Origin: Clostridia bacterium
GTDB lineage: Bacteria; Bacillota; Clostridia; Christensenellales; CAG-138
DNA length: 64,000 bases
Assembly: GCA_017407205.1 (NCBI GenBank)
Contig: JAFQXA010000016.1
Span: forward strand, 1 to 64,000
Direction of reading: 5' to 3'
Part shown: one piece after another, positions 1 through 64,000 of the stretch
How positions within the stretch are numbered: the first letter of the stretch is position 1
Layout of the letters: every line of letters starts with the position of its first letter
Made by a program: the position numbers and the translations under genes
Notes under the pieces: model-generated
What the model was told of the DNA's origin: nothing
Databases searched by the model: none
The model's input: the letters and a program-made list of their open reading frames with translations, nothing else

Positions 1-96
1 AAAACGCAACACTGTTGCCTTTTCTGCCTCTTACGAGGCATCGACTTCGACCTCTTAATTACCAATGAAGTGCTCTACCTACTGAGCTACATCAGC
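1..96 (-). pseudogene. tRNA-Thr(GGT)-like unit, copy 1 (3' end cut by window edge)
   Basis: Read on the minus strand from 96 downward, the first ~48 nt match a bacterial tRNA-Thr: acceptor strand GCTGATG, D arm GCTC/GAGC around AGTAGGTA, and an anticodon loop TTGGTAA giving anticodon GGT. The anticodon stem has one mismatch (CTTCA against TTAAG). The expected T arm and 3' acceptor strand are absent. In their place are two small hairpins (43-52 and 26-39) and a terminator-like GCAAC-GTTGC hairpin near position 1. It is 92/96 identical to copy 2 at 187-282. It is probably a decayed tRNA or a tRNA-derived small RNA rather than a working tRNA. Confidence 0.6.
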
Positions 97-186
97 ATCA
101 TTTGTTTTTCTTTATTCTGTTTTTTATTGCTTGCAGCTTGCCTTGCCGCTCGGGGCGGCTGATCAACATCCGCCCGTCTCAGCCTG

Positions 187-282
187 AAAACGCAACACTG
201 TTGCCTTTTCTGCCTCCTGCGAGGCATCGGCTTCGGCCTCTTAATTACCAATGAAGTGCTCTACCTACTGAGCTACATCAGC
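187..282 (-). pseudogene. tRNA-Thr(GGT)-like unit, copy 2
   Basis: Second unit of a 186-bp tandem duplication. From 282 downward it has the tRNA-Thr 5' two thirds (acceptor strand, D arm, anticodon GGT), then hairpins at 229-238 and 212-225 instead of a T arm, then GCAAC-ACT-GTTGC flanked by AAAA and TTTT at 187-209, which could end transcription. A good promoter lies just upstream (306-334). The complete acceptor complement CATCAGC is not found at the expected place. The 84 bp between the units holds another GC-rich inverted repeat and no gene. Confidence 0.6.
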
Positions 283-305
283 ATTGTCTGCATGCAACAT
301 CAAGT

Positions 306-334
306 ATTATAGCTAAAATTCAAAACGATTGCAA
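306..334 (-). promoter_or_regulatory. Promoter for the tRNA-Thr-like tandem
   Basis: On the minus strand TTGCAA (329-334) is followed after 17 bp by TATAAT (306-311). The start point would fall about 15-20 nt before the tRNA-like 5' end at 282. It points at the tandem units and away from the upstream gene, so the units are likely still transcribed. Confidence 0.6.
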
Positions 335-352
335 GCTTATTTTTATAAGTAA

Positions 353-376
353 GACGGCTGCCAAGTGACAGCCGTC
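353..376 (-). terminator. Terminator-like hairpin after the asparagine-synthase-like gene
   Basis: Perfect 8-bp stem GACGGCTG/CAGCCGTC with an 8-nt loop, about 15 bp past the stop codon at 391. The run downstream on the minus strand is AT-rich but not a pure T tract. Confidence 0.6.
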
Positions 377-390
377 CTTGCAATTGCTGA

Positions 391-1998
391 TTACATTGAA
401 ATTGTTGCTTTTGCAGATGCTTTTTGCTTTTCAGATATACGTTTTCTTGTGTCCTTCATCATGTCGGAAGCAAATATGTGATTGATGGTGAAAAATTCCG
501 AACCTTTCAAAGCGTGTTTTGCATATTTAAAGAACGGGAATATGTTCTCTATGCGGTTTAAAGAACGGAAGTACTTTGTTAGCTTTGATGTTTTACGAAC
601 GATCTTTCTCAAAAGTGTTGTGCTTCTTATTGCACCGCCAACACGTGCATATACGGCTGAAGATGAAGGCGGGCAGCCGATGCTTTCATGCCTGCTAACA
701 AAATCACGCAAAAGCTTTTTGCCCATTCTGAGTCTCAGCGGTACCTTTTTAGCAAAATCGAGGAAGTTTGTATCACAAACCGGAAGCAATGCTTCGTAGC
801 CTAATGATGCAAACATAGCCTGTGAACTCAAACAGAACTTGAACTGACGTTCCATTATGTTGAAGTTAAGGAACTGAGCAGCTGATTCTGCGGAGTTGTT
901 TGCACGTGTCTTGTCGAAATAGCTTTCAAAACGCTCGTTGAGCCTTTCGGGAATATCCGTGCGGTTGTAATAACGTATTTTAACAAAATCCAACAGTTCT
1001 TGATAATTTACTTGCTCGTCAACAAATTTACGGTCGAGTTTACCGGCAATTATAGTGCCTGTGTTGCCTGTGATTATTACGGAATCGTTTGGCAGAATTT
1101 CGTTCTCCGTAAGCTGTTTTACAGCGGCATATTCCTGTATTTCAGTAACCGTACACATATTGTGGCGAGTGGTTATGTATTCAACGAAATCGGGATCTTT
1201 TCTTAACTTCTTCCATGTTGAGGGAAGATACTCCACAAAATGCCACTGATAACCGTATTCTTCAGCAATCTTCTTGGGAAGTTCGGTGTCAAGATGTCCC
1301 TTTGTGCCGAATGTGAAGCAAACGACCTTTTCATACTTGATTCTCTTGAGCATCAAAAGAATTTCACGTGAGTCCAGACCGCCCGATAATGCAACCGCTG
1401 CCGTTCTGCCTGCAAGTGCGATACGCAGATTTTCACATGCCTTGTCAAAAACTTCCGAGAAACGATCAAGGTATTCTTCGTCCGTCCAATCATGGTATGT
1501 GCCGTCACCGCCTATTTTGTAGTAAAAATGAGTTTCTATTGTACCGGAAGCTTTGTCGTAAACAAAGTACTCACCGCTTTGCAAACCGCGTATTTCATTG
1601 CAAAGCGTGTGAGGACCGCTTATAAATATGCCTGAGAGCTTGAGCTCGTCAAATGAGGTTTCATCTGCCGTTACTGTGGAAAGCGCATCAAAAACGCTGT
1701 GTGCGCTGTCTGAAAGTATGAGGTCATTGTTCTCCGTTGCATAGTAGAATTGGAATGAACGTATGCGGTCAACAGCACAGAAAACTTTGCTGTCAGTTTC
1801 AACAACAAATGAGTAAAGACCATAGTTGATTTCGTGCAGGAGCTCCTCGAACGAGATATGGCTGAGTCGGTCGCGGATGTGCGTTATTGCAGCTTCCGCG
1901 GTGTATTTATGACCGTTGTATATAAAATAGCCGCAAAAACATATGCCATTTTCCTGCGTAAAAGGATATGTGGTACGGTTTGACAGTAACAATTTCAT
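391..1998 (-). CDS. Asparagine-synthase-related protein lacking the glutaminase cysteine
   Basis: 535 aa. The N-terminal ~160 residues resemble the class II glutamine amidotransferase fold of asparagine synthetase. The C-terminal part is an ATP-pyrophosphatase domain with the PP-loop SGGLDS at residues 205-210. The chosen start (ATG at 1998) has GGAGG eight bases upstream; the reading frame continues 35 codons further without ribosome-site support. The mature N-terminus would be MKLLL, not MC, so the nucleophile cysteine needed to hydrolyse glutamine is missing. It may use free ammonia or form an amide with another amine, as lasso-peptide cyclases and some polysaccharide-cluster homologues do. 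No precursor peptide or sugar genes lie beside it, so the substrate is unknown. Confidence 0.75.
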   Translation of the reverse strand: MKLLLSNRTTYPFTQENGICFCGYFIYNGHKYTAEAAITHIRDRLSHISFEELLHEINYGLYSFVVETDSKVFCAVDRIRSFQFYYATENNDLILSDSAHSVFDALSTVTADETSFDELKLSGIFISGPHTLCNEIRGLQSGEYFVYDKASGTIETHFYYKIGGDGTYHDWTDEEYLDRFSEVFDKACENLRIALAGRTAAVALSGGLDSREILLMLKRIKYEKVVCFTFGTKGHLDTELPKKIAEEYGYQWHFVEYLPSTWKKLRKDPDFVEYITTRHNMCTVTEIQEYAAVKQLTENEILPNDSVIITGNTGTIIAGKLDRKFVDEQVNYQELLDFVKIRYYNRTDIPERLNERFESYFDKTRANNSAESAAQFLNFNIMERQFKFCLSSQAMFASLGYEALLPVCDTNFLDFAKKVPLRLRMGKKLLRDFVSRHESIGCPPSSSAVYARVGGAIRSTTLLRKIVRKTSKLTKYFRSLNRIENIFPFFKYAKHALKGSEFFTINHIFASDMMKDTRKRISEKQKASAKATISM

Positions 1999-2039
1999 GA
2001 TATTAACCTCCAAAATCAGTCTGTTATTGCTCATTGTGA

Positions 2040-2069
2040 AGTATAACATTTGCTTTATATGCCTTACAA
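2040..2069 (-). promoter_or_regulatory. Promoter of the asparagine-synthase-like gene
   Basis: Minus-strand TTGTAA (2064-2069), 18 bp, TATACT (2040-2045), about 40 bp before the start codon at 1998. Confidence 0.5.
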
Positions 2070-2181
2070 GGCAAATAATAATATGGTCATAAAAATTATA
2101 CAATTTCGCCCTTAATTATTTCTAAAGCATGAATAAACTTTCAACATATTGAGAACAAAGCCGAAATGGCGTCAAAACCGC

Positions 2182-2210
2182 TTGACTTAAAATTTTCATA
2201 ATGCTATCAT
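2182..2210 (+). promoter_or_regulatory. Promoter of the secreted anchored protein
   Basis: TTGACT (2182-2187), 17 bp, TATCAT (2205-2210), about 70 bp before the start at 2283. The leader in between contains a short GCCC/GGGC inverted repeat followed by TTTT. Confidence 0.6.
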
Positions 2211-2282
2211 GCCCTCGTAAAAGTGGGCTTTTATAAAGATTTTATAAGTAAAAGTCCGCTAAATTGAAAGGGAAAGAAAATC

Positions 2283-3323
2283 ATGAAAAGAATAGTTAAG
2301 ACACTCGCTTTGATACTCGTTGTGCTTGTGCTTGCAGTGCCTGCATTTGCACAGATAGGTTATGAAGCACCGCCTATGGACGATGCCGAGGTGAACGGAA
2401 ACGAAAGCAGTGCACGCGTAACTGTAACTCTTTACGAGTATGAAAAGGATGCGGAGGGCAATTTTGTTGCGTTCAACTCAGAAGACGGCATTTTGGCAAA
2501 CGAGGATTTGCGTTTTGCTGTCGAGATAACGCTCCCCTCACAGGAAGGCAGTTACTGTGACCTTCAGAATCCTTGCAGGATTGAAAGCGTAGTAAACAAT
2601 GCAGCATATGCGCCCGTTTTGGATGCCGAAAACAGTCAGGCAGGCGAAACTGAGCTTAAATTCAATGCAACATCGGCAGACGGTATTTTTGCGGCAGAGT
2701 TTGAGTATTCCACAGAGCTTGTTGAAAAGGGCGGAACATTTACTTATATGTTCACAACGCAGGCACTTACAGCATCAACAGTAACTGTAAATGCAACTTT
2801 AAGCGGTGGCCGCAAGGAACTGCCCATGAGATTTGCATATGACAATAAGGTCTTTGATATCGAGGGCGTTGAGAAAGAAAACTTCACGGTCTATGTTGAT
2901 AACTCGTACGGCATGGTAATAAGTGTTGATTCTGAAAGTAAGGTAACAGGTCTTGAGATTTTCAGCGCATCGCAGTCAAACAAGTTCTTTGATGTTGTTT
3001 ATAATGACGGCGTTGAATTCAAGGGCGAAAGCGAAACGATAAAGAAGGGCGATAACGGCTATACAAAGCTCTATGAAGAATACGAAACAATAATGAATGT
3101 ATTGGGCTTCTCCGAGGGCGAAATGGCTTATGTATATACAAACGCACTCGTTAACCGCTTCAACACAGCATTCTCACTTTCTGCTTCATCAACATTTGAC
3201 AAGGCAGGAAGCGTACCGCCCCCGTTCACAAGCGGCAACTCCGTTGTGCTCGGCTTTGTCGTAATGGCAGCTGCAATCTCATTAAGCGCAGCATTCTTCA
3301 TGAAAAAGTTGAGAAAGGTATAA
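2283..3323 (+). CDS. Secreted protein with C-terminal membrane anchor, function unknown
   Basis: 346 aa, family not recognised. It has a clear signal peptide (positively charged start, hydrophobic run, AFA-Q cleavage site near residue 24). A long acidic beta-rich ectodomain follows, then one transmembrane segment near residues 318-338 and a basic tail ending KKLRKV. This is the layout of a cell-surface protein anchored by its C-terminus, but no LPXTG-like sorting motif is visible before the anchor. It is monocistronic, with its own promoter at 2182-2210 and a strong bidirectional terminator behind it. It could be an adhesin-like or cohesin-like surface protein; nothing in the sequence settles this. 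Confidence 0.75.
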   Translation: MKRIVKTLALILVVLVLAVPAFAQIGYEAPPMDDAEVNGNESSARVTVTLYEYEKDAEGNFVAFNSEDGILANEDLRFAVEITLPSQEGSYCDLQNPCRIESVVNNAAYAPVLDAENSQAGETELKFNATSADGIFAAEFEYSTELVEKGGTFTYMFTTQALTASTVTVNATLSGGRKELPMRFAYDNKVFDIEGVEKENFTVYVDNSYGMVISVDSESKVTGLEIFSASQSNKFFDVVYNDGVEFKGESETIKKGDNGYTKLYEEYETIMNVLGFSEGEMAYVYTNALVNRFNTAFSLSASSTFDKAGSVPPPFTSGNSVVLGFVVMAAAISLSAAFFMKKLRKV

Positions 3324-3337
3324 AAAGAGAGTAAATT

Positions 3338-3370
3338 AAAAGGCGGCAAAGTGAAGCTTTGCCGCCTTTT
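3338..3370. terminator. Bidirectional terminator
   Basis: Perfect 14-bp stem AAAAGGCGGCAAAG/CTTTGCCGCCTTTT with a 5-nt loop, between two genes that converge on it. It carries A and T runs on both sides and can serve both strands. Confidence 0.9.
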
Positions 3371-3371
3371 C

Positions 3372-3953
3372 CTATCTTGTCAAATTTATTCCGGTTTGAA
3401 GCAAGTCTTCGGTGAGTACACCGATGCGATAGGTTTTGATAAATCCGTCCCTGTCAATAAAGTAAGTAGCCGGGATTGAGTAGACAGCGTAATTTATCGC
3501 TGCATCAAGCGTGGTGTCAAAGTAGATTGGGAAAGTGTAACTGTTCTTTTTTGTGTATGCGGAAGCGCTTGTGACTGTGTCCCAATTTCCGTCAGTCAGG
3601 TTGACCATCACAAACTCAACTTCCTCTCCAAATTCTTCAAACGCTTTTTGGAAGTAGGGCATTTCGATTTGGCAGGGACTGCATCTGCTTGACCAAAAAT
3701 TCAATACTATCGGCTTGCCGAAAAAGTCGGAAAGTCTTACCTCGCGGTTTTCGGCATCATACACGGTAAAGTCAAGAGCTTTAACAGGACTTTTCTCGTT
3801 TCCTGCGGTAGGAGAAGGAGTGGAGAGGGGGAGTAAATTCTCGCTTTTTTCACTCAAACTGCTGTAAAGAACGGACGCTAAAATGAGTACTCCTATAAGT
3901 ACAAGCGTGACGATTACGGTTGTTTTATTGCTTGAGCCTGTTTTGTTTTCCAT
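3372..3953 (-). CDS. Membrane-anchored TlpA/ResA-type thioredoxin
   Basis: 193 aa. One N-terminal membrane segment (about residues 12-31) is followed by a linker and a thioredoxin fold with the redox motif CSPC at residues 91-94 in a WSSRCSPC context typical of TlpA/ResA proteins. It should act outside the membrane as a thiol-disulfide reductase. It starts 12 bp after the CcdA gene ends, in the same transcript. CcdA is the usual electron donor for such proteins, so the pair forms a complete extracytoplasmic thiol-reduction pathway. No cytochrome c maturation genes are nearby, so general protein thiol repair or oxidative defence is as likely as haem attachment. Confidence 0.88.
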   Translation of the reverse strand: MENKTGSSNKTTVIVTLVLIGVLILASVLYSSLSEKSENLLPLSTPSPTAGNEKSPVKALDFTVYDAENREVRLSDFFGKPIVLNFWSSRCSPCQIEMPYFQKAFEEFGEEVEFVMVNLTDGNWDTVTSASAYTKKNSYTFPIYFDTTLDAAINYAVYSIPATYFIDRDGFIKTYRIGVLTEDLLQTGINLTR

Positions 3954-3965
3954 GTATATTCTCCT

Positions 3966-4625
3966 TTATGAAAATGACAATATAATCTTGCCTAAAAGCC
4001 CTGTTGCCATCAGTATGCCGACAAGCACAAGAAAGCTTCCGCTTATTATGTTTATTATTTTGTAGTTGCGTTTTATAAAATTGAATGTCCCTTTAAGCTT
4101 GTCGATAAGTACGGCACTCAAAACAAACGGGACACCAAGTCCAAGGGAATATACAAGAAGCATTGCCATGCCTTCAAGTATTTTTCCTTGCTGTGAGGCA
4201 AGCATTAAAGCAGAGCCCAAAAACGCACCGACACAGGGCGTCCAGCTTATCGAGAATACGGCACCAAAGAGCATTGTTGAGAAAAATCCGCTTCCTTTGA
4301 TTTCTTTTTGGGTGGTATTGTTAAAAAGATTGAGCTTGAATACGCCTGAAAAGTTCAGCCCGAAGACTATCACAATCAAGCCTGTCACTATATTGACTGC
4401 GGTTTGATAGCGTGATAAAAGCGCACCGAGGCTTGCTGCAAAAGCACCGAGCAAAATAAAAACGAGCGTGAAGCCAAGAACAAAGCCCAAGCTTTTGACC
4501 AGTGTTTTAGCCGTATTTTCTTCATTGCCACTTGCAAAGTATGAAATGTATACGGAAAGAAGCGGCAGAAGACAGGGCGATATAAATGTTATAAGTCCTT
4601 CTAAAAATGAAATGATGTATTGCAT
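3966..4625 (-). CDS. ccdA: CcdA-family thiol-disulfide transporter
   Basis: 219 aa, almost wholly hydrophobic with six predicted membrane spans. It moves reducing equivalents from cytoplasmic thioredoxin across the membrane. The two family cysteines are visible: C18 in the SPCLLP motif of the first span and C131 in SWTPC of the fourth. The ATG at 4625 is preceded by GGAG at 5-nt spacing, so the 16 extra upstream codons are not used. It is the first gene of a two-gene unit with the TlpA-like protein. Confidence 0.92.
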   Translation of the reverse strand: MQYIISFLEGLITFISPCLLPLLSVYISYFASGNEENTAKTLVKSLGFVLGFTLVFILLGAFAASLGALLSRYQTAVNIVTGLIVIVFGLNFSGVFKLNLFNNTTQKEIKGSGFFSTMLFGAVFSISWTPCVGAFLGSALMLASQQGKILEGMAMLLVYSLGLGVPFVLSAVLIDKLKGTFNFIKRNYKIINIISGSFLVLVGILMATGLLGKIILSFS

Positions 4626-4650
4626 AAAAACTCCATGAGCATAGTATAAC

Positions 4651-4677
4651 AAAAAAGTGCCTGCAAAATGCAAGCAC
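4651..4677 (-). terminator. Intrinsic terminator after the COG2426 gene
   Basis: On the minus strand GTGCTTGCA, a 3-nt loop, TGCAGGCAC and then six T. It separates the COG2426 gene from ccdA, about 10 bp beyond the stop. Confidence 0.85.
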
Positions 4678-4686
4678 CTAAAGTCT

Positions 4687-5268
4687 TTAAAAGATTACAT
4701 CAAAGCCGAGATAGGTTACTGCGGTTACGATAACTGCCGCTATTACCACACCGAGGATAATCGAGGGTGCGGACTTCTTAAACGGCATTTCAAGCAGGCA
4801 GGCAACCATTGCACCCGTCCAGGCACCTGTGCCCGGAAGCGGTATTGCAACAAGTATGCACAAGCCCCAGAAACCGTACTTTTGCACAACGTCCGACTTT
4901 TTGATTGTACGGTCGCGAAGTGCAGTCCATACACGGTCAAAGAACTTTACTTTCTTTGCAAGCCATTCGAAAATACGGCGGAAAAAGAAAATAATAAAGG
5001 GTACGGGGAGTATGTTGCCTATGAGTGCCACTATAACTGCTACATAATATTCGAGGTCCATGCCGACGCCTATCGGGATAGCACCGCGAAGCTCAATGAC
5101 GGGAAGCATTGCAACCAAGAGTGTGACTAAGATTTTACCGAGCATTGTATCCGTGAATTTAACGGGTGCAGCGCCCATGGCAAGCTCTTGTGCATTTGCA
5201 AAAGCAGGGGTGAGAAGCAATGTTAAAAGTAAAAGTGCGGACATGAGCACGAGTGTTTTCTTTTTCAA
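4687..5268 (-). CDS. COG2426-family membrane protein (annotated as small multidrug export protein)
   Basis: 193 aa from a TTG start at 5268. That start is favoured because AGGTG (5276-5280) sits 7 nt upstream, whereas the ATG at 5283 has no ribosome site. The protein begins with a signal-like hydrophobic segment ending AFANAQ. It continues with the family core (ELRGAIPIG near residue 60 and VAIPLPGTGAWTG near residue 140) and several membrane spans. The family is often labelled small multidrug export protein, but the transport function is poorly established. It is single in this window, with its own terminator and divergent from the lipoprotein gene at 5399. Confidence 0.8.
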   Translation of the reverse strand: MKKKTLVLMSALLLLTLLLTPAFANAQELAMGAAPVKFTDTMLGKILVTLLVAMLPVIELRGAIPIGVGMDLEYYVAVIVALIGNILPVPFIIFFFRRIFEWLAKKVKFFDRVWTALRDRTIKKSDVVQKYGFWGLCILVAIPLPGTGAWTGAMVACLLEMPFKKSAPSIILGVVIAAVIVTAVTYLGFDVIF

Positions 5269-5398
5269 AATACGACACCTCATAAGTACAGTAATCAAGT
5301 AGATTCTATCTAATATGAGTATTTTTGTCAATCTCGTTAATTTGTTTTTAAGCAATATATTTTATGGTATAATAACCGTAAGAAAGGAGTGCTTCACA

Positions 5399-6577
5399 AT
5401 GATAAAAAGAATATTCTGTTTTGCTTTGACAGTTTGTATGTGCCTCTGTTTTTTTGTCGCCTGCACTCCACGTGAGAAAATAGGATATACAAACGATAAT
5501 GTCAAAGTTTTGTTTTTGAATGTTGACAGGGCGGACTGTGCGATTGTTTCCGTAGACGGCAAAAATTATATGATTGATACGGGTGAAAAACAAAATGCCT
5601 ACAGGCTTATAGCCGCTTTGAACTACATGGGCATTGGAAAGCTTGATGGGCTTATACTTACCCATACCCACGATGACCATATCGGCGGTGCGAAAACGCT
5701 TCTTGAATATGTGGAGATTGACAGGATTTATTCAGCTGCAATAAGCGAAAACAAGAAAAACGGGGAGAACAAAATCGACAATATTGCAAAAAATGCAATG
5801 GTTGAGCAGGTAAAGCTCAATCACGGTGACAGGATAGTTATTGCAGATGATGTCGGCTTTGATGTTTTAGGTCCGATTTCGTATAACAACGATGACGATA
5901 ACGATAATTCGCTCGTCTTAAAGCTCAATGTAAACGGCAAGAAAATACTCTTTACAGGGGATATGCAGTTTGCAGAGGAAATTACTTTGATAAATGCAGG
6001 GAAGAATCTTAAAGCCGATGTTTTAAAGGTGGCAAATCACGGCAATAAGGATGCAACCTCCGTGCAGTTCGCAAATGCAGTTTCTCCGAAATATGCGATA
6101 ATTTCCACAAACACGGATGTCGATGCTGATTCTGCCAATACGCGTGTATTGTCCGCGCTTTCAATGGCTGATGAAATTATGATAACGAGTGACTACGATA
6201 TCGGCGTTTTGATGACGGTTTCGACAGATGGCAATATAAGCTTTGAAAATCCGACAGCAGAGGAACAAGGCAAGCTTAAAATAACGGATGCACAAAGCTC
6301 TGTGCAGGCAGTTAAAATTTATAATGACAGCGACCGGGATATGGATATAGGCGGCTTCATGCTGTATTCTGAAAACGGTGACGAACTTTTTGTATTTCCG
6401 AAAGAATCAAAGATTCAGAAGGGGCAGTATGTAACCGTGGCATGTGAGGGCTATAGCGGTGACTTTATATGGCATGGCGAGGATAAGGCATGGAACAAGA
6501 AAAAAGGAGACATAGCAATACTCTATGACTCCTTTGGAAATGAGCTTTCTCGCATGATTGTACCTGTTTCTGAATAG
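5399..6577 (+). CDS. Lipoprotein with ComEC-like metallo-beta-lactamase domain and lamin-tail domain
   Basis: 392 aa. The start at 5399 has AAAGGAG upstream; TATAAT at 5368-5373 is the likely -10 box. A lipobox ending FFVAC gives lipidation at about residue 22. Residues ~35-270 form a metallo-beta-lactamase fold of the ComEC/Rec2 C-terminal type with the metal motif THTHDDH near residue 88 and a GDM segment. The last ~100 residues look like a lamin-tail (LTD) beta-sandwich (KIYNDSDRDMDIGG region). It is predicted to sit on the outer face of the membrane and may cleave phosphodiesters, possibly DNA. Whether it takes part in DNA uptake or nutrient scavenging is unknown. Confidence 0.8.
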   Translation: MIKRIFCFALTVCMCLCFFVACTPREKIGYTNDNVKVLFLNVDRADCAIVSVDGKNYMIDTGEKQNAYRLIAALNYMGIGKLDGLILTHTHDDHIGGAKTLLEYVEIDRIYSAAISENKKNGENKIDNIAKNAMVEQVKLNHGDRIVIADDVGFDVLGPISYNNDDDNDNSLVLKLNVNGKKILFTGDMQFAEEITLINAGKNLKADVLKVANHGNKDATSVQFANAVSPKYAIISTNTDVDADSANTRVLSALSMADEIMITSDYDIGVLMTVSTDGNISFENPTAEEQGKLKITDAQSSVQAVKIYNDSDRDMDIGGFMLYSENGDELFVFPKESKIQKGQYVTVACEGYSGDFIWHGEDKAWNKKKGDIAILYDSFGNELSRMIVPVSE

Positions 6578-6578
6578 T

Positions 6579-7067
6579 CTATCTCAAATATCCCATGTTT
6601 TTGAGCAAACGGGCAAGCACGTGGAGCCTTTCGCATAAAAGCTCGCTGTCCCTGCTTAAAGCGTTCAAAAGAAGTTCAATATCTTCATCAATATTTTCAT
6701 TACGATCGCATACTTCAAGCGTCATAGCGTCGCCCTGAAGCCCTATGCGGTCTATTTTTGTGTCGTCCTTATTGTAAAGCGACGGAAAACGATAGCTTTC
6801 CTCCGTGAAATACTGCATTGAGCGTGCAACTACTATTGCAAGGTCAAGAACGCGGTGCAAGGGAAGCTCCTCGCTCTGCCTGCTCCACTTATTGCCCGTA
6901 TATCTCCATACTTTGGCGGAGGCATCAACTCTGCCGCGGTCATTCCACTGTGCAAGACCTACGGATAACCCTTTGGCTTCACTCTTGTAAGCTGTTCTGC
7001 CGTCAACATTCTCATAGTTTTCACAAACGATAACGGGCTTGTGTTTTAAGCTTGCGGGAATCTTCAT
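6579..7067 (-). CDS. Conserved hypothetical protein, DUF6530-like
   Basis: 162 aa, soluble. The N-terminus (KIPASLKHKPVI) and the GLAQWN segment resemble the Firmicute family I know as DUF6530; that assignment is from memory and not certain. No catalytic motif is evident. ATG 7067 has AAGGAG at good spacing. It ends one base before the converging lipoprotein gene, with no terminator between them. Its promoter region carries phased short repeats (7080-7118), so it is probably controlled by a repressor. Confidence 0.65.
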   Translation of the reverse strand: MKIPASLKHKPVIVCENYENVDGRTAYKSEAKGLSVGLAQWNDRGRVDASAKVWRYTGNKWSRQSEELPLHRVLDLAIVVARSMQYFTEESYRFPSLYNKDDTKIDRIGLQGDAMTLEVCDRNENIDEDIELLLNALSRDSELLCERLHVLARLLKNMGYLR

Positions 7068-7079
7068 TTTTCTTCTCCT

Positions 7080-7128
7080 TAGTAAATCAGTACATCAGTA
7101 GTTTACTAAATTACTAAATTCATGTCAA
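7080..7128 (-). promoter_or_regulatory. Promoter with overlapping iterated operator-like repeats
   Basis: On the minus strand TTGACA (7123-7128), 17 bp, TAAACT (7100-7105). On the plus strand ATCAGTA occurs at 7086-7092 and 7094-7100 and TTACTAAA at 7103-7110 and 7111-7118, both at 8-bp pitch. TAGTAAA (7080-7086) pairs with TTTACTA (7102-7108). The repeats cover the spacer and the -10 box, as a repressor site would. Confidence 0.55.
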
Positions 7129-7187
7129 GGGGCAAAAAAGTGGCGAATGAGCAAAAAACGTAGATAAACAGGGCGAAAAACGAGTGG

Positions 7188-7216
7188 TTGACGATGATTA
7201 CTATTTAGGGTACAAT
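7188..7216 (+). promoter_or_regulatory. Promoter of the asp23-like/fakA/recG operon
   Basis: TTGACG (7188-7193), 17 bp, TACAAT (7211-7216), followed by GAAGGAGG and the start at 7251. Confidence 0.7.
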
Positions 7217-7250
7217 ATATGGTATAAATATTTTGAAGGAGGAACAGGCT

Positions 7251-7601
7251 ATGCCAGGACTCATAGTTAACGAATTGGGAAAAATAACATTCTCGGACGA
7301 ATTGCTTGCTTCTATTGCAGGTTATGCCGCTATGGAAAATTACGGTATCGTCGGAATGAGCTCAAAGAAAGCAAAAGATACATTGTTCCAACTTATCGGC
7401 ACTGAAAACAATAAGCGCGGTGTTGTTGTAACCACATCGGATGAAGAGATGGATATAGATTTGTATGTTACTTTGATGTACGGTGTTTCATTGCCGGCAG
7501 TTGCGGAAAACACAAGAAAGAATGTCCGCTACAGAGTAGAAGAAATGACGGGAATGAAAGTTCGCAATGTGAACATCCATGTCGATTCGATAAAAGTATA
7601 G
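7251..7601 (+). CDS. Asp23/Gls24 (YloU-like) family protein
   Basis: 116 aa, the full length of the small YloU type. It has the family pattern of an N-terminal GKITFSDELL segment, a central AMENYGIVGMS, and a C-terminal VRNVNIHVDSIKV. AAGGAGG lies 8 nt before ATG 7251. Members are envelope-associated or involved in membrane and lipid homeostasis; YloU itself has no settled biochemistry. It is directly followed by fakA and recG, the arrangement found in Bacillus and many Clostridia, which supports the call. Confidence 0.88.
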   Translation: MPGLIVNELGKITFSDELLASIAGYAAMENYGIVGMSSKKAKDTLFQLIGTENNKRGVVVTTSDEEMDIDLYVTLMYGVSLPAVAENTRKNVRYRVEEMTGMKVRNVNIHVDSIKV

Positions 7602-7617
7602 GGAGAGACTTTAGAAA

Positions 7618-9255
7618 ATGGCTAATATCAATACAATAAGCGGTGCACGCCTTAAAGAGATGCTTTTGATGGGCGCTGCATTGCTTGAGCAGAACAAGGC
7701 TGTTATAGACTCGCTTAACGTGTTCCCTGTTCCTGACGGTGATACAGGCACAAATATGTCGATGACTATGCAGGGCGCTGTAAAAGAGCTTCGCGCACTT
7801 TCTGATGATGCAGGTGCAGGTGATGTTGCAAAGGCGGCATCGGTCGGCTCATTAAAGAGCGCACGAGGTAATTCAGGCGTTATACTTTCACAGATATTGC
7901 GTGGCTTTGCAAAGGAAATTGGCACATCAAAAGAGCTTACGGGTGAGATGTTCGCACTTGCTTTGACAAGCGGTACACAGAGCGCATACAAAGCTGTTAT
8001 GAAGCCAAAGGAAGGTACAATGCTTACCGTTGCAAGAATGGCAAGCGAGGCGGTTTCTGTGGCTTCACAGAAAGACGCAAGCCTTGAAAACCTTATCAAT
8101 GTAATGGTCGAATCCGGTGATGAAGCGGTCAAGATAACTCCCGACTTGCTTCCTGTTTTGAAGGAAGCGGGCGTTGTTGATTCAGGCGGCAAGGGACTTA
8201 TGACGGTGCTTCGCGGTTTCAAGCTCGTGCTTGACGGTGAGAGCATTGAAAACTATCAGGAAGCAATTCCCAAAGAGGAAATACAGTCAAATGCCGATAT
8301 TACTCTTGAAGATGTAAACGATATCAAGTTCGGCTATTGCACAGAGTTCTTTATAATTCATCTTGTTGAAACATTTAAAGAATCAGACCTTGATGCTTTC
8401 CGTGACAAGCTCATGAGCCTTGGTGACTCGGTTGTTGTTGCATATGATGCCGACTTTGTAAAGGTTCATGTTCATTCAAACGAGCCGGGCAATGTATTGC
8501 AGTTTGCTATGCAGCTTGGCGAGATTGACAAGGTAAAGATTGAAAATATGCGTGAGCAGAACCGTGAGATTACTGCAAAGATGAAAGCCAACGAGAAAGA
8601 AATGGCATTTATAGCAGTAAGCTCGGGCAGCGGTATTGAGGAAATATTCAAAGACCTCGGTGCTTCAAGCATAATCACGGGCGGACAGACGATGAACCCG
8701 AGCATTGATACTATCGCTCATGCAATAGCAAGAGCAAACGCAAGGAATGTTTTGGTTCTGCCCAATAACAGCAATATCATACTTGCGGCACAGCAGGCGG
8801 CAGAGCTTGCAAAGTGCAACGTCAAGGTTATCCCCTCACGCAATATAATGCAGGGTATCTCCGCTGCGATAGCATACGATGAAACAGCAAGTGCCGATGA
8901 AAACGAAGAAGCTATGAAAGAAGCTTTAGCCGGTGTAAACTCAGGTGCTGTAACTTTTGCAGTCCGCGATACCACATACAACGGTCTTGATATAAAAGAA
9001 GGCAACATCATAGGTATGCTCAACGGCAGAATAGAGGTTGTCGGTGAGGATGTTGAAACTGTTTCGCTTGAGCTTACACGCAAGCTCATGGAGCTTGTGG
9101 ATGAGCCGACATTTACGGTTCTTTACGGCGAAGATGTAAGTGAAGAGAGTGCAAACGCCTTCACAGAAAAAGTAGGGGCAGAATTCCCCAATGCAGAATG
9201 TGCAGTTCAGATGGGCGGTCAGCCGCTTTACTATTACCTCTTCTCGGTAGAATAA
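7618..9255 (+). CDS. fakA: Fatty acid kinase FakA (DAK2 domain, YloV-like)
   Basis: 545 aa, full length. The N-terminal DhaL/DAK2 domain carries the ATP-Mg motif PDGDTGTNM (residues 39-47) and SARGNSGVILSQ. A central linker and a C-terminal DegV-like domain complete the FakA layout. FakA phosphorylates fatty acids held by a FakB protein, feeding exogenous fatty acids into phospholipids; no fakB is in this window. It is 16 bp behind the asp23-like gene, and its stop overlaps the start of recG (TAATG). Confidence 0.92.
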   Translation: MANINTISGARLKEMLLMGAALLEQNKAVIDSLNVFPVPDGDTGTNMSMTMQGAVKELRALSDDAGAGDVAKAASVGSLKSARGNSGVILSQILRGFAKEIGTSKELTGEMFALALTSGTQSAYKAVMKPKEGTMLTVARMASEAVSVASQKDASLENLINVMVESGDEAVKITPDLLPVLKEAGVVDSGGKGLMTVLRGFKLVLDGESIENYQEAIPKEEIQSNADITLEDVNDIKFGYCTEFFIIHLVETFKESDLDAFRDKLMSLGDSVVVAYDADFVKVHVHSNEPGNVLQFAMQLGEIDKVKIENMREQNREITAKMKANEKEMAFIAVSSGSGIEEIFKDLGASSIITGGQTMNPSIDTIAHAIARANARNVLVLPNNSNIILAAQQAAELAKCNVKVIPSRNIMQGISAAIAYDETASADENEEAMKEALAGVNSGAVTFAVRDTTYNGLDIKEGNIIGMLNGRIEVVGEDVETVSLELTRKLMELVDEPTFTVLYGEDVSEESANAFTEKVGAEFPNAECAVQMGGQPLYYYLFSVE

Positions 9256-11267
9256 TGCTTGACAAAAAATTAAGTGAAATTAAAGGAATAGGCCCCAGCC
9301 GTGCGAAAGCTTTAGGCGCGCAGGGCCTTTTTTCTTTGCGTGATATACTTTATTTTTACCCAAAAAAATATAAGGATTTTTCAAGGGTAAAGCAAGTAAG
9401 TGAGCTTACTTGCTCAACAGAAGCTGCAGTGCGTGTGAGAGCTGTCACGGCACCAAAACTGAGCTATATAAAGCGTAACATGAACACCGTTCGCATGAAA
9501 GCGGAGGACGCGACAGGGGCTAAGCTGGACGTCGTATGGTTCAACCAAAGCTATATAAAAAATGCAATACCTCAGGGCGGATACTTTTATTTGCTTGGTC
9601 GGGTTGATGCAAAAAACAGCAATAAGATGGTGAATCCGTCAATCACAAATACACTTCCCGGAATCGTCACAACTTATCAAAGCATAAAGGGAATAACAAA
9701 CAAGCTTTTAGTATCGCTTGCAGAGGAGGCACTTGGTTGCCCCTTGGAAAAAGAGGAGATACTTCCCGATGAAATACTCAAAAAGTATTCGCTCATAAAA
9801 AAGGCGGATGCCCTGCGCATTATGCACTTTCCAAAGAGCAGCGATGAACTTAAACAGGCAAAAAGAAGACTTGCGTTTGAGGATACTGTGCTTTTCAGGA
9901 CAATGCTTTTTCTTGCTAAGTCGAATATGCGCGGAGAAAGGGAAAATGCATTTAAAACTTGCGGTGTTAAGGAAGAATTCAAGAGCAAGCTCAAGTTTTC
10001 ATTGACGCGTGCACAGGAGAAAGTTATTGATGAGATAAATGCTGACCTTGAAAAAACAACCGTGATGAACAGGCTCGTTCAGGGCGATGTAGGAAGCGGA
10101 AAAACCGCGGTTGCGTTTTATGCGATGTATGCGGCCACACAAAACGGCACGCAGGCGGTTATGATGGCACCAACTGAAATACTTGCAAGACAGCACTATG
10201 AAAGGCTCAAACCTTTTTTTGATGACGGAGAATGTGTGATTTTGACGGGAAGCATGAAAAAGAAAGAGCGTGACGAAGCGTTTTTAAAAATTCGCACGGG
10301 TGTTGCTCGCGCAATAGTCGGCACACACGCGCTCCTGTTCAAAAATGCGGAATTTAAAAATCTTGGGCTTGTTGTAGTTGACGAACAGCACAGATTCGGC
10401 GTTCGTCAAAGGGCTAACTTGCAAAACAAGGGTGAGGCTGTGCATATGCTTGTTATGAGTGCAACACCAATTCCGAGAACACTTGCTCTTATCATGTACG
10501 GAGACCTTGACATATCCGTTATTGATGAATTACCGCTTGGCAGAAAGGCGGTAATAACACGCATTGTAAAGGAGCACAGGCGTGACGATATGTATGAATT
10601 TATTGAAAAACGGGCTAAAGAGGGCGAGCAGTCGTTTGTTGTATGTCCCTTGATTGAAAGCTCTGAGGCGCTTGAAAATGTCATATCGGCGACGGAGCTT
10701 TATGAGGAGCTTTATAATAAGCTTGATGCAAGAGTTGAGCTTTTGACGGGGCAGACGGAGCCGAACAGAAAGGAAATCATAACACAGGCTTTTTCCCGTG
10801 GCGAGATTGATGTTTTGGTTTCAACAACCGTAATCGAGGTCGGAGTTGATGTCCCCAACGCTACAGTTATGGTAATTGAAAGTGCGGACAGGTTCGGCCT
10901 TTCACAGCTTCATCAGCTTCGCGGCAGAGTGGGCAGGGGAAGCGTGCAGTCATACTGCTTCCTTTTAAGCGAGAGCAAGAGCCAGGCTTCGCTTGACCGT
11001 CTTTTGATGCTTGCAAGCACGGCTGACGGTTTTAAAATCGCAGAATATGATCTTGAAAACAGGGGCCCCGGTGAGTTTTTGGGTGCAAGGCAACATGGTA
11101 TGGATGAATTTTTGTCGCTATCCTTTGCAACTGATATAAATGTATTGAACGAAGCCGCAAGGGCAGCAGGCGAGATAGCTTCAAACCCTGAAAAGGAGGA
11201 ATATAAAAAGCTTTTCGTAAAAGCATACGAAAAGCTCAATGAAAAATCCGATATTGCAATGAACTAA
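9255..11267 (+). CDS. recG: ATP-dependent DNA helicase RecG
   Basis: 670 aa. The N-terminal wedge/OB domain starts with a helix-hairpin-helix-like GIGPSRAKALG. The helicase core has Walker A GDVGSGKT near residue 278, the DEQH box near 375, SATPIPRT, and the C-terminal motifs QLRGRVGR and ENRGPGEFLG. RecG remodels stalled forks and branch-migrates Holliday junctions. The ATG at 9255 overlaps the fakA stop by one base, so translation is coupled. Its last four bases overlap the end of convergent ispDF. Confidence 0.95.
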   Translation: MLDKKLSEIKGIGPSRAKALGAQGLFSLRDILYFYPKKYKDFSRVKQVSELTCSTEAAVRVRAVTAPKLSYIKRNMNTVRMKAEDATGAKLDVVWFNQSYIKNAIPQGGYFYLLGRVDAKNSNKMVNPSITNTLPGIVTTYQSIKGITNKLLVSLAEEALGCPLEKEEILPDEILKKYSLIKKADALRIMHFPKSSDELKQAKRRLAFEDTVLFRTMLFLAKSNMRGERENAFKTCGVKEEFKSKLKFSLTRAQEKVIDEINADLEKTTVMNRLVQGDVGSGKTAVAFYAMYAATQNGTQAVMMAPTEILARQHYERLKPFFDDGECVILTGSMKKKERDEAFLKIRTGVARAIVGTHALLFKNAEFKNLGLVVVDEQHRFGVRQRANLQNKGEAVHMLVMSATPIPRTLALIMYGDLDISVIDELPLGRKAVITRIVKEHRRDDMYEFIEKRAKEGEQSFVVCPLIESSEALENVISATELYEELYNKLDARVELLTGQTEPNRKEIITQAFSRGEIDVLVSTTVIEVGVDVPNATVMVIESADRFGLSQLHQLRGRVGRGSVQSYCFLLSESKSQASLDRLLMLASTADGFKIAEYDLENRGPGEFLGARQHGMDEFLSLSFATDINVLNEAARAAGEIASNPEKEEYKKLFVKAYEKLNEKSDIAMN

Positions 11268-12406
11268 ACGAGTATCGAAGCAACTGCGCGTGCAGTTATG
11301 CACTCGTGATGCCCTTCAGGCCCCGTTTGTTCGGGAGTTGTAGCCTTAACGCTTATGCATGAAACAGGTGTATTGAGCGTGAGGGCTATATTTTTACGCA
11401 TTTCTTCAATAAATGGTGCAAGCTTTGGTGACTGGGCAACTATTGTTGCATCAATATTGTTGATTGCAATATTCTTCCCGTCAAGGATTGCTTTTACCCT
11501 TTCAAGCAATAAAAGCGAGGAAATGTCTTTATAAGAATTGTCGTTATCGGGGAAAAGATTGCCGATATCGGAAAGTGCCGCCGCACCTAAAAGTGCATCG
11601 ATTATTGCGTGAACAAGAACATCCGCATCGGAATGACCTACAAGCCCCAAGCCAAACGGCACGCAAACACCGCCCAATATCAGCTTTCTGCCAGCTGCAA
11701 GGCGATGCGTATCCTCACCGAAGCCCACGCGCAGCGATTTTTGCATGGAACAAGCTGCATTGAAAAACTCAATATCCTCTCGGCAAGTAAGCTTTTGATT
11801 CATAATATCTCCCGCTACAAGCGTGGCTTTAAAGCCTGCTTTTTCGTAAACTGCACAGTCATCGGTCTCAATAAATCCGTTTTCAGCATCTTTTTTATAA
11901 GCTGCCAATATCTCCTGATACCTGAATGTCTGCGGTGTCTGGGTGATGAAAAGCTCGTTCCTGTCAAGAAGCTCACCGCTTGTTTTACGAATGGTATCAC
12001 GTGCCTTTGTGCCCACTATTCCGCTTCCTGTGTTTATGGCACTTTCTATGCTTTTATCTATTGTTTCTGCTTTTATAAGACAGCGTGCACTGTCGTGAAT
12101 TACAACTATGTCGGTATCTTCAGGAAGCGACAGGAGTGCATTGTAAACGGATTCGCCCCTTGTTTTTCCGCCCTCCACCGTGTAGACGGGGCATGAAAGG
12201 CGGCTTTCCTTGCAAAGCTTTGTGACCGCTTGCCGTGTAAGATCCGATACTGTAAAGCAAACCGAAGATACAGCAAAGCTGCTTCTGTGAATTGCACCGA
12301 AGCAGCGTTCTATCGGAGTTGCACCGCCTATGGACAAAGCAAGCTTGTTTTCACCCATTCTTGAGCTTGAGCCTGCTGCAAGCAGTATGAATGCAGTTTT
12401 GACCAT
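11264..12406 (-). CDS. ispDF: Bifunctional IspD/IspF isoprenoid synthesis enzyme
   Basis: 380 aa fusion. Residues 1-~220 are IspD (nucleotide-binding AAGSSSRMG, later HDSARCL), which makes CDP-methylerythritol. Residues ~225-380 are IspF (GEDTHRL, GHSDADVLVHAI, ATTPEQTG), which forms the cyclic diphosphate. Both belong to the non-mevalonate isoprenoid pathway. The IspE step between them is not in this window. The start is 3 bp after rqcP, the last gene of the pth-mfd-prsA-rqcP-ispDF strand run. A fused IspDF is less common than separate genes but is known in several bacterial lineages. Confidence 0.94.
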   Translation of the reverse strand: MVKTAFILLAAGSSSRMGENKLALSIGGATPIERCFGAIHRSSFAVSSVCFTVSDLTRQAVTKLCKESRLSCPVYTVEGGKTRGESVYNALLSLPEDTDIVVIHDSARCLIKAETIDKSIESAINTGSGIVGTKARDTIRKTSGELLDRNELFITQTPQTFRYQEILAAYKKDAENGFIETDDCAVYEKAGFKATLVAGDIMNQKLTCREDIEFFNAACSMQKSLRVGFGEDTHRLAAGRKLILGGVCVPFGLGLVGHSDADVLVHAIIDALLGAAALSDIGNLFPDNDNSYKDISSLLLLERVKAILDGKNIAINNIDATIVAQSPKLAPFIEEMRKNIALTLNTPVSCISVKATTPEQTGPEGHHECITARAVASILV

Positions 12407-12409
12407 ATC

Positions 12410-12658
12410 CTAATTATCTCCCAATAACTCGTACATTGAGGCGGCATCGTTTTTTGAGGCAACTTCACGGACGGAAACGACTTTAACCCTGGTTTCCCTT
12501 CCGCCCATGACGATGGAAAGAATATCACCCTCGCGAACCTCGGCTGAAGGCTTTGCTTCCTTGCCGTTTATGCTTACTCTGCCCAATGAACAGACCTCGT
12601 TTGCAACAGTACGCCTCTTTATTATGCGTGAAACCTTTAAGTATTTATCAAGTCGCAT
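12410..12658 (-). CDS. rqcP: S4-domain RNA-binding protein RqcP (YabO)
   Basis: 82 aa, essentially one S4 domain (MRLDKYLKVSRIIKRRT, GRVSINGKEAKPSAEV). In Bacillus the equivalent YabO/RqcP helps RqcH add C-terminal alanine tails on stalled 50S subunits. The genomic position downstream of mfd fits that identity. It is tightly packed: 4 bp after prsA and 3 bp before ispDF. The paralogue HslR is an alternative name for similar S4 proteins, but size and neighbourhood favour RqcP. Confidence 0.85.
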   Translation of the reverse strand: MRLDKYLKVSRIIKRRTVANEVCSLGRVSINGKEAKPSAEVREGDILSIVMGGRETRVKVVSVREVASKNDAASMYELLGDN

Positions 12659-12662
12659 GGCG

Positions 12663-14060
12663 TTATGCTACGGAGTCAAGAAGCTCCTGGTCGATGTTTA
12701 CAAATTCTGTATCGGCAACCCAAGCATCAATAAGAGCGTTCCATTCAGAATTCTGGATTTCTGTCAAAAGCTCAGTTTCGATGAAGCTTCTCATGTCTTC
12801 AAGGTCGCGTATGCCTGCAGGCTCGTCACGGAGATAATAAATGATGTGATAACCGTCCTCATCTTCAAATACGTTTGAGAACTCGCCTACATTGAGCTTT
12901 TTGAATTCTGCTTTTACTTCATCGGACAAGTCTGACGAGGATTTGTGCTCATTGGAGATAAGAACACCCTTTTCGATGAATACGCTTCCCTCGTTAAAGT
13001 CGGGATCTTCGCCGTACTCTTTCATTACTTCAACGAATGTCTTGCCGTCAACAAGTGCTTTATACGCTTCTTCTGCCTTTGTGCGGTATTCTGCGTTTAC
13101 CTTGGTGAATTCTGCTTCGTTTTCAGCCTTGAGCTTCTTGTATTCTGCAACAAGCTCATTAAGCTTCTTCGCATTTTCAGCGTTGGGATTTATTGCATTA
13201 TCCCATGCAAGGTCGCCGTATTCGCTCGAAATGTTGTTCATTTTTGTTTCATTATCCGTATACTGCGTGCTTGTTTCGCCTTTTGGCTCAATGAGTATAC
13301 TCAGCATACGGCTGTAGCCTTCGGGAGTGTATGCTGTGGGAATTGATTCGTAAAGCTCTGCACTTTCCTGTGCGTTCTTGTAATCGGCAGGTGTTGCCTC
13401 AAAGCTTTCTTTGTCCGCATTTACTCTTTCGTTATAGCTGTCTTCGATTGCACTGTCTTCAACCTTGAGGTCCTTATAAACTATCTCCTTCTGATAAAGT
13501 GACATAAGGTAATTGTTTGTAATTGATTTTTCAACATAATCAAGATACTCTTCATAGGTCATTTTAACACCTGTATAGTTTACAGACTCTTCTGCTACAA
13601 GCTCTTCATACTTTGCCTGAATTTCAGCCTCATCGCCCGACTCTACCTGCTCCTTGGCAAGGGGCATATAGTATTCTTCGATTGATGTAAGCTCTTTTTC
13701 CAAAGAATCCGCAATTTCTGCTTTTTGTTCTTCCGTGTATTCATCAAGACCTGCTTCCTTTGCCTTGATAAGAGCTGCTTTTTCAGCAATCATACGGTTT
13801 AAAAGGCTTGTTTTGAATTCCTTGAGGGCTTCTGCATCGTTCGTGATGTCATAACCGTAGTTTGCGTAGTATTCAACATACATATCATATGTTGCCTTGA
13901 ACTCGTGAAGGTAAATCTTCTCGTCACCCACTGTTGCCAATACAGTTGTTGTATCGGTTTCGCCGTCGTTTCCCTTTGTGCCTATGTCACAGCCTGCAAA
14001 TGAAAATACGCAGGCAAGCGATACTGCAAGCACCAAAAGAACAGAAATAAGTTTTTTCAT
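12663..14060 (-). CDS. PrsA/SurA-type peptidyl-prolyl isomerase lipoprotein
   Basis: 465 aa. Signal peptide with lipobox FAGC (lipid cysteine C24), an N-terminal SurA-like helical region, a long Lys/Glu-rich coiled segment (about residues 190-310), and a C-terminal parvulin domain (FVEVMKEYGEDP, NEGSVFIEKG, YHIIYYL). It is predicted to fold or retain exported proteins at the outer membrane face. ATG 14060 has GGAG at 5-nt spacing. It takes the place that spoVT/yabM occupy after mfd in Bacillus. Confidence 0.87.
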   Translation of the reverse strand: MKKLISVLLVLAVSLACVFSFAGCDIGTKGNDGETDTTTVLATVGDEKIYLHEFKATYDMYVEYYANYGYDITNDAEALKEFKTSLLNRMIAEKAALIKAKEAGLDEYTEEQKAEIADSLEKELTSIEEYYMPLAKEQVESGDEAEIQAKYEELVAEESVNYTGVKMTYEEYLDYVEKSITNNYLMSLYQKEIVYKDLKVEDSAIEDSYNERVNADKESFEATPADYKNAQESAELYESIPTAYTPEGYSRMLSILIEPKGETSTQYTDNETKMNNISSEYGDLAWDNAINPNAENAKKLNELVAEYKKLKAENEAEFTKVNAEYRTKAEEAYKALVDGKTFVEVMKEYGEDPDFNEGSVFIEKGVLISNEHKSSSDLSDEVKAEFKKLNVGEFSNVFEDEDGYHIIYYLRDEPAGIRDLEDMRSFIETELLTEIQNSEWNALIDAWVADTEFVNIDQELLDSVA

Positions 14061-14123
14061 AATGTACTCCAATCTTAAAATTTAGTTAGTTACTTACTTA
14101 CATAATATAACAAGTATATTATA

Positions 14124-17100
14124 TCATACTGTTTTATCAATGCAATCACTTAGCGTGTAAACAAACTGTGGCAACCATGCACATAATGTGGCAACGCTTG
14201 CTTTTTTGCGTTTTATGAGGAGAGCAGGCGTATTTCCCGTCAAAAGCTTTGCACCATCGGTTTCTGTCACAAGCTTTAAAAGCTTTTCTACATCAAGCGG
14301 TGCATTTTCGTCAAATGTAAGCTTAATCTCGGTATCTTTCACGTTTACACAGGTTATGTGAGCCTTGTTGGCATGAGCCTTTATGAGGGATATGGTCAAG
14401 AGATTGCCAACCTCTTGGGGAATGTCGCCGTAGCGGTCCAAAAGCTCGTCCTGAACATCGTAAAGCGCTTCTTTTCCGTTTATCATCGCTATGCGTTTAT
14501 ACATTGAAAGTCGCTCGGTTTCCCTCGGAATATATGAGTGGGGTATGCTTGCCGCAACGGGTATTTCAAGCGTTGTTTCGATTTCTTTGACTGTGGGCTT
14601 GCCCGTAGCTTCCTTGATTGCACCGTCAACGATTTTGCAGTAAAGGTCATAGCCGACAGCCGCCATGTGTCCCGATTGCTCGGCGCCCAAAAGATTTCCG
14701 GCTCCGCGGATTTCAAGGTCACGCATTGCAACCTTGAAGCCTGCACCGAAGTCCGTAAACTCACTCATTGCACGAAGTCGGGCTTCGGCGGTTTCCGATA
14801 AGGCACTGCTCTGAGGAAACATAAGATAGGCATAGCCAAGCCTTGTGGAACGGCCGACTCTTCCGCGAAGCTGATAAAGCTGTGCAAGCCCCAATCGGTC
14901 AGAATTTGTTACTATAATCGTGTTTACATTTGGCATATCAAGTCCGCTTTCGATTATCGTACTGCAAACAAGCACGTCGCTTTCGCCATTCATAAAAGCA
15001 AGCATTGCACTTTCGAGCTCTCTCTCGCTCATCTGGCCGTGTGCATAGGAAATTCTTGCTTCACTCACAAGGTTTCTTAAATGCTCAACCATGGAAGGCA
15101 TATTTTTAACATTGTTGTATACGAAAAATACCTGACCGCCCCTGCCGATTTCCTTGAGGATTGCCTCGCGTATTATGTCCTCGCTGTATTCCATCACATA
15201 GGTCTGGACGGGGTGACGTTCATCGGGCGGAGTTTCGATTACCGACATATCCCTTATCCCTGCCATTGACATATGTAATGTACGCGGGATGGGGGTAGCC
15301 GAAAGCGTCAAAACATCAATATTCTTTTTGAGTCTCTTTATTTCTTCTTTATGACCTACACCAAAGCGCTGTTCCTCGTCTATTATTAAAAGCCCAAGGT
15401 CTGCAAACTTCATGCGTTTTGATATCATGCGGTGCGTTCCTATAAGAACGTCTATCATGCCGTTTTCAAGCCCTTGACTGATTTTCTTTTCTTCCTTTGG
15501 CGAGGTAAATCTTGAATAAAGTGCAACCTGTATAGGGAATGACGAAAACCTTGACGAAACGGTATTATAATGCTGTTGTGCAAGTATTGTTGTGGGAACT
15601 AAGAATGCAACCTGCTTTGAGTCCATGACCGCCTTGAAAGCGGCACGCAGTGCGACCTCGGTTTTGCCGTAGCCCACATCACCGCACAGAAGTCTGTCCA
15701 TCGGACGGTCGCTCTCCATATCTTTCTTGATTTCTTCTATGCAGGTGAGCTGGTCAGCGGTCTCTGCATAGGGGAATGAAGCTTCAAGACGCATTTGCCA
15801 GGGCGTATCTTTTGAAAACTTAAAGCCCTTTTCGCGGCTTCGTTCGCCATAGAGCTTTACAAGGTCAAATGCAAGCTTCTTTGCACCCTCGCGTGTTCTT
15901 GAAACCGTGCGTTGCCATTCTCCGCTACCGAGCTTTGAAAGGCTTGCCTTCTCGCTGTCACCGCCGATATATTTCTGTACCCTGTCAAGCTGATCCGTCG
16001 GGATATACAGCTTGTCACCGCCTGCGTATACAATGTGGAGGTAATCTTTCAAAACACCGCCGACTTCCAAGGTAACGATGCCTGTAAAACGGCCTATTCC
16101 GTGAAGCTCGTGTACTACAAGGTCGTTTATGTTAAGCTCTGAAAATACAAGCTGCGGACGTTTTTTCACCTTGGTCGGAAGCTGTTTTTGCAGAGAAGCA
16201 AAAATCTCCGACTCGCTTAATACAACAAGCTTTATTTCGGGGTACTCAAAACCTGCATTTAAAGATGACGAGATTATGATATGCTCGCCTTTTACTATGC
16301 TCCTGTCAAGCGAGTCCTTGACGGGCAATAATACATTCATGTCCTCAAGAGCATCTTTCAAATGTCCCGAGTGCGTGCCTGCATAGATTATTACGGAATA
16401 GTCAGCCTTACGCCATGCCTGAAGGTCAGTTGCCAAAGCCTCAAAATTGTTTTTATACTGAATGGCTGCTTTCGTATCGAAACGGAATATTCCCTTTGAT
16501 GCAATCAGGGGATATGCACGCGTGAACGACATAAACATCACGGTGCGTTTTGTATCAAGCGATTTTATTACACCAAGGGGCGAGGTGACAAGCTTCTCGT
16601 CAAGGTGCGTGGCGTTTTCCGCCATGAGACGGGCAGAAACCGCTTCTAAAAACATGGAGTACGATATTTTTGCACTTTCTTCAAAGCGTGACGGCTCATC
16701 AATTATGATTATTGAGTCATTGGAAAAATAGTCTTTGAGTGTTGCCGTACCGTCATAATGATTGGGCATGGGGACTATTGTGACGCTGTCCACATTCTCT
16801 GTTGAACGCTGGGAAATTGCATCATATTCACGCAAGGTGTCAATTTCGTCATCGAAAAATTCTATACGTACTGGGTTTTGAGCAGTTATCGGAAAAACGT
16901 CAACATAACCGCCGCGTCTTGTTGCCTGCCCCGGGCTTTCGCATACCTCACATATCTCGTAGCCGGCTGAAACAAGCTTCTCCATTAAAAGTATGGGATC
17001 TGCTGTATCACCGATTTTAAGTGTTAATGTATCGAGTGCAAACTTTTCGGGAGGCATAACCGTCTGAATCATCGCTTCCGCCGATGCTATGACAATTGAA

Positions 17101-17468
17101 GGTTTACCCGAAAAAAGACGGTAAAGAATATTGGAACGCTTTGAATCGACTGCCATGGAGTGTGCAAAGCTTTTTGAAAGCGTCAAAAGCTCGCTTGCAG
17201 GGAAAAGAAGGCAGGTATCATCGCCTTCAAAGTATGACGAAACGGATTCGTAAATTTTGCTTGCGGATAAGTGGGAAGAGGTGACCACGAGCAATGAGCG
17301 TGTATTGTCAAAGAGTGAAGCAATTATATGCGAACGATGAGCTTCGCCCATGCCGAACACCGAAAAAGGCCCCGAACCCTCATCGATTGAGGTGCGGAGC
17401 TTTGAGTATTCCTCGTAAGAACCGAGAACTTCAAATATCGGATTTTTCGTTATCTTTGTCTTTGTCAC
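14124..17468 (-). CDS. mfd: Transcription-repair coupling factor Mfd
   Basis: 1114 aa, typical length. It has N-terminal UvrB-like regions, an RNA polymerase-interacting domain (NDLVVHELHGIGRF near residue 450), and a RecG-like translocase with GDVGYGKT near 590 and DEEQ near 697, followed by QLRGRVGR and a C-terminal D7 domain. It removes stalled RNA polymerase and recruits UvrABC. The start is GTG (17468), 38 nt inside the end of pth and without a clear ribosome site, so translation is probably coupled to pth. Confidence 0.95.
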   Translation of the reverse strand: MTKTKITKNPIFEVLGSYEEYSKLRTSIDEGSGPFSVFGMGEAHRSHIIASLFDNTRSLLVVTSSHLSASKIYESVSSYFEGDDTCLLFPASELLTLSKSFAHSMAVDSKRSNILYRLFSGKPSIVIASAEAMIQTVMPPEKFALDTLTLKIGDTADPILLMEKLVSAGYEICEVCESPGQATRRGGYVDVFPITAQNPVRIEFFDDEIDTLREYDAISQRSTENVDSVTIVPMPNHYDGTATLKDYFSNDSIIIIDEPSRFEESAKISYSMFLEAVSARLMAENATHLDEKLVTSPLGVIKSLDTKRTVMFMSFTRAYPLIASKGIFRFDTKAAIQYKNNFEALATDLQAWRKADYSVIIYAGTHSGHLKDALEDMNVLLPVKDSLDRSIVKGEHIIISSSLNAGFEYPEIKLVVLSESEIFASLQKQLPTKVKKRPQLVFSELNINDLVVHELHGIGRFTGIVTLEVGGVLKDYLHIVYAGGDKLYIPTDQLDRVQKYIGGDSEKASLSKLGSGEWQRTVSRTREGAKKLAFDLVKLYGERSREKGFKFSKDTPWQMRLEASFPYAETADQLTCIEEIKKDMESDRPMDRLLCGDVGYGKTEVALRAAFKAVMDSKQVAFLVPTTILAQQHYNTVSSRFSSFPIQVALYSRFTSPKEEKKISQGLENGMIDVLIGTHRMISKRMKFADLGLLIIDEEQRFGVGHKEEIKRLKKNIDVLTLSATPIPRTLHMSMAGIRDMSVIETPPDERHPVQTYVMEYSEDIIREAILKEIGRGGQVFFVYNNVKNMPSMVEHLRNLVSEARISYAHGQMSERELESAMLAFMNGESDVLVCSTIIESGLDMPNVNTIIVTNSDRLGLAQLYQLRGRVGRSTRLGYAYLMFPQSSALSETAEARLRAMSEFTDFGAGFKVAMRDLEIRGAGNLLGAEQSGHMAAVGYDLYCKIVDGAIKEATGKPTVKEIETTLEIPVAASIPHSYIPRETERLSMYKRIAMINGKEALYDVQDELLDRYGDIPQEVGNLLTISLIKAHANKAHITCVNVKDTEIKLTFDENAPLDVEKLLKLVTETDGAKLLTGNTPALLIKRKKASVATLCAWLPQFVYTLSDCIDKTV

Positions 17469-18066
17469 TTGTTTCTGATTTCGGTTCAGGTTTTGGTTTT
17501 TTGGGCTTTATGTTGAATTTTGCCTGTGCATCTGAAAGCTTGCCGGAAACTATCATCTCAACTGCATCGGCAGCGTTTTCAAGTGCTTTTTGAAGAGCTT
17601 CAAGTTCCTCGCCCTTGGGAGCTGCAAGAACATGGTACATCATGTCACGCCCGTCCTGCGGTTTGCCGATGCCGATGCGTACACGCGGAAAGTCATCAAA
17701 GCCGAGCTGATAAATAACATTTCTCATGCCGTTGTGCGTGCCTGAGCTTCCTCCGCTTCGTATACGCAGGGTGCCTGCTTCAATATCGGCATCGTCATAA
17801 ACGAGTATCAGCTCGTCATGCTCACACTTATAGAAATTGACAAGCTCGCGAACGGATTCGCCCGAAAGATTCATATACGTTGTCGGTGCGGCAAGTATTA
17901 CTTTTTCGTTCCCAAAACGGCCGTCACCTATGAGGGCACGGCAATGTTTTTTTCGGATATCAATATTCCAACGCTTTGAAAGTGTGTCAAGAAGCATGAA
18001 ACCCACGTTGTGCCGTGTGTTTTCATACTCTCTGCCTATATTTCCCAAACCTACTATAATAAACAT
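17431..18066 (-). CDS. pth: Peptidyl-tRNA hydrolase
   Basis: 211 aa. It begins with the invariant MFIIVGLGNIG followed by NTRHNVGFM; the active-site His is in the RHNVG segment. Later come GSSGTHNGMRN and FPRVRIGIGKP. It releases stalled peptidyl-tRNAs for reuse. Beyond the core is a lysine/glutamate-rich tail of about 25 residues that overlaps mfd. The ATG at 18066 lies only 6 nt from a strong TATAAT, so the mRNA probably starts at the A of the start codon. Confidence 0.94.
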   Translation of the reverse strand: MFIIVGLGNIGREYENTRHNVGFMLLDTLSKRWNIDIRKKHCRALIGDGRFGNEKVILAAPTTYMNLSGESVRELVNFYKCEHDELILVYDDADIEAGTLRIRSGGSSGTHNGMRNVIYQLGFDDFPRVRIGIGKPQDGRDMMYHVLAAPKGEELEALQKALENAADAVEMIVSGKLSDAQAKFNIKPKKPKPEPKSETSDKDKDNEKSDI

Positions 18067-18072
18067 AAAAGT

Positions 18073-18102
18073 ATTATATCCCGAAACGAACGATATTGAC
18101 AA
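18073..18102 (-). promoter_or_regulatory. Promoter giving a leaderless pth mRNA
   Basis: Minus-strand TTGTCA (18097-18102), 18 bp, TATAAT (18073-18078). With the usual ~7-nt distance the start point is 18066, the first base of the pth ATG. No Shine-Dalgarno sequence is present. Confidence 0.6.
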
Positions 18103-18213
18103 GGCTTTGTTGTGAATATAAAGTATTATATAATAAGATATGGCATATAAAGTCAATATAATATATTATGTGCTGTTTTAATGCCGTACTAAAACTTTGA
18201 TGGGAGATAAAAT

Positions 18214-18897
18214 ATGCTCATATACATTGTGGAAGATGATGAACATATTCTCCGTATGGAAGAATATGCATTAAAAAGCAGCGGGTTTGAGGTGCGCGGA
18301 TTTTTTGATGAAAAAACCTTTTTCAGGGCGTGCGAAGAAAAAGTGCCGTCGCTTGTTGTGCTTGATATAATGCTTCCCGATACGGACGGTATTGAAATAC
18401 TCCATAGGATGAAAAGCTCAAATGCCTTAAAGGGTATACCCATAATAATGGCAACCGCACGCTCGAGTGAAATGGATATAGTCAGCGGTCTTGATATGGG
18501 TGCAGATGATTATATTTCAAAGCCCTTTGGCGTTATGGAATTTATATCAAGAGTAAAGGCTGTTTTAAGACGGGTTGAGAAAACAGAAGAAAACAGAAAA
18601 AAAGAGCACATATTCAAGATTGGTGATATAGATATTGACGACAGCACACGCACAGTAAGCGTAAGCGGCTCAGAGTGTTTGCTCACCTATAAGGAATATG
18701 AACTTCTGAAATACTTTATAATAAACCAGGGGCTTGTGCTTTCACGCGAAAAGCTCATGGAAAATGTTTGGGGCATGGATTATAAGGGCGAAACACGCAC
18801 GATAGATGTCCATGTTCAGTCCTTGAGAAAAAAGCTTAAAAGCGGAGGTGCGTACATTGAAACAGTACGCAATGTAGGTTACCGCTTCAAAAAATAA
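18214..18897 (+). CDS. OmpR/PhoB-family response regulator
   Basis: 227 aa. The receiver domain (1-~115) has the acidic pair E7-D8-D9, phospho-acceptor D51 in VVLDIMLPD, the conserved Thr/Ala region and K in ISKPFG. A winged-helix DNA-binding domain occupies about 130-227 (LTYKEYELLKYFI, RTIDVHVQSLRKKL). It is followed 20 bp later by its histidine kinase. Organisation is PhoP/PhoR-like, but no phosphate-uptake genes lie near, so the signal is unknown. GGGAGAT precedes the start. Confidence 0.92.
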   Translation: MLIYIVEDDEHILRMEEYALKSSGFEVRGFFDEKTFFRACEEKVPSLVVLDIMLPDTDGIEILHRMKSSNALKGIPIIMATARSSEMDIVSGLDMGADDYISKPFGVMEFISRVKAVLRRVEKTEENRKKEHIFKIGDIDIDDSTRTVSVSGSECLLTYKEYELLKYFIINQGLVLSREKLMENVWGMDYKGETRTIDVHVQSLRKKLKSGGAYIETVRNVGYRFKK

Positions 18898-18917
18898 ACT
18901 AAAAAGGAATGTGATTT

Positions 18918-20291
18918 ATGGGCAGAAAACTTGGCTTTCAGTTTGTAATTGTAGCGTTGGTTGCATTCTTGCTTACATTTGGTTTGCTTGTAAATATATT
19001 TAATTCGACGATGATATTCGGCGCGAAGAAGGATCTTGAGCGTGAAACGCAGATGATTTCCGACCTGTATGAAAAAAGCGGAGATATAAGTGTACTTGAA
19101 GTGTATACGGACGGACCCATAAGAGCAGCACTTTTGGACAAAGACGGAATAGTTCTTTACGAAACCGATGAGGAGCTTCAGAACGAGATAGGCCGTGACT
19201 TTGGAGAGTACCCTGAAATTGCAAATGCAGACATACAAACAGTCAGCAGTGCAGAACGAATATCGGATATAACGGGCCTGAAAACCTATTACTGTGCAAT
19301 GAAGCTTGAAAACGGACAGATAGTTCGCCTTGCAACCGACATAAATCCGGCAGCCATGATAGTCAGACAGTCTGCCTTAACGATGGTTATTGCGTTTGTG
19401 ATACTTCTTTTTGTTGCAATGCTTTCTGCTTATCTTATATCAAAAAGCACAATGAAGTGGTTTGCCTCAAAGCTTGAGCTTTTGGAAAAGGACCCCTATG
19501 CCCAGCTTCCAAAGGAGCTTGAAAGCGTTGCCGAAACGGTCAAGGAGCAGCATATAAAACGCAAGGAAAACGAGAAGGCAAGGCGTGAATTTACGGCAAA
19601 TGTATCGCACGAGCTCAAGACTCCGCTTACATCAATTTCCGGCTATGCTGAAATGATAGAAAACGGTATGGCACGCGAGGAGGATGTAAAGCAGTTTGCA
19701 AAGAATATCCATGAAGAAGCAGGCAGAATGATAACGCTTATAGGCGATATAATAAAACTTACCGAGCTTGACGAAACAAGGCAGGATGCAGGCGGCGAAA
19801 GCTTTGAGCTTCTTGACTTGTCAGACCTTGTAAAAGAGGTGACAGCAAGCCTTGAGATAAATGCAAAACAAAAGAATGTAACCGTAAGGTTTGACGGTGA
19901 ATTGTGCATAATGTCGGGTGACAGGTCACAGCTTTATGAGCTTGCCTACAACCTTTGCGACAATGCGATAAGATACAATAAAGAGGGCGGATTTGTCACC
20001 GTAAGCGTAAGGCGTTCAGACGGCAAGGCGATCTTAAAGGTTGTTGATACGGGTATAGGAATCCCGGAAGAATACCGCGAGCGTATCTTTGAAAGATTTT
20101 TCAGAGTGGATAAGAGCCACTCGAGAAAAAGCGGAGGAACGGGACTTGGACTTGCAATTGTGAAGCACATAGCGCTTTGCCACGATGCCGAGATAACGGT
20201 AAAGGACGGTATTGAGCGCGGAACTGAAATTAAGGTTGTGTTCCCCGTCAATACGGAGCGTTTTAAAACCGAAGCCAAAGAAGAAAACTGA
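18918..20291 (+). CDS. Membrane sensor histidine kinase (PhoR-like)
   Basis: 457 aa. Membrane segment near residues 7-29, an extracellular sensor of about 120 residues, a second membrane segment near 153-177, then HisKA with the phospho-accepting His near 229 in VSHELKTPL. The HATPase domain has the N box LCDNAIRYN near 343, GIGIPEEY near 377 and GGTGLGLAIVKH near 404. It should phosphorylate the adjacent response regulator. The region after the second membrane span contains a charged linker rather than a clear HAMP or PAS domain. Confidence 0.92.
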   Translation: MGRKLGFQFVIVALVAFLLTFGLLVNIFNSTMIFGAKKDLERETQMISDLYEKSGDISVLEVYTDGPIRAALLDKDGIVLYETDEELQNEIGRDFGEYPEIANADIQTVSSAERISDITGLKTYYCAMKLENGQIVRLATDINPAAMIVRQSALTMVIAFVILLFVAMLSAYLISKSTMKWFASKLELLEKDPYAQLPKELESVAETVKEQHIKRKENEKARREFTANVSHELKTPLTSISGYAEMIENGMAREEDVKQFAKNIHEEAGRMITLIGDIIKLTELDETRQDAGGESFELLDLSDLVKEVTASLEINAKQKNVTVRFDGELCIMSGDRSQLYELAYNLCDNAIRYNKEGGFVTVSVRRSDGKAILKVVDTGIGIPEEYRERIFERFFRVDKSHSRKSGGTGLGLAIVKHIALCHDAEITVKDGIERGTEIKVVFPVNTERFKTEAKEEN

Positions 20292-20316
20292 ATTTTAAAT
20301 TCCAAGGAGAAACAGT

Positions 20317-20751
20317 ATGTTTGAAGCTAAATGGTACATGGGGCAGGAAGCCGTAGAAACGCTTGAAAAGCTCAATATAAAAACAAATGCAAATGACGTA
20401 TATGCCGTACACGTTTTTGTTACGGAAAAAGATGGCGGAGCCATGATTGCGGTGGGAAGTGCGTGCCCCGATTTGAAGTCGGGCGGTGATGTGCAAATAG
20501 AGCGAATAGTGCTCATGGAGAAGTACAAAAATACAATATTTGACGAGCTTGTTTTGCGTATGCTGCTTTTTAAGTTTCAGGAGCTTAAAAATAAAAAAAT
20601 ATCCATGTGGGCAAATGAAAAACAAGCAAGCTTGCTTGCACGCTTCGGTTTCTCGTCAACAGGCGAAAAGAACACCGCAAGCGATGAAATGCTTTTTAAA
20701 ATGTCGGCAGATACAGACAAAATACTCTGGCCGAGCGACTGTAAATGCTGA
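20317..20751 (+). CDS. GNAT-like acetyltransferase, substrate unknown
   Basis: 144 aa. The middle segment ERIVLMEKYKNTIFDEL followed by VLRMLLFKFQELKNKKISMWAN resembles the acetyl-CoA pocket and helix of GNAT N-acetyltransferases. ARFGFSS near the C-terminus is the typical end strand. The classical Q/RxxGxG/A loop is not well preserved, so catalysis is uncertain. It lies 25 bp behind the histidine kinase with its own AAGGAG, so it probably belongs to that operon. A strong terminator follows. Confidence 0.6.
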   Translation: MFEAKWYMGQEAVETLEKLNIKTNANDVYAVHVFVTEKDGGAMIAVGSACPDLKSGGDVQIERIVLMEKYKNTIFDELVLRMLLFKFQELKNKKISMWANEKQASLLARFGFSSTGEKNTASDEMLFKMSADTDKILWPSDCKC

Positions 20752-20759
20752 AAATAACA

Positions 20760-20790
20760 AAAGGGTGAACGCGCAAAGCGTGCACCCTTT
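20760..20790. terminator. Bidirectional terminator
   Basis: AAAGGGTG, one mismatch, ACGC, loop GCAAA, GCGT, CACCCTTT. It lies between convergent genes, with T-rich sequence on both strands. Confidence 0.85.
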
Positions 20791-20807
20791 ATATATTATT
20801 ACTATAG

Positions 20808-22643
20808 TCAAATATCTACCGTATCCGTGTTGTTCTTAATCTCAATACCGACAGCGGTGGGTATGGTGAATGAGCGAATTACCGAGGGCATATCTTTGTC
20901 GCGGTTTGACTGTATAAGCCCCTTGAATAACGCACGCTCTGAAAGCCCTACAAGCTTCAAAAGTATACTTAAAGCACCGTCAACGGTCGGAATTTCATCA
21001 AATACCATGCTGATTGTGCCGTCATCTTCAAGCGTGATCTTTATTATTCTTGTGTCGGGCGTTTCAATGAATGAGCAGAGAATGAAAAGCGTTTTTCCGT
21101 CATCCGACCATACGCCACGTGTTCCGACCAACTGCTTTTCGCCCTTGTGTGCCACGCATGAATAGGCGAAGCCGCCGTTTGCCTTTACGGTCAATGTGTT
21201 GCGTTCAATATGCTCATAGATTGAGATTGAGAGTGAATCTGCATCTTTCTTGAATGAAACCATATCACAGCCCAATGAGAAATTATTGTGTACGGCTTGC
21301 AAAGTAAGCGGAAAAAAGCTTGTTGTGTTTTTTGTAAGACGGTATTCCTTATTGTTAACACTGTCTGCAAAAATTTCGAAGCCCTCTTCTGAAACCGAAC
21401 ACTCACATTCATATGAACGAAGCCTGTTTTCTCTGTTTGTTCCGAAAGTATCAAGCACGCGCAAGCTGTTTGATAAGGCAAGAAGCTCATTGTGAGTTTT
21501 TTCGTTTTCTTTAAGACTTTCCTCTACAAAAACACCCTCGGGAAGTGCGGTCATTGTACTTCCTTCAAATAATGCGTAAATCTCTGCAAGCAGGTCATTT
21601 TGCGAAAACAGGTTTACGTTTCCGCTGTATATGCCTATAACTGCATTGAATTTTGGGATTACTATTACATATTGCCCGAAAGCACCGTTGAAGTGGTACG
21701 CTCCGTGCTTTTCGCCTATCCAGAGCTGATAGCCGTAGCCGTGTTTGCGTTCATCCTTTATTTCGGGAGCATGATTTATTGTAGCTGTTTTAATAAATTT
21801 TTCGCTTAAAATACGCTTGCCGTCAAAAACACCTTTATTGAGATAAAGGTCGCCAAGCTTCATTGCATCTTCAAGCGTCAATGAGAGGCCCCAACCGCCT
21901 TTTTCGATGCCTTTGGGACATTTTTCCCAAGTGTAGCTTGCTATGCCGAGCGGTTCAAAAAGACGGATTCTCAAAAACTCGGAAAGACTCATGCCGCTTC
22001 TTTTTACAACGATTGCAGAAAGCATATAAGTGTTCAACGAATTGTAGTCAAATTCTTCGCCGGGCTCAAATTTCAATGATGACTCCAGGAACATCTTAAT
22101 CCAATCACCGTCAAGCACGGAGCCGAGCTCGTTAAAGCGTGAACCGCTTGTCATGGTGAGAAGATGGCGCACTGTCATATCCTTTAAATCATTTGAAAAG
22201 AAAAGCGATTGTCTCGGAAGCTCATCGCGGAATATATCGCATATCTTTTCGTCAAGAAGCAGCAAGCCTTCGTCCATGAGCATACCTATTGCCGTGCCCG
22301 TGAAGGTCTTGCTCAATGAATAAAGCATATGCGGAATATTGGGCTTGTACGGTGCCCAGAAATTCTCGCTTATCACTTTTGAGTTTTTCATTATAATGAG
22401 CGAGTGTATGCCGTGACTTCTGTTGTTTTTGTCCAGAATGTCAACAAATTTCTTTACGGCAAAAGAGGATAATCCCTCTTTTTCGGGTGTGGAACGGGGG
22501 AAATGCGTACTTGCGTTTTCGGGCAGATAATGCAAAAAAGCAGGCTTCTGGACGGTGTAGCCGTAGTGGGGCAAACCGTCAAAATCATGCTTTAAAAATT
22601 TTGAAACAAGGTCTATTGTCCTTACTTGCAGTGTGATATCCAT
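20808..22643 (-). CDS. Serine hydrolase, class C beta-lactamase/PBP4-like family, with C-terminal extension
   Basis: 611 aa from ATG 22643, which has GGGGAGG upstream. Residues ~45-370 form the COG1680 serine hydrolase fold: nucleophile motif SLSK (S109, K112), DYNSLN as the Tyr motif, and YHFNGAFGQ in place of the third motif. About 240 residues follow as a beta-rich domain. No signal peptide is visible, so it appears cytoplasmic, unlike secreted beta-lactamases. Likely activities are esterase, D-aminopeptidase or amidase; resistance to beta-lactams is not implied. It is the only gene in its unit. Confidence 0.85.
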   Translation of the reverse strand: MDITLQVRTIDLVSKFLKHDFDGLPHYGYTVQKPAFLHYLPENASTHFPRSTPEKEGLSSFAVKKFVDILDKNNRSHGIHSLIIMKNSKVISENFWAPYKPNIPHMLYSLSKTFTGTAIGMLMDEGLLLLDEKICDIFRDELPRQSLFFSNDLKDMTVRHLLTMTSGSRFNELGSVLDGDWIKMFLESSLKFEPGEEFDYNSLNTYMLSAIVVKRSGMSLSEFLRIRLFEPLGIASYTWEKCPKGIEKGGWGLSLTLEDAMKLGDLYLNKGVFDGKRILSEKFIKTATINHAPEIKDERKHGYGYQLWIGEKHGAYHFNGAFGQYVIVIPKFNAVIGIYSGNVNLFSQNDLLAEIYALFEGSTMTALPEGVFVEESLKENEKTHNELLALSNSLRVLDTFGTNRENRLRSYECECSVSEEGFEIFADSVNNKEYRLTKNTTSFFPLTLQAVHNNFSLGCDMVSFKKDADSLSISIYEHIERNTLTVKANGGFAYSCVAHKGEKQLVGTRGVWSDDGKTLFILCSFIETPDTRIIKITLEDDGTISMVFDEIPTVDGALSILLKLVGLSERALFKGLIQSNRDKDMPSVIRSFTIPTAVGIEIKNNTDTVDI

Positions 22644-22671
22644 ATCCCAAATCCTCCCCAAAATAAAATAT

Positions 22672-22699
22672 GAGCCGCATTTTATAATTCATGCGGCTC
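22672..22699 (-). terminator. Terminator after the DUF1292 gene
   Basis: Stem GAGCCGCAT/ATGCGGCTC with a 10-nt loop, then an AT-rich run with several T on the minus strand, 15 bp past the stop at 22715. Confidence 0.8.
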
Positions 22700-22714
22700 T
22701 TGATTGATTATTGA

Positions 22715-23077
22715 TTATTCGTGGTCATGACATCCGCATTCGCAGTCGTCATCACAGCAGTCATCGTCATCACAATCGCAGCAGCAACCTTCGCTCAAAC
22801 GCTGTTCAACGATTTCAGCAAGCTGATCCATCTTATCTTCGTCAGCAGGAACAAACTCTTCCATCTCGCCGTTTACAACAACTTTCATGATGTAAACATC
22901 CTGCTCGGGCATACATTCGCAATCATCATCTTCACAGTCACAATCTTCAGAAAGTGCTGTAAGATCCATCAAAACTGCGTATTCTTCGCCTTCAAAATCA
23001 AAATAATCGATAACATCAAGCTCAAACTCGTTGCCGTCATCATCTGTGAATGTTACGAAATCTCTTTCCATTTCCAT
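22715..23077 (-). CDS. DUF1292 protein with cysteine/aspartate/histidine-rich tail
   Basis: 120 aa. Residues 1-~95 match DUF1292 (FVTFTDDDGNEFELDVIDYF, VYIMKVVVNGEMEEFVPADE). Unusually it has 13 cysteines in two acidic clusters: C46, C48, C53, C55 inside the domain, and C98-C116 (nine Cys) with H117 and H119 at the C-terminus. Normal family members lack these. The clusters look like metal ligands of a metallothionein or metal store. ATG 23077 is used because AGGA lies 10 nt upstream. It has its own promoter and terminator. No metal transporter is adjacent. Confidence 0.85.
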   Translation of the reverse strand: MEMERDFVTFTDDDGNEFELDVIDYFDFEGEEYAVLMDLTALSEDCDCEDDDCECMPEQDVYIMKVVVNGEMEEFVPADEDKMDQLAEIVEQRLSEGCCCDCDDDDCCDDDCECGCHDHE

Positions 23078-23113
23078 AATTATCAAGTCCTTTCAAAATT
23101 TTCCTGTGATTTG

Positions 23114-23142
23114 ATTTTACCTTAAAAATCACTCTTTCGCAA
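23114..23142 (-). promoter_or_regulatory. Promoter of the DUF1292 gene
   Basis: Minus-strand TTGCGA (23137-23142), 17 bp, TAAAAT (23114-23119), about 37 bp upstream of the start codon. Confidence 0.55.
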
Positions 23143-23266
23143 TAGCTGCGACACTTATTTACATTCTTTGCACAATTCAAAGCGAAAATTCACATTTGAA
23201 AAAAATGAATAATATTCGATTTTCGGAAGCAAAATAGCAACGAACAGATTAAGGAGGCATGTAGAA

Positions 23267-23800
23267 ATGAAAAAGAATTTGTCCGCAATATCGGTGCTGA
23301 TGACAGTCATGCTTGTATTGTTTATGTTTGCAGGATGTGATATGGAGGACTTTGGCATGGGAAATCAAAGACCTGCAAATTCACCTGATAATTCAGCAAC
23401 AAATACACATGGTGTATCATCCACCCTCGTGCCTGAGGGCGAAAGTGTTATAGAAGGTTTTGTTGAGGGACAGGAAATAGACGAAAAGGACCTTCCCGAA
23501 AACATACTTTCCGCAATAAAGGAAATAGGTGAGAACCTCATAATAAGCGGTGCAAGCTACGCCACATATGTAGGCAAGCAGGCGTACCGCGTAATACTTT
23601 CCGAAACGGGCATGGGCGCAACACGTGAAGTATACGTGAATGCAAACGGTGAGGTAATTCCGACAGAAACACTTACAAGTGCAACGCCGGGTTCAAGTGC
23701 AGGAAACGGTACTGAAAACGGCGCAGGAAACGGCACGGGAAGCGGCACGGGAAGCGGAAACAGTGCAGCTGCACCAAGTGCTTCACCGCAAGGCAAATAA
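23267..23800 (+). CDS. Small lipoprotein with PepSY-like region and Gly/Asn/Thr-rich tail
   Basis: 177 aa. Signal peptide with lipobox FAGC (lipid cysteine near residue 24). A Pro/Ser/Asn-rich linker, a small globular region (about 65-130) with the AYRVILSETGMGATREVYVN pattern of PepSY-type inhibitors, and a low-complexity tail of GNGT/GSG units follow. It is predicted to be held on the outer face of the membrane. Function is not recognised; the PepSY resemblance is weak. GGAGG precedes the start. It is a single gene. Confidence 0.7.
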   Translation: MKKNLSAISVLMTVMLVLFMFAGCDMEDFGMGNQRPANSPDNSATNTHGVSSTLVPEGESVIEGFVEGQEIDEKDLPENILSAIKEIGENLIISGASYATYVGKQAYRVILSETGMGATREVYVNANGEVIPTETLTSATPGSSAGNGTENGAGNGTGSGTGSGNSAAAPSASPQGK

Positions 23801-23821
23801 GGAGCTTTTTCGCACGAAGAT

Positions 23822-23846
23822 GGGCTACTCAGCAAATGGGTAGCCC
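23822..23846 (+). terminator. Terminator-like hairpin after the lipoprotein gene
   Basis: GGGCTAC/GTAGCCC stem with an 11-nt loop, followed after a few bases by six T (TGTTTTTT). Confidence 0.65.
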
Positions 23847-23861
23847 TATGTGTTTTTTGCG

Positions 23862-23890
23862 TTGAAAATAGCGAAGACAGATGGTATAAT
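23862..23890 (+). promoter_or_regulatory. Promoter of proBA
   Basis: TTGAAA (23862-23867), 17 bp, TATAAT (23885-23890), 30 bp before the proB start. This is the only clear promoter I see for the plus-strand run up to 33478. Confidence 0.7.
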
Positions 23891-23919
23891 ATTCATAAGT
23901 TAAAAAAAGGCAGAAAGTT

Positions 23920-24702
23920 ATGGAACAAATAAAGAAACGCATAGTCGTGAAGGTAGGAACCTCCACGCTTGCATACAAAACAGGAAAGACCAATATCCGC
24001 CGCATGAAGCAGCTGGTAGTGGTCTTGTCGGATTTAATGAACGCTGGGCACGAGGTCGTGCTCGTTTCATCGGGTGCAATAGGTATCGGCGTAGGCAAGA
24101 TGGGGCTTGAATGTCGCCCAAAGGATACCGAGGGCAGGCAGGCGGCTGCGGCTGTCGGTCAGTGTGAGCTCATGTTCATGTATGACAGAGAGTTCAATGA
24201 GTTTGGGCACACGGTGGGTCAGCTTCTTATCACAAAGAGCGATGTTGACGATGATGAGCGTCGCAATAATCTCATAAACACATTCAACAAGCTCTTTGAG
24301 TACGGTGCAATACCGATAATCAATGAGAATGACAGTGTCGCGGTTGATGAAATCGTTTACGGTGATAATGACAGCTTGTCTGCTCATGTTGCAAAGCTCA
24401 TAAATGCGGACGTGCTTGTTATTCTGACGGATACTGACGGCCTTTTTGATAAGGATCCAAGCGTCTATGAGGATGCAAAGCTCATTCCTGTTGTTGATAA
24501 GATAACAGATGAGATAGAACGCCTTGCAGGCGGCAGCATTTCAGGGCTTGGCACGGGCGGTATGCTTACTAAAATCCATGCGGCAAAGCTTGCAGGCGAA
24601 GCAGGCATTGACACTTTGATAATAAACGGTGATAATCCCGAAAATATATATGCTGCGGTAGAAGGCGGCAGTATAGGTACTCTTTTTAAAGCGGAGAAAT
24701 AG
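23920..24702 (+). CDS. proB: Glutamate 5-kinase
   Basis: 260 aa: the amino-acid kinase domain only, without the C-terminal PUA domain of the E. coli enzyme. Motifs are VVKVGTSTLA at the start, VSSGAIGIG near residue 47, INENDSVAVDE near 132, TDTDGLF and GTGGMLTKIHAA. It phosphorylates glutamate, the first step to proline. proA starts one base after its stop, so the two enzymes are made together; the product is unstable and is passed to ProA. Confidence 0.95.
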   Translation: MEQIKKRIVVKVGTSTLAYKTGKTNIRRMKQLVVVLSDLMNAGHEVVLVSSGAIGIGVGKMGLECRPKDTEGRQAAAAVGQCELMFMYDREFNEFGHTVGQLLITKSDVDDDERRNNLINTFNKLFEYGAIPIINENDSVAVDEIVYGDNDSLSAHVAKLINADVLVILTDTDGLFDKDPSVYEDAKLIPVVDKITDEIERLAGGSISGLGTGGMLTKIHAAKLAGEAGIDTLIINGDNPENIYAAVEGGSIGTLFKAEK

Positions 24703-24703
24703 T

Positions 24704-25951
24704 ATGAGAACACTTACAGAACTCGGCGAAGCGGCAAAAAAAGCAGAACGCATATTGTCTGTAGCAAGTAAAGAAAAAAGAAATGAGGCACTTTGTGCAA
24801 TAGCAAAGGGTCTTATTGAGGATTCGAAAACCATCGTTGAAGCAAACGCCCTTGATTTAAAGTTTGGAAGGGAGAATGGCTTGACGGCTGCACTTCTTGA
24901 CAGATTAAAGCTTGACGAAAAGCGAATTGAGGGTATTGCAAACAGTGTTCTGGATGTTGTAAATCTGCCCGACCCTTTGATGCGTGTTCTTTCTGAAAAC
25001 ACACTCAAAAACGGGCTTGTTATAAAAAAGGTTTCCGTGCCCATCGGCGTTGTTGCAGTTATATTTGAGGCTCGTCCCAATGTAACGGCGGACTCTGCGG
25101 CTCTCTGCATAAAGAGTGGCAACACTGTAATTTTGAGAGGCGGTAAGGAAGCTATAAATTCAAACAAGGCAATAGCCGCTTCAATGCGAAAGGCACTTAA
25201 AAGCGTTTCACTTCCTGAGGACTGTATCTGCTTGGTTGAGGATACAACTCGTGAAAGTGCAAAAGGTCTTATGTGCCTTAACGGATACGTCGATGTGCTT
25301 ATCCCCAGGGGTGGTAAAGGGCTTATTGAAAGCGTCGTTAAAAATTCAACCGTACCCGTAATCGAAACGGGTGCAGGTACTTGCCATACATATGTTGACA
25401 AGAGTGCGGATACAGATATGGCAACAAAGATAATATTCAATGCAAAGGTACAGCGTCCTTCTGTATGCAATGCTTGCGAGTGCATGCTTATACATAGGGA
25501 TATAGCAGAAAAAGCACTTCCCAAGATTGCAAAAGAGCTTCTTGATGCAAATGTTGAGATAAGGGGCGATGAGAAGGTTTGCGAAATTATCAGACAGGCA
25601 AATCCTGCCTGTGATGACGATTGGGGCAGGGAATATAACGATTACATAATCGCGGCACGTGTGGTTGACGATATTGATTGTGCAATAGAGCATATTTACC
25701 GCTACGGCACAATGCACAGCGAGTGTATAGTAACGAATGATAAAGAGGCTGCTCAATACTTCATGAACAATGTTGATGCGGCGGCGGTTTATGTAAACGC
25801 TTCAACACGTTTTACCGACGGCGGTGAGTTTGGGCTCGGTGCTGAAATAGGCATATCCACACAGAAGCTTCACGCAAGAGGTCCTTTGGGGCTTAATGAG
25901 CTGACTTCAATGAAATACTTGGTTTACGGTGAGGGACAGGTAAGAGGATAG
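24704..25951 (+). CDS. proA: Glutamate-5-semialdehyde dehydrogenase (gamma-glutamyl phosphate reductase)
   Basis: 415 aa, full length. Aldehyde dehydrogenase fold with PIGVVAVIFEARPN, a GNTVILRGGKEA nucleotide region, the catalytic cysteine in VQRPSVCNACE (near residue 255), and the C-terminal RGPLGLNELTS. It reduces glutamyl-5-phosphate to the semialdehyde, which cyclises on the way to proline. No proC is present in this window. Confidence 0.95.
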   Translation: MRTLTELGEAAKKAERILSVASKEKRNEALCAIAKGLIEDSKTIVEANALDLKFGRENGLTAALLDRLKLDEKRIEGIANSVLDVVNLPDPLMRVLSENTLKNGLVIKKVSVPIGVVAVIFEARPNVTADSAALCIKSGNTVILRGGKEAINSNKAIAASMRKALKSVSLPEDCICLVEDTTRESAKGLMCLNGYVDVLIPRGGKGLIESVVKNSTVPVIETGAGTCHTYVDKSADTDMATKIIFNAKVQRPSVCNACECMLIHRDIAEKALPKIAKELLDANVEIRGDEKVCEIIRQANPACDDDWGREYNDYIIAARVVDDIDCAIEHIYRYGTMHSECIVTNDKEAAQYFMNNVDAAAVYVNASTRFTDGGEFGLGAEIGISTQKLHARGPLGLNELTSMKYLVYGEGQVRG

Positions 25952-25957
25952 AGTACA

Positions 25958-27403
25958 ATGGAAAAAGGTTCCGTATCAAACAAAATCGAAAGCAAAAAGA
26001 CAAGCAAAAAGCTTATTGTTACAGCAATCATTGCGATGGTTGTGGCTTTGGGTGTCTTTGGATGCTATGTATATTGGCTTATAAACGATAATCCGTCAAC
26101 GGAGTTCTGGCAGAGTGCTTCTGCACTTTTGTGCACCGTGCTTTTCGGGCTTTGCGGTGCGGCTGTTGTTTTACCGCTTGCTGATATGTTTGACGGAAGC
26201 AGGTATCATGACCTTGTTGAACAACCCAAAAATACAAGAGTCAAGAGCATTTTTGCAAAACACCCTTGGATAACGATATTCCTGGCGGTAATAGTTACAC
26301 GCTTTTTGATATATGTCATAGCGTACTTTGTATGTCTTAAGACAAACGGCTATACGGGCGGACTTTTTGAAACATTGAGAACTACCTGGCAGCATGCGAC
26401 TGACTCGAACAGCTATATAGGCATTGCGGATAACTGGTATACGAATGACTTGTCCCTTGACAGGCATAAGCACATAGTTTTCTTCCCGATGTATCCCATT
26501 CTTATAAAGCTTGTTTCCTTTGTTGTGCGTGACACATTCGCTTCTGCGATAATCGTATCGAATGTATGTGCAGGCTTTGCCGGAATATTCATGTATGAGC
26601 TTGCTTGCATCGATATGCCGAAAAAGGATGCTGTAAGAGCTGTGAAATACCTTTTCCTGCTTCCTGCGGCTTGCTTCTTCGGAACGCATATGTCGGAAAG
26701 CCTTTTCCTCATGCTGTGCCTTTTGTCAATGCTCCTCGTGCGCAAAAAGAAATATCTTTTTGCCTGCAGAGTAGGTGCGTTTGCATCGTTCACGCGTTCA
26801 CCCGGCGTATTGCTCCTGGTCCCCATATTCATTGAGTTTGTGGCTGACGAGTGCAAGCTATGGCGTGAGGGCGACAAGAAAGCTTTCTGGAAGCATTTCT
26901 GGCAGAGAGGGCTTTCGATGCTCATAGTTCCCATCGGTATAATCGGCTATTTCATAGTCAATTACACGGTATGGGGCGATCCCATGTATTTCATGGAGAT
27001 ACAGAAATCGAATTGGAGTCAGAGCTTCGGCTGGATATTCAATACGGCTTCATACCTCGTGGGCTATATGACAAGATACGCTCAGGAGGGCAATGTAGCA
27101 AATGTTGTCGGCTTGTCAATTCCTCAGCTTGTATGCATATTTGCATCACTTATACTGATGCTTGTGACGGCAAGGAAGCAGCGCCCATCATATACAGTAT
27201 GCTTCCTCGTATACTTCTTCATCGTGATAGGCGTTCAGTGGCTTTTGAGTGCACCGAGATATTTATCCGTTGCATTTCCGCTTCCTTTTGCTTTGACATT
27301 GCTGACAAAAAATAAAATTGTTGATATAATTGTGACAGTAATCTGTGCGGCGTTCATGATATGGTATGCATTGATGCTTGCACTCGGTTATCCGATATAT
27401 TAA
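25958..27403 (+). CDS. PIG-V-like membrane glycosyltransferase
   Basis: 481 aa, about ten predicted membrane segments. Between the second and third segments is a long loop with DSNSYIGIADNWY and IVFFPMYPILI, which match the lumenal motifs of PIG-V/COG5542 mannosyltransferases that use a polyprenyl-phosphate sugar. It is predicted to transfer a sugar on the outer membrane face to a lipid or protein; the acceptor is unknown. It sits 6 bp behind proA and 37 bp before the fumarase-like pair, apparently cotranscribed with genes of unrelated function. Confidence 0.78.
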   Translation: MEKGSVSNKIESKKTSKKLIVTAIIAMVVALGVFGCYVYWLINDNPSTEFWQSASALLCTVLFGLCGAAVVLPLADMFDGSRYHDLVEQPKNTRVKSIFAKHPWITIFLAVIVTRFLIYVIAYFVCLKTNGYTGGLFETLRTTWQHATDSNSYIGIADNWYTNDLSLDRHKHIVFFPMYPILIKLVSFVVRDTFASAIIVSNVCAGFAGIFMYELACIDMPKKDAVRAVKYLFLLPAACFFGTHMSESLFLMLCLLSMLLVRKKKYLFACRVGAFASFTRSPGVLLLVPIFIEFVADECKLWREGDKKAFWKHFWQRGLSMLIVPIGIIGYFIVNYTVWGDPMYFMEIQKSNWSQSFGWIFNTASYLVGYMTRYAQEGNVANVVGLSIPQLVCIFASLILMLVTARKQRPSYTVCFLVYFFIVIGVQWLLSAPRYLSVAFPLPFALTLLTKNKIVDIIVTVICAAFMIWYALMLALGYPIY

Positions 27404-27440
27404 GTTATACAAAGTGCTTTTTGAGAAAGGGCATAGAACA

Positions 27441-28280
27441 ATGAGAGAAATAAATGCTTGTGACATAGTAAAAACGGTCAAAAAGCTTTGCATTGAAGCT
27501 AATTGCCATTTGGGTGAAGATGTCAAGAACTGCATAAAGTGTGCAAGGGAAAACGAAACATGGGAAACAGCTTGCGACGTTCTTGACAAGATAATAGAAA
27601 ACTATAATATTGCAGATGAGCTTTCAGCTCCTATCTGTCAGGATACGGGCGTAGCCTGTGTATTTCTTGAGGTAGGGCAGGACGTGCATATAAACGGTGA
27701 CTTGAATGAAGCCGTAAACGAGGGTGTAAGACAGGGCTATAAGGACGGATATTTGAGAAAGTCCGTTGTAAAAGACCCGATAGACAGAGTAAATACGGGT
27801 GACAATACTCCTGCCATGATTTATTATGACATAGTACCGGGGGACAAGCTTACAATAACCGTTGCTCCAAAGGGCTTTGGCAGTGAGAATATGAGCCGCA
27901 TTGTAATGCTCAGACCGTCTGACGGTATTGAGGGCGTAAAGCGTTTTGTAATAAATGCTGTTGAAGAGGCAGGCCCCAATCCTTGTCCGCCCATAGTTGT
28001 AGGTGTCGGTATCGGCGGTACTTTCGATAAGGCTGCATACATGGCAAAGAAAGCACTCCTTCGCGATTTGGGCGAGCATAATGAGAATCCGTATTATGAA
28101 GAGCTTGAAAAAGAACTTTTGCAGAGCATAAATTCACTCGGCATAGGTCCTCAGGGCTTTGGCGGAAAAGCAACCGCTTTGGCTGTTAATGTTGAGACCA
28201 TGCCTACACATATTGCAGGGCTTCCCTGTGCGGTTAATATCAACTGCCATGTAGCCCGTCATAAAACGGAGGTGCTGTAA
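27441..28280 (+). CDS. Class I fumarate hydratase/mesaconase, alpha subunit
   Basis: 279 aa. Two-subunit iron-sulfur hydro-lyase N-terminal part: PICQDTGVACVF (C66 region), DNTPAMIYYD, GFGSENMSR and the C-terminal CHVARH. These cysteines hold the [4Fe-4S] cluster that polarises the substrate. The start at 27441 has AGAAAGGG upstream; 21 upstream codons overlap the previous gene and are excluded. The same family includes fumarase and mesaconase (mesaconate to citramalate). Because glutamate mutase and methylaspartate ammonia-lyase follow in the same run, mesaconase is the better guess here, although fumarase activity cannot be excluded. Confidence 0.88.
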   Translation: MREINACDIVKTVKKLCIEANCHLGEDVKNCIKCARENETWETACDVLDKIIENYNIADELSAPICQDTGVACVFLEVGQDVHINGDLNEAVNEGVRQGYKDGYLRKSVVKDPIDRVNTGDNTPAMIYYDIVPGDKLTITVAPKGFGSENMSRIVMLRPSDGIEGVKRFVINAVEEAGPNPCPPIVVGVGIGGTFDKAAYMAKKALLRDLGEHNENPYYEELEKELLQSINSLGIGPQGFGGKATALAVNVETMPTHIAGLPCAVNINCHVARHKTEVL

Positions 28281-28282
28281 AA

Positions 28283-28840
28283 ATGGCTGTATACATAAAC
28301 ACACCGTTCACAACAGATGATGCCAAGCGCATCAAGGCAGGTGACACCGTTTACATAAGCGGTACGATATATACTGCACGCGATGCTGCACACAAACGCC
28401 TTTGTGAGCTTGTTGCACAGGGAAAAGAGCTTCCTTTTGATGTAAAAGATGCTGTAATATACTATGTAGGCCCCACACCGCCCAAACCGGGCATGGCGAT
28501 AGGCTCTGCCGGTCCGACAACCAGTTACCGCATGGATGCATATGCTCCCACGCTTATGGATCTGGGCTTAAGGGGTATGATAGGCAAGGGTAAAAGAAGT
28601 GTCGAGGTTGTTGAGTCAATTAAGAAAAACGGCGCAGTTTACTTTGCGGCAATCGGCGGTGCAGGTGCACTTTTATCAAGCTGTATAAAGGAAGCGGAAG
28701 TAATAGCATATGAGGACTTGGGTGCAGAGGCTGTTCGCAAGCTCCGTGTTGAAAACTTGCCGGTAGTCGCAGTTATTGACACAGAGGGCACAAACCTTTA
28801 TGAGACAGGCAGAAAAGCTTATCTTGAATCACAGAAATAA
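28283..28840 (+). CDS. Class I fumarate hydratase/mesaconase, beta subunit
   Basis: 185 aa, the C-terminal swivelling domain as a separate chain: [60 protein letters not shown]. It partners the alpha subunit encoded 3 bp upstream. The shared ribosome site GGAGGTGCTG overlaps the alpha stop. Related two-subunit proteins also include L-tartrate dehydratase. The pathway context points to mesaconate. Confidence 0.88.
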
Positions 28841-28896
28841 AACAGGGATTTAAAAGCAGTCGAAACTGCAATAAATATAAATTAACAGGTGGAGAA

Positions 28897-29310
28897 ATGG
28901 AAAAGAAGAAACTTGTAATCGGCGTTATAGGCGCTGACGTTCACGCAGTGGGCATTAAGATTTTGTATCATGCCTTCACAGATGCAGGCTTTGATGTAAC
29001 AAACCTCGGTGTCATGGTATCCCAGGAAGAATACATTGAAGCAGCACTTGAAACAAATGCTGACGCTATTATTGTTTCATCGCTTTACGGTCACGGTGAG
29101 CTTGACTGCCGCGGCTTGAGAGATAAGTGTGATGAAGCAGGCCTCAAGGGCATTTTGCTCTATGTCGGCGGTAATATCGTTGTTGGCAAACAGCCCTTCG
29201 AAGAGGTTAAAAAACGCTTTGAAGCAATGGGCTTTGACCGTGTATTCGGACCGGGTACATCCCCCGAAGAGACCATTGCGGCACTTAAAGAAGACTTAAA
29301 GGTGGACTGA
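28897..29310 (+). CDS. glmS: Glutamate mutase sigma subunit (coenzyme B12-binding)
   Basis: 137 aa, full length. Cobalamin-binding domain with DxHxxG as D14-V-H16-A-V-G19; H16 is the lower ligand of cobalt. The [13 protein letters not shown] and GGNIVVGK segments match glutamate mutase S (MutS/MamA). With GlmE it converts L-glutamate to threo-3-methylaspartate. The name here means mutase S and should not be confused with glucosamine-6-phosphate synthase GlmS. GGTGGAG precedes the start. Confidence 0.94.
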
Positions 29311-29316
29311 TAATAA

Positions 29317-30693
29317 ATGAACGCCATTCTTCTGATTGACTTTGGCAGTACATACACAAAGGTAACTGCGGTCGATACGGAATCCGAAGAAATTTTAGGC
29401 ACTGCAAGCAGCTATACAACTGTTGAAACCGATATAAACAACGGGCTTAACGATGCCCTCAAAAAGCTTTTTGAAAAGACGGGCGAGATAGAGTTTAAGG
29501 AACGCTTAGCCTGTTCAAGTGCGGCAGGCGGCCTTAAAATGGTAACAAGCGGTTTTGTAAAAAACCTTACGGCTGAAGCATCACGCCTTGCATCGCTCGG
29601 TGCAGGAGCAAAGGTTGTAGGTGTATACTCATATGAACTTACAGAGGACGATATAGTCGAGATAGACGAAAAGCGTCCCGACATAATACTTTTGACAGGC
29701 GGTACTGACGGTGGAAATACCGAATGTATAATAAAGAATGCACAAATGCTTTCAACGCTTAAAAGCGATTGCCCTGTAGTAATTGCAGGCAACCGTGCGG
29801 CAGCAAAAAAGTGTGCGGAGATTTTGTCAAAAGACGGTAGAGAAGTTCATGTTGAAAAGAATGTTATGCCGGTATTTTCGGAGCTTTGCATAGAGCCTGC
29901 ACAGAGCGCGATAAGGGATATATTCTTAAAACGCATTGTAAAAGCAAGGGGCTTAAGCGAAGCGAGCGAGCTTATATCCGGCATAATAATGCCGACGCCT
30001 TCTGCCGTTCAGCAGGCAATGGTTTTGCTTGCTGACGGTACTGAAAATGAATCGGGCATAGGTGAGCTTGTGGCGGTTGACCTTGGCGGCGCCACAACGG
30101 ATGTATATTCCGTTGCAGAAGGCTTTCCGCAGAATCCGTCAACCGTGTTGAAGGGCTTGCATGAGCCGAGAGTTAAGCGTACAGTTGAGGGAGATATCGG
30201 TATGCGTTACAGCATACACGGTATTGCCGAGGCAGCAGGCCTTCATGAAATAAGCTTATTGGCAGGCTTAAGTGAAGAAAAGTGCAGCGAGATGATAGAC
30301 TACCTGTCCGAGCATACGGATGAAGTTCCGACTACGGATGAGTTTAAGCGTCTTGACAGGGCACTTGCATCACTTGCAATAGAAACGGCAGTAAAGCGTC
30401 ATTCGGGTACACTCGAACAGGTGTATACCCCGATGGGGCTTGCGTATGCACAGGAGGGAAAAGACCTTTCTGCCGTAACAAATCTCGTGGCAACGGGCGG
30501 AGCGTTAATTCATTCCGACTGTCCCAAGGAGGTTGCCGCCTTTGCACAGGCAAAGGCAAACGATTTGGCATCACTTCGCCCTAAACAGGCAAGGGTGCTC
30601 GTTGACAAAAAGTATATTCTTGCAGCCATGGGGCTGTTAAGCGAACATTACAGCGATGTCGCACTCAGAATAATGAAAAAGGAGTTAGTTTAA
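29317..30693 (+). CDS. glmL: Glutamate mutase accessory protein GlmL (MutL)
   Basis: 458 aa, ASKHA ATPase fold: phosphate motif [11 protein letters not shown] at the start, LTGGTDGGN near residue 127, and a second phosphate motif [12 protein letters not shown] near 249. Proteins of this family occur between the S and E subunit genes of glutamate mutase and are thought to protect or reactivate the B12 enzyme. It is unrelated to the DNA repair protein MutL. It is spaced 6 bp from glmS and 2 bp from glmE. Confidence 0.92.
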
Positions 30694-30695
30694 TC

Positions 30696-32144
30696 ATGGC
30701 TATCAGTAACAAGAGAATATCCGACGCTGATTTTAATCGTATCCGTTCGGAAGTGTTGACACATTGGCACACAGGTAAGGGTGTAAACTTTGAAGAAGCA
30801 GTTGAATTCCACAAGTCAATGCCCGAAAATAAGATTTTTTCTCTCAAGCTCAAGAAGGCAAAGGAAGAGGGAAGGACTCTTATCCAGCCCAGAGCAGGTG
30901 TTGCACTCATTCCCGAACACATAAAGCTTTTGACATATTTGCAGGATAAGGGCGAGGCAGATCTGCTTCCCACAACAATAGACAGCTATACACGCCAGAA
31001 TCGCTACAATGAGGCAGATGTAGGTATTACAGAGTCAATCAAGACGGGCAAATCAATGCTTAACGGCTTCCCGGCAGTTAACCACGGTGTAGAAGGCTGC
31101 CGCAGCATCATAAATAGCCTCGACACTCCCGTTCAGGTTCGTCACGGCACACCCGATGCACGCTTGCTCACGGAAATTGCTTATGCAGGCGGTTTCACAA
31201 GCTACGAGGGCGGCGGTATCTCCTACAACATTCCTTATGCAAAGAATGTTCCCTTGGAAAAGACAATAGAAGACTGGCAGTATGTTGACAGACTTACAGG
31301 TATGTACGAGGAAGCAGGCGTTTCCATCAACAGAGAGCCCTATGGTCCCTTGACAGGCACATTGGTACCCCCCTGTATATCACACGCTGTTGCTATTATT
31401 GAATCACTCCTTGCAGCAGAGCAGGGTGTCAAGAATATAACAGTAGGCTACGGTCAGTGCGGTAACCTCATACAGGACGTTGCAGCTATCGAAGTATTGC
31501 AGGAGCTTACAGACAGCTATCTTCAGGCTAACGGCTATAGTGATGTTATCACAACAACAGTATTCCACCAGTGGATGGGCGGTTTCCCGCAGGACGAAGC
31601 AAAGGCATTCGGCGTTATCTCATGGGGCAGCGCAGCAGCAGCTATTGCACACGCAACAAAGGTTATCGTCAAGACTCCGCACGAGGCAGTCGGCGTTCCC
31701 ACAATGGAAGCTAACGCACAGGGCTTGCGCTGCACAAAACAGGTAATCTCAATGCTCAGCGACCAGCGTTTGCCCGAAAGCTTGCTCAAGGTTGAAAAAG
31801 AAATCATCGCAGCAGAAACACGCTGCATACTTGACAAGTGCTTCGAGCTCGGCAACGGTGATATTGCAGTAGGTACAGTACGCGCAATAGAAGCAGGCGT
31901 AATCGACATTCCGTTTGCTCCCAGCCGTTTCAACTCAGGCAAGATGCTTCCTGCACGTGATAATGACGGTGCAATCCGTATGCTCGATATAGGCGCATTG
32001 CCCTTCACACAGGACCTCGTTGACTTCAACAAGGCGAAGATTGAAGAGCGTGCAAACGCAGAAAAGCGTAAGGCATCGTTCCAGATGGTAATTGATGACG
32101 TTTACGCAATAAGCAAGGGCAGACTCGTAGGTCGCCCCAGATAA
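30696..32144 (+). CDS. glmE: Glutamate mutase epsilon subunit
   Basis: 482 aa, full length TIM-barrel subunit. Recognisable segments are [75 protein letters not shown] and [12 protein letters not shown]. It holds the active site for the radical rearrangement of glutamate to methylaspartate with GlmS-bound coenzyme B12. A long hairpin follows the stop (32156-32188). Confidence 0.95.
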
Positions 32145-32155
32145 GATGAAATTGG

Positions 32156-32188
32156 TCGAAAGTGCTATCTTTTAAGATGCACTTTCGA
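32156..32188 (+). terminator. Hairpin between glmE and the ammonia-lyase gene
   Basis: TCGAAAGTGC, one bulged T, ATCTT, 2-nt loop, AAGAT, GCACTTTCGA: a 15-bp stem followed after five bases by a GTTTTTA run. It may end part of the transcripts or protect the 3' end of the mutase message. Confidence 0.7.
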
Positions 32189-32233
32189 TTATAGTTTTTA
32201 TAAATTTTTAAATACAAAAAGAGGTAAAACAAA

Positions 32234-33478
32234 ATGAAGATTATCGATGTTATTTGTTCTGAGGGCAGAACCGGTTTCTATTTTGATGACCAGCGTGCTA
32301 TCAAAAAGGGCGCAAAGGCTGACGGTGCAGCATATATAGGCGCACCCGTAACAGAAGGCTTCAGTGCAGTTCGTCAGAGCGGTGAATCAATCTCCGTAAT
32401 GCTCATACTCGAAGACGGTCAGATGGCTTACGGTGACTGTGCAGCTGTTCAGTACAGCGGTGCAGGCGGAAGAGATCCCCTCTTCCTCGCAAAGGACTTC
32501 ATTCCCGTTATAGAAGAATACATCAAGCCCAAACTCGTCGGCATGGAAATCGGCAAATTCCGTGAAACGGCTGCTATGATAGAGAGCATCGAATACAATG
32601 GCAAGAAGCTCCACACAGCTATACGCTACGGTGTTACACAGGCTGTTTTGGATGCAGTTGCAAAGGCAAACCATAAGCTCATGTGCGAAGTTATCGCAGA
32701 AGAATACGGCACAACGGTTTCCGATACAATGATTCCCGTATTCACACAGTCAGGTGATGACCGCTATACAAACTCCGATAAGATGATAATCAAGGGTGCA
32801 AACGTTCTTCCCCATGCACTTATCAACAACGTAAAGACAAAGCTTGGCGAAAAGGGCGAATTGCTTGTTGACTATGTAACGTGGCTCAGAAATCGTATAA
32901 TCGAGCTTAGAAAAGACGAAAGCTATGCTCCCGTATTGCATATTGACGTTTACGGCACAATCGGTGCAGTATTCGGAAACAATAATTACGAAGCAATGGC
33001 AGACTATCTCAAGACACTCGCTGATGCTGCAAGCCCGTTCAAGCTCCGCATCGAAGGTCCCATGGACACAGAGGACAGAGAGCTCCAGATGATAGCACTT
33101 CGCGAGCTTACAAAGCTTGTTGACGAGCGTGGTATTGGTGTAGAAATAGTTGCTGACGAATGGTGCAACACTCTTGAAGATATCAAGTACTTTGCAGACA
33201 ACAAAGCAGGCCATATGCTCCAGATCAAGACTCCCGACCTCGGCGGTGTTAACAATATCGCAGAAGCAGTTCTTTACTGTAAGGCAAAGGGCGTTGGCGC
33301 ATACCAGGGCGGTACCTGCAACGAAACAGACCGTTCATGCCAGGTTTGCGTAAATATCGCAATGGCAACAAAGCCCGACCAGATTCTCGCAAAGCCCGGC
33401 ATGGGTGTTGACGAAGGCTTCATGCTTGTTTACAACGAAATGCAGAGAATACTTGCCTTGAGAAAAGCAAGAGGATAA
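32234..33478 (+). CDS. mal: Methylaspartate ammonia-lyase
   Basis: 414 aa, full length, enolase superfamily. N-terminal DVICSEGRTGFYFDDQRAIKKG, central YVTWLRNRIIELRKDE and LHIDVYGT, metal-binding DTED/EIVADEW, IKTPDLGGVNNIAEAV with the catalytic Lys, and C-terminal KPGMGVDEG. It removes ammonia from 3-methylaspartate to give mesaconate, directly after glutamate mutase. GAGGTAAAAC precedes the start. Transcription comes from upstream through a hairpin or from a weak promoter in the 89-bp gap that I could not pick out. Confidence 0.95.
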   Translation: MKIIDVICSEGRTGFYFDDQRAIKKGAKADGAAYIGAPVTEGFSAVRQSGESISVMLILEDGQMAYGDCAAVQYSGAGGRDPLFLAKDFIPVIEEYIKPKLVGMEIGKFRETAAMIESIEYNGKKLHTAIRYGVTQAVLDAVAKANHKLMCEVIAEEYGTTVSDTMIPVFTQSGDDRYTNSDKMIIKGANVLPHALINNVKTKLGEKGELLVDYVTWLRNRIIELRKDESYAPVLHIDVYGTIGAVFGNNNYEAMADYLKTLADAASPFKLRIEGPMDTEDRELQMIALRELTKLVDERGIGVEIVADEWCNTLEDIKYFADNKAGHMLQIKTPDLGGVNNIAEAVLYCKAKGVGAYQGGTCNETDRSCQVCVNIAMATKPDQILAKPGMGVDEGFMLVYNEMQRILALRKARG

Positions 33479-33480
33479 TT

Positions 33481-33553
33481 TAAGTTATAACTTATAATGA
33501 ATAGTGAATAAGTGAAAGTAAAAACTCCGCAAAGTTCTTTGCGGAGTTTTTTT
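33481..33553 (+). repeat. Dispersed terminator repeat, copy R1
   Basis: AT-rich arm with ATAACTTATAATGAATAGTGAATAAGTGAA-like sequence, then the hairpin AAAACTCCGCAAAG/CTTTGCGGAGTTTT (33520-33552) with a T run. It lies directly after the ammonia-lyase gene and is the operon terminator. Related copies are at 38651-38702, 47486-47556 and 61569-61657. Confidence 0.8.
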
Positions 33554-33564
33554 ATGCTTTTTAT

Positions 33565-34392
33565 TTATAACATCTCAATGAGTTTCGGGATTGCTTTTTC
33601 AAAAGCGGCACCGTAGGTATGGTTCTGGATTTTTGCAGTTTCCTTTATGCACTCAAGTGTGTAGTCACCTGCAATTTTTGCGGCCTCATATGCGCTGTGC
33701 CCGTTTACGAGTGCGCCTGTGAACGATGAAGCATATATGTCGCCCGTACCGTGACAGCTGTTTGAGAGAAGCTCATGTTCATAATATTCATAGCTGTCCT
33801 TTGTTGCAACTACTATGCCTGTTCTGCCTTCTTTGTAACTTACTCCCGTTAAAACAACTGTCTTTGCACCAAGTAAGAGAAGCTTTGAAAGGAGCCAGTC
33901 AATATATTCGCGGTCGCAAGCGGACTGATACTTTATGCCTGTGAGGAAGCAAGCCTCGGTTATGTTGGGGAGTATGTAGTCGGCTTCTGAGCAAAGCTTT
34001 TTCATTGCCTCAACATATTCAGCATCAAAGCCGGGGTAGAGCCTGCCATTGTCTGCCATCGCAGGGTCAACTATCTTTACTGCATTCTCCTTTGTTGAAG
34101 TGTTGAATATGTCAATAACATAGTCAATCTGCTTTGAAGAGCCAAGATAGCCTGTATAAACAGCGTCAAACTTTAAGCCTTCCTTCTGCCAATGTGCACG
34201 GATTGCGGGCATGTCATCCGTAAGGTCACGGAATGTATAGCCCGAAAAGCCTGCTGTGTGCGTTGAAAGAACGGCAGAGGGGAGTACACTGCATTCAATT
34301 CCGCAAGCTGAAATTATCGGCAGAGCAACCGTAAGTGAGCATTGACCCACGCAAGATATATCCTGCACAGTTAAAATTCTTTTGTAGCTCAT
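33565..34392 (-). CDS. Pyridoxal/pyridoxamine kinase
   Basis: 275 aa, ribokinase-like PdxY/PdxK family: the QDISCVGQCSLTVALP start, STHTAGF, YTGYLGS, DPAMADNGRLY, LPNITEACFLTG and anion-hole SCHGTGDIYAS. It phosphorylates B6 vitamers to make pyridoxal phosphate. ATG 34392 has GGAGG upstream; five upstream codons are excluded. It is divergent from a PdxR-type regulator, the standard arrangement for a B6-salvage gene and its activator. Confidence 0.9.
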   Translation of the reverse strand: MSYKRILTVQDISCVGQCSLTVALPIISACGIECSVLPSAVLSTHTAGFSGYTFRDLTDDMPAIRAHWQKEGLKFDAVYTGYLGSSKQIDYVIDIFNTSTKENAVKIVDPAMADNGRLYPGFDAEYVEAMKKLCSEADYILPNITEACFLTGIKYQSACDREYIDWLLSKLLLLGAKTVVLTGVSYKEGRTGIVVATKDSYEYYEHELLSNSCHGTGDIYASSFTGALVNGHSAYEAAKIAGDYTLECIKETAKIQNHTYGAAFEKAIPKLIEML

Positions 34393-34496
34393 AATAAAAA
34401 CCTCCAAAATGTACTTTACAATCTTGAGTTGATGTTATTATAATTATTATTTGATAATATAAAAATAACCAAAAAGAAAGAATTTTATATAACCAG

Positions 34497-35558
34497 ATGA
34501 GAGAGAAGAAGTATTACAGGCTTTATTGCGATATAAAGACAAAAATATTGAACGGTGAATACAGGGCGGAAGAAAAGCTCCCGTCAAAACGAGTCATGGC
34601 GGATAAATCAGGGTGCAGCACAATAACGGTAGAAGCAGCTTATCGGCTTCTTCTGGATGAGGGTTATATAAGGGCGGTGGAAAGAAGCGGCTTTTATGTG
34701 TGCAATATAGAGAGCTTGTTTGACGGCAAAAACCCGATTGCTCAAAAAACACTTACACTCATTGAAGAAAAAACGGACGGTGTTTCGCATGATTTTGAGT
34801 ATTCTGTCTGGTTTAAGACGATAAGAAAGGTAATTGCGGATAACGGTGAAAGGCTTTTTATAAAGTCGCCCAATGAGGGCTGTGCTGTTTTGAGAAATGC
34901 AATTTCAGAATATCTTTTAAGGTACAGGGGAATGTATGCAGAGCCTGAGCGTATAATCATAGGTTCGGGCGCGGAACAGCTCTATGAAACTGTTGTCCGT
35001 ATGGTTGGAGCATATAAAAAGTACGGAATAGAATATCCGTCATACTCACAGATAGAAGCAGTTTACAGGGATTCGGGGGCAGAAGTTGTGCATCTTTTGA
35101 TGGGCACGGACGGAATAGAAAGCGAAGCTTTACGGGATGCGGACATTGATGTTTTGCACGTAACGCCTTTTCACAGCTACCCTACAGGAGTTACGGCAAG
35201 CATAAAAAAACGCTATGAGTATTTGAAGTGGGCTCAAAGTAAAGAAAACCGATATATTGTTGAGGATGATTTTGACAGCGAGTTTTTTATGCCCGGGCGT
35301 CCGATTGAGTCACTCTATTCACTTGACAGTAAAGACACGGTAATATACATGAACACATTTTCAAAAAGTCTGTCACCGTCAATGAGAATGGGGTATATGA
35401 TACTCCCGGAAAGCCTTATTGATGTATACAATGAAAAGCTTAAGATGTATTCCTGCACGGTGCCCGTACTCGACCAATATGTTTTGGCAGAGTTCATATC
35501 AAGCGGAAGCTTTGAGAGGCATTTAAATAGGGCGAGGAAGTTACTTCGTGACTTTTAG
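34497..35558 (+). pseudogene. PdxR/MocR-type transcriptional regulator, truncated
   Basis: 353 aa. Residues 1-~70 are a GntR winged helix (LPSKRVMADKSGCSTITVEA). Then comes a class I aminotransferase-like domain with VEDDFDSEF and the PLP lysine region FSKSLSPSMRMGYM. Full-length relatives have roughly 460-480 residues; this one stops right after RHLNRARKLL, so about 110 C-terminal residues are missing. The frame changes where a GC-rich inverted-repeat element (from about 35566) and the bacteriocin-type cassette begin, which suggests the gene was cut by an insertion. The DNA-binding and PLP regions remain, so partial function is possible. AT-rich DNA (34393-34496) separates it from its divergent target. 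Confidence 0.75.
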
Positions 35559-35565
35559 TAATTGG

Positions 35566-35670
35566 GGCTCTGCCCCGTACCCTGATTACTTTTTGGTAAA
35601 AAGTAATCAAAAACGGGTGGGAAATATAATATTAACCCCTTCGCCACGACAAGGTGACGAAGGGCTTTAA
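35566..35670. repeat. Inverted-repeat-rich intergenic element at the cassette edge
   Basis: Three nested inverted repeats in about 100 bp: GGGGCTCTGCCCC, TGATTACTTTTT-GG-style palindrome with GTAAAAAGTAATCA, and CCCTTCG(c)CAC/GTG(a)CGAAGGG. It has no coding potential. The first two resemble small non-autonomous elements that I recall as common in clostridial genomes. It lies exactly where pdxR loses homology, and its last hairpin may also end transcription of the exporter gene. Confidence 0.55.
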
Positions 35671-35692
35671 AACTTCAATCTATAAAAACGCC

Positions 35693-37951
35693 TTATTGTT
35701 TGTTATATAAATCAAAATACTTACCTTGTTTTGACATAAGCTCTTGATGTGTTCCGCACTCAACAATCTCGCCTTTATCCATTACAATTATTCTATCGCA
35801 GTTCTTGATTGTGGAAAGCCTGTGTGCAATGATAATAGTGGTAACATTTTTGTTCAGACTAAAAATGGTGTCTTTTATCGCATTCTCTGTTATCGTATCA
35901 AGATTACTTGTTGCTTCATCAAAGATAATCAGCTCGGGCTTTCTGAGCAATGCTCGTGCTATTGCGATGCGTTGCTTTTGACCGCCGGACAGATTTTTAC
36001 CGTTTTCATCAAGAAATGCTTCGTATCCAAAAGGTAACGTATTTATAAATTCATCTGCCCTAACCATTGTACAAATGTTTTTAATCTCTTCATCGGAAAT
36101 ATTTTTATTTCCTAACAAAAGATTATTCTTCACAGTGTCTGAGAACAAAAATGTATTTTGGTCTATATACGCAATTTTATTTCTTATTATATCCAATGGA
36201 ATATTGTCTAAATCATTGCCATCTATCAAAATTGAACCCTTTTCCGCTTTATAAAACCTCAGTAAAAGCTTAGCTAAAGTTGTTTTTCCGCATCCGCTTT
36301 CACCTACAATGGCAATCTTCTCGCCTTTGTTGATTTTTAAAGATAAATCTCTGAGTACCAATTCATGATTTCCGTAGCGAAAATCTATATTTGAAATTGA
36401 TATATTCTCAAACGGCAGTGCCTTTTCAAGTTGTGTATCGGATTCTTCGACCGTAATATCCAAGACATCGTTCAATCTTTCCGCTGCAATTATCGCTGTT
36501 TGCATCATTGGCTGCAAACTGATCAAATTCTTAACGGGCTCTGTAAAGTACGCCAGCAATGCATAGAAAGTAACAAGCGAACCTACTGTTACTTTATTGG
36601 CAAGTACCATGCCGAAGCCCACCCACAATATAATAATCGTTCCGATAAGCTCCACGGAATCGCATAGTGCATCCTGCGAAACGGATATTACACTGTTCTT
36701 GAACACCGAGTTTATAAGCCGTGTAAATTTAGAATCATTTTTCTCTTTAAAAGGCAGCTCGGCTGTATATGCCTTTATTGTTTCAACGCCGTCAATGGAT
36801 TCTTTTAAATAAGATTGTACTCTTGCGTTGTTTTCCATGACTTCGCGGTTGATATTTTCAAGCGGTTTTTTGTAAAAAAGAATAATAATAGCATACAAAA
36901 CTATAACCACCAACGAGATATAGAACAAAATGCTGTTTTCAATATAAAGAATAACTCCGCAGCCGATGACCATAATTGAATCAAGTATCAATGTAAGTGT
37001 TGCACCCGACACGGCATTTCTAATGGAATTTGCATCCGAAAATCGCGACAGATATTCTCCTGTTTTGCGTGTGTTAACAGTGGATATCGGTAAATCCATT
37101 ATATGATTGTAATAAGGAATCATAAGGCGCATATCTATTTTTTTGGATACAAGCGATATTAAATAGCCGCGCAAAAACTGAATCGCAGCTTGCAAAACAT
37201 AAAGTGAAATTAAACAAATAAAGAATGCGTTAAAGTTGGAAGCGTTATCGGTAACAAAATTTAAGATCTTGTCAAAAACGCTTTGTGATTCTTCCAAACT
37301 TTCTTCCGTGATATGTTCATGCTCATCTGCACAATCATCCTCGCAGATAACCGCTTCATGTGAAGTGTAAAAGTCATCAATTATAATCTGAAAAACATAG
37401 GCTCCCATTATACCTATGACGGAAATAATCAACGATAGGGCAAGAACCGATGTAAGCTTTATATATTGACCTCTTAAAAGCGAAAAGAACTTCTTAAGAC
37501 CGCCTGTTTTATAATTGCCCTCTTGAAAGGCTTCCGTTTTTTCAAAAGCAATCACATATCCGTCCCACATTTGCGTAAATTGTTCAACGGTATATTTTAC
37601 CTTTCCTTTGGCAGGATCGCATATAACGATTTTATTGTTTTTTATATTCAATACAACAACAAAGTGCTGCATATAGTCTTCATTGATAATATGAGCAACA
37701 AAAGGAAAGCCGATCTCGCCCTTGCTGATACTTTCAAGCAGCTCGTCCGTATTTCCCGAAAGAGCTTCTGCTTTCAAACCGATTTTTTGGGCAGCTTCAC
37801 AAAGACCGTATAGGTTTGCACCGTTTTGGTCTGTTTTTGTAAGCTCTCTGAATTTTGAAATAGGATGTTTTAATCCATAATGCGATGCTATCATTGACAG
37901 GCACGCTGCACCGCAATCACGTTCGTCATGTTGTTTGGTGATTTTCAACAT
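35693..37951 (-). CDS. Peptidase-containing ABC exporter (C39 peptidase, PCAT)
   Basis: 752 aa. Residues 1-~125 are a C39 double-glycine peptidase with Q7, catalytic C13 (QHDERDCGAAC), H96 and D112. Six membrane segments follow, then the nucleotide-binding domain with GESGCGKTT, signature LSGGQKQR and Walker B LIIFDEATSNLD. It cleaves leaders after Gly-Gly and exports the peptide, here surely the one encoded 80 bp upstream. Between the first two membrane segments (about 197-226) is an acidic insertion with two Cys (C203, C207) and an HEH motif, not usual in the family. It is the second gene of a minus-strand two-gene unit. Confidence 0.93.
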   Translation of the reverse strand: MLKITKQHDERDCGAACLSMIASHYGLKHPISKFRELTKTDQNGANLYGLCEAAQKIGLKAEALSGNTDELLESISKGEIGFPFVAHIINEDYMQHFVVVLNIKNNKIVICDPAKGKVKYTVEQFTQMWDGYVIAFEKTEAFQEGNYKTGGLKKFFSLLRGQYIKLTSVLALSLIISVIGIMGAYVFQIIIDDFYTSHEAVICEDDCADEHEHITEESLEESQSVFDKILNFVTDNASNFNAFFICLISLYVLQAAIQFLRGYLISLVSKKIDMRLMIPYYNHIMDLPISTVNTRKTGEYLSRFSDANSIRNAVSGATLTLILDSIMVIGCGVILYIENSILFYISLVVIVLYAIIILFYKKPLENINREVMENNARVQSYLKESIDGVETIKAYTAELPFKEKNDSKFTRLINSVFKNSVISVSQDALCDSVELIGTIIILWVGFGMVLANKVTVGSLVTFYALLAYFTEPVKNLISLQPMMQTAIIAAERLNDVLDITVEESDTQLEKALPFENISISNIDFRYGNHELVLRDLSLKINKGEKIAIVGESGCGKTTLAKLLLRFYKAEKGSILIDGNDLDNIPLDIIRNKIAYIDQNTFLFSDTVKNNLLLGNKNISDEEIKNICTMVRADEFINTLPFGYEAFLDENGKNLSGGQKQRIAIARALLRKPELIIFDEATSNLDTITENAIKDTIFSLNKNVTTIIIAHRLSTIKNCDRIIVMDKGEIVECGTHQELMSKQGKYFDLYNKQ

Positions 37952-37980
37952 TGTATTATCCCTTAATTAAGCTTTTAGGT

Positions 37981-38013
37981 GATTGCCATACAAACTATTC
38001 TTATATGGCAATC
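37981..38013 (-). terminator. Attenuating hairpin between peptide and exporter genes
   Basis: Stem GATTGCCATA/TATGGCAATC with a 13-nt loop and no T tract on the minus strand. It would let part of transcription continue, giving more peptide message than exporter message. Confidence 0.6.
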
Positions 38014-38031
38014 ATAATCAACTAATTATTC

Positions 38032-38214
38032 TTAGTTAACAGAACACCAAGTTTTTTTAAATGGGCAATAACTAACAAAACCGCAGTGATCTATTCTTAA
38101 GGACAATTTAGCCAAAAACTTCGTCCATCCCCAAGCTGTTTTACCACAAGCACTGCATGTTGCTTTTGCACCGCCTTCAACATTACGCATTTCCATAGCG
38201 TTAACTTTCTTCAT
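38032..38214 (-). CDS. Double-glycine leader peptide, cysteine-rich bacteriocin-like precursor
   Basis: 60 aa. The 15-residue leader MKKVNAMEMRNVEGG ends in Gly-Gly and has the hydrophobic spacing (V4, M7, M9, V12) read by C39 peptidases. The 45-residue core is cationic (6 Lys, 1 Arg, 1 Asp) with cysteines at core positions 5, 8, 29, 35 and 42, three Trp, and a central TKFLAKLSLRI segment that could form an amphipathic helix. AGGAGGTG precedes the ATG. No modification enzyme is adjacent, so disulfide bonds are the likely cross-links; the odd cysteine number leaves one free or allows a dimer. No known bacteriocin class is recognised. A signalling role is the alternative. Confidence 0.8.
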   Translation of the reverse strand: MKKVNAMEMRNVEGGAKATCSACGKTAWGWTKFLAKLSLRIDHCGFVSYCPFKKTWCSVN

Positions 38215-38330
38215 TCTATTTCACCTCCTTTTCAAAAAAGTGTGTGTATAGCAAGATGGAATAGTCATCATACTATTTAAACTGTTTGTTTTCTTGCAAA
38301 ACCGAATAAAAAACAGTAGGGCAAATCAGG

Positions 38331-38376
38331 AAATGTAACATTTTGTTACATTTATGATTGTAACATAACGTTACAA
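38331..38376. promoter_or_regulatory. Paired operator dyads between peptide gene and XRE regulator
   Basis: Dyad 1 (38331-38353): AAATGTAACA, TTT, TGTTACATTT. Dyad 2 (38358-38376): TTGTAAC, ATAAC, GTTACAA. Both contain TGTAAC(n)GTTACA with centres 25 bp apart. They lie just before the XRE start and about 120 bp before the divergent peptide gene, and are the probable binding sites of the XRE protein. TACAAT at 38372-38377 could be its -10 box. Confidence 0.7.
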
Positions 38377-38397
38377 TAAAGGCAACAGGTGAATTTC

Positions 38398-38601
38398 ATG
38401 ATAGGTCTTAAAAACATTCGAAAAAAGAGAAATCTAAATCAACAAAAAGTTGCAATGGATTTAAATATATCGAGAGAAGCATTGTCTTATTACGAAAACG
38501 GCAAGCGAGAGCCATCCTTGGCTTTGTTGTGTGCCATGTCGCAATATTTTAATGTATCAATTAACTATTTGATCACCGGTGAAGAGTTTAAAAAGAGATG
38601 A
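38398..38601 (+). CDS. XRE-family transcriptional regulator
   Basis: 67 aa, a single Cro/CI-type helix-turn-helix (LKNIRKKRNLNQQKVAMDLNISREALSYYENGKREPS), with a short C-terminal helix and no sensor domain. ATG 38398 is preferred over GTG 38389 because AGGTG lies 6 nt upstream of it. It is divergent from the peptide/exporter unit and follows two palindromes that it probably binds, repressing itself and the peptide promoter. Confidence 0.88.
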   Translation: MIGLKNIRKKRNLNQQKVAMDLNISREALSYYENGKREPSLALLCAMSQYFNVSINYLITGEEFKKR

Positions 38602-38650
38602 GACCTTTCAGTTTACAAGCTGTATTTGATGTTGAACAAGGATAAAAATA

Positions 38651-38702
38651 AGAAACTCCGCATTAAAATGCGGAGTATTCATATAACTTATTCAATATTT
38701 AC
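38651..38702 (-). repeat. Dispersed terminator repeat, copy R2 (minus orientation)
   Basis: Read on the minus strand: AATATTGAATAAGTTATATG arm, then ACTCCGCATT/AATGCGGAGT hairpin (38655-38676) and T-rich sequence. It terminates the minus-strand gene ending at 38731. The arm is nearly the same as in copy R3. Confidence 0.8.
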
Positions 38703-38730
38703 ACGAGAAGACAGGGCATTGTCCCATACA

Positions 38731-39150
38731 TTAATCTATGTACTTTTTCATAAACTCGGGCAAGCCCTCAGCACCGTGATTTATGCTGAATACGAGGTTC
38801 AAGCCACGCTTTTGCGCGAAAGCTTCGAGCTTTTCAAAAAGTGCTTCGAGAGTATCGAGGGGATGGTCAACAATTTTTGTAAAACCGTCAATAAAAACAT
38901 ATTCAAGGTCAAAGTCCTGCGCTGCCAAGCCCGAGATAAATCCGAAGAACATCTTGGGACCGTCAATACTGTATTCTGAAGCGACAATAAATCTTATTTC
39001 ACGATGAAGCTCGAACATATACTGTTCGTCATTATCTATAAAAACGATACTTCCCTTTGCTGTTGAACGAGTGTCATTTGCAAGGTCTAAAATTCTCTTT
39101 GTATTGCCTATGCCTTTTTCACCGGCTATTATACGAATTATGGTAATCAC
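38731..39150 (-). CDS. Small P-loop-like protein, function unknown
   Basis: 139 aa. Begins ITIIRIIAGEKGIGNTKRI, a Walker A-like loop GxxGxGxT with Asn where the usual Lys stands and Lys after the Thr. YVFIDGF near residue 85 could be a Walker B strand. Similar clostridial proteins are sometimes mislabelled as PilT-like. The start is uncertain: the GTG at 39150 directly abuts AGGA, too close for normal initiation, and no other standard start codon fits. It is a single gene ended by repeat R2. Confidence 0.6.
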   Translation of the reverse strand: MITIIRIIAGEKGIGNTKRILDLANDTRSTAKGSIVFIDNDEQYMFELHREIRFIVASEYSIDGPKMFFGFISGLAAQDFDLEYVFIDGFTKIVDHPLDTLEALFEKLEAFAQKRGLNLVFSINHGAEGLPEFMKKYID

Positions 39151-39228
39151 TCCTAACTCTGTTTTTATATATCCATTATACCCTCAACAGAGAGTTTCGG
39201 CAATGTTTTTTACTGTAAAACTTATGTG

Positions 39229-40608
39229 TCAATTTTCAGCAGAAAGGTAACGGATTCTTGTGTTGTATGTGTTTATTGTGAATATTATCGAGAGCACGAG
39301 AGCTACACACTCAGCTATCGGATAGGAATACCAGACACCGCTCGGACCAAAGCCCGAAACAATAGAAAGCAGGTATGCTACGGGAACTATGACAATAAGC
39401 TGACGGCAAAGTGAAATCAAAAGACTCAATACGCCACGCCCGATTGCCTGGAACAGAGTTGAAAGCATTATACCGCAGGCTGCCAGGGGGAAACAGAGGC
39501 TTATTGCGCGGAAGGCTTCAACGCCCATTGCGAGCATATCTTCGGACGGATTGAATATTGAAAGCAAGCTTTGCGGGAAAATTCTGAATATCAGCATACC
39601 GATTATCATTATGACAAGTGCATACATAAGACCGTATTTGAGAGCGTCCATAAGACGCTTTTTGTTTTTTGCACCGTAATTGTAGCCCATAATAGGCATT
39701 GTACCGCTGTTGAGACCGAATACGGGCATGAATACGAACGACTGGAGCTTGAAGTAAACACCGAGAACATTTACAGCGGTGTTTGAGAATGATATAAGTA
39801 TTGCATTGAGACTGAATGTTGTGATTGAGCCTATTGCCTGCATGAATATTGAGGGAAGGCCGACAGCATATATTTCTTTTATTATCTTGCCGCTTATCCT
39901 GAACTTTTTAAGGTTTAAAGTAAGAAGCTTATTCTTCTTATGGTAGAGGAAGTAAAGAGCCAAAACCATGCTCACAAACTGCCCTGCAACGGTTGCCAAA
40001 GCTGCGCCTGCAACACCGAGGCGGGGGAAACCCAAAAGTCCGAAAATCATAATCGGATCCAATATTATATTTGTTGCAGCACCTGCAAGCTGAACTATCA
40101 TGGGACGAACCATGTCGCCCGTTGCCTGAATGGTTTTGTGGGAAACCGCGTCCATCATTGTGAAGGGGCAGAGAATACCGCAAATCTGAAGGTATGATAT
40201 GGCAAGCGGAGCCACATTTTCGTCGGGATCGAAAAGATGAATAAGCGGTTTTGTGAAAAGCAGGAATATGAGCGAGAATACTACTGCGCTTATGATGCCC
40301 AGAAACTGACCGTTCATTGCAACGGCTTCGGCTTCCTCCTGACGTTTTTCACCGAGACGGCGTGCAACGAGTGAGTTTACACCGATGCCCGTACCGACAG
40401 ATACTGCTACTATGAGCATCTGGAAAGGAAATGCGAGAGTAACGGCCGTAAGTGCATCTTCACTTACCTGCGAAACGAATACACTGTCAACTACATTGTA
40501 AAGAGCGAGTGCAAGCATTGACAGCATCATCGGGAGTGACATTTTAAGTATGAGCGACGGTATGCGTGCCGTTCCCATACGGTTTTCGGGTAATTTAACG
40601 GATTCCAT
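39229..40608 (-). CDS. MATE-family efflux transporter
   Basis: 459 aa, about 12 membrane segments in two similar halves (each beginning with a PSL/PSI-F motif: ARIPSLILKMSLPMM and AVGLPSIFMQAIGS). Other family segments are GTGIGVNSLVARRLGE and GYNYGAKNKKRLMDALKYG. It is predicted to export cationic drugs or metabolites in exchange for Na+ or H+. Single gene; AAAGG lies upstream of the start. The substrate is not predictable. Confidence 0.9.
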   Translation of the reverse strand: MESVKLPENRMGTARIPSLILKMSLPMMLSMLALALYNVVDSVFVSQVSEDALTAVTLAFPFQMLIVAVSVGTGIGVNSLVARRLGEKRQEEAEAVAMNGQFLGIISAVVFSLIFLLFTKPLIHLFDPDENVAPLAISYLQICGILCPFTMMDAVSHKTIQATGDMVRPMIVQLAGAATNIILDPIMIFGLLGFPRLGVAGAALATVAGQFVSMVLALYFLYHKKNKLLTLNLKKFRISGKIIKEIYAVGLPSIFMQAIGSITTFSLNAILISFSNTAVNVLGVYFKLQSFVFMPVFGLNSGTMPIMGYNYGAKNKKRLMDALKYGLMYALVIMIIGMLIFRIFPQSLLSIFNPSEDMLAMGVEAFRAISLCFPLAACGIMLSTLFQAIGRGVLSLLISLCRQLIVIVPVAYLLSIVSGFGPSGVWYSYPIAECVALVLSIIFTINTYNTRIRYLSAEN

Positions 40609-40681
40609 TTATTTTAAGGACCTTTCAAAAAAACAAAATAATAGGGAGGCACAAAAGCGCCTCCCATGATTTGCCAAAAGA

Positions 40682-40879
<198 letters not shown>

Positions 40880-40884
40880 CTATT

Positions 40885-40912
40885 ATTTTAACACTAAACT
40901 GCAAAAATGCAA
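40885..40912 (-). promoter_or_regulatory. Ferredoxin promoter
   Basis: Minus-strand TTGCAT (40907-40912), 16 bp, TAAAAT (40885-40890), within the 63-bp gap behind ricT. Confidence 0.5.
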
Positions 40913-40915
40913 GTG

Positions 40916-41809
40916 TTATTCACTCAAAGATTCAATTTCGTCTGAATTATCGTTATCTTTTTCCTTTGATTCCTGTTCCTTTGTCTTGTTCTGTACAGGA
41001 TGCTTAAGCTTTAAATCACGGAAATTATAGTCCCTTATGTCATAAGAGCCGTCACCGAGCATAACTTTGACCTTGGAACATTCTGTCAAAACGTTGTTCT
41101 CAAGTATTACGCCCTCGCCGTCTTCGGTTATTACTTCCTTGCCGACCTTGGGCATCTGCTTGCGCATACATTCATACGAATCCTGCTCGTACTTTAAGCA
41201 GCACATGAGCCTTCCGCATATGCCTGAAATCTTTGTCGGCGAAAGTGAGAGATTCTGTTCCTTTGCCATCTTGATTGAAACAGGAACGAAAGAATCAAGG
41301 AACTGCTGACAGCAAACAGTTCTTCCGCACGAGCCGAGACCTCCCAAAAGCTTTGCCTCGTCACGAACGCCTATCTGGCGAAGCTCAATGCGTGTTTTAA
41401 AAACGCTTGCAAGGTCTTTTACAAGGTCGCGAAAATCCACTCTGCCGTCAGCCGTGAAGTAGAATACAATCTTTGAACCGTTGAACGAGTATTCAACATC
41501 AACAAGCTTCATATCAAGCTCATGCTCGTATATCTTTTCAACACAAATTTTGTGTGCTTCTTCCTCTTTGGCAGCATATGAATCACGCATTTGCTTGTCA
41601 TTATCCGTCGCAATTCTTATAATTCCCTTGAGGGGGGTCTTGAGCTGCTCCTCATCTATTTCATGGTTGCCGAGTGATACTGTGCCGAATTCTACTCCGC
41701 GTGCAGTTTCAACTATAACTCCGTCACCCGTCTTAACTTCAAGCTCGCCGGGGTCAAAAAAGTATGCCTTGTCGCAATTTTTAAACTTTACGTCTATAAC
41801 GGTTTTCAT
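40916..41809 (-). CDS. ricT: RicT (YaaT/PSP1 domain) protein
   Basis: 297 aa. PSP1 domain with GSCGRTVCCQQFL near residue 158 and ICGRLMCCLKYE near 197; these Cys pairs hold Fe-S clusters in the Bacillus RicT-RicA-RicF complex, which controls RNase Y-dependent mRNA processing. A Lys/Glu/Asp-rich tail of about 20 residues follows. The ATG overlaps the holB stop (ATGA). ricA/ricF are not in this window. The order holB-ricT is conserved in Firmicutes. Confidence 0.9.
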   Translation of the reverse strand: MKTVIDVKFKNCDKAYFFDPGELEVKTGDGVIVETARGVEFGTVSLGNHEIDEEQLKTPLKGIIRIATDNDKQMRDSYAAKEEEAHKICVEKIYEHELDMKLVDVEYSFNGSKIVFYFTADGRVDFRDLVKDLASVFKTRIELRQIGVRDEAKLLGGLGSCGRTVCCQQFLDSFVPVSIKMAKEQNLSLSPTKISGICGRLMCCLKYEQDSYECMRKQMPKVGKEVITEDGEGVILENNVLTECSKVKVMLGDGSYDIRDYNFRDLKLKHPVQNKTKEQESKEKDNDNSDEIESLSE

Positions 41810-42711
41810 ATTTCCTCCGATATTTTAGTAAACATACGGTCAACTACAGGTGCCTGAACGGCACTTGAAGTGAGCCGTGATTTTGCATCCGTCATTATAT
41901 CTATAATACTGTTTATTTTGCCGATTGTAAAGCTGCGTGCAAATGCTGCTATATCGGACAGCTTGTCCACATTGCAGGAAATGTTCTCATCAAGCTTGTA
42001 AAGCAGTATGTCGCGCATGAATGAAAGCGTAAACGTAACAGCTTCCTGAGCCGATTTGTTTTGAGAAAGTGCTTTCAAAGACTCAAACGGGAGCTTTCCC
42101 TGCAAAAATGCAATAAGTGTGTTTATCGAGTCATCCCGTAAGGCTTTGAACTTCTCGTCCGTAAAAAGCCTTAATGCCCTTTCGTAAAGCCCCTCGCCAA
42201 GCGATGTATAAAGTATAGCCTCTTTTTCCGTTGCGCCTGCTTTGCAAAGTGCGTTTACAACCTGTGTGCGCGGTGTGAGCCCCAATCGTATCATGCTGCA
42301 TCTTGAACAGATAGTCGGCAAAAGCCCTGCTTCGTTGCCCGTGAGAATAAAAAGCGTTTTTAAAGGCGGTTCCTCAAGAGTTTTCAAAAGTGCATTTTGA
42401 GCAGTTTCGTTCATCGCGTGTGCGTTTTTTAAAAGTACAGTTCGCCCATGTTTGTCAGAATATCCTTGCTTTGCAAGAGCTTTTAAAACATCACGAACAT
42501 TGTCCGATGAATATGAGTTTTCGTCAAGTTCAAAAAAATCGGGACAGGATCCAAGATTTTCCGTTTCCGTGCTGCCTGTGCAAAAAAGAGCAGCCGCCTG
42601 TCTTGCCAAAGTGTAGCTTTCATGTGTATCCACACAGGCAATAAAGCAAGCGTGCGGAACACGGCCTTGCTCTATCGAGGTTAAAAATCTGTTTTTTACG
42701 GTATTGCTCAA
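41806..42711 (-). CDS. holB: DNA polymerase III delta' subunit
   Basis: 301 aa. Clamp-loader subunit related to DnaX: KNAHAMNETAQNALLKTLEEPP near residue 90, FILTGNEAGLLPTICSRCS near 117, and a C-terminal helical collar domain. The Walker A region is degenerate, as expected for delta'. The start is TTG (42711), overlapping the pstA stop. Loads the sliding clamp during replication. Confidence 0.88.
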   Translation of the reverse strand: MSNTVKNRFLTSIEQGRVPHACFIACVDTHESYTLARQAAALFCTGSTETENLGSCPDFFELDENSYSSDNVRDVLKALAKQGYSDKHGRTVLLKNAHAMNETAQNALLKTLEEPPLKTLFILTGNEAGLLPTICSRCSMIRLGLTPRTQVVNALCKAGATEKEAILYTSLGEGLYERALRLFTDEKFKALRDDSINTLIAFLQGKLPFESLKALSQNKSAQEAVTFTLSFMRDILLYKLDENISCNVDKLSDIAAFARSFTIGKINSIIDIMTDAKSRLTSSAVQAPVVDRMFTKISEEI

Positions 42712-43034
42712 AACTTAAACGAATCCTCTACATTTACAACAAATACCGTTGCACCGCCCAATGTTACTTGAACGGGCGTTGATATATGGTCTGCATATCC
42801 GGGAAGGGACGAGGGAATAACTGTGTATGCCTTGCGTGTGCTTGACTGCTCCTTTATGACCTCAAGTGCTTCATCGAGCTTATCATCATCAACACCTATC
42901 ATGAAAGTGGTGTTTCCGCCATGCAGGAAGCCACCAACCGTTGATATGCGAGTATTGCCGATCCTGTGTTTGTTAAGTGCTTTTGTAAGACGCTTTGCAT
43001 CATCCGTCTGTACTATTGCAAACAATAATTTCAT
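42708..43034 (-). CDS. PstA/DarA cyclic-di-AMP receptor
   Basis: 108 aa, PII-like fold of the YaaQ family: KLLFAIVQTDDAKRLTKAL, TRISTVGGFLHGGNTTFMIGV and PVQVTLGGATVFVVNVE. Such trimers bind c-di-AMP between subunits and are thought to relay potassium/osmotic status; the output partner is not known in Clostridia. The gene precedes holB, as yaaQ precedes holB in Bacillus. AGGAGGTC lies upstream. Confidence 0.92.
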   Translation of the reverse strand: MKLLFAIVQTDDAKRLTKALNKHRIGNTRISTVGGFLHGGNTTFMIGVDDDKLDEALEVIKEQSSTRKAYTVIPSSLPGYADHISTPVQVTLGGATVFVVNVEDSFKF

Positions 43035-43089
43035 AAAATCGACCTCCTAAAATTACACTTAGTCTATGGCTGTATTATATTACAACAAT

Positions 43090-44415
43090 TCATTTCACGC
43101 AAGGAACACAACCGTTTACGGTTCCGTACGTGTCAGAAAAAATTTCTTCGTGCTTTACAAGATAATCAACTGTTTCTGCAAGCATTTTTTCGCCCGGTGC
43201 AACAAGCGGCGAACCGGGAGGATATATTCCGAGACAAACCGCCGATATGCGACCTGCACACTTTTCAAGCGGAACATATTCAACCTCTGAAAACATAGCT
43301 TTTCGTATGCTCATTGAAAAATGGCCGGCACTTTTTGGAACGGCTGTAAAGAGCGAGGAGTCTACAGGCTTTCTTTCAAGCGAGGCAAGTGCAAAAATAA
43401 GCCGCTCGTACCACTCGTCAAGGTCTGATGGCGTTGTTATTAAAATTATATGCGTCTCGTTTGCACATTCACAAAAAATATTGCTTTTCTCAAGGAAAAG
43501 TGCAGCCTCATAGCCGGTGTTGCCCGTCCTTGAAACATCGAGGCACAGCCTTGTGATGTCCGAATTTTCAAAAGCGTCGGGCGCGATATCGTCAAATGTG
43601 TGGAGTATGCGCTGCCTTACTGCTTTTATGCGGTTTACGTGCGTGTTCCATGCACCGCTTTGGGCATCAAAAAGTGCCTTTTCAAGTGAGAGCATGAGAA
43701 GAAATGAGGGGCTTGACGTATTTTCAAGCATCAGCACATTGCGTATCTGTTCAACAGAGAAAGGACAGCAGCTGCCGAGATTTAAAATTGCACTTTGCGT
43801 GAGTGCATCAAGAGTTTTATGAGCGCTTACGCACCACATATCAACTTTTTCATGGGGGAATCGCGGAAGCTCATCGCAAAACGGAAAATGTGCACCGTGT
43901 GCCGAATCGACAAATAAAAGTGCATTGTGAGAATGTACTATGTCTGCAATTCTTTCAATGTCTGCACATCTGCCGTAGTAATCGGGGCTCGTCAGAATTA
44001 CAGCATCGACAGAGGGTGCTGTTTTGAGTGCAGTTTCCATATCGCTGGCAGACTGAGCAGGCGTGAATATAACTTCATCGTCGCAAAGTGCAGCCCCGTG
44101 AATTATCGAGCGGTGACATTCCCTTGAAACTATTATTGTCTTATTTGTACCAAGTGCGAGCAAAAATGCGTGTATTCCCGATGTAGAACCGTTTACAAGC
44201 AAAAAAGAGTGCCTTGCTTGATAGGCTTTTGCGAAATTTTCTTCAAGTGCTGTTATTGCATTTTGAGGAGAGTGGAGATTATCGGTTGCGGAAAGCTCCG
44301 TAACATCAAGGGGCGAACCCAAAAGCCCCTTGTGCCCCGGCATATGAAATCTTGCAGGGGAAGAAGAGGCATAGTGTGTGAGCATTTTTTCAAAATCGCC
44401 CACTATGTTTTTCAT
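43090..44415 (-). CDS. Orn/Lys/Arg decarboxylase-family PLP enzyme (YaaO-like)
   Basis: 441 aa. Fold type I aminotransferase-like domain with HMPGHKG at the N-terminus, ATDNLHSP, VNGSTSGIHAF, the VDSAHGAHFPF cofactor region and PLP lysine in VSAHKTLDALTQ. A C-terminal decarboxylase subdomain follows. It probably decarboxylates a basic amino acid to a polyamine precursor. The placement ahead of pstA-holB-ricT parallels yaaO in Bacillus, but tmk, which lies in between there, is absent. Its ATG overlaps the preceding gene's stop (ATGA). Confidence 0.87.
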   Translation of the reverse strand: MKNIVGDFEKMLTHYASSSPARFHMPGHKGLLGSPLDVTELSATDNLHSPQNAITALEENFAKAYQARHSFLLVNGSTSGIHAFLLALGTNKTIIVSRECHRSIIHGAALCDDEVIFTPAQSASDMETALKTAPSVDAVILTSPDYYGRCADIERIADIVHSHNALLFVDSAHGAHFPFCDELPRFPHEKVDMWCVSAHKTLDALTQSAILNLGSCCPFSVEQIRNVLMLENTSSPSFLLMLSLEKALFDAQSGAWNTHVNRIKAVRQRILHTFDDIAPDAFENSDITRLCLDVSRTGNTGYEAALFLEKSNIFCECANETHIILITTPSDLDEWYERLIFALASLERKPVDSSLFTAVPKSAGHFSMSIRKAMFSEVEYVPLEKCAGRISAVCLGIYPPGSPLVAPGEKMLAETVDYLVKHEEIFSDTYGTVNGCVPCVK

Positions 44416-45047
44416 TTGTTAAGTGTCTTTCTGAGCATTGAAACAAACTCGTCCGAGGCATGGAAGTATATGCAGTCGCGTCCTTTCTTTGATGCATAGA
44501 CTACCTTGTGAGCCGTCTTTCGTGAAAGTGTTGTCATGCTTATTGAGCGTGAGGGATGCAATTCTTCGGGAATTTCTTCATCCGGATTAAATATTGCAAG
44601 TATGTTCTGAGGCTCAACAACCTCGCCAATCTTGCTCTTGTCGCCAACCATGCGTTCAAAAACGAGTGTTCCCGATGCTACGCCGTTGTTCTTCTTGATT
44701 GGATCACCGTAAGCATCAAATTCGTCTTCTTCATTCTTTTCTATCGGGTCACCGAACATATCAAGCTCGTTGCCGTCATCGTCAACAAAAGTTACCTTTT
44801 CTTCTTCTTTTTCGATAAGGTCGGAAAAAAGTGTGTAACGGTATGAGACAATACGTTTTTTATACACGAGCAACAAAAGCACTACAACTACTGCGAATAT
44901 GAGTGCAACAAATATCTCGTGGTGCGGGAGCGTCAAAACAAAATTATATATAACGCGTGCAAACAGTATGATGATGAGAAGACCTATCATGAGCATGAAG
45001 TCGCCGAGCATGGTCGATTTATGACATTTTGCGTTTTCCTGAAGCAT
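44412..45047 (-). CDS. Membrane protein with acidic GDPI repeat, function unknown
   Basis: 211 aa, not recognised. Two membrane segments (about residues 15-37 and 44-62), then a cytoplasmic part with a twice-repeated acidic motif, FGDPIEKN and YGDPIKKN, around residues 95-120. A small C-terminal domain has a basic region (SRKTAHKVVYASKKGRD). It heads the transcript containing the decarboxylase, pstA, holB and ricT, with AAGGAG before the start. Confidence 0.7.
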   Translation of the reverse strand: MLQENAKCHKSTMLGDFMLMIGLLIIILFARVIYNFVLTLPHHEIFVALIFAVVVVLLLLVYKKRIVSYRYTLFSDLIEKEEEKVTFVDDDGNELDMFGDPIEKNEEDEFDAYGDPIKKNNGVASGTLVFERMVGDKSKIGEVVEPQNILAIFNPDEEIPEELHPSRSISMTTLSRKTAHKVVYASKKGRDCIYFHASDEFVSMLRKTLNK

Positions 45048-45230
45048 TGTTTTTCTCCTTATTTGGATTGCTTGGGAAAAATGCTATCATTCTTGAGCTT
45101 TTTTGTCAAATAACCTTATAAAAAATATACAAAATGCAAGACAAACTGTTTTATTGGTGATATAATTAACAAACATCAAAGTGAAAACCGTTTTATTTAA
45201 AGCGAAATTCTTAAATTAAGGAGAAACATT

Positions 45231-46280
45231 ATGAAATTTCCAACAACGATGGATGCTTTGGTAAAAACCGAAGCAGCAAAAGGATTGACTCTTACTAAGG
45301 TACCTGTACCGATTCCCGGAATAGGTGAAGTGCTTATTAAGATTCATAAGACAGCTATCTGCGGTACTGATGTTCATATCTACAACTGGGATGCATGGAG
45401 TCAGCAGAAAATAGTCACTCCCCGCGTAATCGGTCACGAGTATGTTGGTGAAATAGCTGCACTCGGCCCCGGTGTTGTGGATTATAAAATCGGTCAGATA
45501 GTATCCGGCGAAGGTCACATTGTTTGCCATCATTGCCGTAACTGCCGTGCAGGCAACGGTCATTGGTGCAAGGAAACAAAGGGCGTTGGCGTAGAGCGCG
45601 ACGGTGCGTTTGCTCAGTATCTGTGCATACCCGAAACAAACGTAATCCCGATTCCCGACGGTATGGATGAAGAGGTTGTATCATTCTTTGATGCATACGG
45701 CAATGCAACACACACGGCTGCAATGTTCGATGTAACGGGTGAGGATGTTCTTATCACAGGCGCAGGTCCCATCGGTATAATGGCTGTCGGTATCGCACGT
45801 CAGAACGGTGCAAGACGCATTGTTATAACAGATGTTAACCAGTACCGTCTTGACCTTGCAAAGAAGATGGGCGCAGATGCTGCTGTTAACCTTTCACAAG
45901 AAACCGTTGAGGATGCAATGAAGCGTCTTAACATCGTTGAAGGCTTTGACGTAGGTATGGAAATGAGCGGTAACGGTACTGCACTCAATCAGCTCTTGAA
46001 GCTCATGCGTAACGGCGGTAATGTTGCACTCCTGGGTATCGCAGGCCCCGGCACGGTTATCGATTGGAACGACGTAATATTCAAGGGTTTGACACTCCAG
46101 GGTATCTACGGCCGTAAGATGTTTGAAACATGGTACAAGATGATGGCAATGGTAGAAGCAGGTCTTGACCTTACTCCCGTTATTACACACAGATTCCACT
46201 ATACAGAGTTTGAAAAGGGCTTTGAAGCTATGAACAGCGGTAAATCCGGCAAGGTTATCCTTGATTGGACAGAGCGTTAA
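45231..46280 (+). CDS. tdh: L-threonine 3-dehydrogenase
   Basis: 349 aa, full length zinc-dependent medium-chain dehydrogenase. Catalytic zinc region CGTDVHIYNWDAWSQ (C44), GHEYVGEI, the four-cysteine structural zinc lobe CHHCRNCRAGNGHWC, and NAD-binding GAGPIGIMAVGIARQNGA. It oxidises threonine to 2-amino-3-ketobutyrate. kbl follows 24 bp downstream. AAGGAG precedes the ATG; a TATAAT at 45161-45166 may be its -10 box. Confidence 0.95.
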   Translation: MKFPTTMDALVKTEAAKGLTLTKVPVPIPGIGEVLIKIHKTAICGTDVHIYNWDAWSQQKIVTPRVIGHEYVGEIAALGPGVVDYKIGQIVSGEGHIVCHHCRNCRAGNGHWCKETKGVGVERDGAFAQYLCIPETNVIPIPDGMDEEVVSFFDAYGNATHTAAMFDVTGEDVLITGAGPIGIMAVGIARQNGARRIVITDVNQYRLDLAKKMGADAAVNLSQETVEDAMKRLNIVEGFDVGMEMSGNGTALNQLLKLMRNGGNVALLGIAGPGTVIDWNDVIFKGLTLQGIYGRKMFETWYKMMAMVEAGLDLTPVITHRFHYTEFEKGFEAMNSGKSGKVILDWTER

Positions 46281-46304
46281 TTTAAAAGTATAAGGAGATA
46301 AGCC

Positions 46305-47486
46305 ATGAAGGAAGCATTAAAAATAATTCAGGAACAGATTGATTCCATAAAAGAAGCAGGCACTTATAAAAACGAGCGTATAATTACAACTCCCCAAAAG
46401 TCAAGAATTGACACAACGGTTACAAACGGCGTTGTAAATATGTGCGCAAACAACTATCTCGGTCTTTCAAACAACAGCGACATAATCAATGCTGCCAAGG
46501 CAAGCTATGACAAGTGGGGCTTCGGTCTTTCGTCCGTTCGCTTCATCTGCGGTACACAGGAAATCCACAAGCAGCTCGAAGCAAAGATTGCAGAATTTTT
46601 GCAGATGGAAGATGTTATACTTTATTCTTCATGCTTTGATGCAAACGGCGGTTTGTTTGAAACATTGCTCACAGCAGAAGACGCTGTTATTTCAGACGAG
46701 CTCAACCATGCAAGCATTATTGACGGTATAAGACTTTGCAAGGCAAAGCGCTTGCGTTACAAGAATAATAACATGGAATCCTTGAGAGAGTGCCTTGAAG
46801 AAGCAAAGGATGCTCGCATAAAGCTTATCGCAACAGACGGTGTATTCTCAATGGACGGTTATATTGCAGATTTGAAGTCAATCTGTGACCTTGCAGATGA
46901 GTATGGCGCTCTCGTTATGGTTGATGACAGCCATGCAGTAGGCTTCATGGGTGCACATGGCAGAGGCACACACGAGTATTGTGATGTTATGGGCAGAGTT
47001 GACATCATAACAGGCACATTGGGTAAGGCTCTCGGCGGAGCAAGCGGTGGCTACACAGCGGCCCGCAAGGAAATAGTTGACCTTCTTCGCCAGAAGTCAA
47101 GACCGTATCTCTTCTCCAATACAGTTGCTCCTGCAATCTGCGCAGCAGCTATCAAGACACTTGATATGCTCATGGAATCAACTGCATTGCGTGACAAGGT
47201 ACACGAGAATGCTGAATACTTCAGAAGCGAAATTTTGAAGATTGGTCTTGATGTTCTTGACGGAACACACCCGATAGTTCCCGTAATGCTCTATGATGCA
47301 AAGGTAACTCAGGAGTTTGCAGCACGTATGCTCGAAAAGGGCGTATACGTTGTCGGTTTCTTCTATCCCGTAGTTCCCATGGGCAAGGCTCGCATAAGAA
47401 CACAGGTAAGCGCAGGTCACACCAAGGAAGACCTCGACTTTGCAGTAAAATGCTTCAAGGAAGTTAAGGAAGAAATGGGACTGTGA
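46305..47486 (+). CDS. kbl: Glycine C-acetyltransferase (2-amino-3-ketobutyrate CoA ligase)
   Basis: 393 aa, full length alpha-oxoamine synthase: [52 protein letters not shown] and the PLP lysine in [15 protein letters not shown]. It splits the Tdh product with CoA to glycine and acetyl-CoA, so tdh-kbl is a complete threonine catabolic pair. Repeat R3 directly behind it terminates the unit. Confidence 0.95.
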
Positions 47487-47556
47487 TAAGTTATAAATAA
47501 TAGTGAATATTGAATAAGTGATGTGAAAACTCCGCAAAAAAGCGGAGTTTTTCATA
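47486..47556 (+). repeat. Dispersed terminator repeat, copy R3
   Basis: Arm with TAAGTTATAAATAATAGTG and AATATTGAATAAGTGATGTG, then AAAACTCCGC, 6-nt loop, GCGGAGTTTTT (47526-47552). It terminates tdh-kbl. Confidence 0.8.
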
Positions 47557-47604
47557 TTTTGACCTTTGTGCAAATATATTTATTCTGTATCGGAGGTAGA
47601 AAAT

Positions 47605-48039
47605 ATGGAAAGCTTGGCAAAATATAAATACAAAGCAAAGAAGACAAAGAGCAGAGCTAATAAAACTGTAAAGAAAGGAATTGTATTCGCTTTTATAAAG
47701 TCATCACTCGTGGGCGTTGCCGTGAGCATTGTGCTTGTTTTGCTTTATGCAGTTCTTCTTTACAGCGGAGTTTTGAAAAGCGAAAGTATGAGTATTGTCA
47801 ACTCGCTCATAAAGATAATATCGTCCCTTGCGGCATCTTTTGTTGCAATATCTTCAAGGAGCAGAAGGCTCTATCTTGTGGGGGCAATAGCGGGCGGACT
47901 TTATATGAGCTGTGCATTCCTGCTCTTTTCACTGCTTTCGCAAACGCTTAATTTATCGCTCTCGTTTTTGTCGGATTTAGGCGTCGGCGTGTTCACCGGC
48001 ATGCTCTTTGCAATGATTATAAATGCCTTTAAAAAATGA
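47605..48039 (+). CDS. TIGR04086-family membrane protein
   Basis: 144 aa, four predicted membrane segments after a basic N-terminus rich in Lys. The motif ISSLAASFVAISSRSRR and a Gly-rich third segment fit the TIGR04086 (YrzE-like) family. These genes commonly lie just before the SCIFF peptide gene in Clostridia, as here. Function is unknown; a role near the Sec translocon has been suggested only from neighbourhood with yajC/secDF, which are not in this window. ATG 47605 has GGAGG upstream. Confidence 0.82.
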   Translation: MESLAKYKYKAKKTKSRANKTVKKGIVFAFIKSSLVGVAVSIVLVLLYAVLLYSGVLKSESMSIVNSLIKIISSLAASFVAISSRSRRLYLVGAIAGGLYMSCAFLLFSLLSQTLNLSLSFLSDLGVGVFTGMLFAMIINAFKK

Positions 48040-48062
48040 AGATAACAAAGATTAAACAGCTA

Positions 48063-48091
48063 TTGTAAATTATCGAAATTGCGTGTATAAT
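48063..48091 (+). promoter_or_regulatory. Promoter of the SCIFF peptide gene
   Basis: TTGTAA (48063-48068), 17 bp, TATAAT (48086-48091), 40 bp before the peptide start, with AGGAGG at 48117-48122. Confidence 0.6.
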
Positions 48092-48130
48092 GTATGGGTG
48101 AAAACTGTAGTTTTTAGGAGGAAAATGATA

Positions 48131-48274
48131 ATGAAGCACATTAAGGTAATTCAGAAGCCCTGCATCAATAATTCCAAAGAGTCAGGCTGCGGCGAATGTC
48201 AGGCATCATGCCAGTCCGCTTGCAAGACTTCTTGCACAGTTGCAAACCAGACCTGCAAAAAGGAAGAAAAATAA
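48131..48274 (+). CDS. SCIFF ranthipeptide precursor
   Basis: 47 aa. Starts MKHIKVIQKP and contains the nearly invariant SGCGECQASCQSACKTSC core of the six-Cys-in-forty-five-residues peptide (TIGR03973). Core cysteines are C20, C23, C27, C31, C35 and C42; an additional C11 lies in the leader. Known relatives receive thioether bonds from cysteine to the gamma carbon of threonine by the radical SAM enzyme encoded next. Start 48131 is 9 nt behind AGGAGG and matches the family N-terminus; two in-frame upstream ATGs are rejected. The biological role is unsettled, with quorum sensing proposed in Clostridia. Confidence 0.95.
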   Translation: MKHIKVIQKPCINNSKESGCGECQASCQSACKTSCTVANQTCKKEEK

Positions 48275-48294
48275 TTTAATTAAGGTGTATCAGG

Positions 48295-48325
48295 ATACGG
48301 GCGTACGCTTTCTGTACGCCCGTAT
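48295..48325 (+). terminator. Hairpin between SCIFF peptide and maturase genes
   Basis: Perfect 12-bp stem ATACGGGCGTAC/GTACGCCCGTAT with a 7-nt loop and no T tract. It is suited to stabilising the short peptide mRNA or reducing transcription of the maturase relative to its substrate. Confidence 0.7.
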
Positions 48326-48361
48326 TACATCATTTATAGCTAAAAATAAAGGTACTTTTAT

Positions 48362-49696
48362 ATGTTGCATACATTCAATGTAAATAATATGTATCTTGTT
48401 CTTGATGTTGAAAGCGGTGCTTTACATTCTGTGGACAAGATGGCTTACGATATAATAAAGGCGGACAATGAGGGGAAATCCCCCTATGATTTGCCGTATG
48501 AAAAAAGCGATATAGATGAGGTCTTAAAAGAGATAAACGAGCTTAAGGAAATGGGCGCGCTCGATACTCCCATGCCCGATATGCCAGACATAAGCGAAAG
48601 TGACGGCATAATTAAGGCTATGTGCCTTCATATTGCGCACGACTGCAATCTTCGCTGCAAGTATTGCTTTGCGGAAACGGGCGAGTACAGGGGCGGTCGT
48701 ATGCTCATGAGTGAGGAAGTTGGCAAGGCATCACTCGACTTTTTGGTAAAGCACTCAGGCAACCGTCATAATCTTGAGGTGGATCTTTTCGGCGGTGAAC
48801 CACTTGTTAACTTTGACGTTGTGAAAGCAATCGTTGACTATGGCAGGGAGCTTGAGAAAAAGCATAACAAGAATATAAACTTCACAATCACGACCAACGG
48901 TGTCGCGCTTGATGATGAGAAGATAGATTATATAAACCGTGAAATGTATAATGTCGTAATCAGCATTGACGGCAGGCGTGAAGTGCATGATATGCTTCGC
49001 AAAACGCCCAACGGCAAGGGTTCGTTTGATATAATCGTTCCAAACGCAAAGAAGCTTATAGAAAGGCGTGGGGATAAGGAATATTATATTCGCGGTACAT
49101 TCACAAGCAAGAATCTTGACTTTGTAAACGACGTCAAAGAGCTTGAAGGACTCGGCTTTGAACGCATATCAATAGAACCCGTTGTTTTGCCCGATGAGGA
49201 CGAGCTTGCATTGCGCACAGAGCATCTTGAACGCATATTCGCAGAGTATGAAAGCCTGACAAATTATTTGTCCGAAAAACGCAGGAACGGAAAGCACATT
49301 GTGTTCTTCCACTTCATGCTTGATATGGGACACGGTCCATGCCTTAAAAAGCGTATAAAGGGCTGCGGTGCAGGCGTTGAGTATGTAGCAGTTACGCCAC
49401 AGGGCGATATTTATCCCTGCCACCAGTTCGTCGGCGAAACCGATTACAGGATGGGCAGTGTTGTAACGGGTGAGCTTAACAGGGATATACAGAACAATTT
49501 TGCAAGATGCAATATTTTAACCAAGGAAGAATGTAAAGAGTGCTGGGCAAAGTATTTTTGCAGCGGCGGATGTGCGGCTAATGCTTATAAATACAACGGC
49601 TCAATATACAAGCCCCACAAGGTCACGTGCGAGCTTTTGAAAAAACGTACGGAGTGCGGTGCGGCGCTTTATGCAGAAAGCAGGACCGAGGAATAA
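48362..49696 (+). CDS. SCIFF radical SAM maturase (thioether synthase)
   Basis: 444 aa. An N-terminal peptide-recognition domain (about 1-80) precedes the radical SAM core with CNLRCKYC (C95, C99, C102) and FGGEPLVNFD. A C-terminal SPASM domain with cysteines in GPCLKKRIKGCGAGVEY, GDIYPCHQF, CKECWAKYFCSGGC and TCELL binds two further [4Fe-4S] clusters. It installs thioether cross-links in the adjacent peptide (TIGR03974 family). recJ starts immediately after its stop. Confidence 0.95.
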   Translation: MLHTFNVNNMYLVLDVESGALHSVDKMAYDIIKADNEGKSPYDLPYEKSDIDEVLKEINELKEMGALDTPMPDMPDISESDGIIKAMCLHIAHDCNLRCKYCFAETGEYRGGRMLMSEEVGKASLDFLVKHSGNRHNLEVDLFGGEPLVNFDVVKAIVDYGRELEKKHNKNINFTITTNGVALDDEKIDYINREMYNVVISIDGRREVHDMLRKTPNGKGSFDIIVPNAKKLIERRGDKEYYIRGTFTSKNLDFVNDVKELEGLGFERISIEPVVLPDEDELALRTEHLERIFAEYESLTNYLSEKRRNGKHIVFFHFMLDMGHGPCLKKRIKGCGAGVEYVAVTPQGDIYPCHQFVGETDYRMGSVVTGELNRDIQNNFARCNILTKEECKECWAKYFCSGGCAANAYKYNGSIYKPHKVTCELLKKRTECGAALYAESRTEE

Positions 49697-52117
49697 ATGC
49701 TGCTGTATGAGCGTACAAAAAAATACGCTTTTGAAAAAGAAAATGTGCGATATCCCAAAGGAATATCGCCGCTTCTTGCTTCACTTTTATATGCACGTGG
49801 TGCAAAAACAGAGGATGAAATGCAAGCTTTTTTGCATCCGTCACTTTCAAATTTGTGCGATCCGTTTTTGCTTCATGAAATGGACAAGGCAAAGGCACGC
49901 ATTGAAAGAGCAATAGAAAACCGTGAGCATATCCTGGTATACGGTGACTATGATGTTGACGGCATGTGTGCAGCAGCTATTCTTGTGACGGCGCTTAGAG
50001 AAAACGGAGCAGATGTTTCCTACTTCATACCTACTCGCAAGGATGACGGTTACGGTATGAGTGAAAGTACCGTCAAAACGGTTGCAAATATGGGCGCAAA
50101 GCTCATTATAACGGTTGACAATGGTGTCAAGTCGATTGATGAGATAGCACTTGCTTACTCACTTGGTATGGATGTTGTTGTTACGGATCATCATATGTGC
50201 GGCGATGAGCTTCCAAAGTGCGAGGCAGTAGTTTGCCATACCGTAAAGGACAACATATATCCAAATGAAGATATTTGCGGTGCAGGAACTGCCTTAAAGC
50301 TTGTTCATGCACTTTTCGGCTTTGAGAAAATGAAAAAGCATATACCGCTTGCAGGCATTGCAACGATAGCCGATGTCGTAAAGCTTACGGGCGAAAACAG
50401 AGTGATTGTTTCATTTGCTTTAAAGATGATAGCAAACGGCGAATGTCCCTTGGGTGTAAGCATATTGCTTGAAAAGGCTGTCGGAAAAAAGGAAGAATAT
50501 ACGACTTCCGATATATCGTTTGGCTTTGCTCCGAGGCTCAATGCGGCAGGACGCATGGAAAGCGCGGTCATGGGTGTTGAGCTTTTGTGCTCAGAAAGTG
50601 AAAGCGAAACAGAGGAGATAGCCGAAAAGCTTAATAAGCTCAACGCAAGCCGTCAGGATGAGGAAGCAAAAATCTGCACCGATGTTATAGACATTATTGA
50701 AAAGACGGACTTGTCCGATGCTTATTCCGTGATACTCAAAAGCGAAAAATGGCATCAGGGCGTAATCGGAATTGCCGCATCGCGCATAGCGGAGAAATAT
50801 TATCGCCCCGCGATTCTGTTTTCCGAGCATGATGGCGTGGTTACAGGCAGTGCAAGATCAATTCCCGATGTTGATATATACAATGCCCTTGAAAGGGTAA
50901 AAACGCATTTTTCAAGGTTTGGCGGTCACGCATATGCAGCAGGAATAACGCTTGTTGATAATTGCGATATGGATGCCTTACAAAAAGAGCTTGATAATGT
51001 TTTCCTTGAGCAGAACGACAAGGATATGTTCATACCGAGGAAGTTTTACGAGGTAGAAATGAATATCGAGGACGTAACGGAAAGCGTTGTCCGCGAGATA
51101 AATATGCTTGCTCCATTTGGCATGGCAAATCCGTCCCCCGTATTTTGCTCAAAGGGCGTCACGGTATCAAAGGTAAAGCGTGTGGGCAAGGATGCTTCAC
51201 ACCTGTCCATGCTTGTGCATGGCAAGAAAACGACTGTAAAAGCTATCGCCTTTTCAATGGGTGACAGGTTTGATGAGGTTATTGACAGCGAAAGGCTTGA
51301 CATACTTTATTCTCCGTCGGTTGATACGTTTTCGGGCAGAAGCTTTATGCAGATAAAGATATCGGCGCTTAAAAAGTGCGATGCATTGAACACGCAGAAA
51401 TATTTTGATGCTCATGACAATGATTTCAGACTGGCGCTTGTTCAAAACTTTTGTAAAAATTTCGGTGCCGTGAATTTTGAGAAACAAAGCACAGATGAAA
51501 TATTTGATAAAATAAAGGAAAAGGCATGGGGAACTCTTGTTTTGTGTTTCACAAAAAGAGGTGCTGTGCGTTTTGAAAAAGAACTTGTAAAAAGAGGGCT
51601 CTATGACAGGGTTGACACCTGCTTTTTCAAGAACAGGGAAACACCATGCCCGTATAATTTGGCAGTATATGCACCCGTAGCGGACAGGCTTTCAATATCC
51701 CGTTACCAGAATATAATTGTTTACGATCAGGCACCGTTTGACGGTGTGTTGCATGAAATATTAAACAGGACAAAGGCTGAAAAGATTATAGTGAATACGG
51801 CTTTTGAGGATTGGAAAAGCGATATAAAGCATATGGCAGGCTCCATTTTCAAGGGGAGGGACGGTATAACTCCCTACTATCGCGGAGCGAGGGATGCAGG
51901 ACCTGAATTTTACAATGAAAACGAGGCGGTCCGCAAGCTTTTGGACAGGGTTGAAAATTCGGACGAGGCTTTGTGTCGATTTGCCTTGACTGTATGTGAG
52001 GAGCTTGGCTTTTTAAAAAAGACTCAGAACGGCGGAATTCAAGTAGTGAAAGCGCCTGAAAAGAAAGAGCTTGAGGAAAGTGTTACATATCTGGCTTTGA
52101 AGGGGCTTGCAGAGTAA
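49697..52117 (+). CDS. recJ: Single-stranded-DNA exonuclease RecJ
   Basis: 806 aa, the long Firmicute form. DHH domain with YGDYDVDGM (D84, D86, D88), VTVDNGV, VVTDHHMCG, and DHHA1 with GGHAYAAG near residue 415, followed by an OB domain and a C-terminal extension of about 230 residues found in Bacillus-type RecJ. It degrades single-stranded DNA 5' to 3' in recombination and repair. The ATG directly follows the maturase stop, with GAGG within that gene's end. Confidence 0.94.
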   Translation: MLLYERTKKYAFEKENVRYPKGISPLLASLLYARGAKTEDEMQAFLHPSLSNLCDPFLLHEMDKAKARIERAIENREHILVYGDYDVDGMCAAAILVTALRENGADVSYFIPTRKDDGYGMSESTVKTVANMGAKLIITVDNGVKSIDEIALAYSLGMDVVVTDHHMCGDELPKCEAVVCHTVKDNIYPNEDICGAGTALKLVHALFGFEKMKKHIPLAGIATIADVVKLTGENRVIVSFALKMIANGECPLGVSILLEKAVGKKEEYTTSDISFGFAPRLNAAGRMESAVMGVELLCSESESETEEIAEKLNKLNASRQDEEAKICTDVIDIIEKTDLSDAYSVILKSEKWHQGVIGIAASRIAEKYYRPAILFSEHDGVVTGSARSIPDVDIYNALERVKTHFSRFGGHAYAAGITLVDNCDMDALQKELDNVFLEQNDKDMFIPRKFYEVEMNIEDVTESVVREINMLAPFGMANPSPVFCSKGVTVSKVKRVGKDASHLSMLVHGKKTTVKAIAFSMGDRFDEVIDSERLDILYSPSVDTFSGRSFMQIKISALKKCDALNTQKYFDAHDNDFRLALVQNFCKNFGAVNFEKQSTDEIFDKIKEKAWGTLVLCFTKRGAVRFEKELVKRGLYDRVDTCFFKNRETPCPYNLAVYAPVADRLSISRYQNIIVYDQAPFDGVLHEILNRTKAEKIIVNTAFEDWKSDIKHMAGSIFKGRDGITPYYRGARDAGPEFYNENEAVRKLLDRVENSDEALCRFALTVCEELGFLKKTQNGGIQVVKAPEKKELEESVTYLALKGLAE

Positions 52118-52137
52118 ATTTTAATTGGGGGAAAATC

Positions 52138-54300
52138 ATGGACAGACTTTTGGAAATGTGTCGCTTAAAGTATTCGGACAAAGAGTTCGAATTGATTGAG
52201 CAGGCGGCAAAGTTTGCGCAGGAAATACACGGTGAGCAGCTTCGCGAATCGGGTGAGCCGTACTATACGCATCCTGAAAGTGTAGGCATCATACTTGCCG
52301 ATATGGGTATGGATGTAAATACCGTTGTAACAGGTCTTTTGCATGATGTTGTTGAAGACGGACCCAATGTAACCGTTGAGCATATAAAAAAATTATTCGG
52401 CGAGAATATTGCCGAGATGGTTGACGGTGTAACAAAGCTTACAAGAACGAGTAAGTTTGACTTGCTCGATAAAGAGGAACAGCAGGCAGAGAGCCTTCGA
52501 AAGATGCTTCTTGCAATAGCAAAGGATGTTCGAGTTGTTATCGTAAAGCTTGCAGACAGACTCCATAATATGCGTACGCTTGCATATTGCACGCCCGAAA
52601 AACAGAGGCGCAAGGCGAGGGAAACGCTTGAGGTTTATGCACCCTTGGCACACCGCTTCGGCATGGGTGCAGTCAAATGCGAGCTTGAGAATCTTTCATT
52701 CAAATATCTCTGGCCCGATGATTATAAAAAACTTAAAAACGAAATGGAAAAGCAGCAGAACGAGCGTATGATAACGCTTCAGAAGGCGATGCAGGACATT
52801 TCGCGCTATCTTCGCGAGAACGGCATTGAAGCACAGATAAACGGCAGACCGAAGCATTTATACAGCGTTTATTTAAAGCTCATGCGCCAGAATAAATCAC
52901 TTGATGAAATATACGACCTTATTGCACTTCGAGTTATTGTAAATACGGTAAGTGACTGCTATGCGGCTCTCGGCATAGTTCACGCACACTGGAAGCCCGT
53001 GCCCGGCAGAATGAAGGACTATATTTCAATGCCCAAGGTGAATATGTACCGCTCACTTCATACAACGCTTTTCAGCAATGATGGACTTCCGTTTGAGGTG
53101 CAGATAAGAACGACCGAAATGCACAGGGCGGCAGAATACGGTATCGCGGCACATTGGATGTATAAAGAAGGCAAGCGTGACCAGGATGATATTGACAGCA
53201 AGCTTGCATGGCTTCGTGAAGCGTTGGAGCTTGAAAATTATGCTTCCAATACGGTCGAATTTGTTGATAATATCCGTAAGGATTTCTTTGGTGACTATGT
53301 TTATGTTCTCACCCCGATGGGACAGATAATAGACTTGCCGACAGGCAGTACACCGCTTGACTTTGCATACAGAATACATACCAACCTTGGCAACCGTGTA
53401 CACCATGCAAAGATAAACGGTGCACTTGTAAAGCTTGATTATAAGCTTAAAAACAATGATGTTGTTGAAATTGTAACCTCGACGAACTCATCTCCCAGCC
53501 GTGATTGGCTTAACATAGTCAAGACACAGCAGGCAAAAGCCAAGATAAGACAATGGTTTAAAAAGGAAAACAGGGAGGAGAATATACAGCGAGGCAAGGA
53601 AATGCTTACAGAGGCTGCAAAGCGTCAGGGCGTTGTGCTTGCCGATATTTCGAAGGAAGCATACTTTGAGGAAATGCTCAAACGCTTTAACATGGCAGAC
53701 TTTGACTCTGTCTGTGCAGCTATAGGCTACGGCGGAATCAGAACAGGACAGGTTCTCCACTATGTGCTTGAACAGCGCCGCAAGGAAAGAAAGGCACACG
53801 AGGCAGCAATTAGGCTTGAGCAGAAAGAAAGTGCACAAAGAACTGTTACGGAGTCCCACGGCGTTGTCGTAAAGGGTGAGCCGAATATGACGGTAAGATT
53901 CGGTCAGTGCTGTAATCCCGTCCGCGGTGATGATATATTCGGCTATATAACAAGGGGCAGGGGCGTATCCGTACACAGAGCAGATTGCCCGAATGCCGAT
54001 GCGTTACATTCTGATATAGAGCGCATAATAGATGTTGAGTGGAGCGACAATATAAAGTCCTCCTATACTGCAAACATACAGATTCTTGCAAACGAGCGAG
54101 CAGGTCTTTTGATGGACGTTTCACAACAGCTTTTGAGTTTGAATCTCTCAATGAAGACGATGAACGCAAAGGCGGACGAAAACGACGAAGTTGTAATCCA
54201 GACCTCTTTCGATGTCAAGGATACACAGCAGCTTGAAAGCGTAATAAAAGCGCTTAAGAAAATACGCCTTGTAAAGGACGTATACCGTGTTAATTTCTAA
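52138..54300 (+). CDS. relA: (p)ppGpp synthetase/hydrolase RelA/SpoT (Rel)
   Basis: 720 aa, bifunctional Rel layout: HD hydrolase with LLHDVVEDG (H69-D70) and KLADRLHNMRTL, synthetase with DLIALRVIV and KVNMYRSLHTT, TGS domain (FVYVLTPMGQIIDLPTGSTPLDFAYRIH), a conserved-Cys segment (GQCCNPVRGDDIFGYITRG) and a C-terminal ACT domain. It makes and degrades the stringent-response alarmone. It follows recJ by 20 bp, as in many Firmicutes. Confidence 0.95.
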   Translation: MDRLLEMCRLKYSDKEFELIEQAAKFAQEIHGEQLRESGEPYYTHPESVGIILADMGMDVNTVVTGLLHDVVEDGPNVTVEHIKKLFGENIAEMVDGVTKLTRTSKFDLLDKEEQQAESLRKMLLAIAKDVRVVIVKLADRLHNMRTLAYCTPEKQRRKARETLEVYAPLAHRFGMGAVKCELENLSFKYLWPDDYKKLKNEMEKQQNERMITLQKAMQDISRYLRENGIEAQINGRPKHLYSVYLKLMRQNKSLDEIYDLIALRVIVNTVSDCYAALGIVHAHWKPVPGRMKDYISMPKVNMYRSLHTTLFSNDGLPFEVQIRTTEMHRAAEYGIAAHWMYKEGKRDQDDIDSKLAWLREALELENYASNTVEFVDNIRKDFFGDYVYVLTPMGQIIDLPTGSTPLDFAYRIHTNLGNRVHHAKINGALVKLDYKLKNNDVVEIVTSTNSSPSRDWLNIVKTQQAKAKIRQWFKKENREENIQRGKEMLTEAAKRQGVVLADISKEAYFEEMLKRFNMADFDSVCAAIGYGGIRTGQVLHYVLEQRRKERKAHEAAIRLEQKESAQRTVTESHGVVVKGEPNMTVRFGQCCNPVRGDDIFGYITRGRGVSVHRADCPNADALHSDIERIIDVEWSDNIKSSYTANIQILANERAGLLMDVSQQLLSLNLSMKTMNAKADENDEVVIQTSFDVKDTQQLESVIKALKKIRLVKDVYRVNF

Positions 54301-54316
54301 GTAAGGACGAAGCAAA

Positions 54317-54961
54317 GTGAAGATAGAAACAATAGTAACAGGACAGCTTGATGTAAATACATATATTGTGTGCGACGGTGAAGAAAGAGAATGCTTCATC
54401 GTTGATGTCGGCTGTGCTTCAACAATACTTCGCTACCTTGAGGAAAAGAATTTAAAATGCACACATATACTTTTGACGCACGCTCATTTTGACCATATCT
54501 CAGGTGTGAACGAGCTTAAGGAAAAGACGGGTGCAAAGGTATGCATACACGAGCTTGATGCTGACGGACTTTTTGATAATAAAATCAACCTTTCAAGCTA
54601 TGCAGGCTCGTTTGTTGTACCGTCCGAAGCGGATATAAAGCTTCATGACGGTGAAATTCTGAACGTCTGCGGAAAAGAGATAAAAGTTCTGCACACGCCG
54701 GGGCACAGCAGGGGCGGAGTCTGCTATCTGGTAGAAGACGAAAAAGTTATTTTCTCAGGCGATACGCTCTTCAGATTATCGGTCGGAAGAACGGATTTTC
54801 CCAACTGTGATGAAAATGCACTTTTTGACAGCATAGAAAACAAGCTCTTTACGCTGCAGGGCAATTATAGGGTTTTGCCCGGGCATATGCGTGAAACCAC
54901 GCTTGACGATGAGAGAAACAAGAATCTCTTTGTAAAAAGGAGGTCTGTCTCATTATGGTAA
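54317..54961 (+). CDS. Metallo-beta-lactamase-fold hydrolase (YqgX/GloB-like)
   Basis: 214 aa. Metal motif LTHAHFDHISG near residue 58, HTPGHSRGG near 130, GDTLF near 151 and a final PGH near 196 give the full glyoxalase II-type site. Typical substrates are thioesters such as hydroxyacyl-thiols. The start is GTG 54317. It overlaps hemZ by 7 nt. In Bacillus and Clostridia this gene often sits between rel and hemZ/hisS, so the context is conserved. Confidence 0.88.
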   Translation: MKIETIVTGQLDVNTYIVCDGEERECFIVDVGCASTILRYLEEKNLKCTHILLTHAHFDHISGVNELKEKTGAKVCIHELDADGLFDNKINLSSYAGSFVVPSEADIKLHDGEILNVCGKEIKVLHTPGHSRGGVCYLVEDEKVIFSGDTLFRLSVGRTDFPNCDENALFDSIENKLFTLQGNYRVLPGHMRETTLDDERNKNLFVKRRSVSLW

Positions 54962-56445
54962 TGCCTGAAAGAATAGTCTTGAAAACCTCGCAAAATTGTG
55001 CTTGCTTTGCAAATGATCTGGCGGAGGAAATACGCCTCTTTGTCGATATGACGGAGGTCGTTTCAGATACTGAAGCAAGTGAGCATGATATGCTTATAAG
55101 CGTAAGCCTTACAGAAGAAGATAATGCTTACAAGGCACAGGCGTTTTGCGGTGATAAAAGCTATACATATACATATCCCGTAAAGGCAGGGAGCGAAATA
55201 GTACAAAAAAGATATATGAAACGCTGTGTAAAGGTTGCGGCGTTTCGTCTTATGTGTATGTTTTTCCCCGACATAAAGCACCCGTGGGGAAGTCTGACGG
55301 GTATTCGTCCCACACGTCTTTTGCGTGAGCTGTACGAAACGGAAAGCAATGCACTTTCGATAATGAAAAACGAGTTTGACGTGTCAATTGAAAAGCTTGA
55401 GCTTGCAAACGAGATTGTTTCCGTTCAAAAACCCATAATGGCAACACAAAGCGAAAACGATATAGATATATACATTGGCATACCGTACTGTAAAACACGC
55501 TGTCTTTATTGCTCGTTCCCGTCGGAAGTGAGAAGCAAAAAAACGGACATGGAGTTTTACATAAACGCACTTTTGAAAGATATATCAAACGGTGCGAAGA
55601 TAGTGCGTGAGGGCGGATATAAGGTAAGAAGCATGTACATGGGCGGCGGTACTCCAACCGTTTTGAATGAGGACGAGCTTAAAAGAGTTCTTGACCATGC
55701 GCTTTCAGAATACGGAGATTACGGCATGGAGTTCACCGTTGAAGCAGGCCGTCCCGACACAATAACAAAGGAAAAGTTAAAAATACTCTATGACAGGGGA
55801 GTCGGTCGAATATCAATAAATCCTCAAACTATGAATGAAAAAACGCTTGAGGTAATAGGCAGAAGTCATAGAAGCGGTGACATAAAAACGGCTTTTGAAA
55901 CGGCACGCGAAATAGGCTTTAAAACCATAAATGCGGATGTTATAGCAGGCTTGCCGGGCGAAAGCTTGAAGGATTTTGAGCACACGCTTTTTGAGATAGA
56001 AAAGCTTGCTCCCGAAAACTTTACTGTGCATACGCTTGCGATAAAGCGTTCGTCGCCCTTAAAAATGGTGCTTTCAGAATACACGCTTGCAGATCAGGAC
56101 GAGGCAGAAAAAATGCTCTCAGCAGGGAGTGAATGTGCAAAAAGAATGGGCATGGTGCCCTACTATATGTACAGGCAAAAATATATGAGGGGCAACCTTG
56201 AAAATGTCGGCTATGCACTTCCAAAGACTGAGTGCATATACAATATCGACATGATGGAGGAAACAACGAGCATAATGGCACACGGTGCATGTGCAATGAG
56301 CAAGCGTATTTTTGAAGGTGAACGCAGAGTTGAGCGTATACCCAATCCCAAGGATATTTTGACCTACTCGGCAAAACTTGATACGCTTACAGAGCAAAAG
56401 AAAGAGTTGTTTCTTAAAGATAAAACTGGTAAAATAATTGGATAG
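54955..56445 (+). CDS. hemZ: HemZ, coproporphyrinogen dehydrogenase-like radical SAM protein
   Basis: 496 aa. An N-terminal domain of about 165 residues with HPWGSLTGIRPT is specific to HemZ. The radical SAM motif is YCKTRCLYC (C179, C183, C186), then YMGGGTPTVL, TVEAGRPDT and INPQTMNEKTL. It is annotated as oxygen-independent coproporphyrinogen III oxidase, but the HemZ branch has little proven activity and may act on another porphyrin or heme. AGGAGG lies 11 nt before the start. Confidence 0.88.
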   Translation: MVMPERIVLKTSQNCACFANDLAEEIRLFVDMTEVVSDTEASEHDMLISVSLTEEDNAYKAQAFCGDKSYTYTYPVKAGSEIVQKRYMKRCVKVAAFRLMCMFFPDIKHPWGSLTGIRPTRLLRELYETESNALSIMKNEFDVSIEKLELANEIVSVQKPIMATQSENDIDIYIGIPYCKTRCLYCSFPSEVRSKKTDMEFYINALLKDISNGAKIVREGGYKVRSMYMGGGTPTVLNEDELKRVLDHALSEYGDYGMEFTVEAGRPDTITKEKLKILYDRGVGRISINPQTMNEKTLEVIGRSHRSGDIKTAFETAREIGFKTINADVIAGLPGESLKDFEHTLFEIEKLAPENFTVHTLAIKRSSPLKMVLSEYTLADQDEAEKMLSAGSECAKRMGMVPYYMYRQKYMRGNLENVGYALPKTECIYNIDMMEETTSIMAHGACAMSKRIFEGERRVERIPNPKDILTYSAKLDTLTEQKKELFLKDKTGKIIG

Positions 56446-56473
56446 ACTACAGTAATATAGAGAGGTATAGAAA

Positions 56474-57748
56474 GTGCAGTATCAAGCACCTAAAGGAACA
56501 AAGGATGTAACACCGCTTGAAAGTCACAAGTGGCAGTATATAGAAGCAACGATAAGGGATATTTGCAAAAAGTTCGGATTTTCAGAGACCAGAACTCCCG
56601 TTATCGAGCATACAGAGCTTTTTTTAAGAGGCGTAGGCGATACGACGGATATTGTTCAGAAGGAAATGTATACTTTCCTTGACAAGGGCGAGCGTTCTAT
56701 AACATTAAAGCCCGAGGGAACGGCAGGTGTTGCCCGTATGTTCATTGAAAACAGTCTTTTCAATGAAGCACAGCCCACAAAGCTTTATTATCTTTATTGC
56801 CCCGTTTTCCGTTATGACAAACCGCAGGCGGGCAGACTTCGCGAGCATCATCAGTTCGGTGTTGAGGTGTACGGCGCACCGCGTGCTACAATGGACGCAG
56901 AGTGCATAAGCTTGGCACTTGAACTCTTTGAAAGAATAGGCATTGAAGGTCTTAAAGTCAAAATAAACAGCATCGGTTGCAAAGAGTGCAGACCAAATTA
57001 TAATGCTCGCCTTAAAGAGTATTTTGCACAAAGAAGCAATGAGCTTTGTGAAACGTGCAAGAGCAGGCTTGAGAAAAATCCGCTTCGCATACTCGACTGT
57101 AAGGAAGAGCATTGCAAGGAAATTTGTGCAGGCGCTCCCGTTATAACCGACTGCTTGTGCGGTGAATGTGAAGAGCATTTTGAAGAATTAAAGAGCGCAC
57201 TTTCATCACTCGGTGTAACATATGAAGTCGATCCGTTCATAGTTCGGGGTCTTGACTATTATACAAAGACGGTATTTGAAATCGTTGCAGACTTTGAGGG
57301 CTATTCCGGAACGGTTTGCGGCGGCGGTCGATATGACGGACTCCTCGAGCAGCTTGGCGGCCCCAAAATGTGCGGTGTCGGCTTCGGCCTTGGCATGGAG
57401 AGACTGCTCTTGACTGCAGAGCTTGCAAACGCACCCATTCCCGAAAAGGAACGCCTGGAAGTTTACATTGCTGCAATGGGCAAAGATGCTGATATGTACG
57501 CAGTAAAGCTTGCAAATTTACTCCGTAAAGCAGGTGTAAGCAGTGATACTGACCATGTAGGAAGAAGCTTCAAGGCACAGTTCAAGTTTGCAGGCAAGCA
57601 AAAGGCACGCTTTGTTGCAATAGTAGGTGATGATGAGCTTGCATCGGGAAGCATAAAGCTTAAAGACATGGACAAGAGTGAAGAATATACAGTACCGCTT
57701 GAAGCGGCGGTCGAAACAATAAAATCTAAAGTTGAGGAAGGTCGATAA
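56474..57748 (+). CDS. hisS: Histidyl-tRNA synthetase
   Basis: 424 aa, class II synthetase. QAPKGTKDVTP at the start, motif 2 in FRYDKPQAGRLREHHQFGVE, histidine-A motif VRGLDYYTKTVFE, and GGGRYDGLLEQLGG, then the C-terminal anticodon-binding domain. The start is GTG 56474 with AGAGAGG upstream. A cysteine-rich stretch at about residues 168-240 (14 Cys, including CKECRP and CETCKSR) is more extensive than in most HisRS. hisS-aspS adjacency is common in Firmicutes. Confidence 0.95.
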   Translation: MQYQAPKGTKDVTPLESHKWQYIEATIRDICKKFGFSETRTPVIEHTELFLRGVGDTTDIVQKEMYTFLDKGERSITLKPEGTAGVARMFIENSLFNEAQPTKLYYLYCPVFRYDKPQAGRLREHHQFGVEVYGAPRATMDAECISLALELFERIGIEGLKVKINSIGCKECRPNYNARLKEYFAQRSNELCETCKSRLEKNPLRILDCKEEHCKEICAGAPVITDCLCGECEEHFEELKSALSSLGVTYEVDPFIVRGLDYYTKTVFEIVADFEGYSGTVCGGGRYDGLLEQLGGPKMCGVGFGLGMERLLLTAELANAPIPEKERLEVYIAAMGKDADMYAVKLANLLRKAGVSSDTDHVGRSFKAQFKFAGKQKARFVAIVGDDELASGSIKLKDMDKSEEYTVPLEAAVETIKSKVEEGR

Positions 57749-57750
57749 CA

Positions 57751-59535
57751 ATGGCAGAACTTCTTAGTGGTTGGAAAAGAACGCATTATTGCGGTGCGCC
57801 TACGGAAAGTGATGTAGGCAGTGAAATATTGCTCATGGGCTGGGCAGGCTCATGGCGCAATTTGGGTTCACTCATATTTATCGGCTTGCGTGACAGAAGC
57901 GGTGTCATGCAGGTAGTTTTTGATGAAAGCAAGCTTGATAAAGACACTTATGCAAAGGCTGAAAGCATAAGAAGTGAGTTTGTTATAGCTGTAAAAGGCA
58001 CGCTCGTAAAAAGAAGCGAAGAAATGGTAAATGCAAACATGAAAACAGGTGCATTTGAGCTTATCGCAAACGAGCTTAAAATACTTTCAACGGCAAAAAC
58101 AACTCCTATCTACATTGAAGATGACCTTAATGCACAGGAGCAGTTGAGGCTCAAGTACAGATATCTTGACCTTCGCCGTCCCTGTATGCAGGAAATGCTC
58201 CGTATGCGTGATAAGGTTACAAATATAACACGCAGATATTTCTCCGAAAACGGATTTATGGATGTTGAAACACCCATACTTTGCAAAAGCACTCCCGAGG
58301 GTGCAAGAGATTATCTTGTCCCCAGCCGTGTTCATCCGGGCAATTTCTACGCACTTCCCCAGAGTCCCCAGCTCTTTAAACAGCTTCTCATGATATCGGG
58401 CTGTGACAGATATATGCAGATTGCGCGTTGTTTCCGCGATGAAGATTTGAGAGCTGACCGTCAGCCTGAGTTCACACAGATTGACCTTGAAATGTCATTC
58501 GTTGATGCAGATGATGTAATGGCTGTCAACGAGGGCTTCATACAGCGCCTCATGAAGGAAACGCTCGATGTTGATGTTGCCTTGCCCCTTCGCCGCATAA
58601 CATGGCAGGATGCAATGGACAGATTTGGCTCTGATAAGCCCGACACAAGATTTGGACTTGAACTTGTTGATGTAAGTGAAATAGTAAAGGATTGCGGTTT
58701 CGGCGTATTTACGGGTGCTATTGAAAATGGCGGAAGTGTTCGCGCAATAAACGCAGAGGGCGCACTTTCCAGGATAACACGCAAGAAGATTGATGAGCTT
58801 GTTGAGTTCGTCAAGATTTATAAAGCAAAGGGACTTGCATGGCTCAGCATGAAGGAAGACGGCATACAGTGCTCGTTTGCAAAGTTCATGACCGATGAGC
58901 AGATGCAGGCAATAATTGAAAAAACGAACGCAAAGGTTGGCGACATAGTATTCTTCGTTGCCGATAAAAACAGCGTTGTATATGCAGCACTCGGCGCATT
59001 GCGTCTTGAGCTTGCAAAGCGTCTTGAGCTTATCGATAACAGCAGGTTTGACGTTTTGTGGGTAACAGAGTTCCCGCTTCTTGAGTACGATGAAGAAGAA
59101 AACCGCTATGTTGCAATGCACCATCCGTTCACAAGCCCCATGGACGAGGATATACAGTACCTCGAAACAGAACCGGGAAGAGTTCGTGCAAAGGCATACG
59201 ACATGGTTATGAACGGCAACGAAATCGGTGGCGGCAGTGTGCGTATCCACTCGGCAGAATTGCAGGAGCGTATGTTCAAGGCAATAGGCTTTGACAAGGA
59301 AAGCGCATGGAGGCAGTTTGGCTATTTCATGGAAGCATTCCAGTACGGCACACCTCCCCACGGCGGTCTTGCATACGGTCTCGACAGATTGGTAATGCTT
59401 ATTACAGGTGCTTCAAGCATCAGAGACGTTATTGCGTTCCCCAAAGTACAGAACGCAAGCTGTCTTATGTCCGAAGCTCCCAACACGGTTGATGAAAAAC
59501 AGCTTAAGGAACTCAGTATAAAGGTGGATATGTAA
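57751..59535 (+). CDS. aspS: Aspartyl-tRNA synthetase
   Basis: 594 aa, bacterial type. N-terminal OB anticodon domain, class II motif 2 in RCFRDEDLRADRQPEFTQIDLEMSF, the bacterial GAD insertion (about residues 290-410) and motif 3 in GGLAYGLDRLVMLI. ATG lies 2 bp behind hisS. The stop overlaps the rseC-like start (TAATG). There is no T-box or other leader in the short gap upstream. Confidence 0.95.
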   Translation: MAELLSGWKRTHYCGAPTESDVGSEILLMGWAGSWRNLGSLIFIGLRDRSGVMQVVFDESKLDKDTYAKAESIRSEFVIAVKGTLVKRSEEMVNANMKTGAFELIANELKILSTAKTTPIYIEDDLNAQEQLRLKYRYLDLRRPCMQEMLRMRDKVTNITRRYFSENGFMDVETPILCKSTPEGARDYLVPSRVHPGNFYALPQSPQLFKQLLMISGCDRYMQIARCFRDEDLRADRQPEFTQIDLEMSFVDADDVMAVNEGFIQRLMKETLDVDVALPLRRITWQDAMDRFGSDKPDTRFGLELVDVSEIVKDCGFGVFTGAIENGGSVRAINAEGALSRITRKKIDELVEFVKIYKAKGLAWLSMKEDGIQCSFAKFMTDEQMQAIIEKTNAKVGDIVFFVADKNSVVYAALGALRLELAKRLELIDNSRFDVLWVTEFPLLEYDEEENRYVAMHHPFTSPMDEDIQYLETEPGRVRAKAYDMVMNGNEIGGGSVRIHSAELQERMFKAIGFDKESAWRQFGYFMEAFQYGTPPHGGLAYGLDRLVMLITGASSIRDVIAFPKVQNASCLMSEAPNTVDEKQLKELSIKVDM

Positions 59536-59936
59536 TGCGGCAGACAGGAAAGGTCGTTGCAGTATCGGATGATAAGAAAACGGTGACCGTTCGTTTTAGG
59601 AGAACGGATGCTTGCGGTAAATGCCATGCCTGCTTCACGTTTTCAAGTGATGAAGCAGACATTGAGCTTGAAAATACCGTTGATGCAGATGTAGGAGATG
59701 AGCTTACAATACAGCTTCATTCAAACAGTGTTTTAAAAGCAAGCCTCATAATGTACGGAATACCGCTTATTGCGCTTATTATCGGTACGGCAGTGGGCTC
59801 TTTAAAAAGTGATATGTATGCGTTTTTGGGCGGTGTGCTCTTTGCGTGCGGTGCATTCTTTATAATAAGGGCATTTGAACCCAAGCTTTCACGCATGAAT
59901 TCATTTAAACCACGCATAATAGAAAAAAACGAATAG
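59535..59936 (+). CDS. RseC/MucC-like (SoxR-reducing) membrane protein
   Basis: 133 aa. N-terminal domain with a CxxCxxC motif (C27, C30, C33), then two membrane segments (about residues 71-90 and 93-112) and a basic tail. This is the RseC family, linked to SoxR reduction and sigma-E control in Proteobacteria and to Rnf-like electron flow. In Clostridia its role is unknown. Immediately followed by thioredoxin, which makes a thiol/iron-sulfur redox function plausible. Confidence 0.85.
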   Translation: MRQTGKVVAVSDDKKTVTVRFRRTDACGKCHACFTFSSDEADIELENTVDADVGDELTIQLHSNSVLKASLIMYGIPLIALIIGTAVGSLKSDMYAFLGGVLFACGAFFIIRAFEPKLSRMNSFKPRIIEKNE

Positions 59937-59951
59937 TAAGGAGAAAAGAGT

Positions 59952-60272
59952 ATGGCAGTATTGCATTTGGATGGTAGTAATTTTGAAACTGAAGTATTGA
60001 ATTTTAAAGGAACTGTTCTTGTTGATTTCTGGGCAACATGGTGCGGTCCGTGCCGTATGCTTGCGCCTATTCTTGACGATTTGGCAAAGGATTTTGACGG
60101 CAAAGCAAAAATCTGCAAGGTCGATGTTGATGAAAACGAGGCTTTGGCGCGTCAGTACAGAATAATGACAATTCCTGCAGTATATATATTCAGAAACGGT
60201 GAAGTCGTTGCAAAGAGTGTAGGCCTGCGTTCAAAGGCTGACTTTGCACAGATGATAGAAGAGAATTTGTAA
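59952..60272 (+). CDS. trxA: Thioredoxin
   Basis: 106 aa, standard size. Redox motif WCGPC at residues 30-34 in [13 protein letters not shown], cis-proline segment MTIPAVYIF, and a final helix. Cytoplasmic disulfide reductase. It starts 15 bp after the rseC-like gene with AAGGAG upstream. It could supply electrons to the CcdA/TlpA pair elsewhere in this window through CcdA. Confidence 0.95.
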
Positions 60273-60321
60273 TAAAATAGCGAAAACGCTTGAAATATTA
60301 AACAAAACGGAGGATAAAAAA

Positions 60322-61557
60322 GTGTTACAGTTTGACCTTATAAGACAGACCGACAGCGAAGTTTGTGAGGCTATGGAGAAAGAGCTTACACGCCAGCGTA
60401 ATCATCTGGAGCTTATTGCTTCGGAAAACTTTGTATCAGAAGCAGTTATGGCAGCAATGGGCAGCCACCTCACAAATAAGTATGCAGAGGGCTATCCTGC
60501 AAAGCGTTACTATGGCGGTTGCGAATGTGTTGACATCGTAGAAGACCTTGCAAGAGAACGCGCAAAGAAGCTTTTCGGTGCAGAACACGCAAATGTTCAG
60601 CCCCATTCAGGCGCACAGGCAAACACGGCTGTTTATTTTGCACTTTTAGAGCCCGGTGACACAGTATTGGGCATGAACTTGAGCCATGGCGGACACTTGA
60701 CTCACGGCAGCCCCGTAAATATGTCGGGTAAATACTTCAACTTTATAGCATACGGCGTAAGCGGTGAGGATGAGCGCATAAACTATGACGAGCTTGAAAA
60801 GCTTGCAGTTGAGAACAAGCCCAAGATGATAGTTGCAGGCGCAAGCGCATATCCCCGTGAAATAGACTTTGCTCGCATCGGCGAGATTGCAAAGAAGGTC
60901 GGCGCATACTTCATGGTAGATATGGCTCACATTGCAGGTCTTGTAGCAGCAGGCTTGCACATGAATCCCGTTCCCTATGCAGACATAGTTACAACAACAA
61001 CACACAAGACCTTGAGAGGTCCCAGAGGCGGTATGATTCTTTGCCGTGAAGAGCTTGCAAAGCAGATTGACAAGGCAATCTTCCCCGGCACACAGGGCGG
61101 TCCGCTTATGCACACTATAGCTGCAAAAGCAGTTTGCTTCAAAGAAGCACTTTCAGATGAATTCAAAGAATACCAGAAGCAGGTTGTAAAGAACGCGGCC
61201 GTTCTTGCAAAGACATTGCAGGATGAAGGCATCCGCATAGTATCGGGCGGTACCGATAACCACCTCATGCTCGTTGACTTGACAGGCACGGGCAGAACGG
61301 GCAAGGAAGTTGAACAGCTTCTTGACATGGCAAACATCACAGTCAACAAGAACACGATCCCCAACGAAACATTGAGCCCCTTCGTAACAAGCGGTATCCG
61401 CGTAGGCACTCCTGCGGTTACAAGCCGTGGTCTTGTTGAAGAAGACATGGTGCTCGTAGGCAAGCTCATTTCACGCATAGTAAAAGAAGGCGAAGCAGCC
61501 GTTGAAGAAGTAAAGGCACAGGTAATCGCCCTCATGGAAAAACATCCCCTTTATTAA
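60322..61557 (+). CDS. glyA: Serine hydroxymethyltransferase
   Basis: 411 aa, full length. [49 protein letters not shown], and the PLP lysine in [14 protein letters not shown]. Interconverts serine and glycine with tetrahydrofolate one-carbon units, linking to glycine released by Kbl. Start is GTG 60322 with GGAGG upstream. A short perfect hairpin TTAAGCC/GGCTTAA (61554-61570) overlaps the stop codon, then repeat R4 terminates transcription. Confidence 0.95.
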
Positions 61558-61568
61558 GCCTGCGGCTT

Positions 61569-61657
61569 AAAGTAATAAGTCATAGATAATAGTGAATAAG
61601 TTAAGACAAAACTCCGCATTTTGCGGAGTTTTTAAATATTCACTATAACTTATAATT
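61569..61657. repeat. Dispersed terminator repeat, copy R4 (both arms)
   Basis: Full palindromic form: left arm AATAAGTCATAGATAATAGTG..., hairpin AAAACTCCGCA/TGCGGAGTTTT (61608-61632), right arm TATTCACTATAACTTAT. Lies between convergent glyA and the HD gene and can terminate both. Confidence 0.8.
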
Positions 61658-62320
61658 TTACATCAGCTGTTGTCCGTTTATAATGAGCTTGAATACGAGC
61701 TTGAGCTTTTCTGCCGCGCGGTGGCAAAGAAGCATACGTTCCATGAAAATCTCAAAGTATTCCATCACGGAGCAAAAACGGGTGTCTATTTCAAGTGAAA
61801 GTATAAGCTCTGTTTTTTCCTCGCTTATAAATGCTTCAGATTTATAAACCGAATAGTTTACCCTGTCGTGAATATCAAACCTTGAAAAGTCAATGTTTCT
61901 TACACGGCTTCTGCGTACATCTGTTTTGTCCGCAAGTATGAGTGCGGCGGCGATATCGTTTACAGGGTAAGCCGTCTTTTCGTCATGGTTGCCTATTGCC
62001 GTAATTATGCTTGCAATCTCATCGGGCGGCATACCTAAGTTGTCAAGTATACGAAAAGCCATAACAGCACCGCTTTGGGCATGGTCGTGACGGTTTATCA
62101 CATTACCTATGTCGTGAATATAGCCTGCAATGTAGGCAAGCTCTGCTGTGCGCTCATCATGCCCCGTTTCAAGGAGTATGTTTTTTGCAGTCTCTGCACA
62201 CTTGGTCGCATGGGCGTAGGAATGTTCCGTATAGCCTAATGCGCAAAGCGACTCATCGGCTTTTTCAATATATGTTTTTACCGAAATATTGTTTTTTATG
62301 TCGTTTGCAGTTATCAGCAT
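61658..62320 (-). CDS. HD-domain phosphohydrolase, substrate unknown
   Basis: 220 aa. HD domain with metal-binding residues in YAHATKCAETAK, IAGYIHDIGNVINRHDHAQSG and the later LILADKTDVRRSRV, the pattern of YqeK/HD-superfamily phosphohydrolases. A C-terminal segment of about 70 residues is outside the domain. It overlaps the end of the amidohydrolase gene by 7 nt and is therefore translated with it; it may act on a nucleotide or phosphate produced in that pathway. Confidence 0.82.
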   Translation of the reverse strand: MLITANDIKNNISVKTYIEKADESLCALGYTEHSYAHATKCAETAKNILLETGHDERTAELAYIAGYIHDIGNVINRHDHAQSGAVMAFRILDNLGMPPDEIASIITAIGNHDEKTAYPVNDIAAALILADKTDVRRSRVRNIDFSRFDIHDRVNYSVYKSEAFISEEKTELILSLEIDTRFCSVMEYFEIFMERMLLCHRAAEKLKLVFKLIINGQQLM

Positions 62321-63633
62321 AAATCTTCTCCGCTTATGATTTTTTTGGCAAGCTCGTCGGCATCGCTTATTGCTTTTTCTATATCGACCGTCTTGTACTC
62401 GCCGTTCTCATAGAGAATCTTGCCCTGTATCATCGTCATGCATACATCACGGCCGCTTGCGCTGTATACTACTGCACTTATCGGGTCATACATGGGGCGT
62501 GTTATGGGTGAGTTCATGTCAAGAAGTATTATGTCAGCCTCCAAGCCCTCTTTTATGCGTCCGACTTCGTTTTCTCTGCCCTGTGCCAAAGCTCCGTTAA
62601 CCGTTGCAAGCTTTAACGCATCATATGCACACAAGGCTGTCGGGTCATACGAGATACCTTTTGCAAGAAGTGCAGCTGCACGGATTTCCTCAAACAAATC
62701 ATGCGTATTGTTGGAACAGCAACCGTCCGTGCCGAGTGCTACGTTCATGCCATGGTCTGTCATCTTGCGAACAGAAGCAATACCGCTTGCAAGCTTTAAA
62801 TTGCTTATCGGATTATGTGCACAGCTTACACCCTTTTGAGCAAGCAGGTCCATATCATCATCTGAAAGCCATACGCAGTGTGCGGCTATTGTCTTTCTGT
62901 CAAAAACTCCGTTTTCGGCAAGTATCTGCGAGGGCGTTTTGCCGTATTTTTCTATGCAGTTTTCATGCTCGCTCTTTGTTTCGCTGAGATGAATCTGCAT
63001 ATTGAGATTGTACTTGTCAGCAAGATTGTTTACAAAGTGCCATATTTTGGGTGATGAGGTGTATTCTGCGTGTATTGAAGCATCCGCTTTTATTCTTCCG
63101 TTGCCTGCGTTGTGAAACTCACGGCTTAATGTGATCGTTTCCTGAACTCCGCGGTCTGCATCGGGATTAAATGAATCCGCATCAAAGCAAATTATACCGT
63201 TGCAGAATGATGCACGTATGCCCATGTCAAGTGCTACCTGTGCAGCCATGGGCTGGAAGTAATACATATCTGAAATTGATGTTGTGCCCGTTCTTATCAT
63301 CTCTGCAAAGCCGAGGCGAACGCCTGCCTCGATAGCTTCTGCTGTGAGTCTGCCTTCAACGGGAAATACCTTGTCAAAAAGCCATTCGTTGAGTGCATAA
63401 TCGTCAGCATATCCGCGAAGAAGCGACATTGCCGTGTGCGTATGCGTGTTTATGAGCCCCGGCATAAGGATTTTTCCCGTGCAGTCGATTGTGCGTTTTG
63501 ACGGGGCGGAGGGGAGGTCTTTTCCTACATATGTTATGTACTTACCCTCAACACATACATAGCCGTTTAATACTGTGCGGTTTTCATCGCGCATCGTCAA
63601 AATGTCAGCATTACAAAAAAGAATATCGAACAT
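62314..63633 (-). CDS. mtaD: 5-methylthioadenosine/S-adenosylhomocysteine deaminase (MtaD/DadD-like)
   Basis: 439 aa, amidohydrolase superfamily. Metal ligands HTH (H64, H66) in LINTHTHTAMSLLRG, IHLSETKSE, AAHCVWLSDDD with the third His, and GTDGCCSNN with the catalytic Asp. It deaminates SAH or MTA to the inosine form. ATG 63633 has GAGGT upstream. It is divergent from an ahcY-like gene, which fits SAH disposal by deamination followed by hydrolysis. Related enzymes also act on guanine or chlorinated triazines; the context argues for SAH. Confidence 0.88.
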   Translation of the reverse strand: MFDILFCNADILTMRDENRTVLNGYVCVEGKYITYVGKDLPSAPSKRTIDCTGKILMPGLINTHTHTAMSLLRGYADDYALNEWLFDKVFPVEGRLTAEAIEAGVRLGFAEMIRTGTTSISDMYYFQPMAAQVALDMGIRASFCNGIICFDADSFNPDADRGVQETITLSREFHNAGNGRIKADASIHAEYTSSPKIWHFVNNLADKYNLNMQIHLSETKSEHENCIEKYGKTPSQILAENGVFDRKTIAAHCVWLSDDDMDLLAQKGVSCAHNPISNLKLASGIASVRKMTDHGMNVALGTDGCCSNNTHDLFEEIRAAALLAKGISYDPTALCAYDALKLATVNGALAQGRENEVGRIKEGLEADIILLDMNSPITRPMYDPISAVVYSASGRDVCMTMIQGKILYENGEYKTVDIEKAISDADELAKKIISGEDLC

Positions 63634-63664
63634 TATATTACCTCGCAATAAAGTTGTTAACTAT

Positions 63665-63692
63665 ATAATACAATATTTCTCATGACTTGCAA
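63665..63692 (-). promoter_or_regulatory. mtaD promoter
   Basis: Minus-strand TTGCAA (63687-63692), 16 bp, TATTAT (63665-63670). The same palindromic TTGCAA is the -35 box of the opposite promoter. Confidence 0.5.
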
Positions 63693-63715
63693 AGCATAGG
63701 TTTTTATGGCATAAT
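63687..63715 (+). promoter_or_regulatory. ahcY promoter
   Basis: TTGCAA (63687-63692), 17 bp, CATAAT (63710-63715), 33 bp before the start codon. Confidence 0.5.
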
Positions 63716-63748
63716 TACATTGAAGATTTAGAGAATGAGGTAATTATT

Positions 63749-64000
63749 ATGAGTTCAATAAAAGATCCGTCACTTGCACCCCTTGGCTTGAAGCGTATTG
63801 CATGGGTAAAAGAATTCATGCCCTGTCTGCGCGAGCTCGAAAGGAGATTTACAGAGGAACAGCCTTTTAAGGGTATGAAGATTGCAGTTTGTGTTCACCT
63901 TGAAGCAAAAACTGCATATTTGGGACTCTTGCTCCGTGCAGGCGGTGCAGAGGTCGTAGTAACAGGCAGTAACCCTCTTTCAACAAAGGATGATATCTGT
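63749..64000 (+). CDS. ahcY: Adenosylhomocysteinase-like protein, N-terminal part (cut by window edge)
   Basis: First 84 codons only. SLAPLGLKRIAWVKEFMPCL and GMKIAVCVHLEAKTAYLGLLLRAGGAEVVVTGSNP match the short S-adenosylhomocysteine hydrolases of archaea, Thermotoga and anaerobes. GAGG precedes the ATG. In methanogens a relative of this enzyme hydrolyses S-inosylhomocysteine made by DadD; with mtaD next door this substrate is possible here too. Confidence 0.88.
   Translation, partial: MSSIKDPSLAPLGLKRIAWVKEFMPCLRELERRFTEEQPFKGMKIAVCVHLEAKTAYLGLLLRAGGAEVVVTGSNPLSTKDDIC

Follow-up and report, generated by a model that had tools for sequence, protein, structure and literature searches.

The locus

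The window, a stretch of 64,000 nucleotides from a gut bacterium, carries a compact cassette in which a small double-glycine (GG) peptide and a C39-peptidase ABC exporter (PCAT) lie on one strand and a small XRE-type regulator is divergent from them. Its features are the following.

35515–38730, no strand: segment missing in the sister species G001; homology breaks off near 35514 and picks up again near 38730
35637–35664, − strand: terminator-like hairpin 3' of the exporter gene
35693–37951, − strand: C39-peptidase ABC exporter (PCAT), 752 aa, from Pfam and NCBIfam; triad C13/H96/D112
37220–37375, − strand: enlarged TM1–TM2 loop of the exporter (residues about 193–244) with CEDDCADEHEH; putative extracellular metal site
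38032–38214, − strand: double-glycine peptide precursor, 60 aa; open reading frame with ribosome-binding site
38230–38262 (boundaries approximate), − strand: conserved upstream element GACTATTCCATNTTGC, then a TATAC-like box, 5' of the ribosome-binding site of the peptide
38334–38350, + strand: operator-like inverted repeat TGTAAC-N5-GTTACA, first copy, perfect
38359–38375, + strand: second copy, perfect; shares bases with a promoter-like site of the − strand
38398–38601, + strand: divergent XRE-type single-domain repressor, 67 aa, ATG at 38398; HTH_3 E 1e-16

The precursor, whose gene has a AAAAGGAGGTG ribosome-binding site, is composed of the leader MKKVNAMEMRNVEGG, with GG at positions 14–15, and a 45-residue core, AKATCSACGK...CSVN, that has cysteines at positions 5, 8, 29, 35 and 42 and a net charge of +6. 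The leader consensus of PCATs is L-12/E-8/L-7/G-2/G-1 (PMC6959990), and the window leader fits it with V-12, E-8, M-7, V-4 and GG. With a hydrophobic residue at −12, E at −8, a hydrophobic residue at −7, GG and an adjoining C39 exporter, the precursor is a double-glycine peptide; it is not a chance reading frame, since its leader matches the consensus and the cassette recurs in another genome (L042) with 14 of the 15 leader residues identical. Cleavage after GG15 by the cognate C39 domain is predicted. The peptide matches no known bacteriocin family in Pfam, where the best value (0.045) fell to an unrelated family, or in NCBIfam, which gave no match.

The exporter combines Peptidase_C39, ABC_membrane and ABC_tran domains, and with 624.8 bits against TIGR01193 (curated cut-off 523.85) it is a member of the PCATs. 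C13, H96 and D112 are unchanged throughout the aligned relatives. Its C39 domain is the sole one found in the source genome, which is 80% complete, and its nearest solved relative is PCAT1 (phmmer E 1e-194). Thus, the preliminary description of this DNA, which had read from the letters a 60-residue frame with a Gly-Gly leader and a cationic five-cysteine core, an exporter with a complete C39 triad and a divergent 67-residue XRE protein, was right in all three genes.

With regard to control, both perfect TGTAAC-N5-GTTACA copies lie just 5' of the XRE gene, and of 100 shuffled versions of the window, not one has two copies. Promoter-like sites of the kind that overlaps the second copy are not commoner than in shuffles. 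The GACTATTCCATNTTGC element has similar counterparts in the upstream regions of L042 and L043 and, with its TATAC-like box, is the probable promoter of the peptide; with this conserved element, closer to the ribosome-binding site, as the better candidate, a promoter predicted at 38385–38357 (−) ranks as a weak match. These operators and promoters are putative, being sequence matches. The terminator-like hairpin is weak by itself (three such sites found, 2.2 expected).

Flanking genes, relatives and distribution

In G001, the MocR regulator and the 139-aa gene that flank the cassette adjoin directly. In the window, the MocR/PdxR-like regulator (34497–35558, 353 aa) is about 90 residues short of the NCBIfam model at its C-terminus. 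Was it truncated by the cassette? This is ruled out, because the G001 protein, encoded where there is no cassette, is equally short (354 aa); its gene adjoins a pyridoxal-kinase-like gene. On the other side, the 139-aa gene (38731–39150) has no Pfam match above the cut-off; its P-loop-like stretch, GEKGTGKT in G001, is GEKGIGNT in the window, so the window gene may be decaying.

A genome-wide scan gave one direct relative, L042, from an Oscillospiraceae MAG of roe deer colon: a divergent XRE gene, a peptide whose leader differs from that of the window by four synonymous changes and one non-synonymous change, and an exporter that is 74% identical. Exporter searches added L043, with an exporter about 46–47% identical, a divergent XRE gene and two peptides directly upstream, and a peptide-profile search added L094/L098, where two peptides accompany an exporter of 48% identity and a tyrosine recombinase lies upstream. 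All six precursors of these four genomes, the window included, lie directly upstream of a related exporter and keep both GG and CxxCG. The outcome that the preliminary description had named as fatal, no homologous peptide beside related exporters, is therefore contradicted by such pairs in three other genomes, and the pairing that it expected is conserved. Among the relatives the leader is better conserved than the core, and the cores diverge fast. Two further loci are more distant in cargo: the L045 peptide is related but has no CxxC, and in L106 a Cys-free peptide stands beside an exporter whose reading frame is interrupted by a frameshift or an assembly error.

No modification gene adjoins the peptide/exporter pair, and no immunity gene was seen beside it in the window, L042, L043 or L098 cassettes, as had been noted for the window before.

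Exporters with E ≤ 1e-130 to that of the window occur, the window itself counted, in three of the 396 genomes sampled from the order and in 15 of the 398 sampled from the phylum. At the phylum level the exporters have short loops, and where nearby GG peptides were readable, their cores are of other kinds. No exporter relatives were found in viral contigs, and peptide searches of plasmids, phages and viral contigs found no relatives of the peptide. Weak peptide matches (E 0.005–0.1) in genomes of the family and order, of which L004 and L011 were inspected, and further matches from g13 and g9 (L111, L112, L114, L115) were judged to be chance or antisense. A search of the genus of G988 gave no homologue close enough to gauge purifying selection on single cysteines.

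Two details of the relatives can be added. In L042, the cassette lies between direct repeats at 4194–4451 and 7624–7881 (189 nt at 87% and a further 54 nt at 96%); their 54-nt part resembles an inverted-repeat element, and they could be either an insertion mark or a scattered genomic repeat. In L098, the two tandem peptides (7415–8014) have near-identical upstream regions and very different cores, which suggests a duplication followed by rapid core change.

A ligand-rich loop in the exporter

The window system shares with PCAT1-CtA (PDB 4ry2, 4s0f, 6v9z) and the TIGR01193 bacteriocin_ABC subfamily the order of C39 and ABC parts, the catalytic triad and the leader consensus. It differs in having about 53 residues between TM1 and TM2, where PCAT1 has 16 (the phmmer alignment breaks at exporter 195/249, PCAT1 201/218), and also in its CEDDCADEHEH ligand cluster, its zinc-finger-like cargo and its lack of an HlyD accessory gene. 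Given the known topology of this exporter type, the loop between TM1 and TM2 is expected to be extracellular. Acidic clusters with His are a feature of loops in zinc-transporting and zinc-binding proteins such as ZIP and ZnuA. The cluster of the window exporter may be a metal site, here placed in a peptide exporter.

Does the loop go with the cargo? Among 29 aligned exporters, the four that stand beside CxxCG peptides have TM1–TM2 loops of 52–61 residues with 4–7 His plus Cys and 12–21 Asp plus Glu, and their ligand-rich stretches read CEDDCADEHEH (window), CEDNCEEEHEH, EDEHDHNHDHEHE and ENEHHDDHED. The other 25 have loops of 15–20 residues with no Cys and at most one His. In the L106 exporter, whose peptide is Cys-free, the loop is long, with two His as its only His or Cys residues. 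A tree computed after removal of the loop columns unites the four in one supported clade (SH-aLRT 100), to which L045, long-branched and without the loop, also belongs. The loop may hence have a single origin with one loss, and, given this shared ancestry, its correlation with the cargo rests on few independent events.

A zinc-finger-like core

The preliminary description had read a five-cysteine, disulfide-linked peptide. The comparison does not support this, nor five cysteines as a family feature: the remaining five cores contain 2, 3, 2, 4 and 2 Cys, and the CxxCG near the N-terminus is the sole invariant. Each of the six cores has at least two later Cys or His residues, as follows (core numbering).

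Window: H28/C29/C35/C42
L042: H40/H48
L043, both cores: H20/H25, one with an extra C11
L098: H28/C29/H34/C37 in one core, H37/H56 in the other

These later ligands alternate between Cys and His, which fits a zinc site better than fixed disulfides. Both L043 cores have exact C2H2 spacing, C-x2-C-x12-H-x4-H; the window, L042 and L098 cores combine CxxC with other, non-canonical C/H spacing. Pfam matches of the L043 peptides include zf-C2H2, under the curated cut-off (E 0.019 and 0.005), and the best PDB matches of an eight-peptide profile are zinc fingers (2i13, E 1e-10; 1mey, 5e-6), scores that belong to repeat proteins in which no single stretch passes alone.

The preliminary description had also proposed a structure prediction of the core. 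AF2 placed the CxxC of the window peptide in a hairpin followed by a helix, a beta-beta-alpha arrangement, from a two-row alignment at low confidence (pLDDT 64.7); the L042 peptide, from its sequence alone, gave the same arrangement with the CxxC in the hairpin, again at low confidence (pLDDT 61.7). Neither Foldseek nor VIA-align found a significant fold match for these models. The likeness to the C2H2 zinc finger (PF00096) lies in the L043 spacing and in the beta-beta-alpha of the low-confidence models, and the differences in the sub-threshold match, the bacterial and exported nature of the peptide and the ligands of the window core, C/C then H/C with non-canonical spacing. Taken with the census of CxxCG and later ligands, these matches and models make zinc binding by the core likely, if putative.

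What is the cassette for?

The best reading is that the product would be an exported, zinc-binding, zinc-finger-like mini-protein of the double-glycine/PCAT kind and that its exporter would be adapted to a metal-binding cargo. As no immunity gene is seen in any cassette, the product may be a bacteriocin, a signal or a metal scavenger, and bacteriocin activity of the window peptide is putative.

An ordinary class II bacteriocin, stabilised by disulfides and exported by a protein whose loop is irrelevant decoration, would account for the GG leader, the bacteriocin_ABC-subfamily exporter, the cationic core, the leader conserved more than the core and the presence or absence of the cassette between genomes. 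We consider it unlikely: an odd number of cysteines in the window, 2–4 in the other cores with CxxCG alone in common, later ligands that alternate between Cys and His and a loop that follows the cargo type all speak against it, and the lack of an immunity gene in four cassettes weakens it further. Less probable again is a secreted, zincophore-like peptide that scavenges or delivers zinc and is not antimicrobial. It would explain why a ligand-rich peptide goes together with a ligand-rich exporter loop in cassettes that have no immunity gene; against it, the cassette contains neither a gene for zinc uptake nor a regulator of the Zur type, few genomes carry it, and the core diverges fast under a kept leader, unlike a housekeeping metallophore. 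A pheromone for which the XRE protein or some remote protein serves as receptor, which a small exported peptide beside a divergent XRE regulator might suggest, is improbable, because the 67-aa window protein is a single HTH domain with no peptide-binding repeat region, the XRE proteins of the relatives vary in length and sequence while peptide and exporter correspond, and L043 and L098 have two different peptides per locus.

How, then, might a zinc-binding mini-protein be made and released? Probably, the XRE protein acts on the two TGTAAC-N5-GTTACA sites to repress its own gene and, perhaps, the peptide–exporter operon that diverges from it. Upon derepression, the leader would dock on the C39 domain and be cut after GG15, and the ABC part would thread the 45-residue core out of the cell, as follows from the family. 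PCAT cargo is unstructured inside the cavity (PMC6959990), so a metal-dependent fold would form outside: there, C5, C8 and the later His/Cys residues would hold a metal, most likely zinc, around which the core would fold as beta-beta-alpha. At the exit, the loop rich in His, Asp, Glu and Cys may hold zinc for the emerging, unfolded peptide or hand it over; alternatively, it may keep the metal of the peptide away from the producer. The product would most likely be a competition peptide, i.e., a zinc-dependent bacteriocin-like mini-protein, with self-protection through the exporter or an unlinked gene; of all the steps, this one carries the least certainty.

The whole account, an exported zinc-finger-like competition peptide with a dedicated PCAT, we judge to be somewhat better than an even bet. 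A zinc-finger-like GG peptide with a dedicated PCAT deserves more confidence when taken alone, and the antimicrobial role deserves less than the whole. A bolder proposal, that these are a new class of bacterial zinc-finger mini-proteins, metal-loaded outside by the His/Cys-rich loop of their own C39 exporter, is speculative, and we lean against it. If true, one exporter would be protease, pump and metallochaperone at once, and it would help to mature its cargo after transport, unlike PCATs as wide conduits that bind no cargo specifically beyond the leader (PMC6959990). No published description of a zinc-finger-like GG peptide/C39 system was found in the openly licensed literature; zinc-finger-type secreted peptides would be a little-explored scaffold in gut bacteria.

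Other double-glycine peptides

Class IIb-type GG peptides with related PCATs (e.g., L067, L069, L073, L079, L080 and L085) also have a double-glycine leader and a related exporter. In contrast to the window type, their cores are Gly/Ala-rich membrane-type helices with no CxxC; the exporters are short-looped, and several loci have HlyD partners or CAAX-type proteins nearby. L099 has yet another arrangement: a GG peptide (6938–7144) with CPYCG and later His/Cys residues, encoded 4.5 kb downstream of a C39 exporter that lacks the enlarged loop. This pair speaks against a tie between loop and cargo, although other genes lie in between. The peptide gene shares its operon with genes for HlyD-like and Ig-like proteins, and its product may represent a second kind of zinc-finger-like GG peptide.
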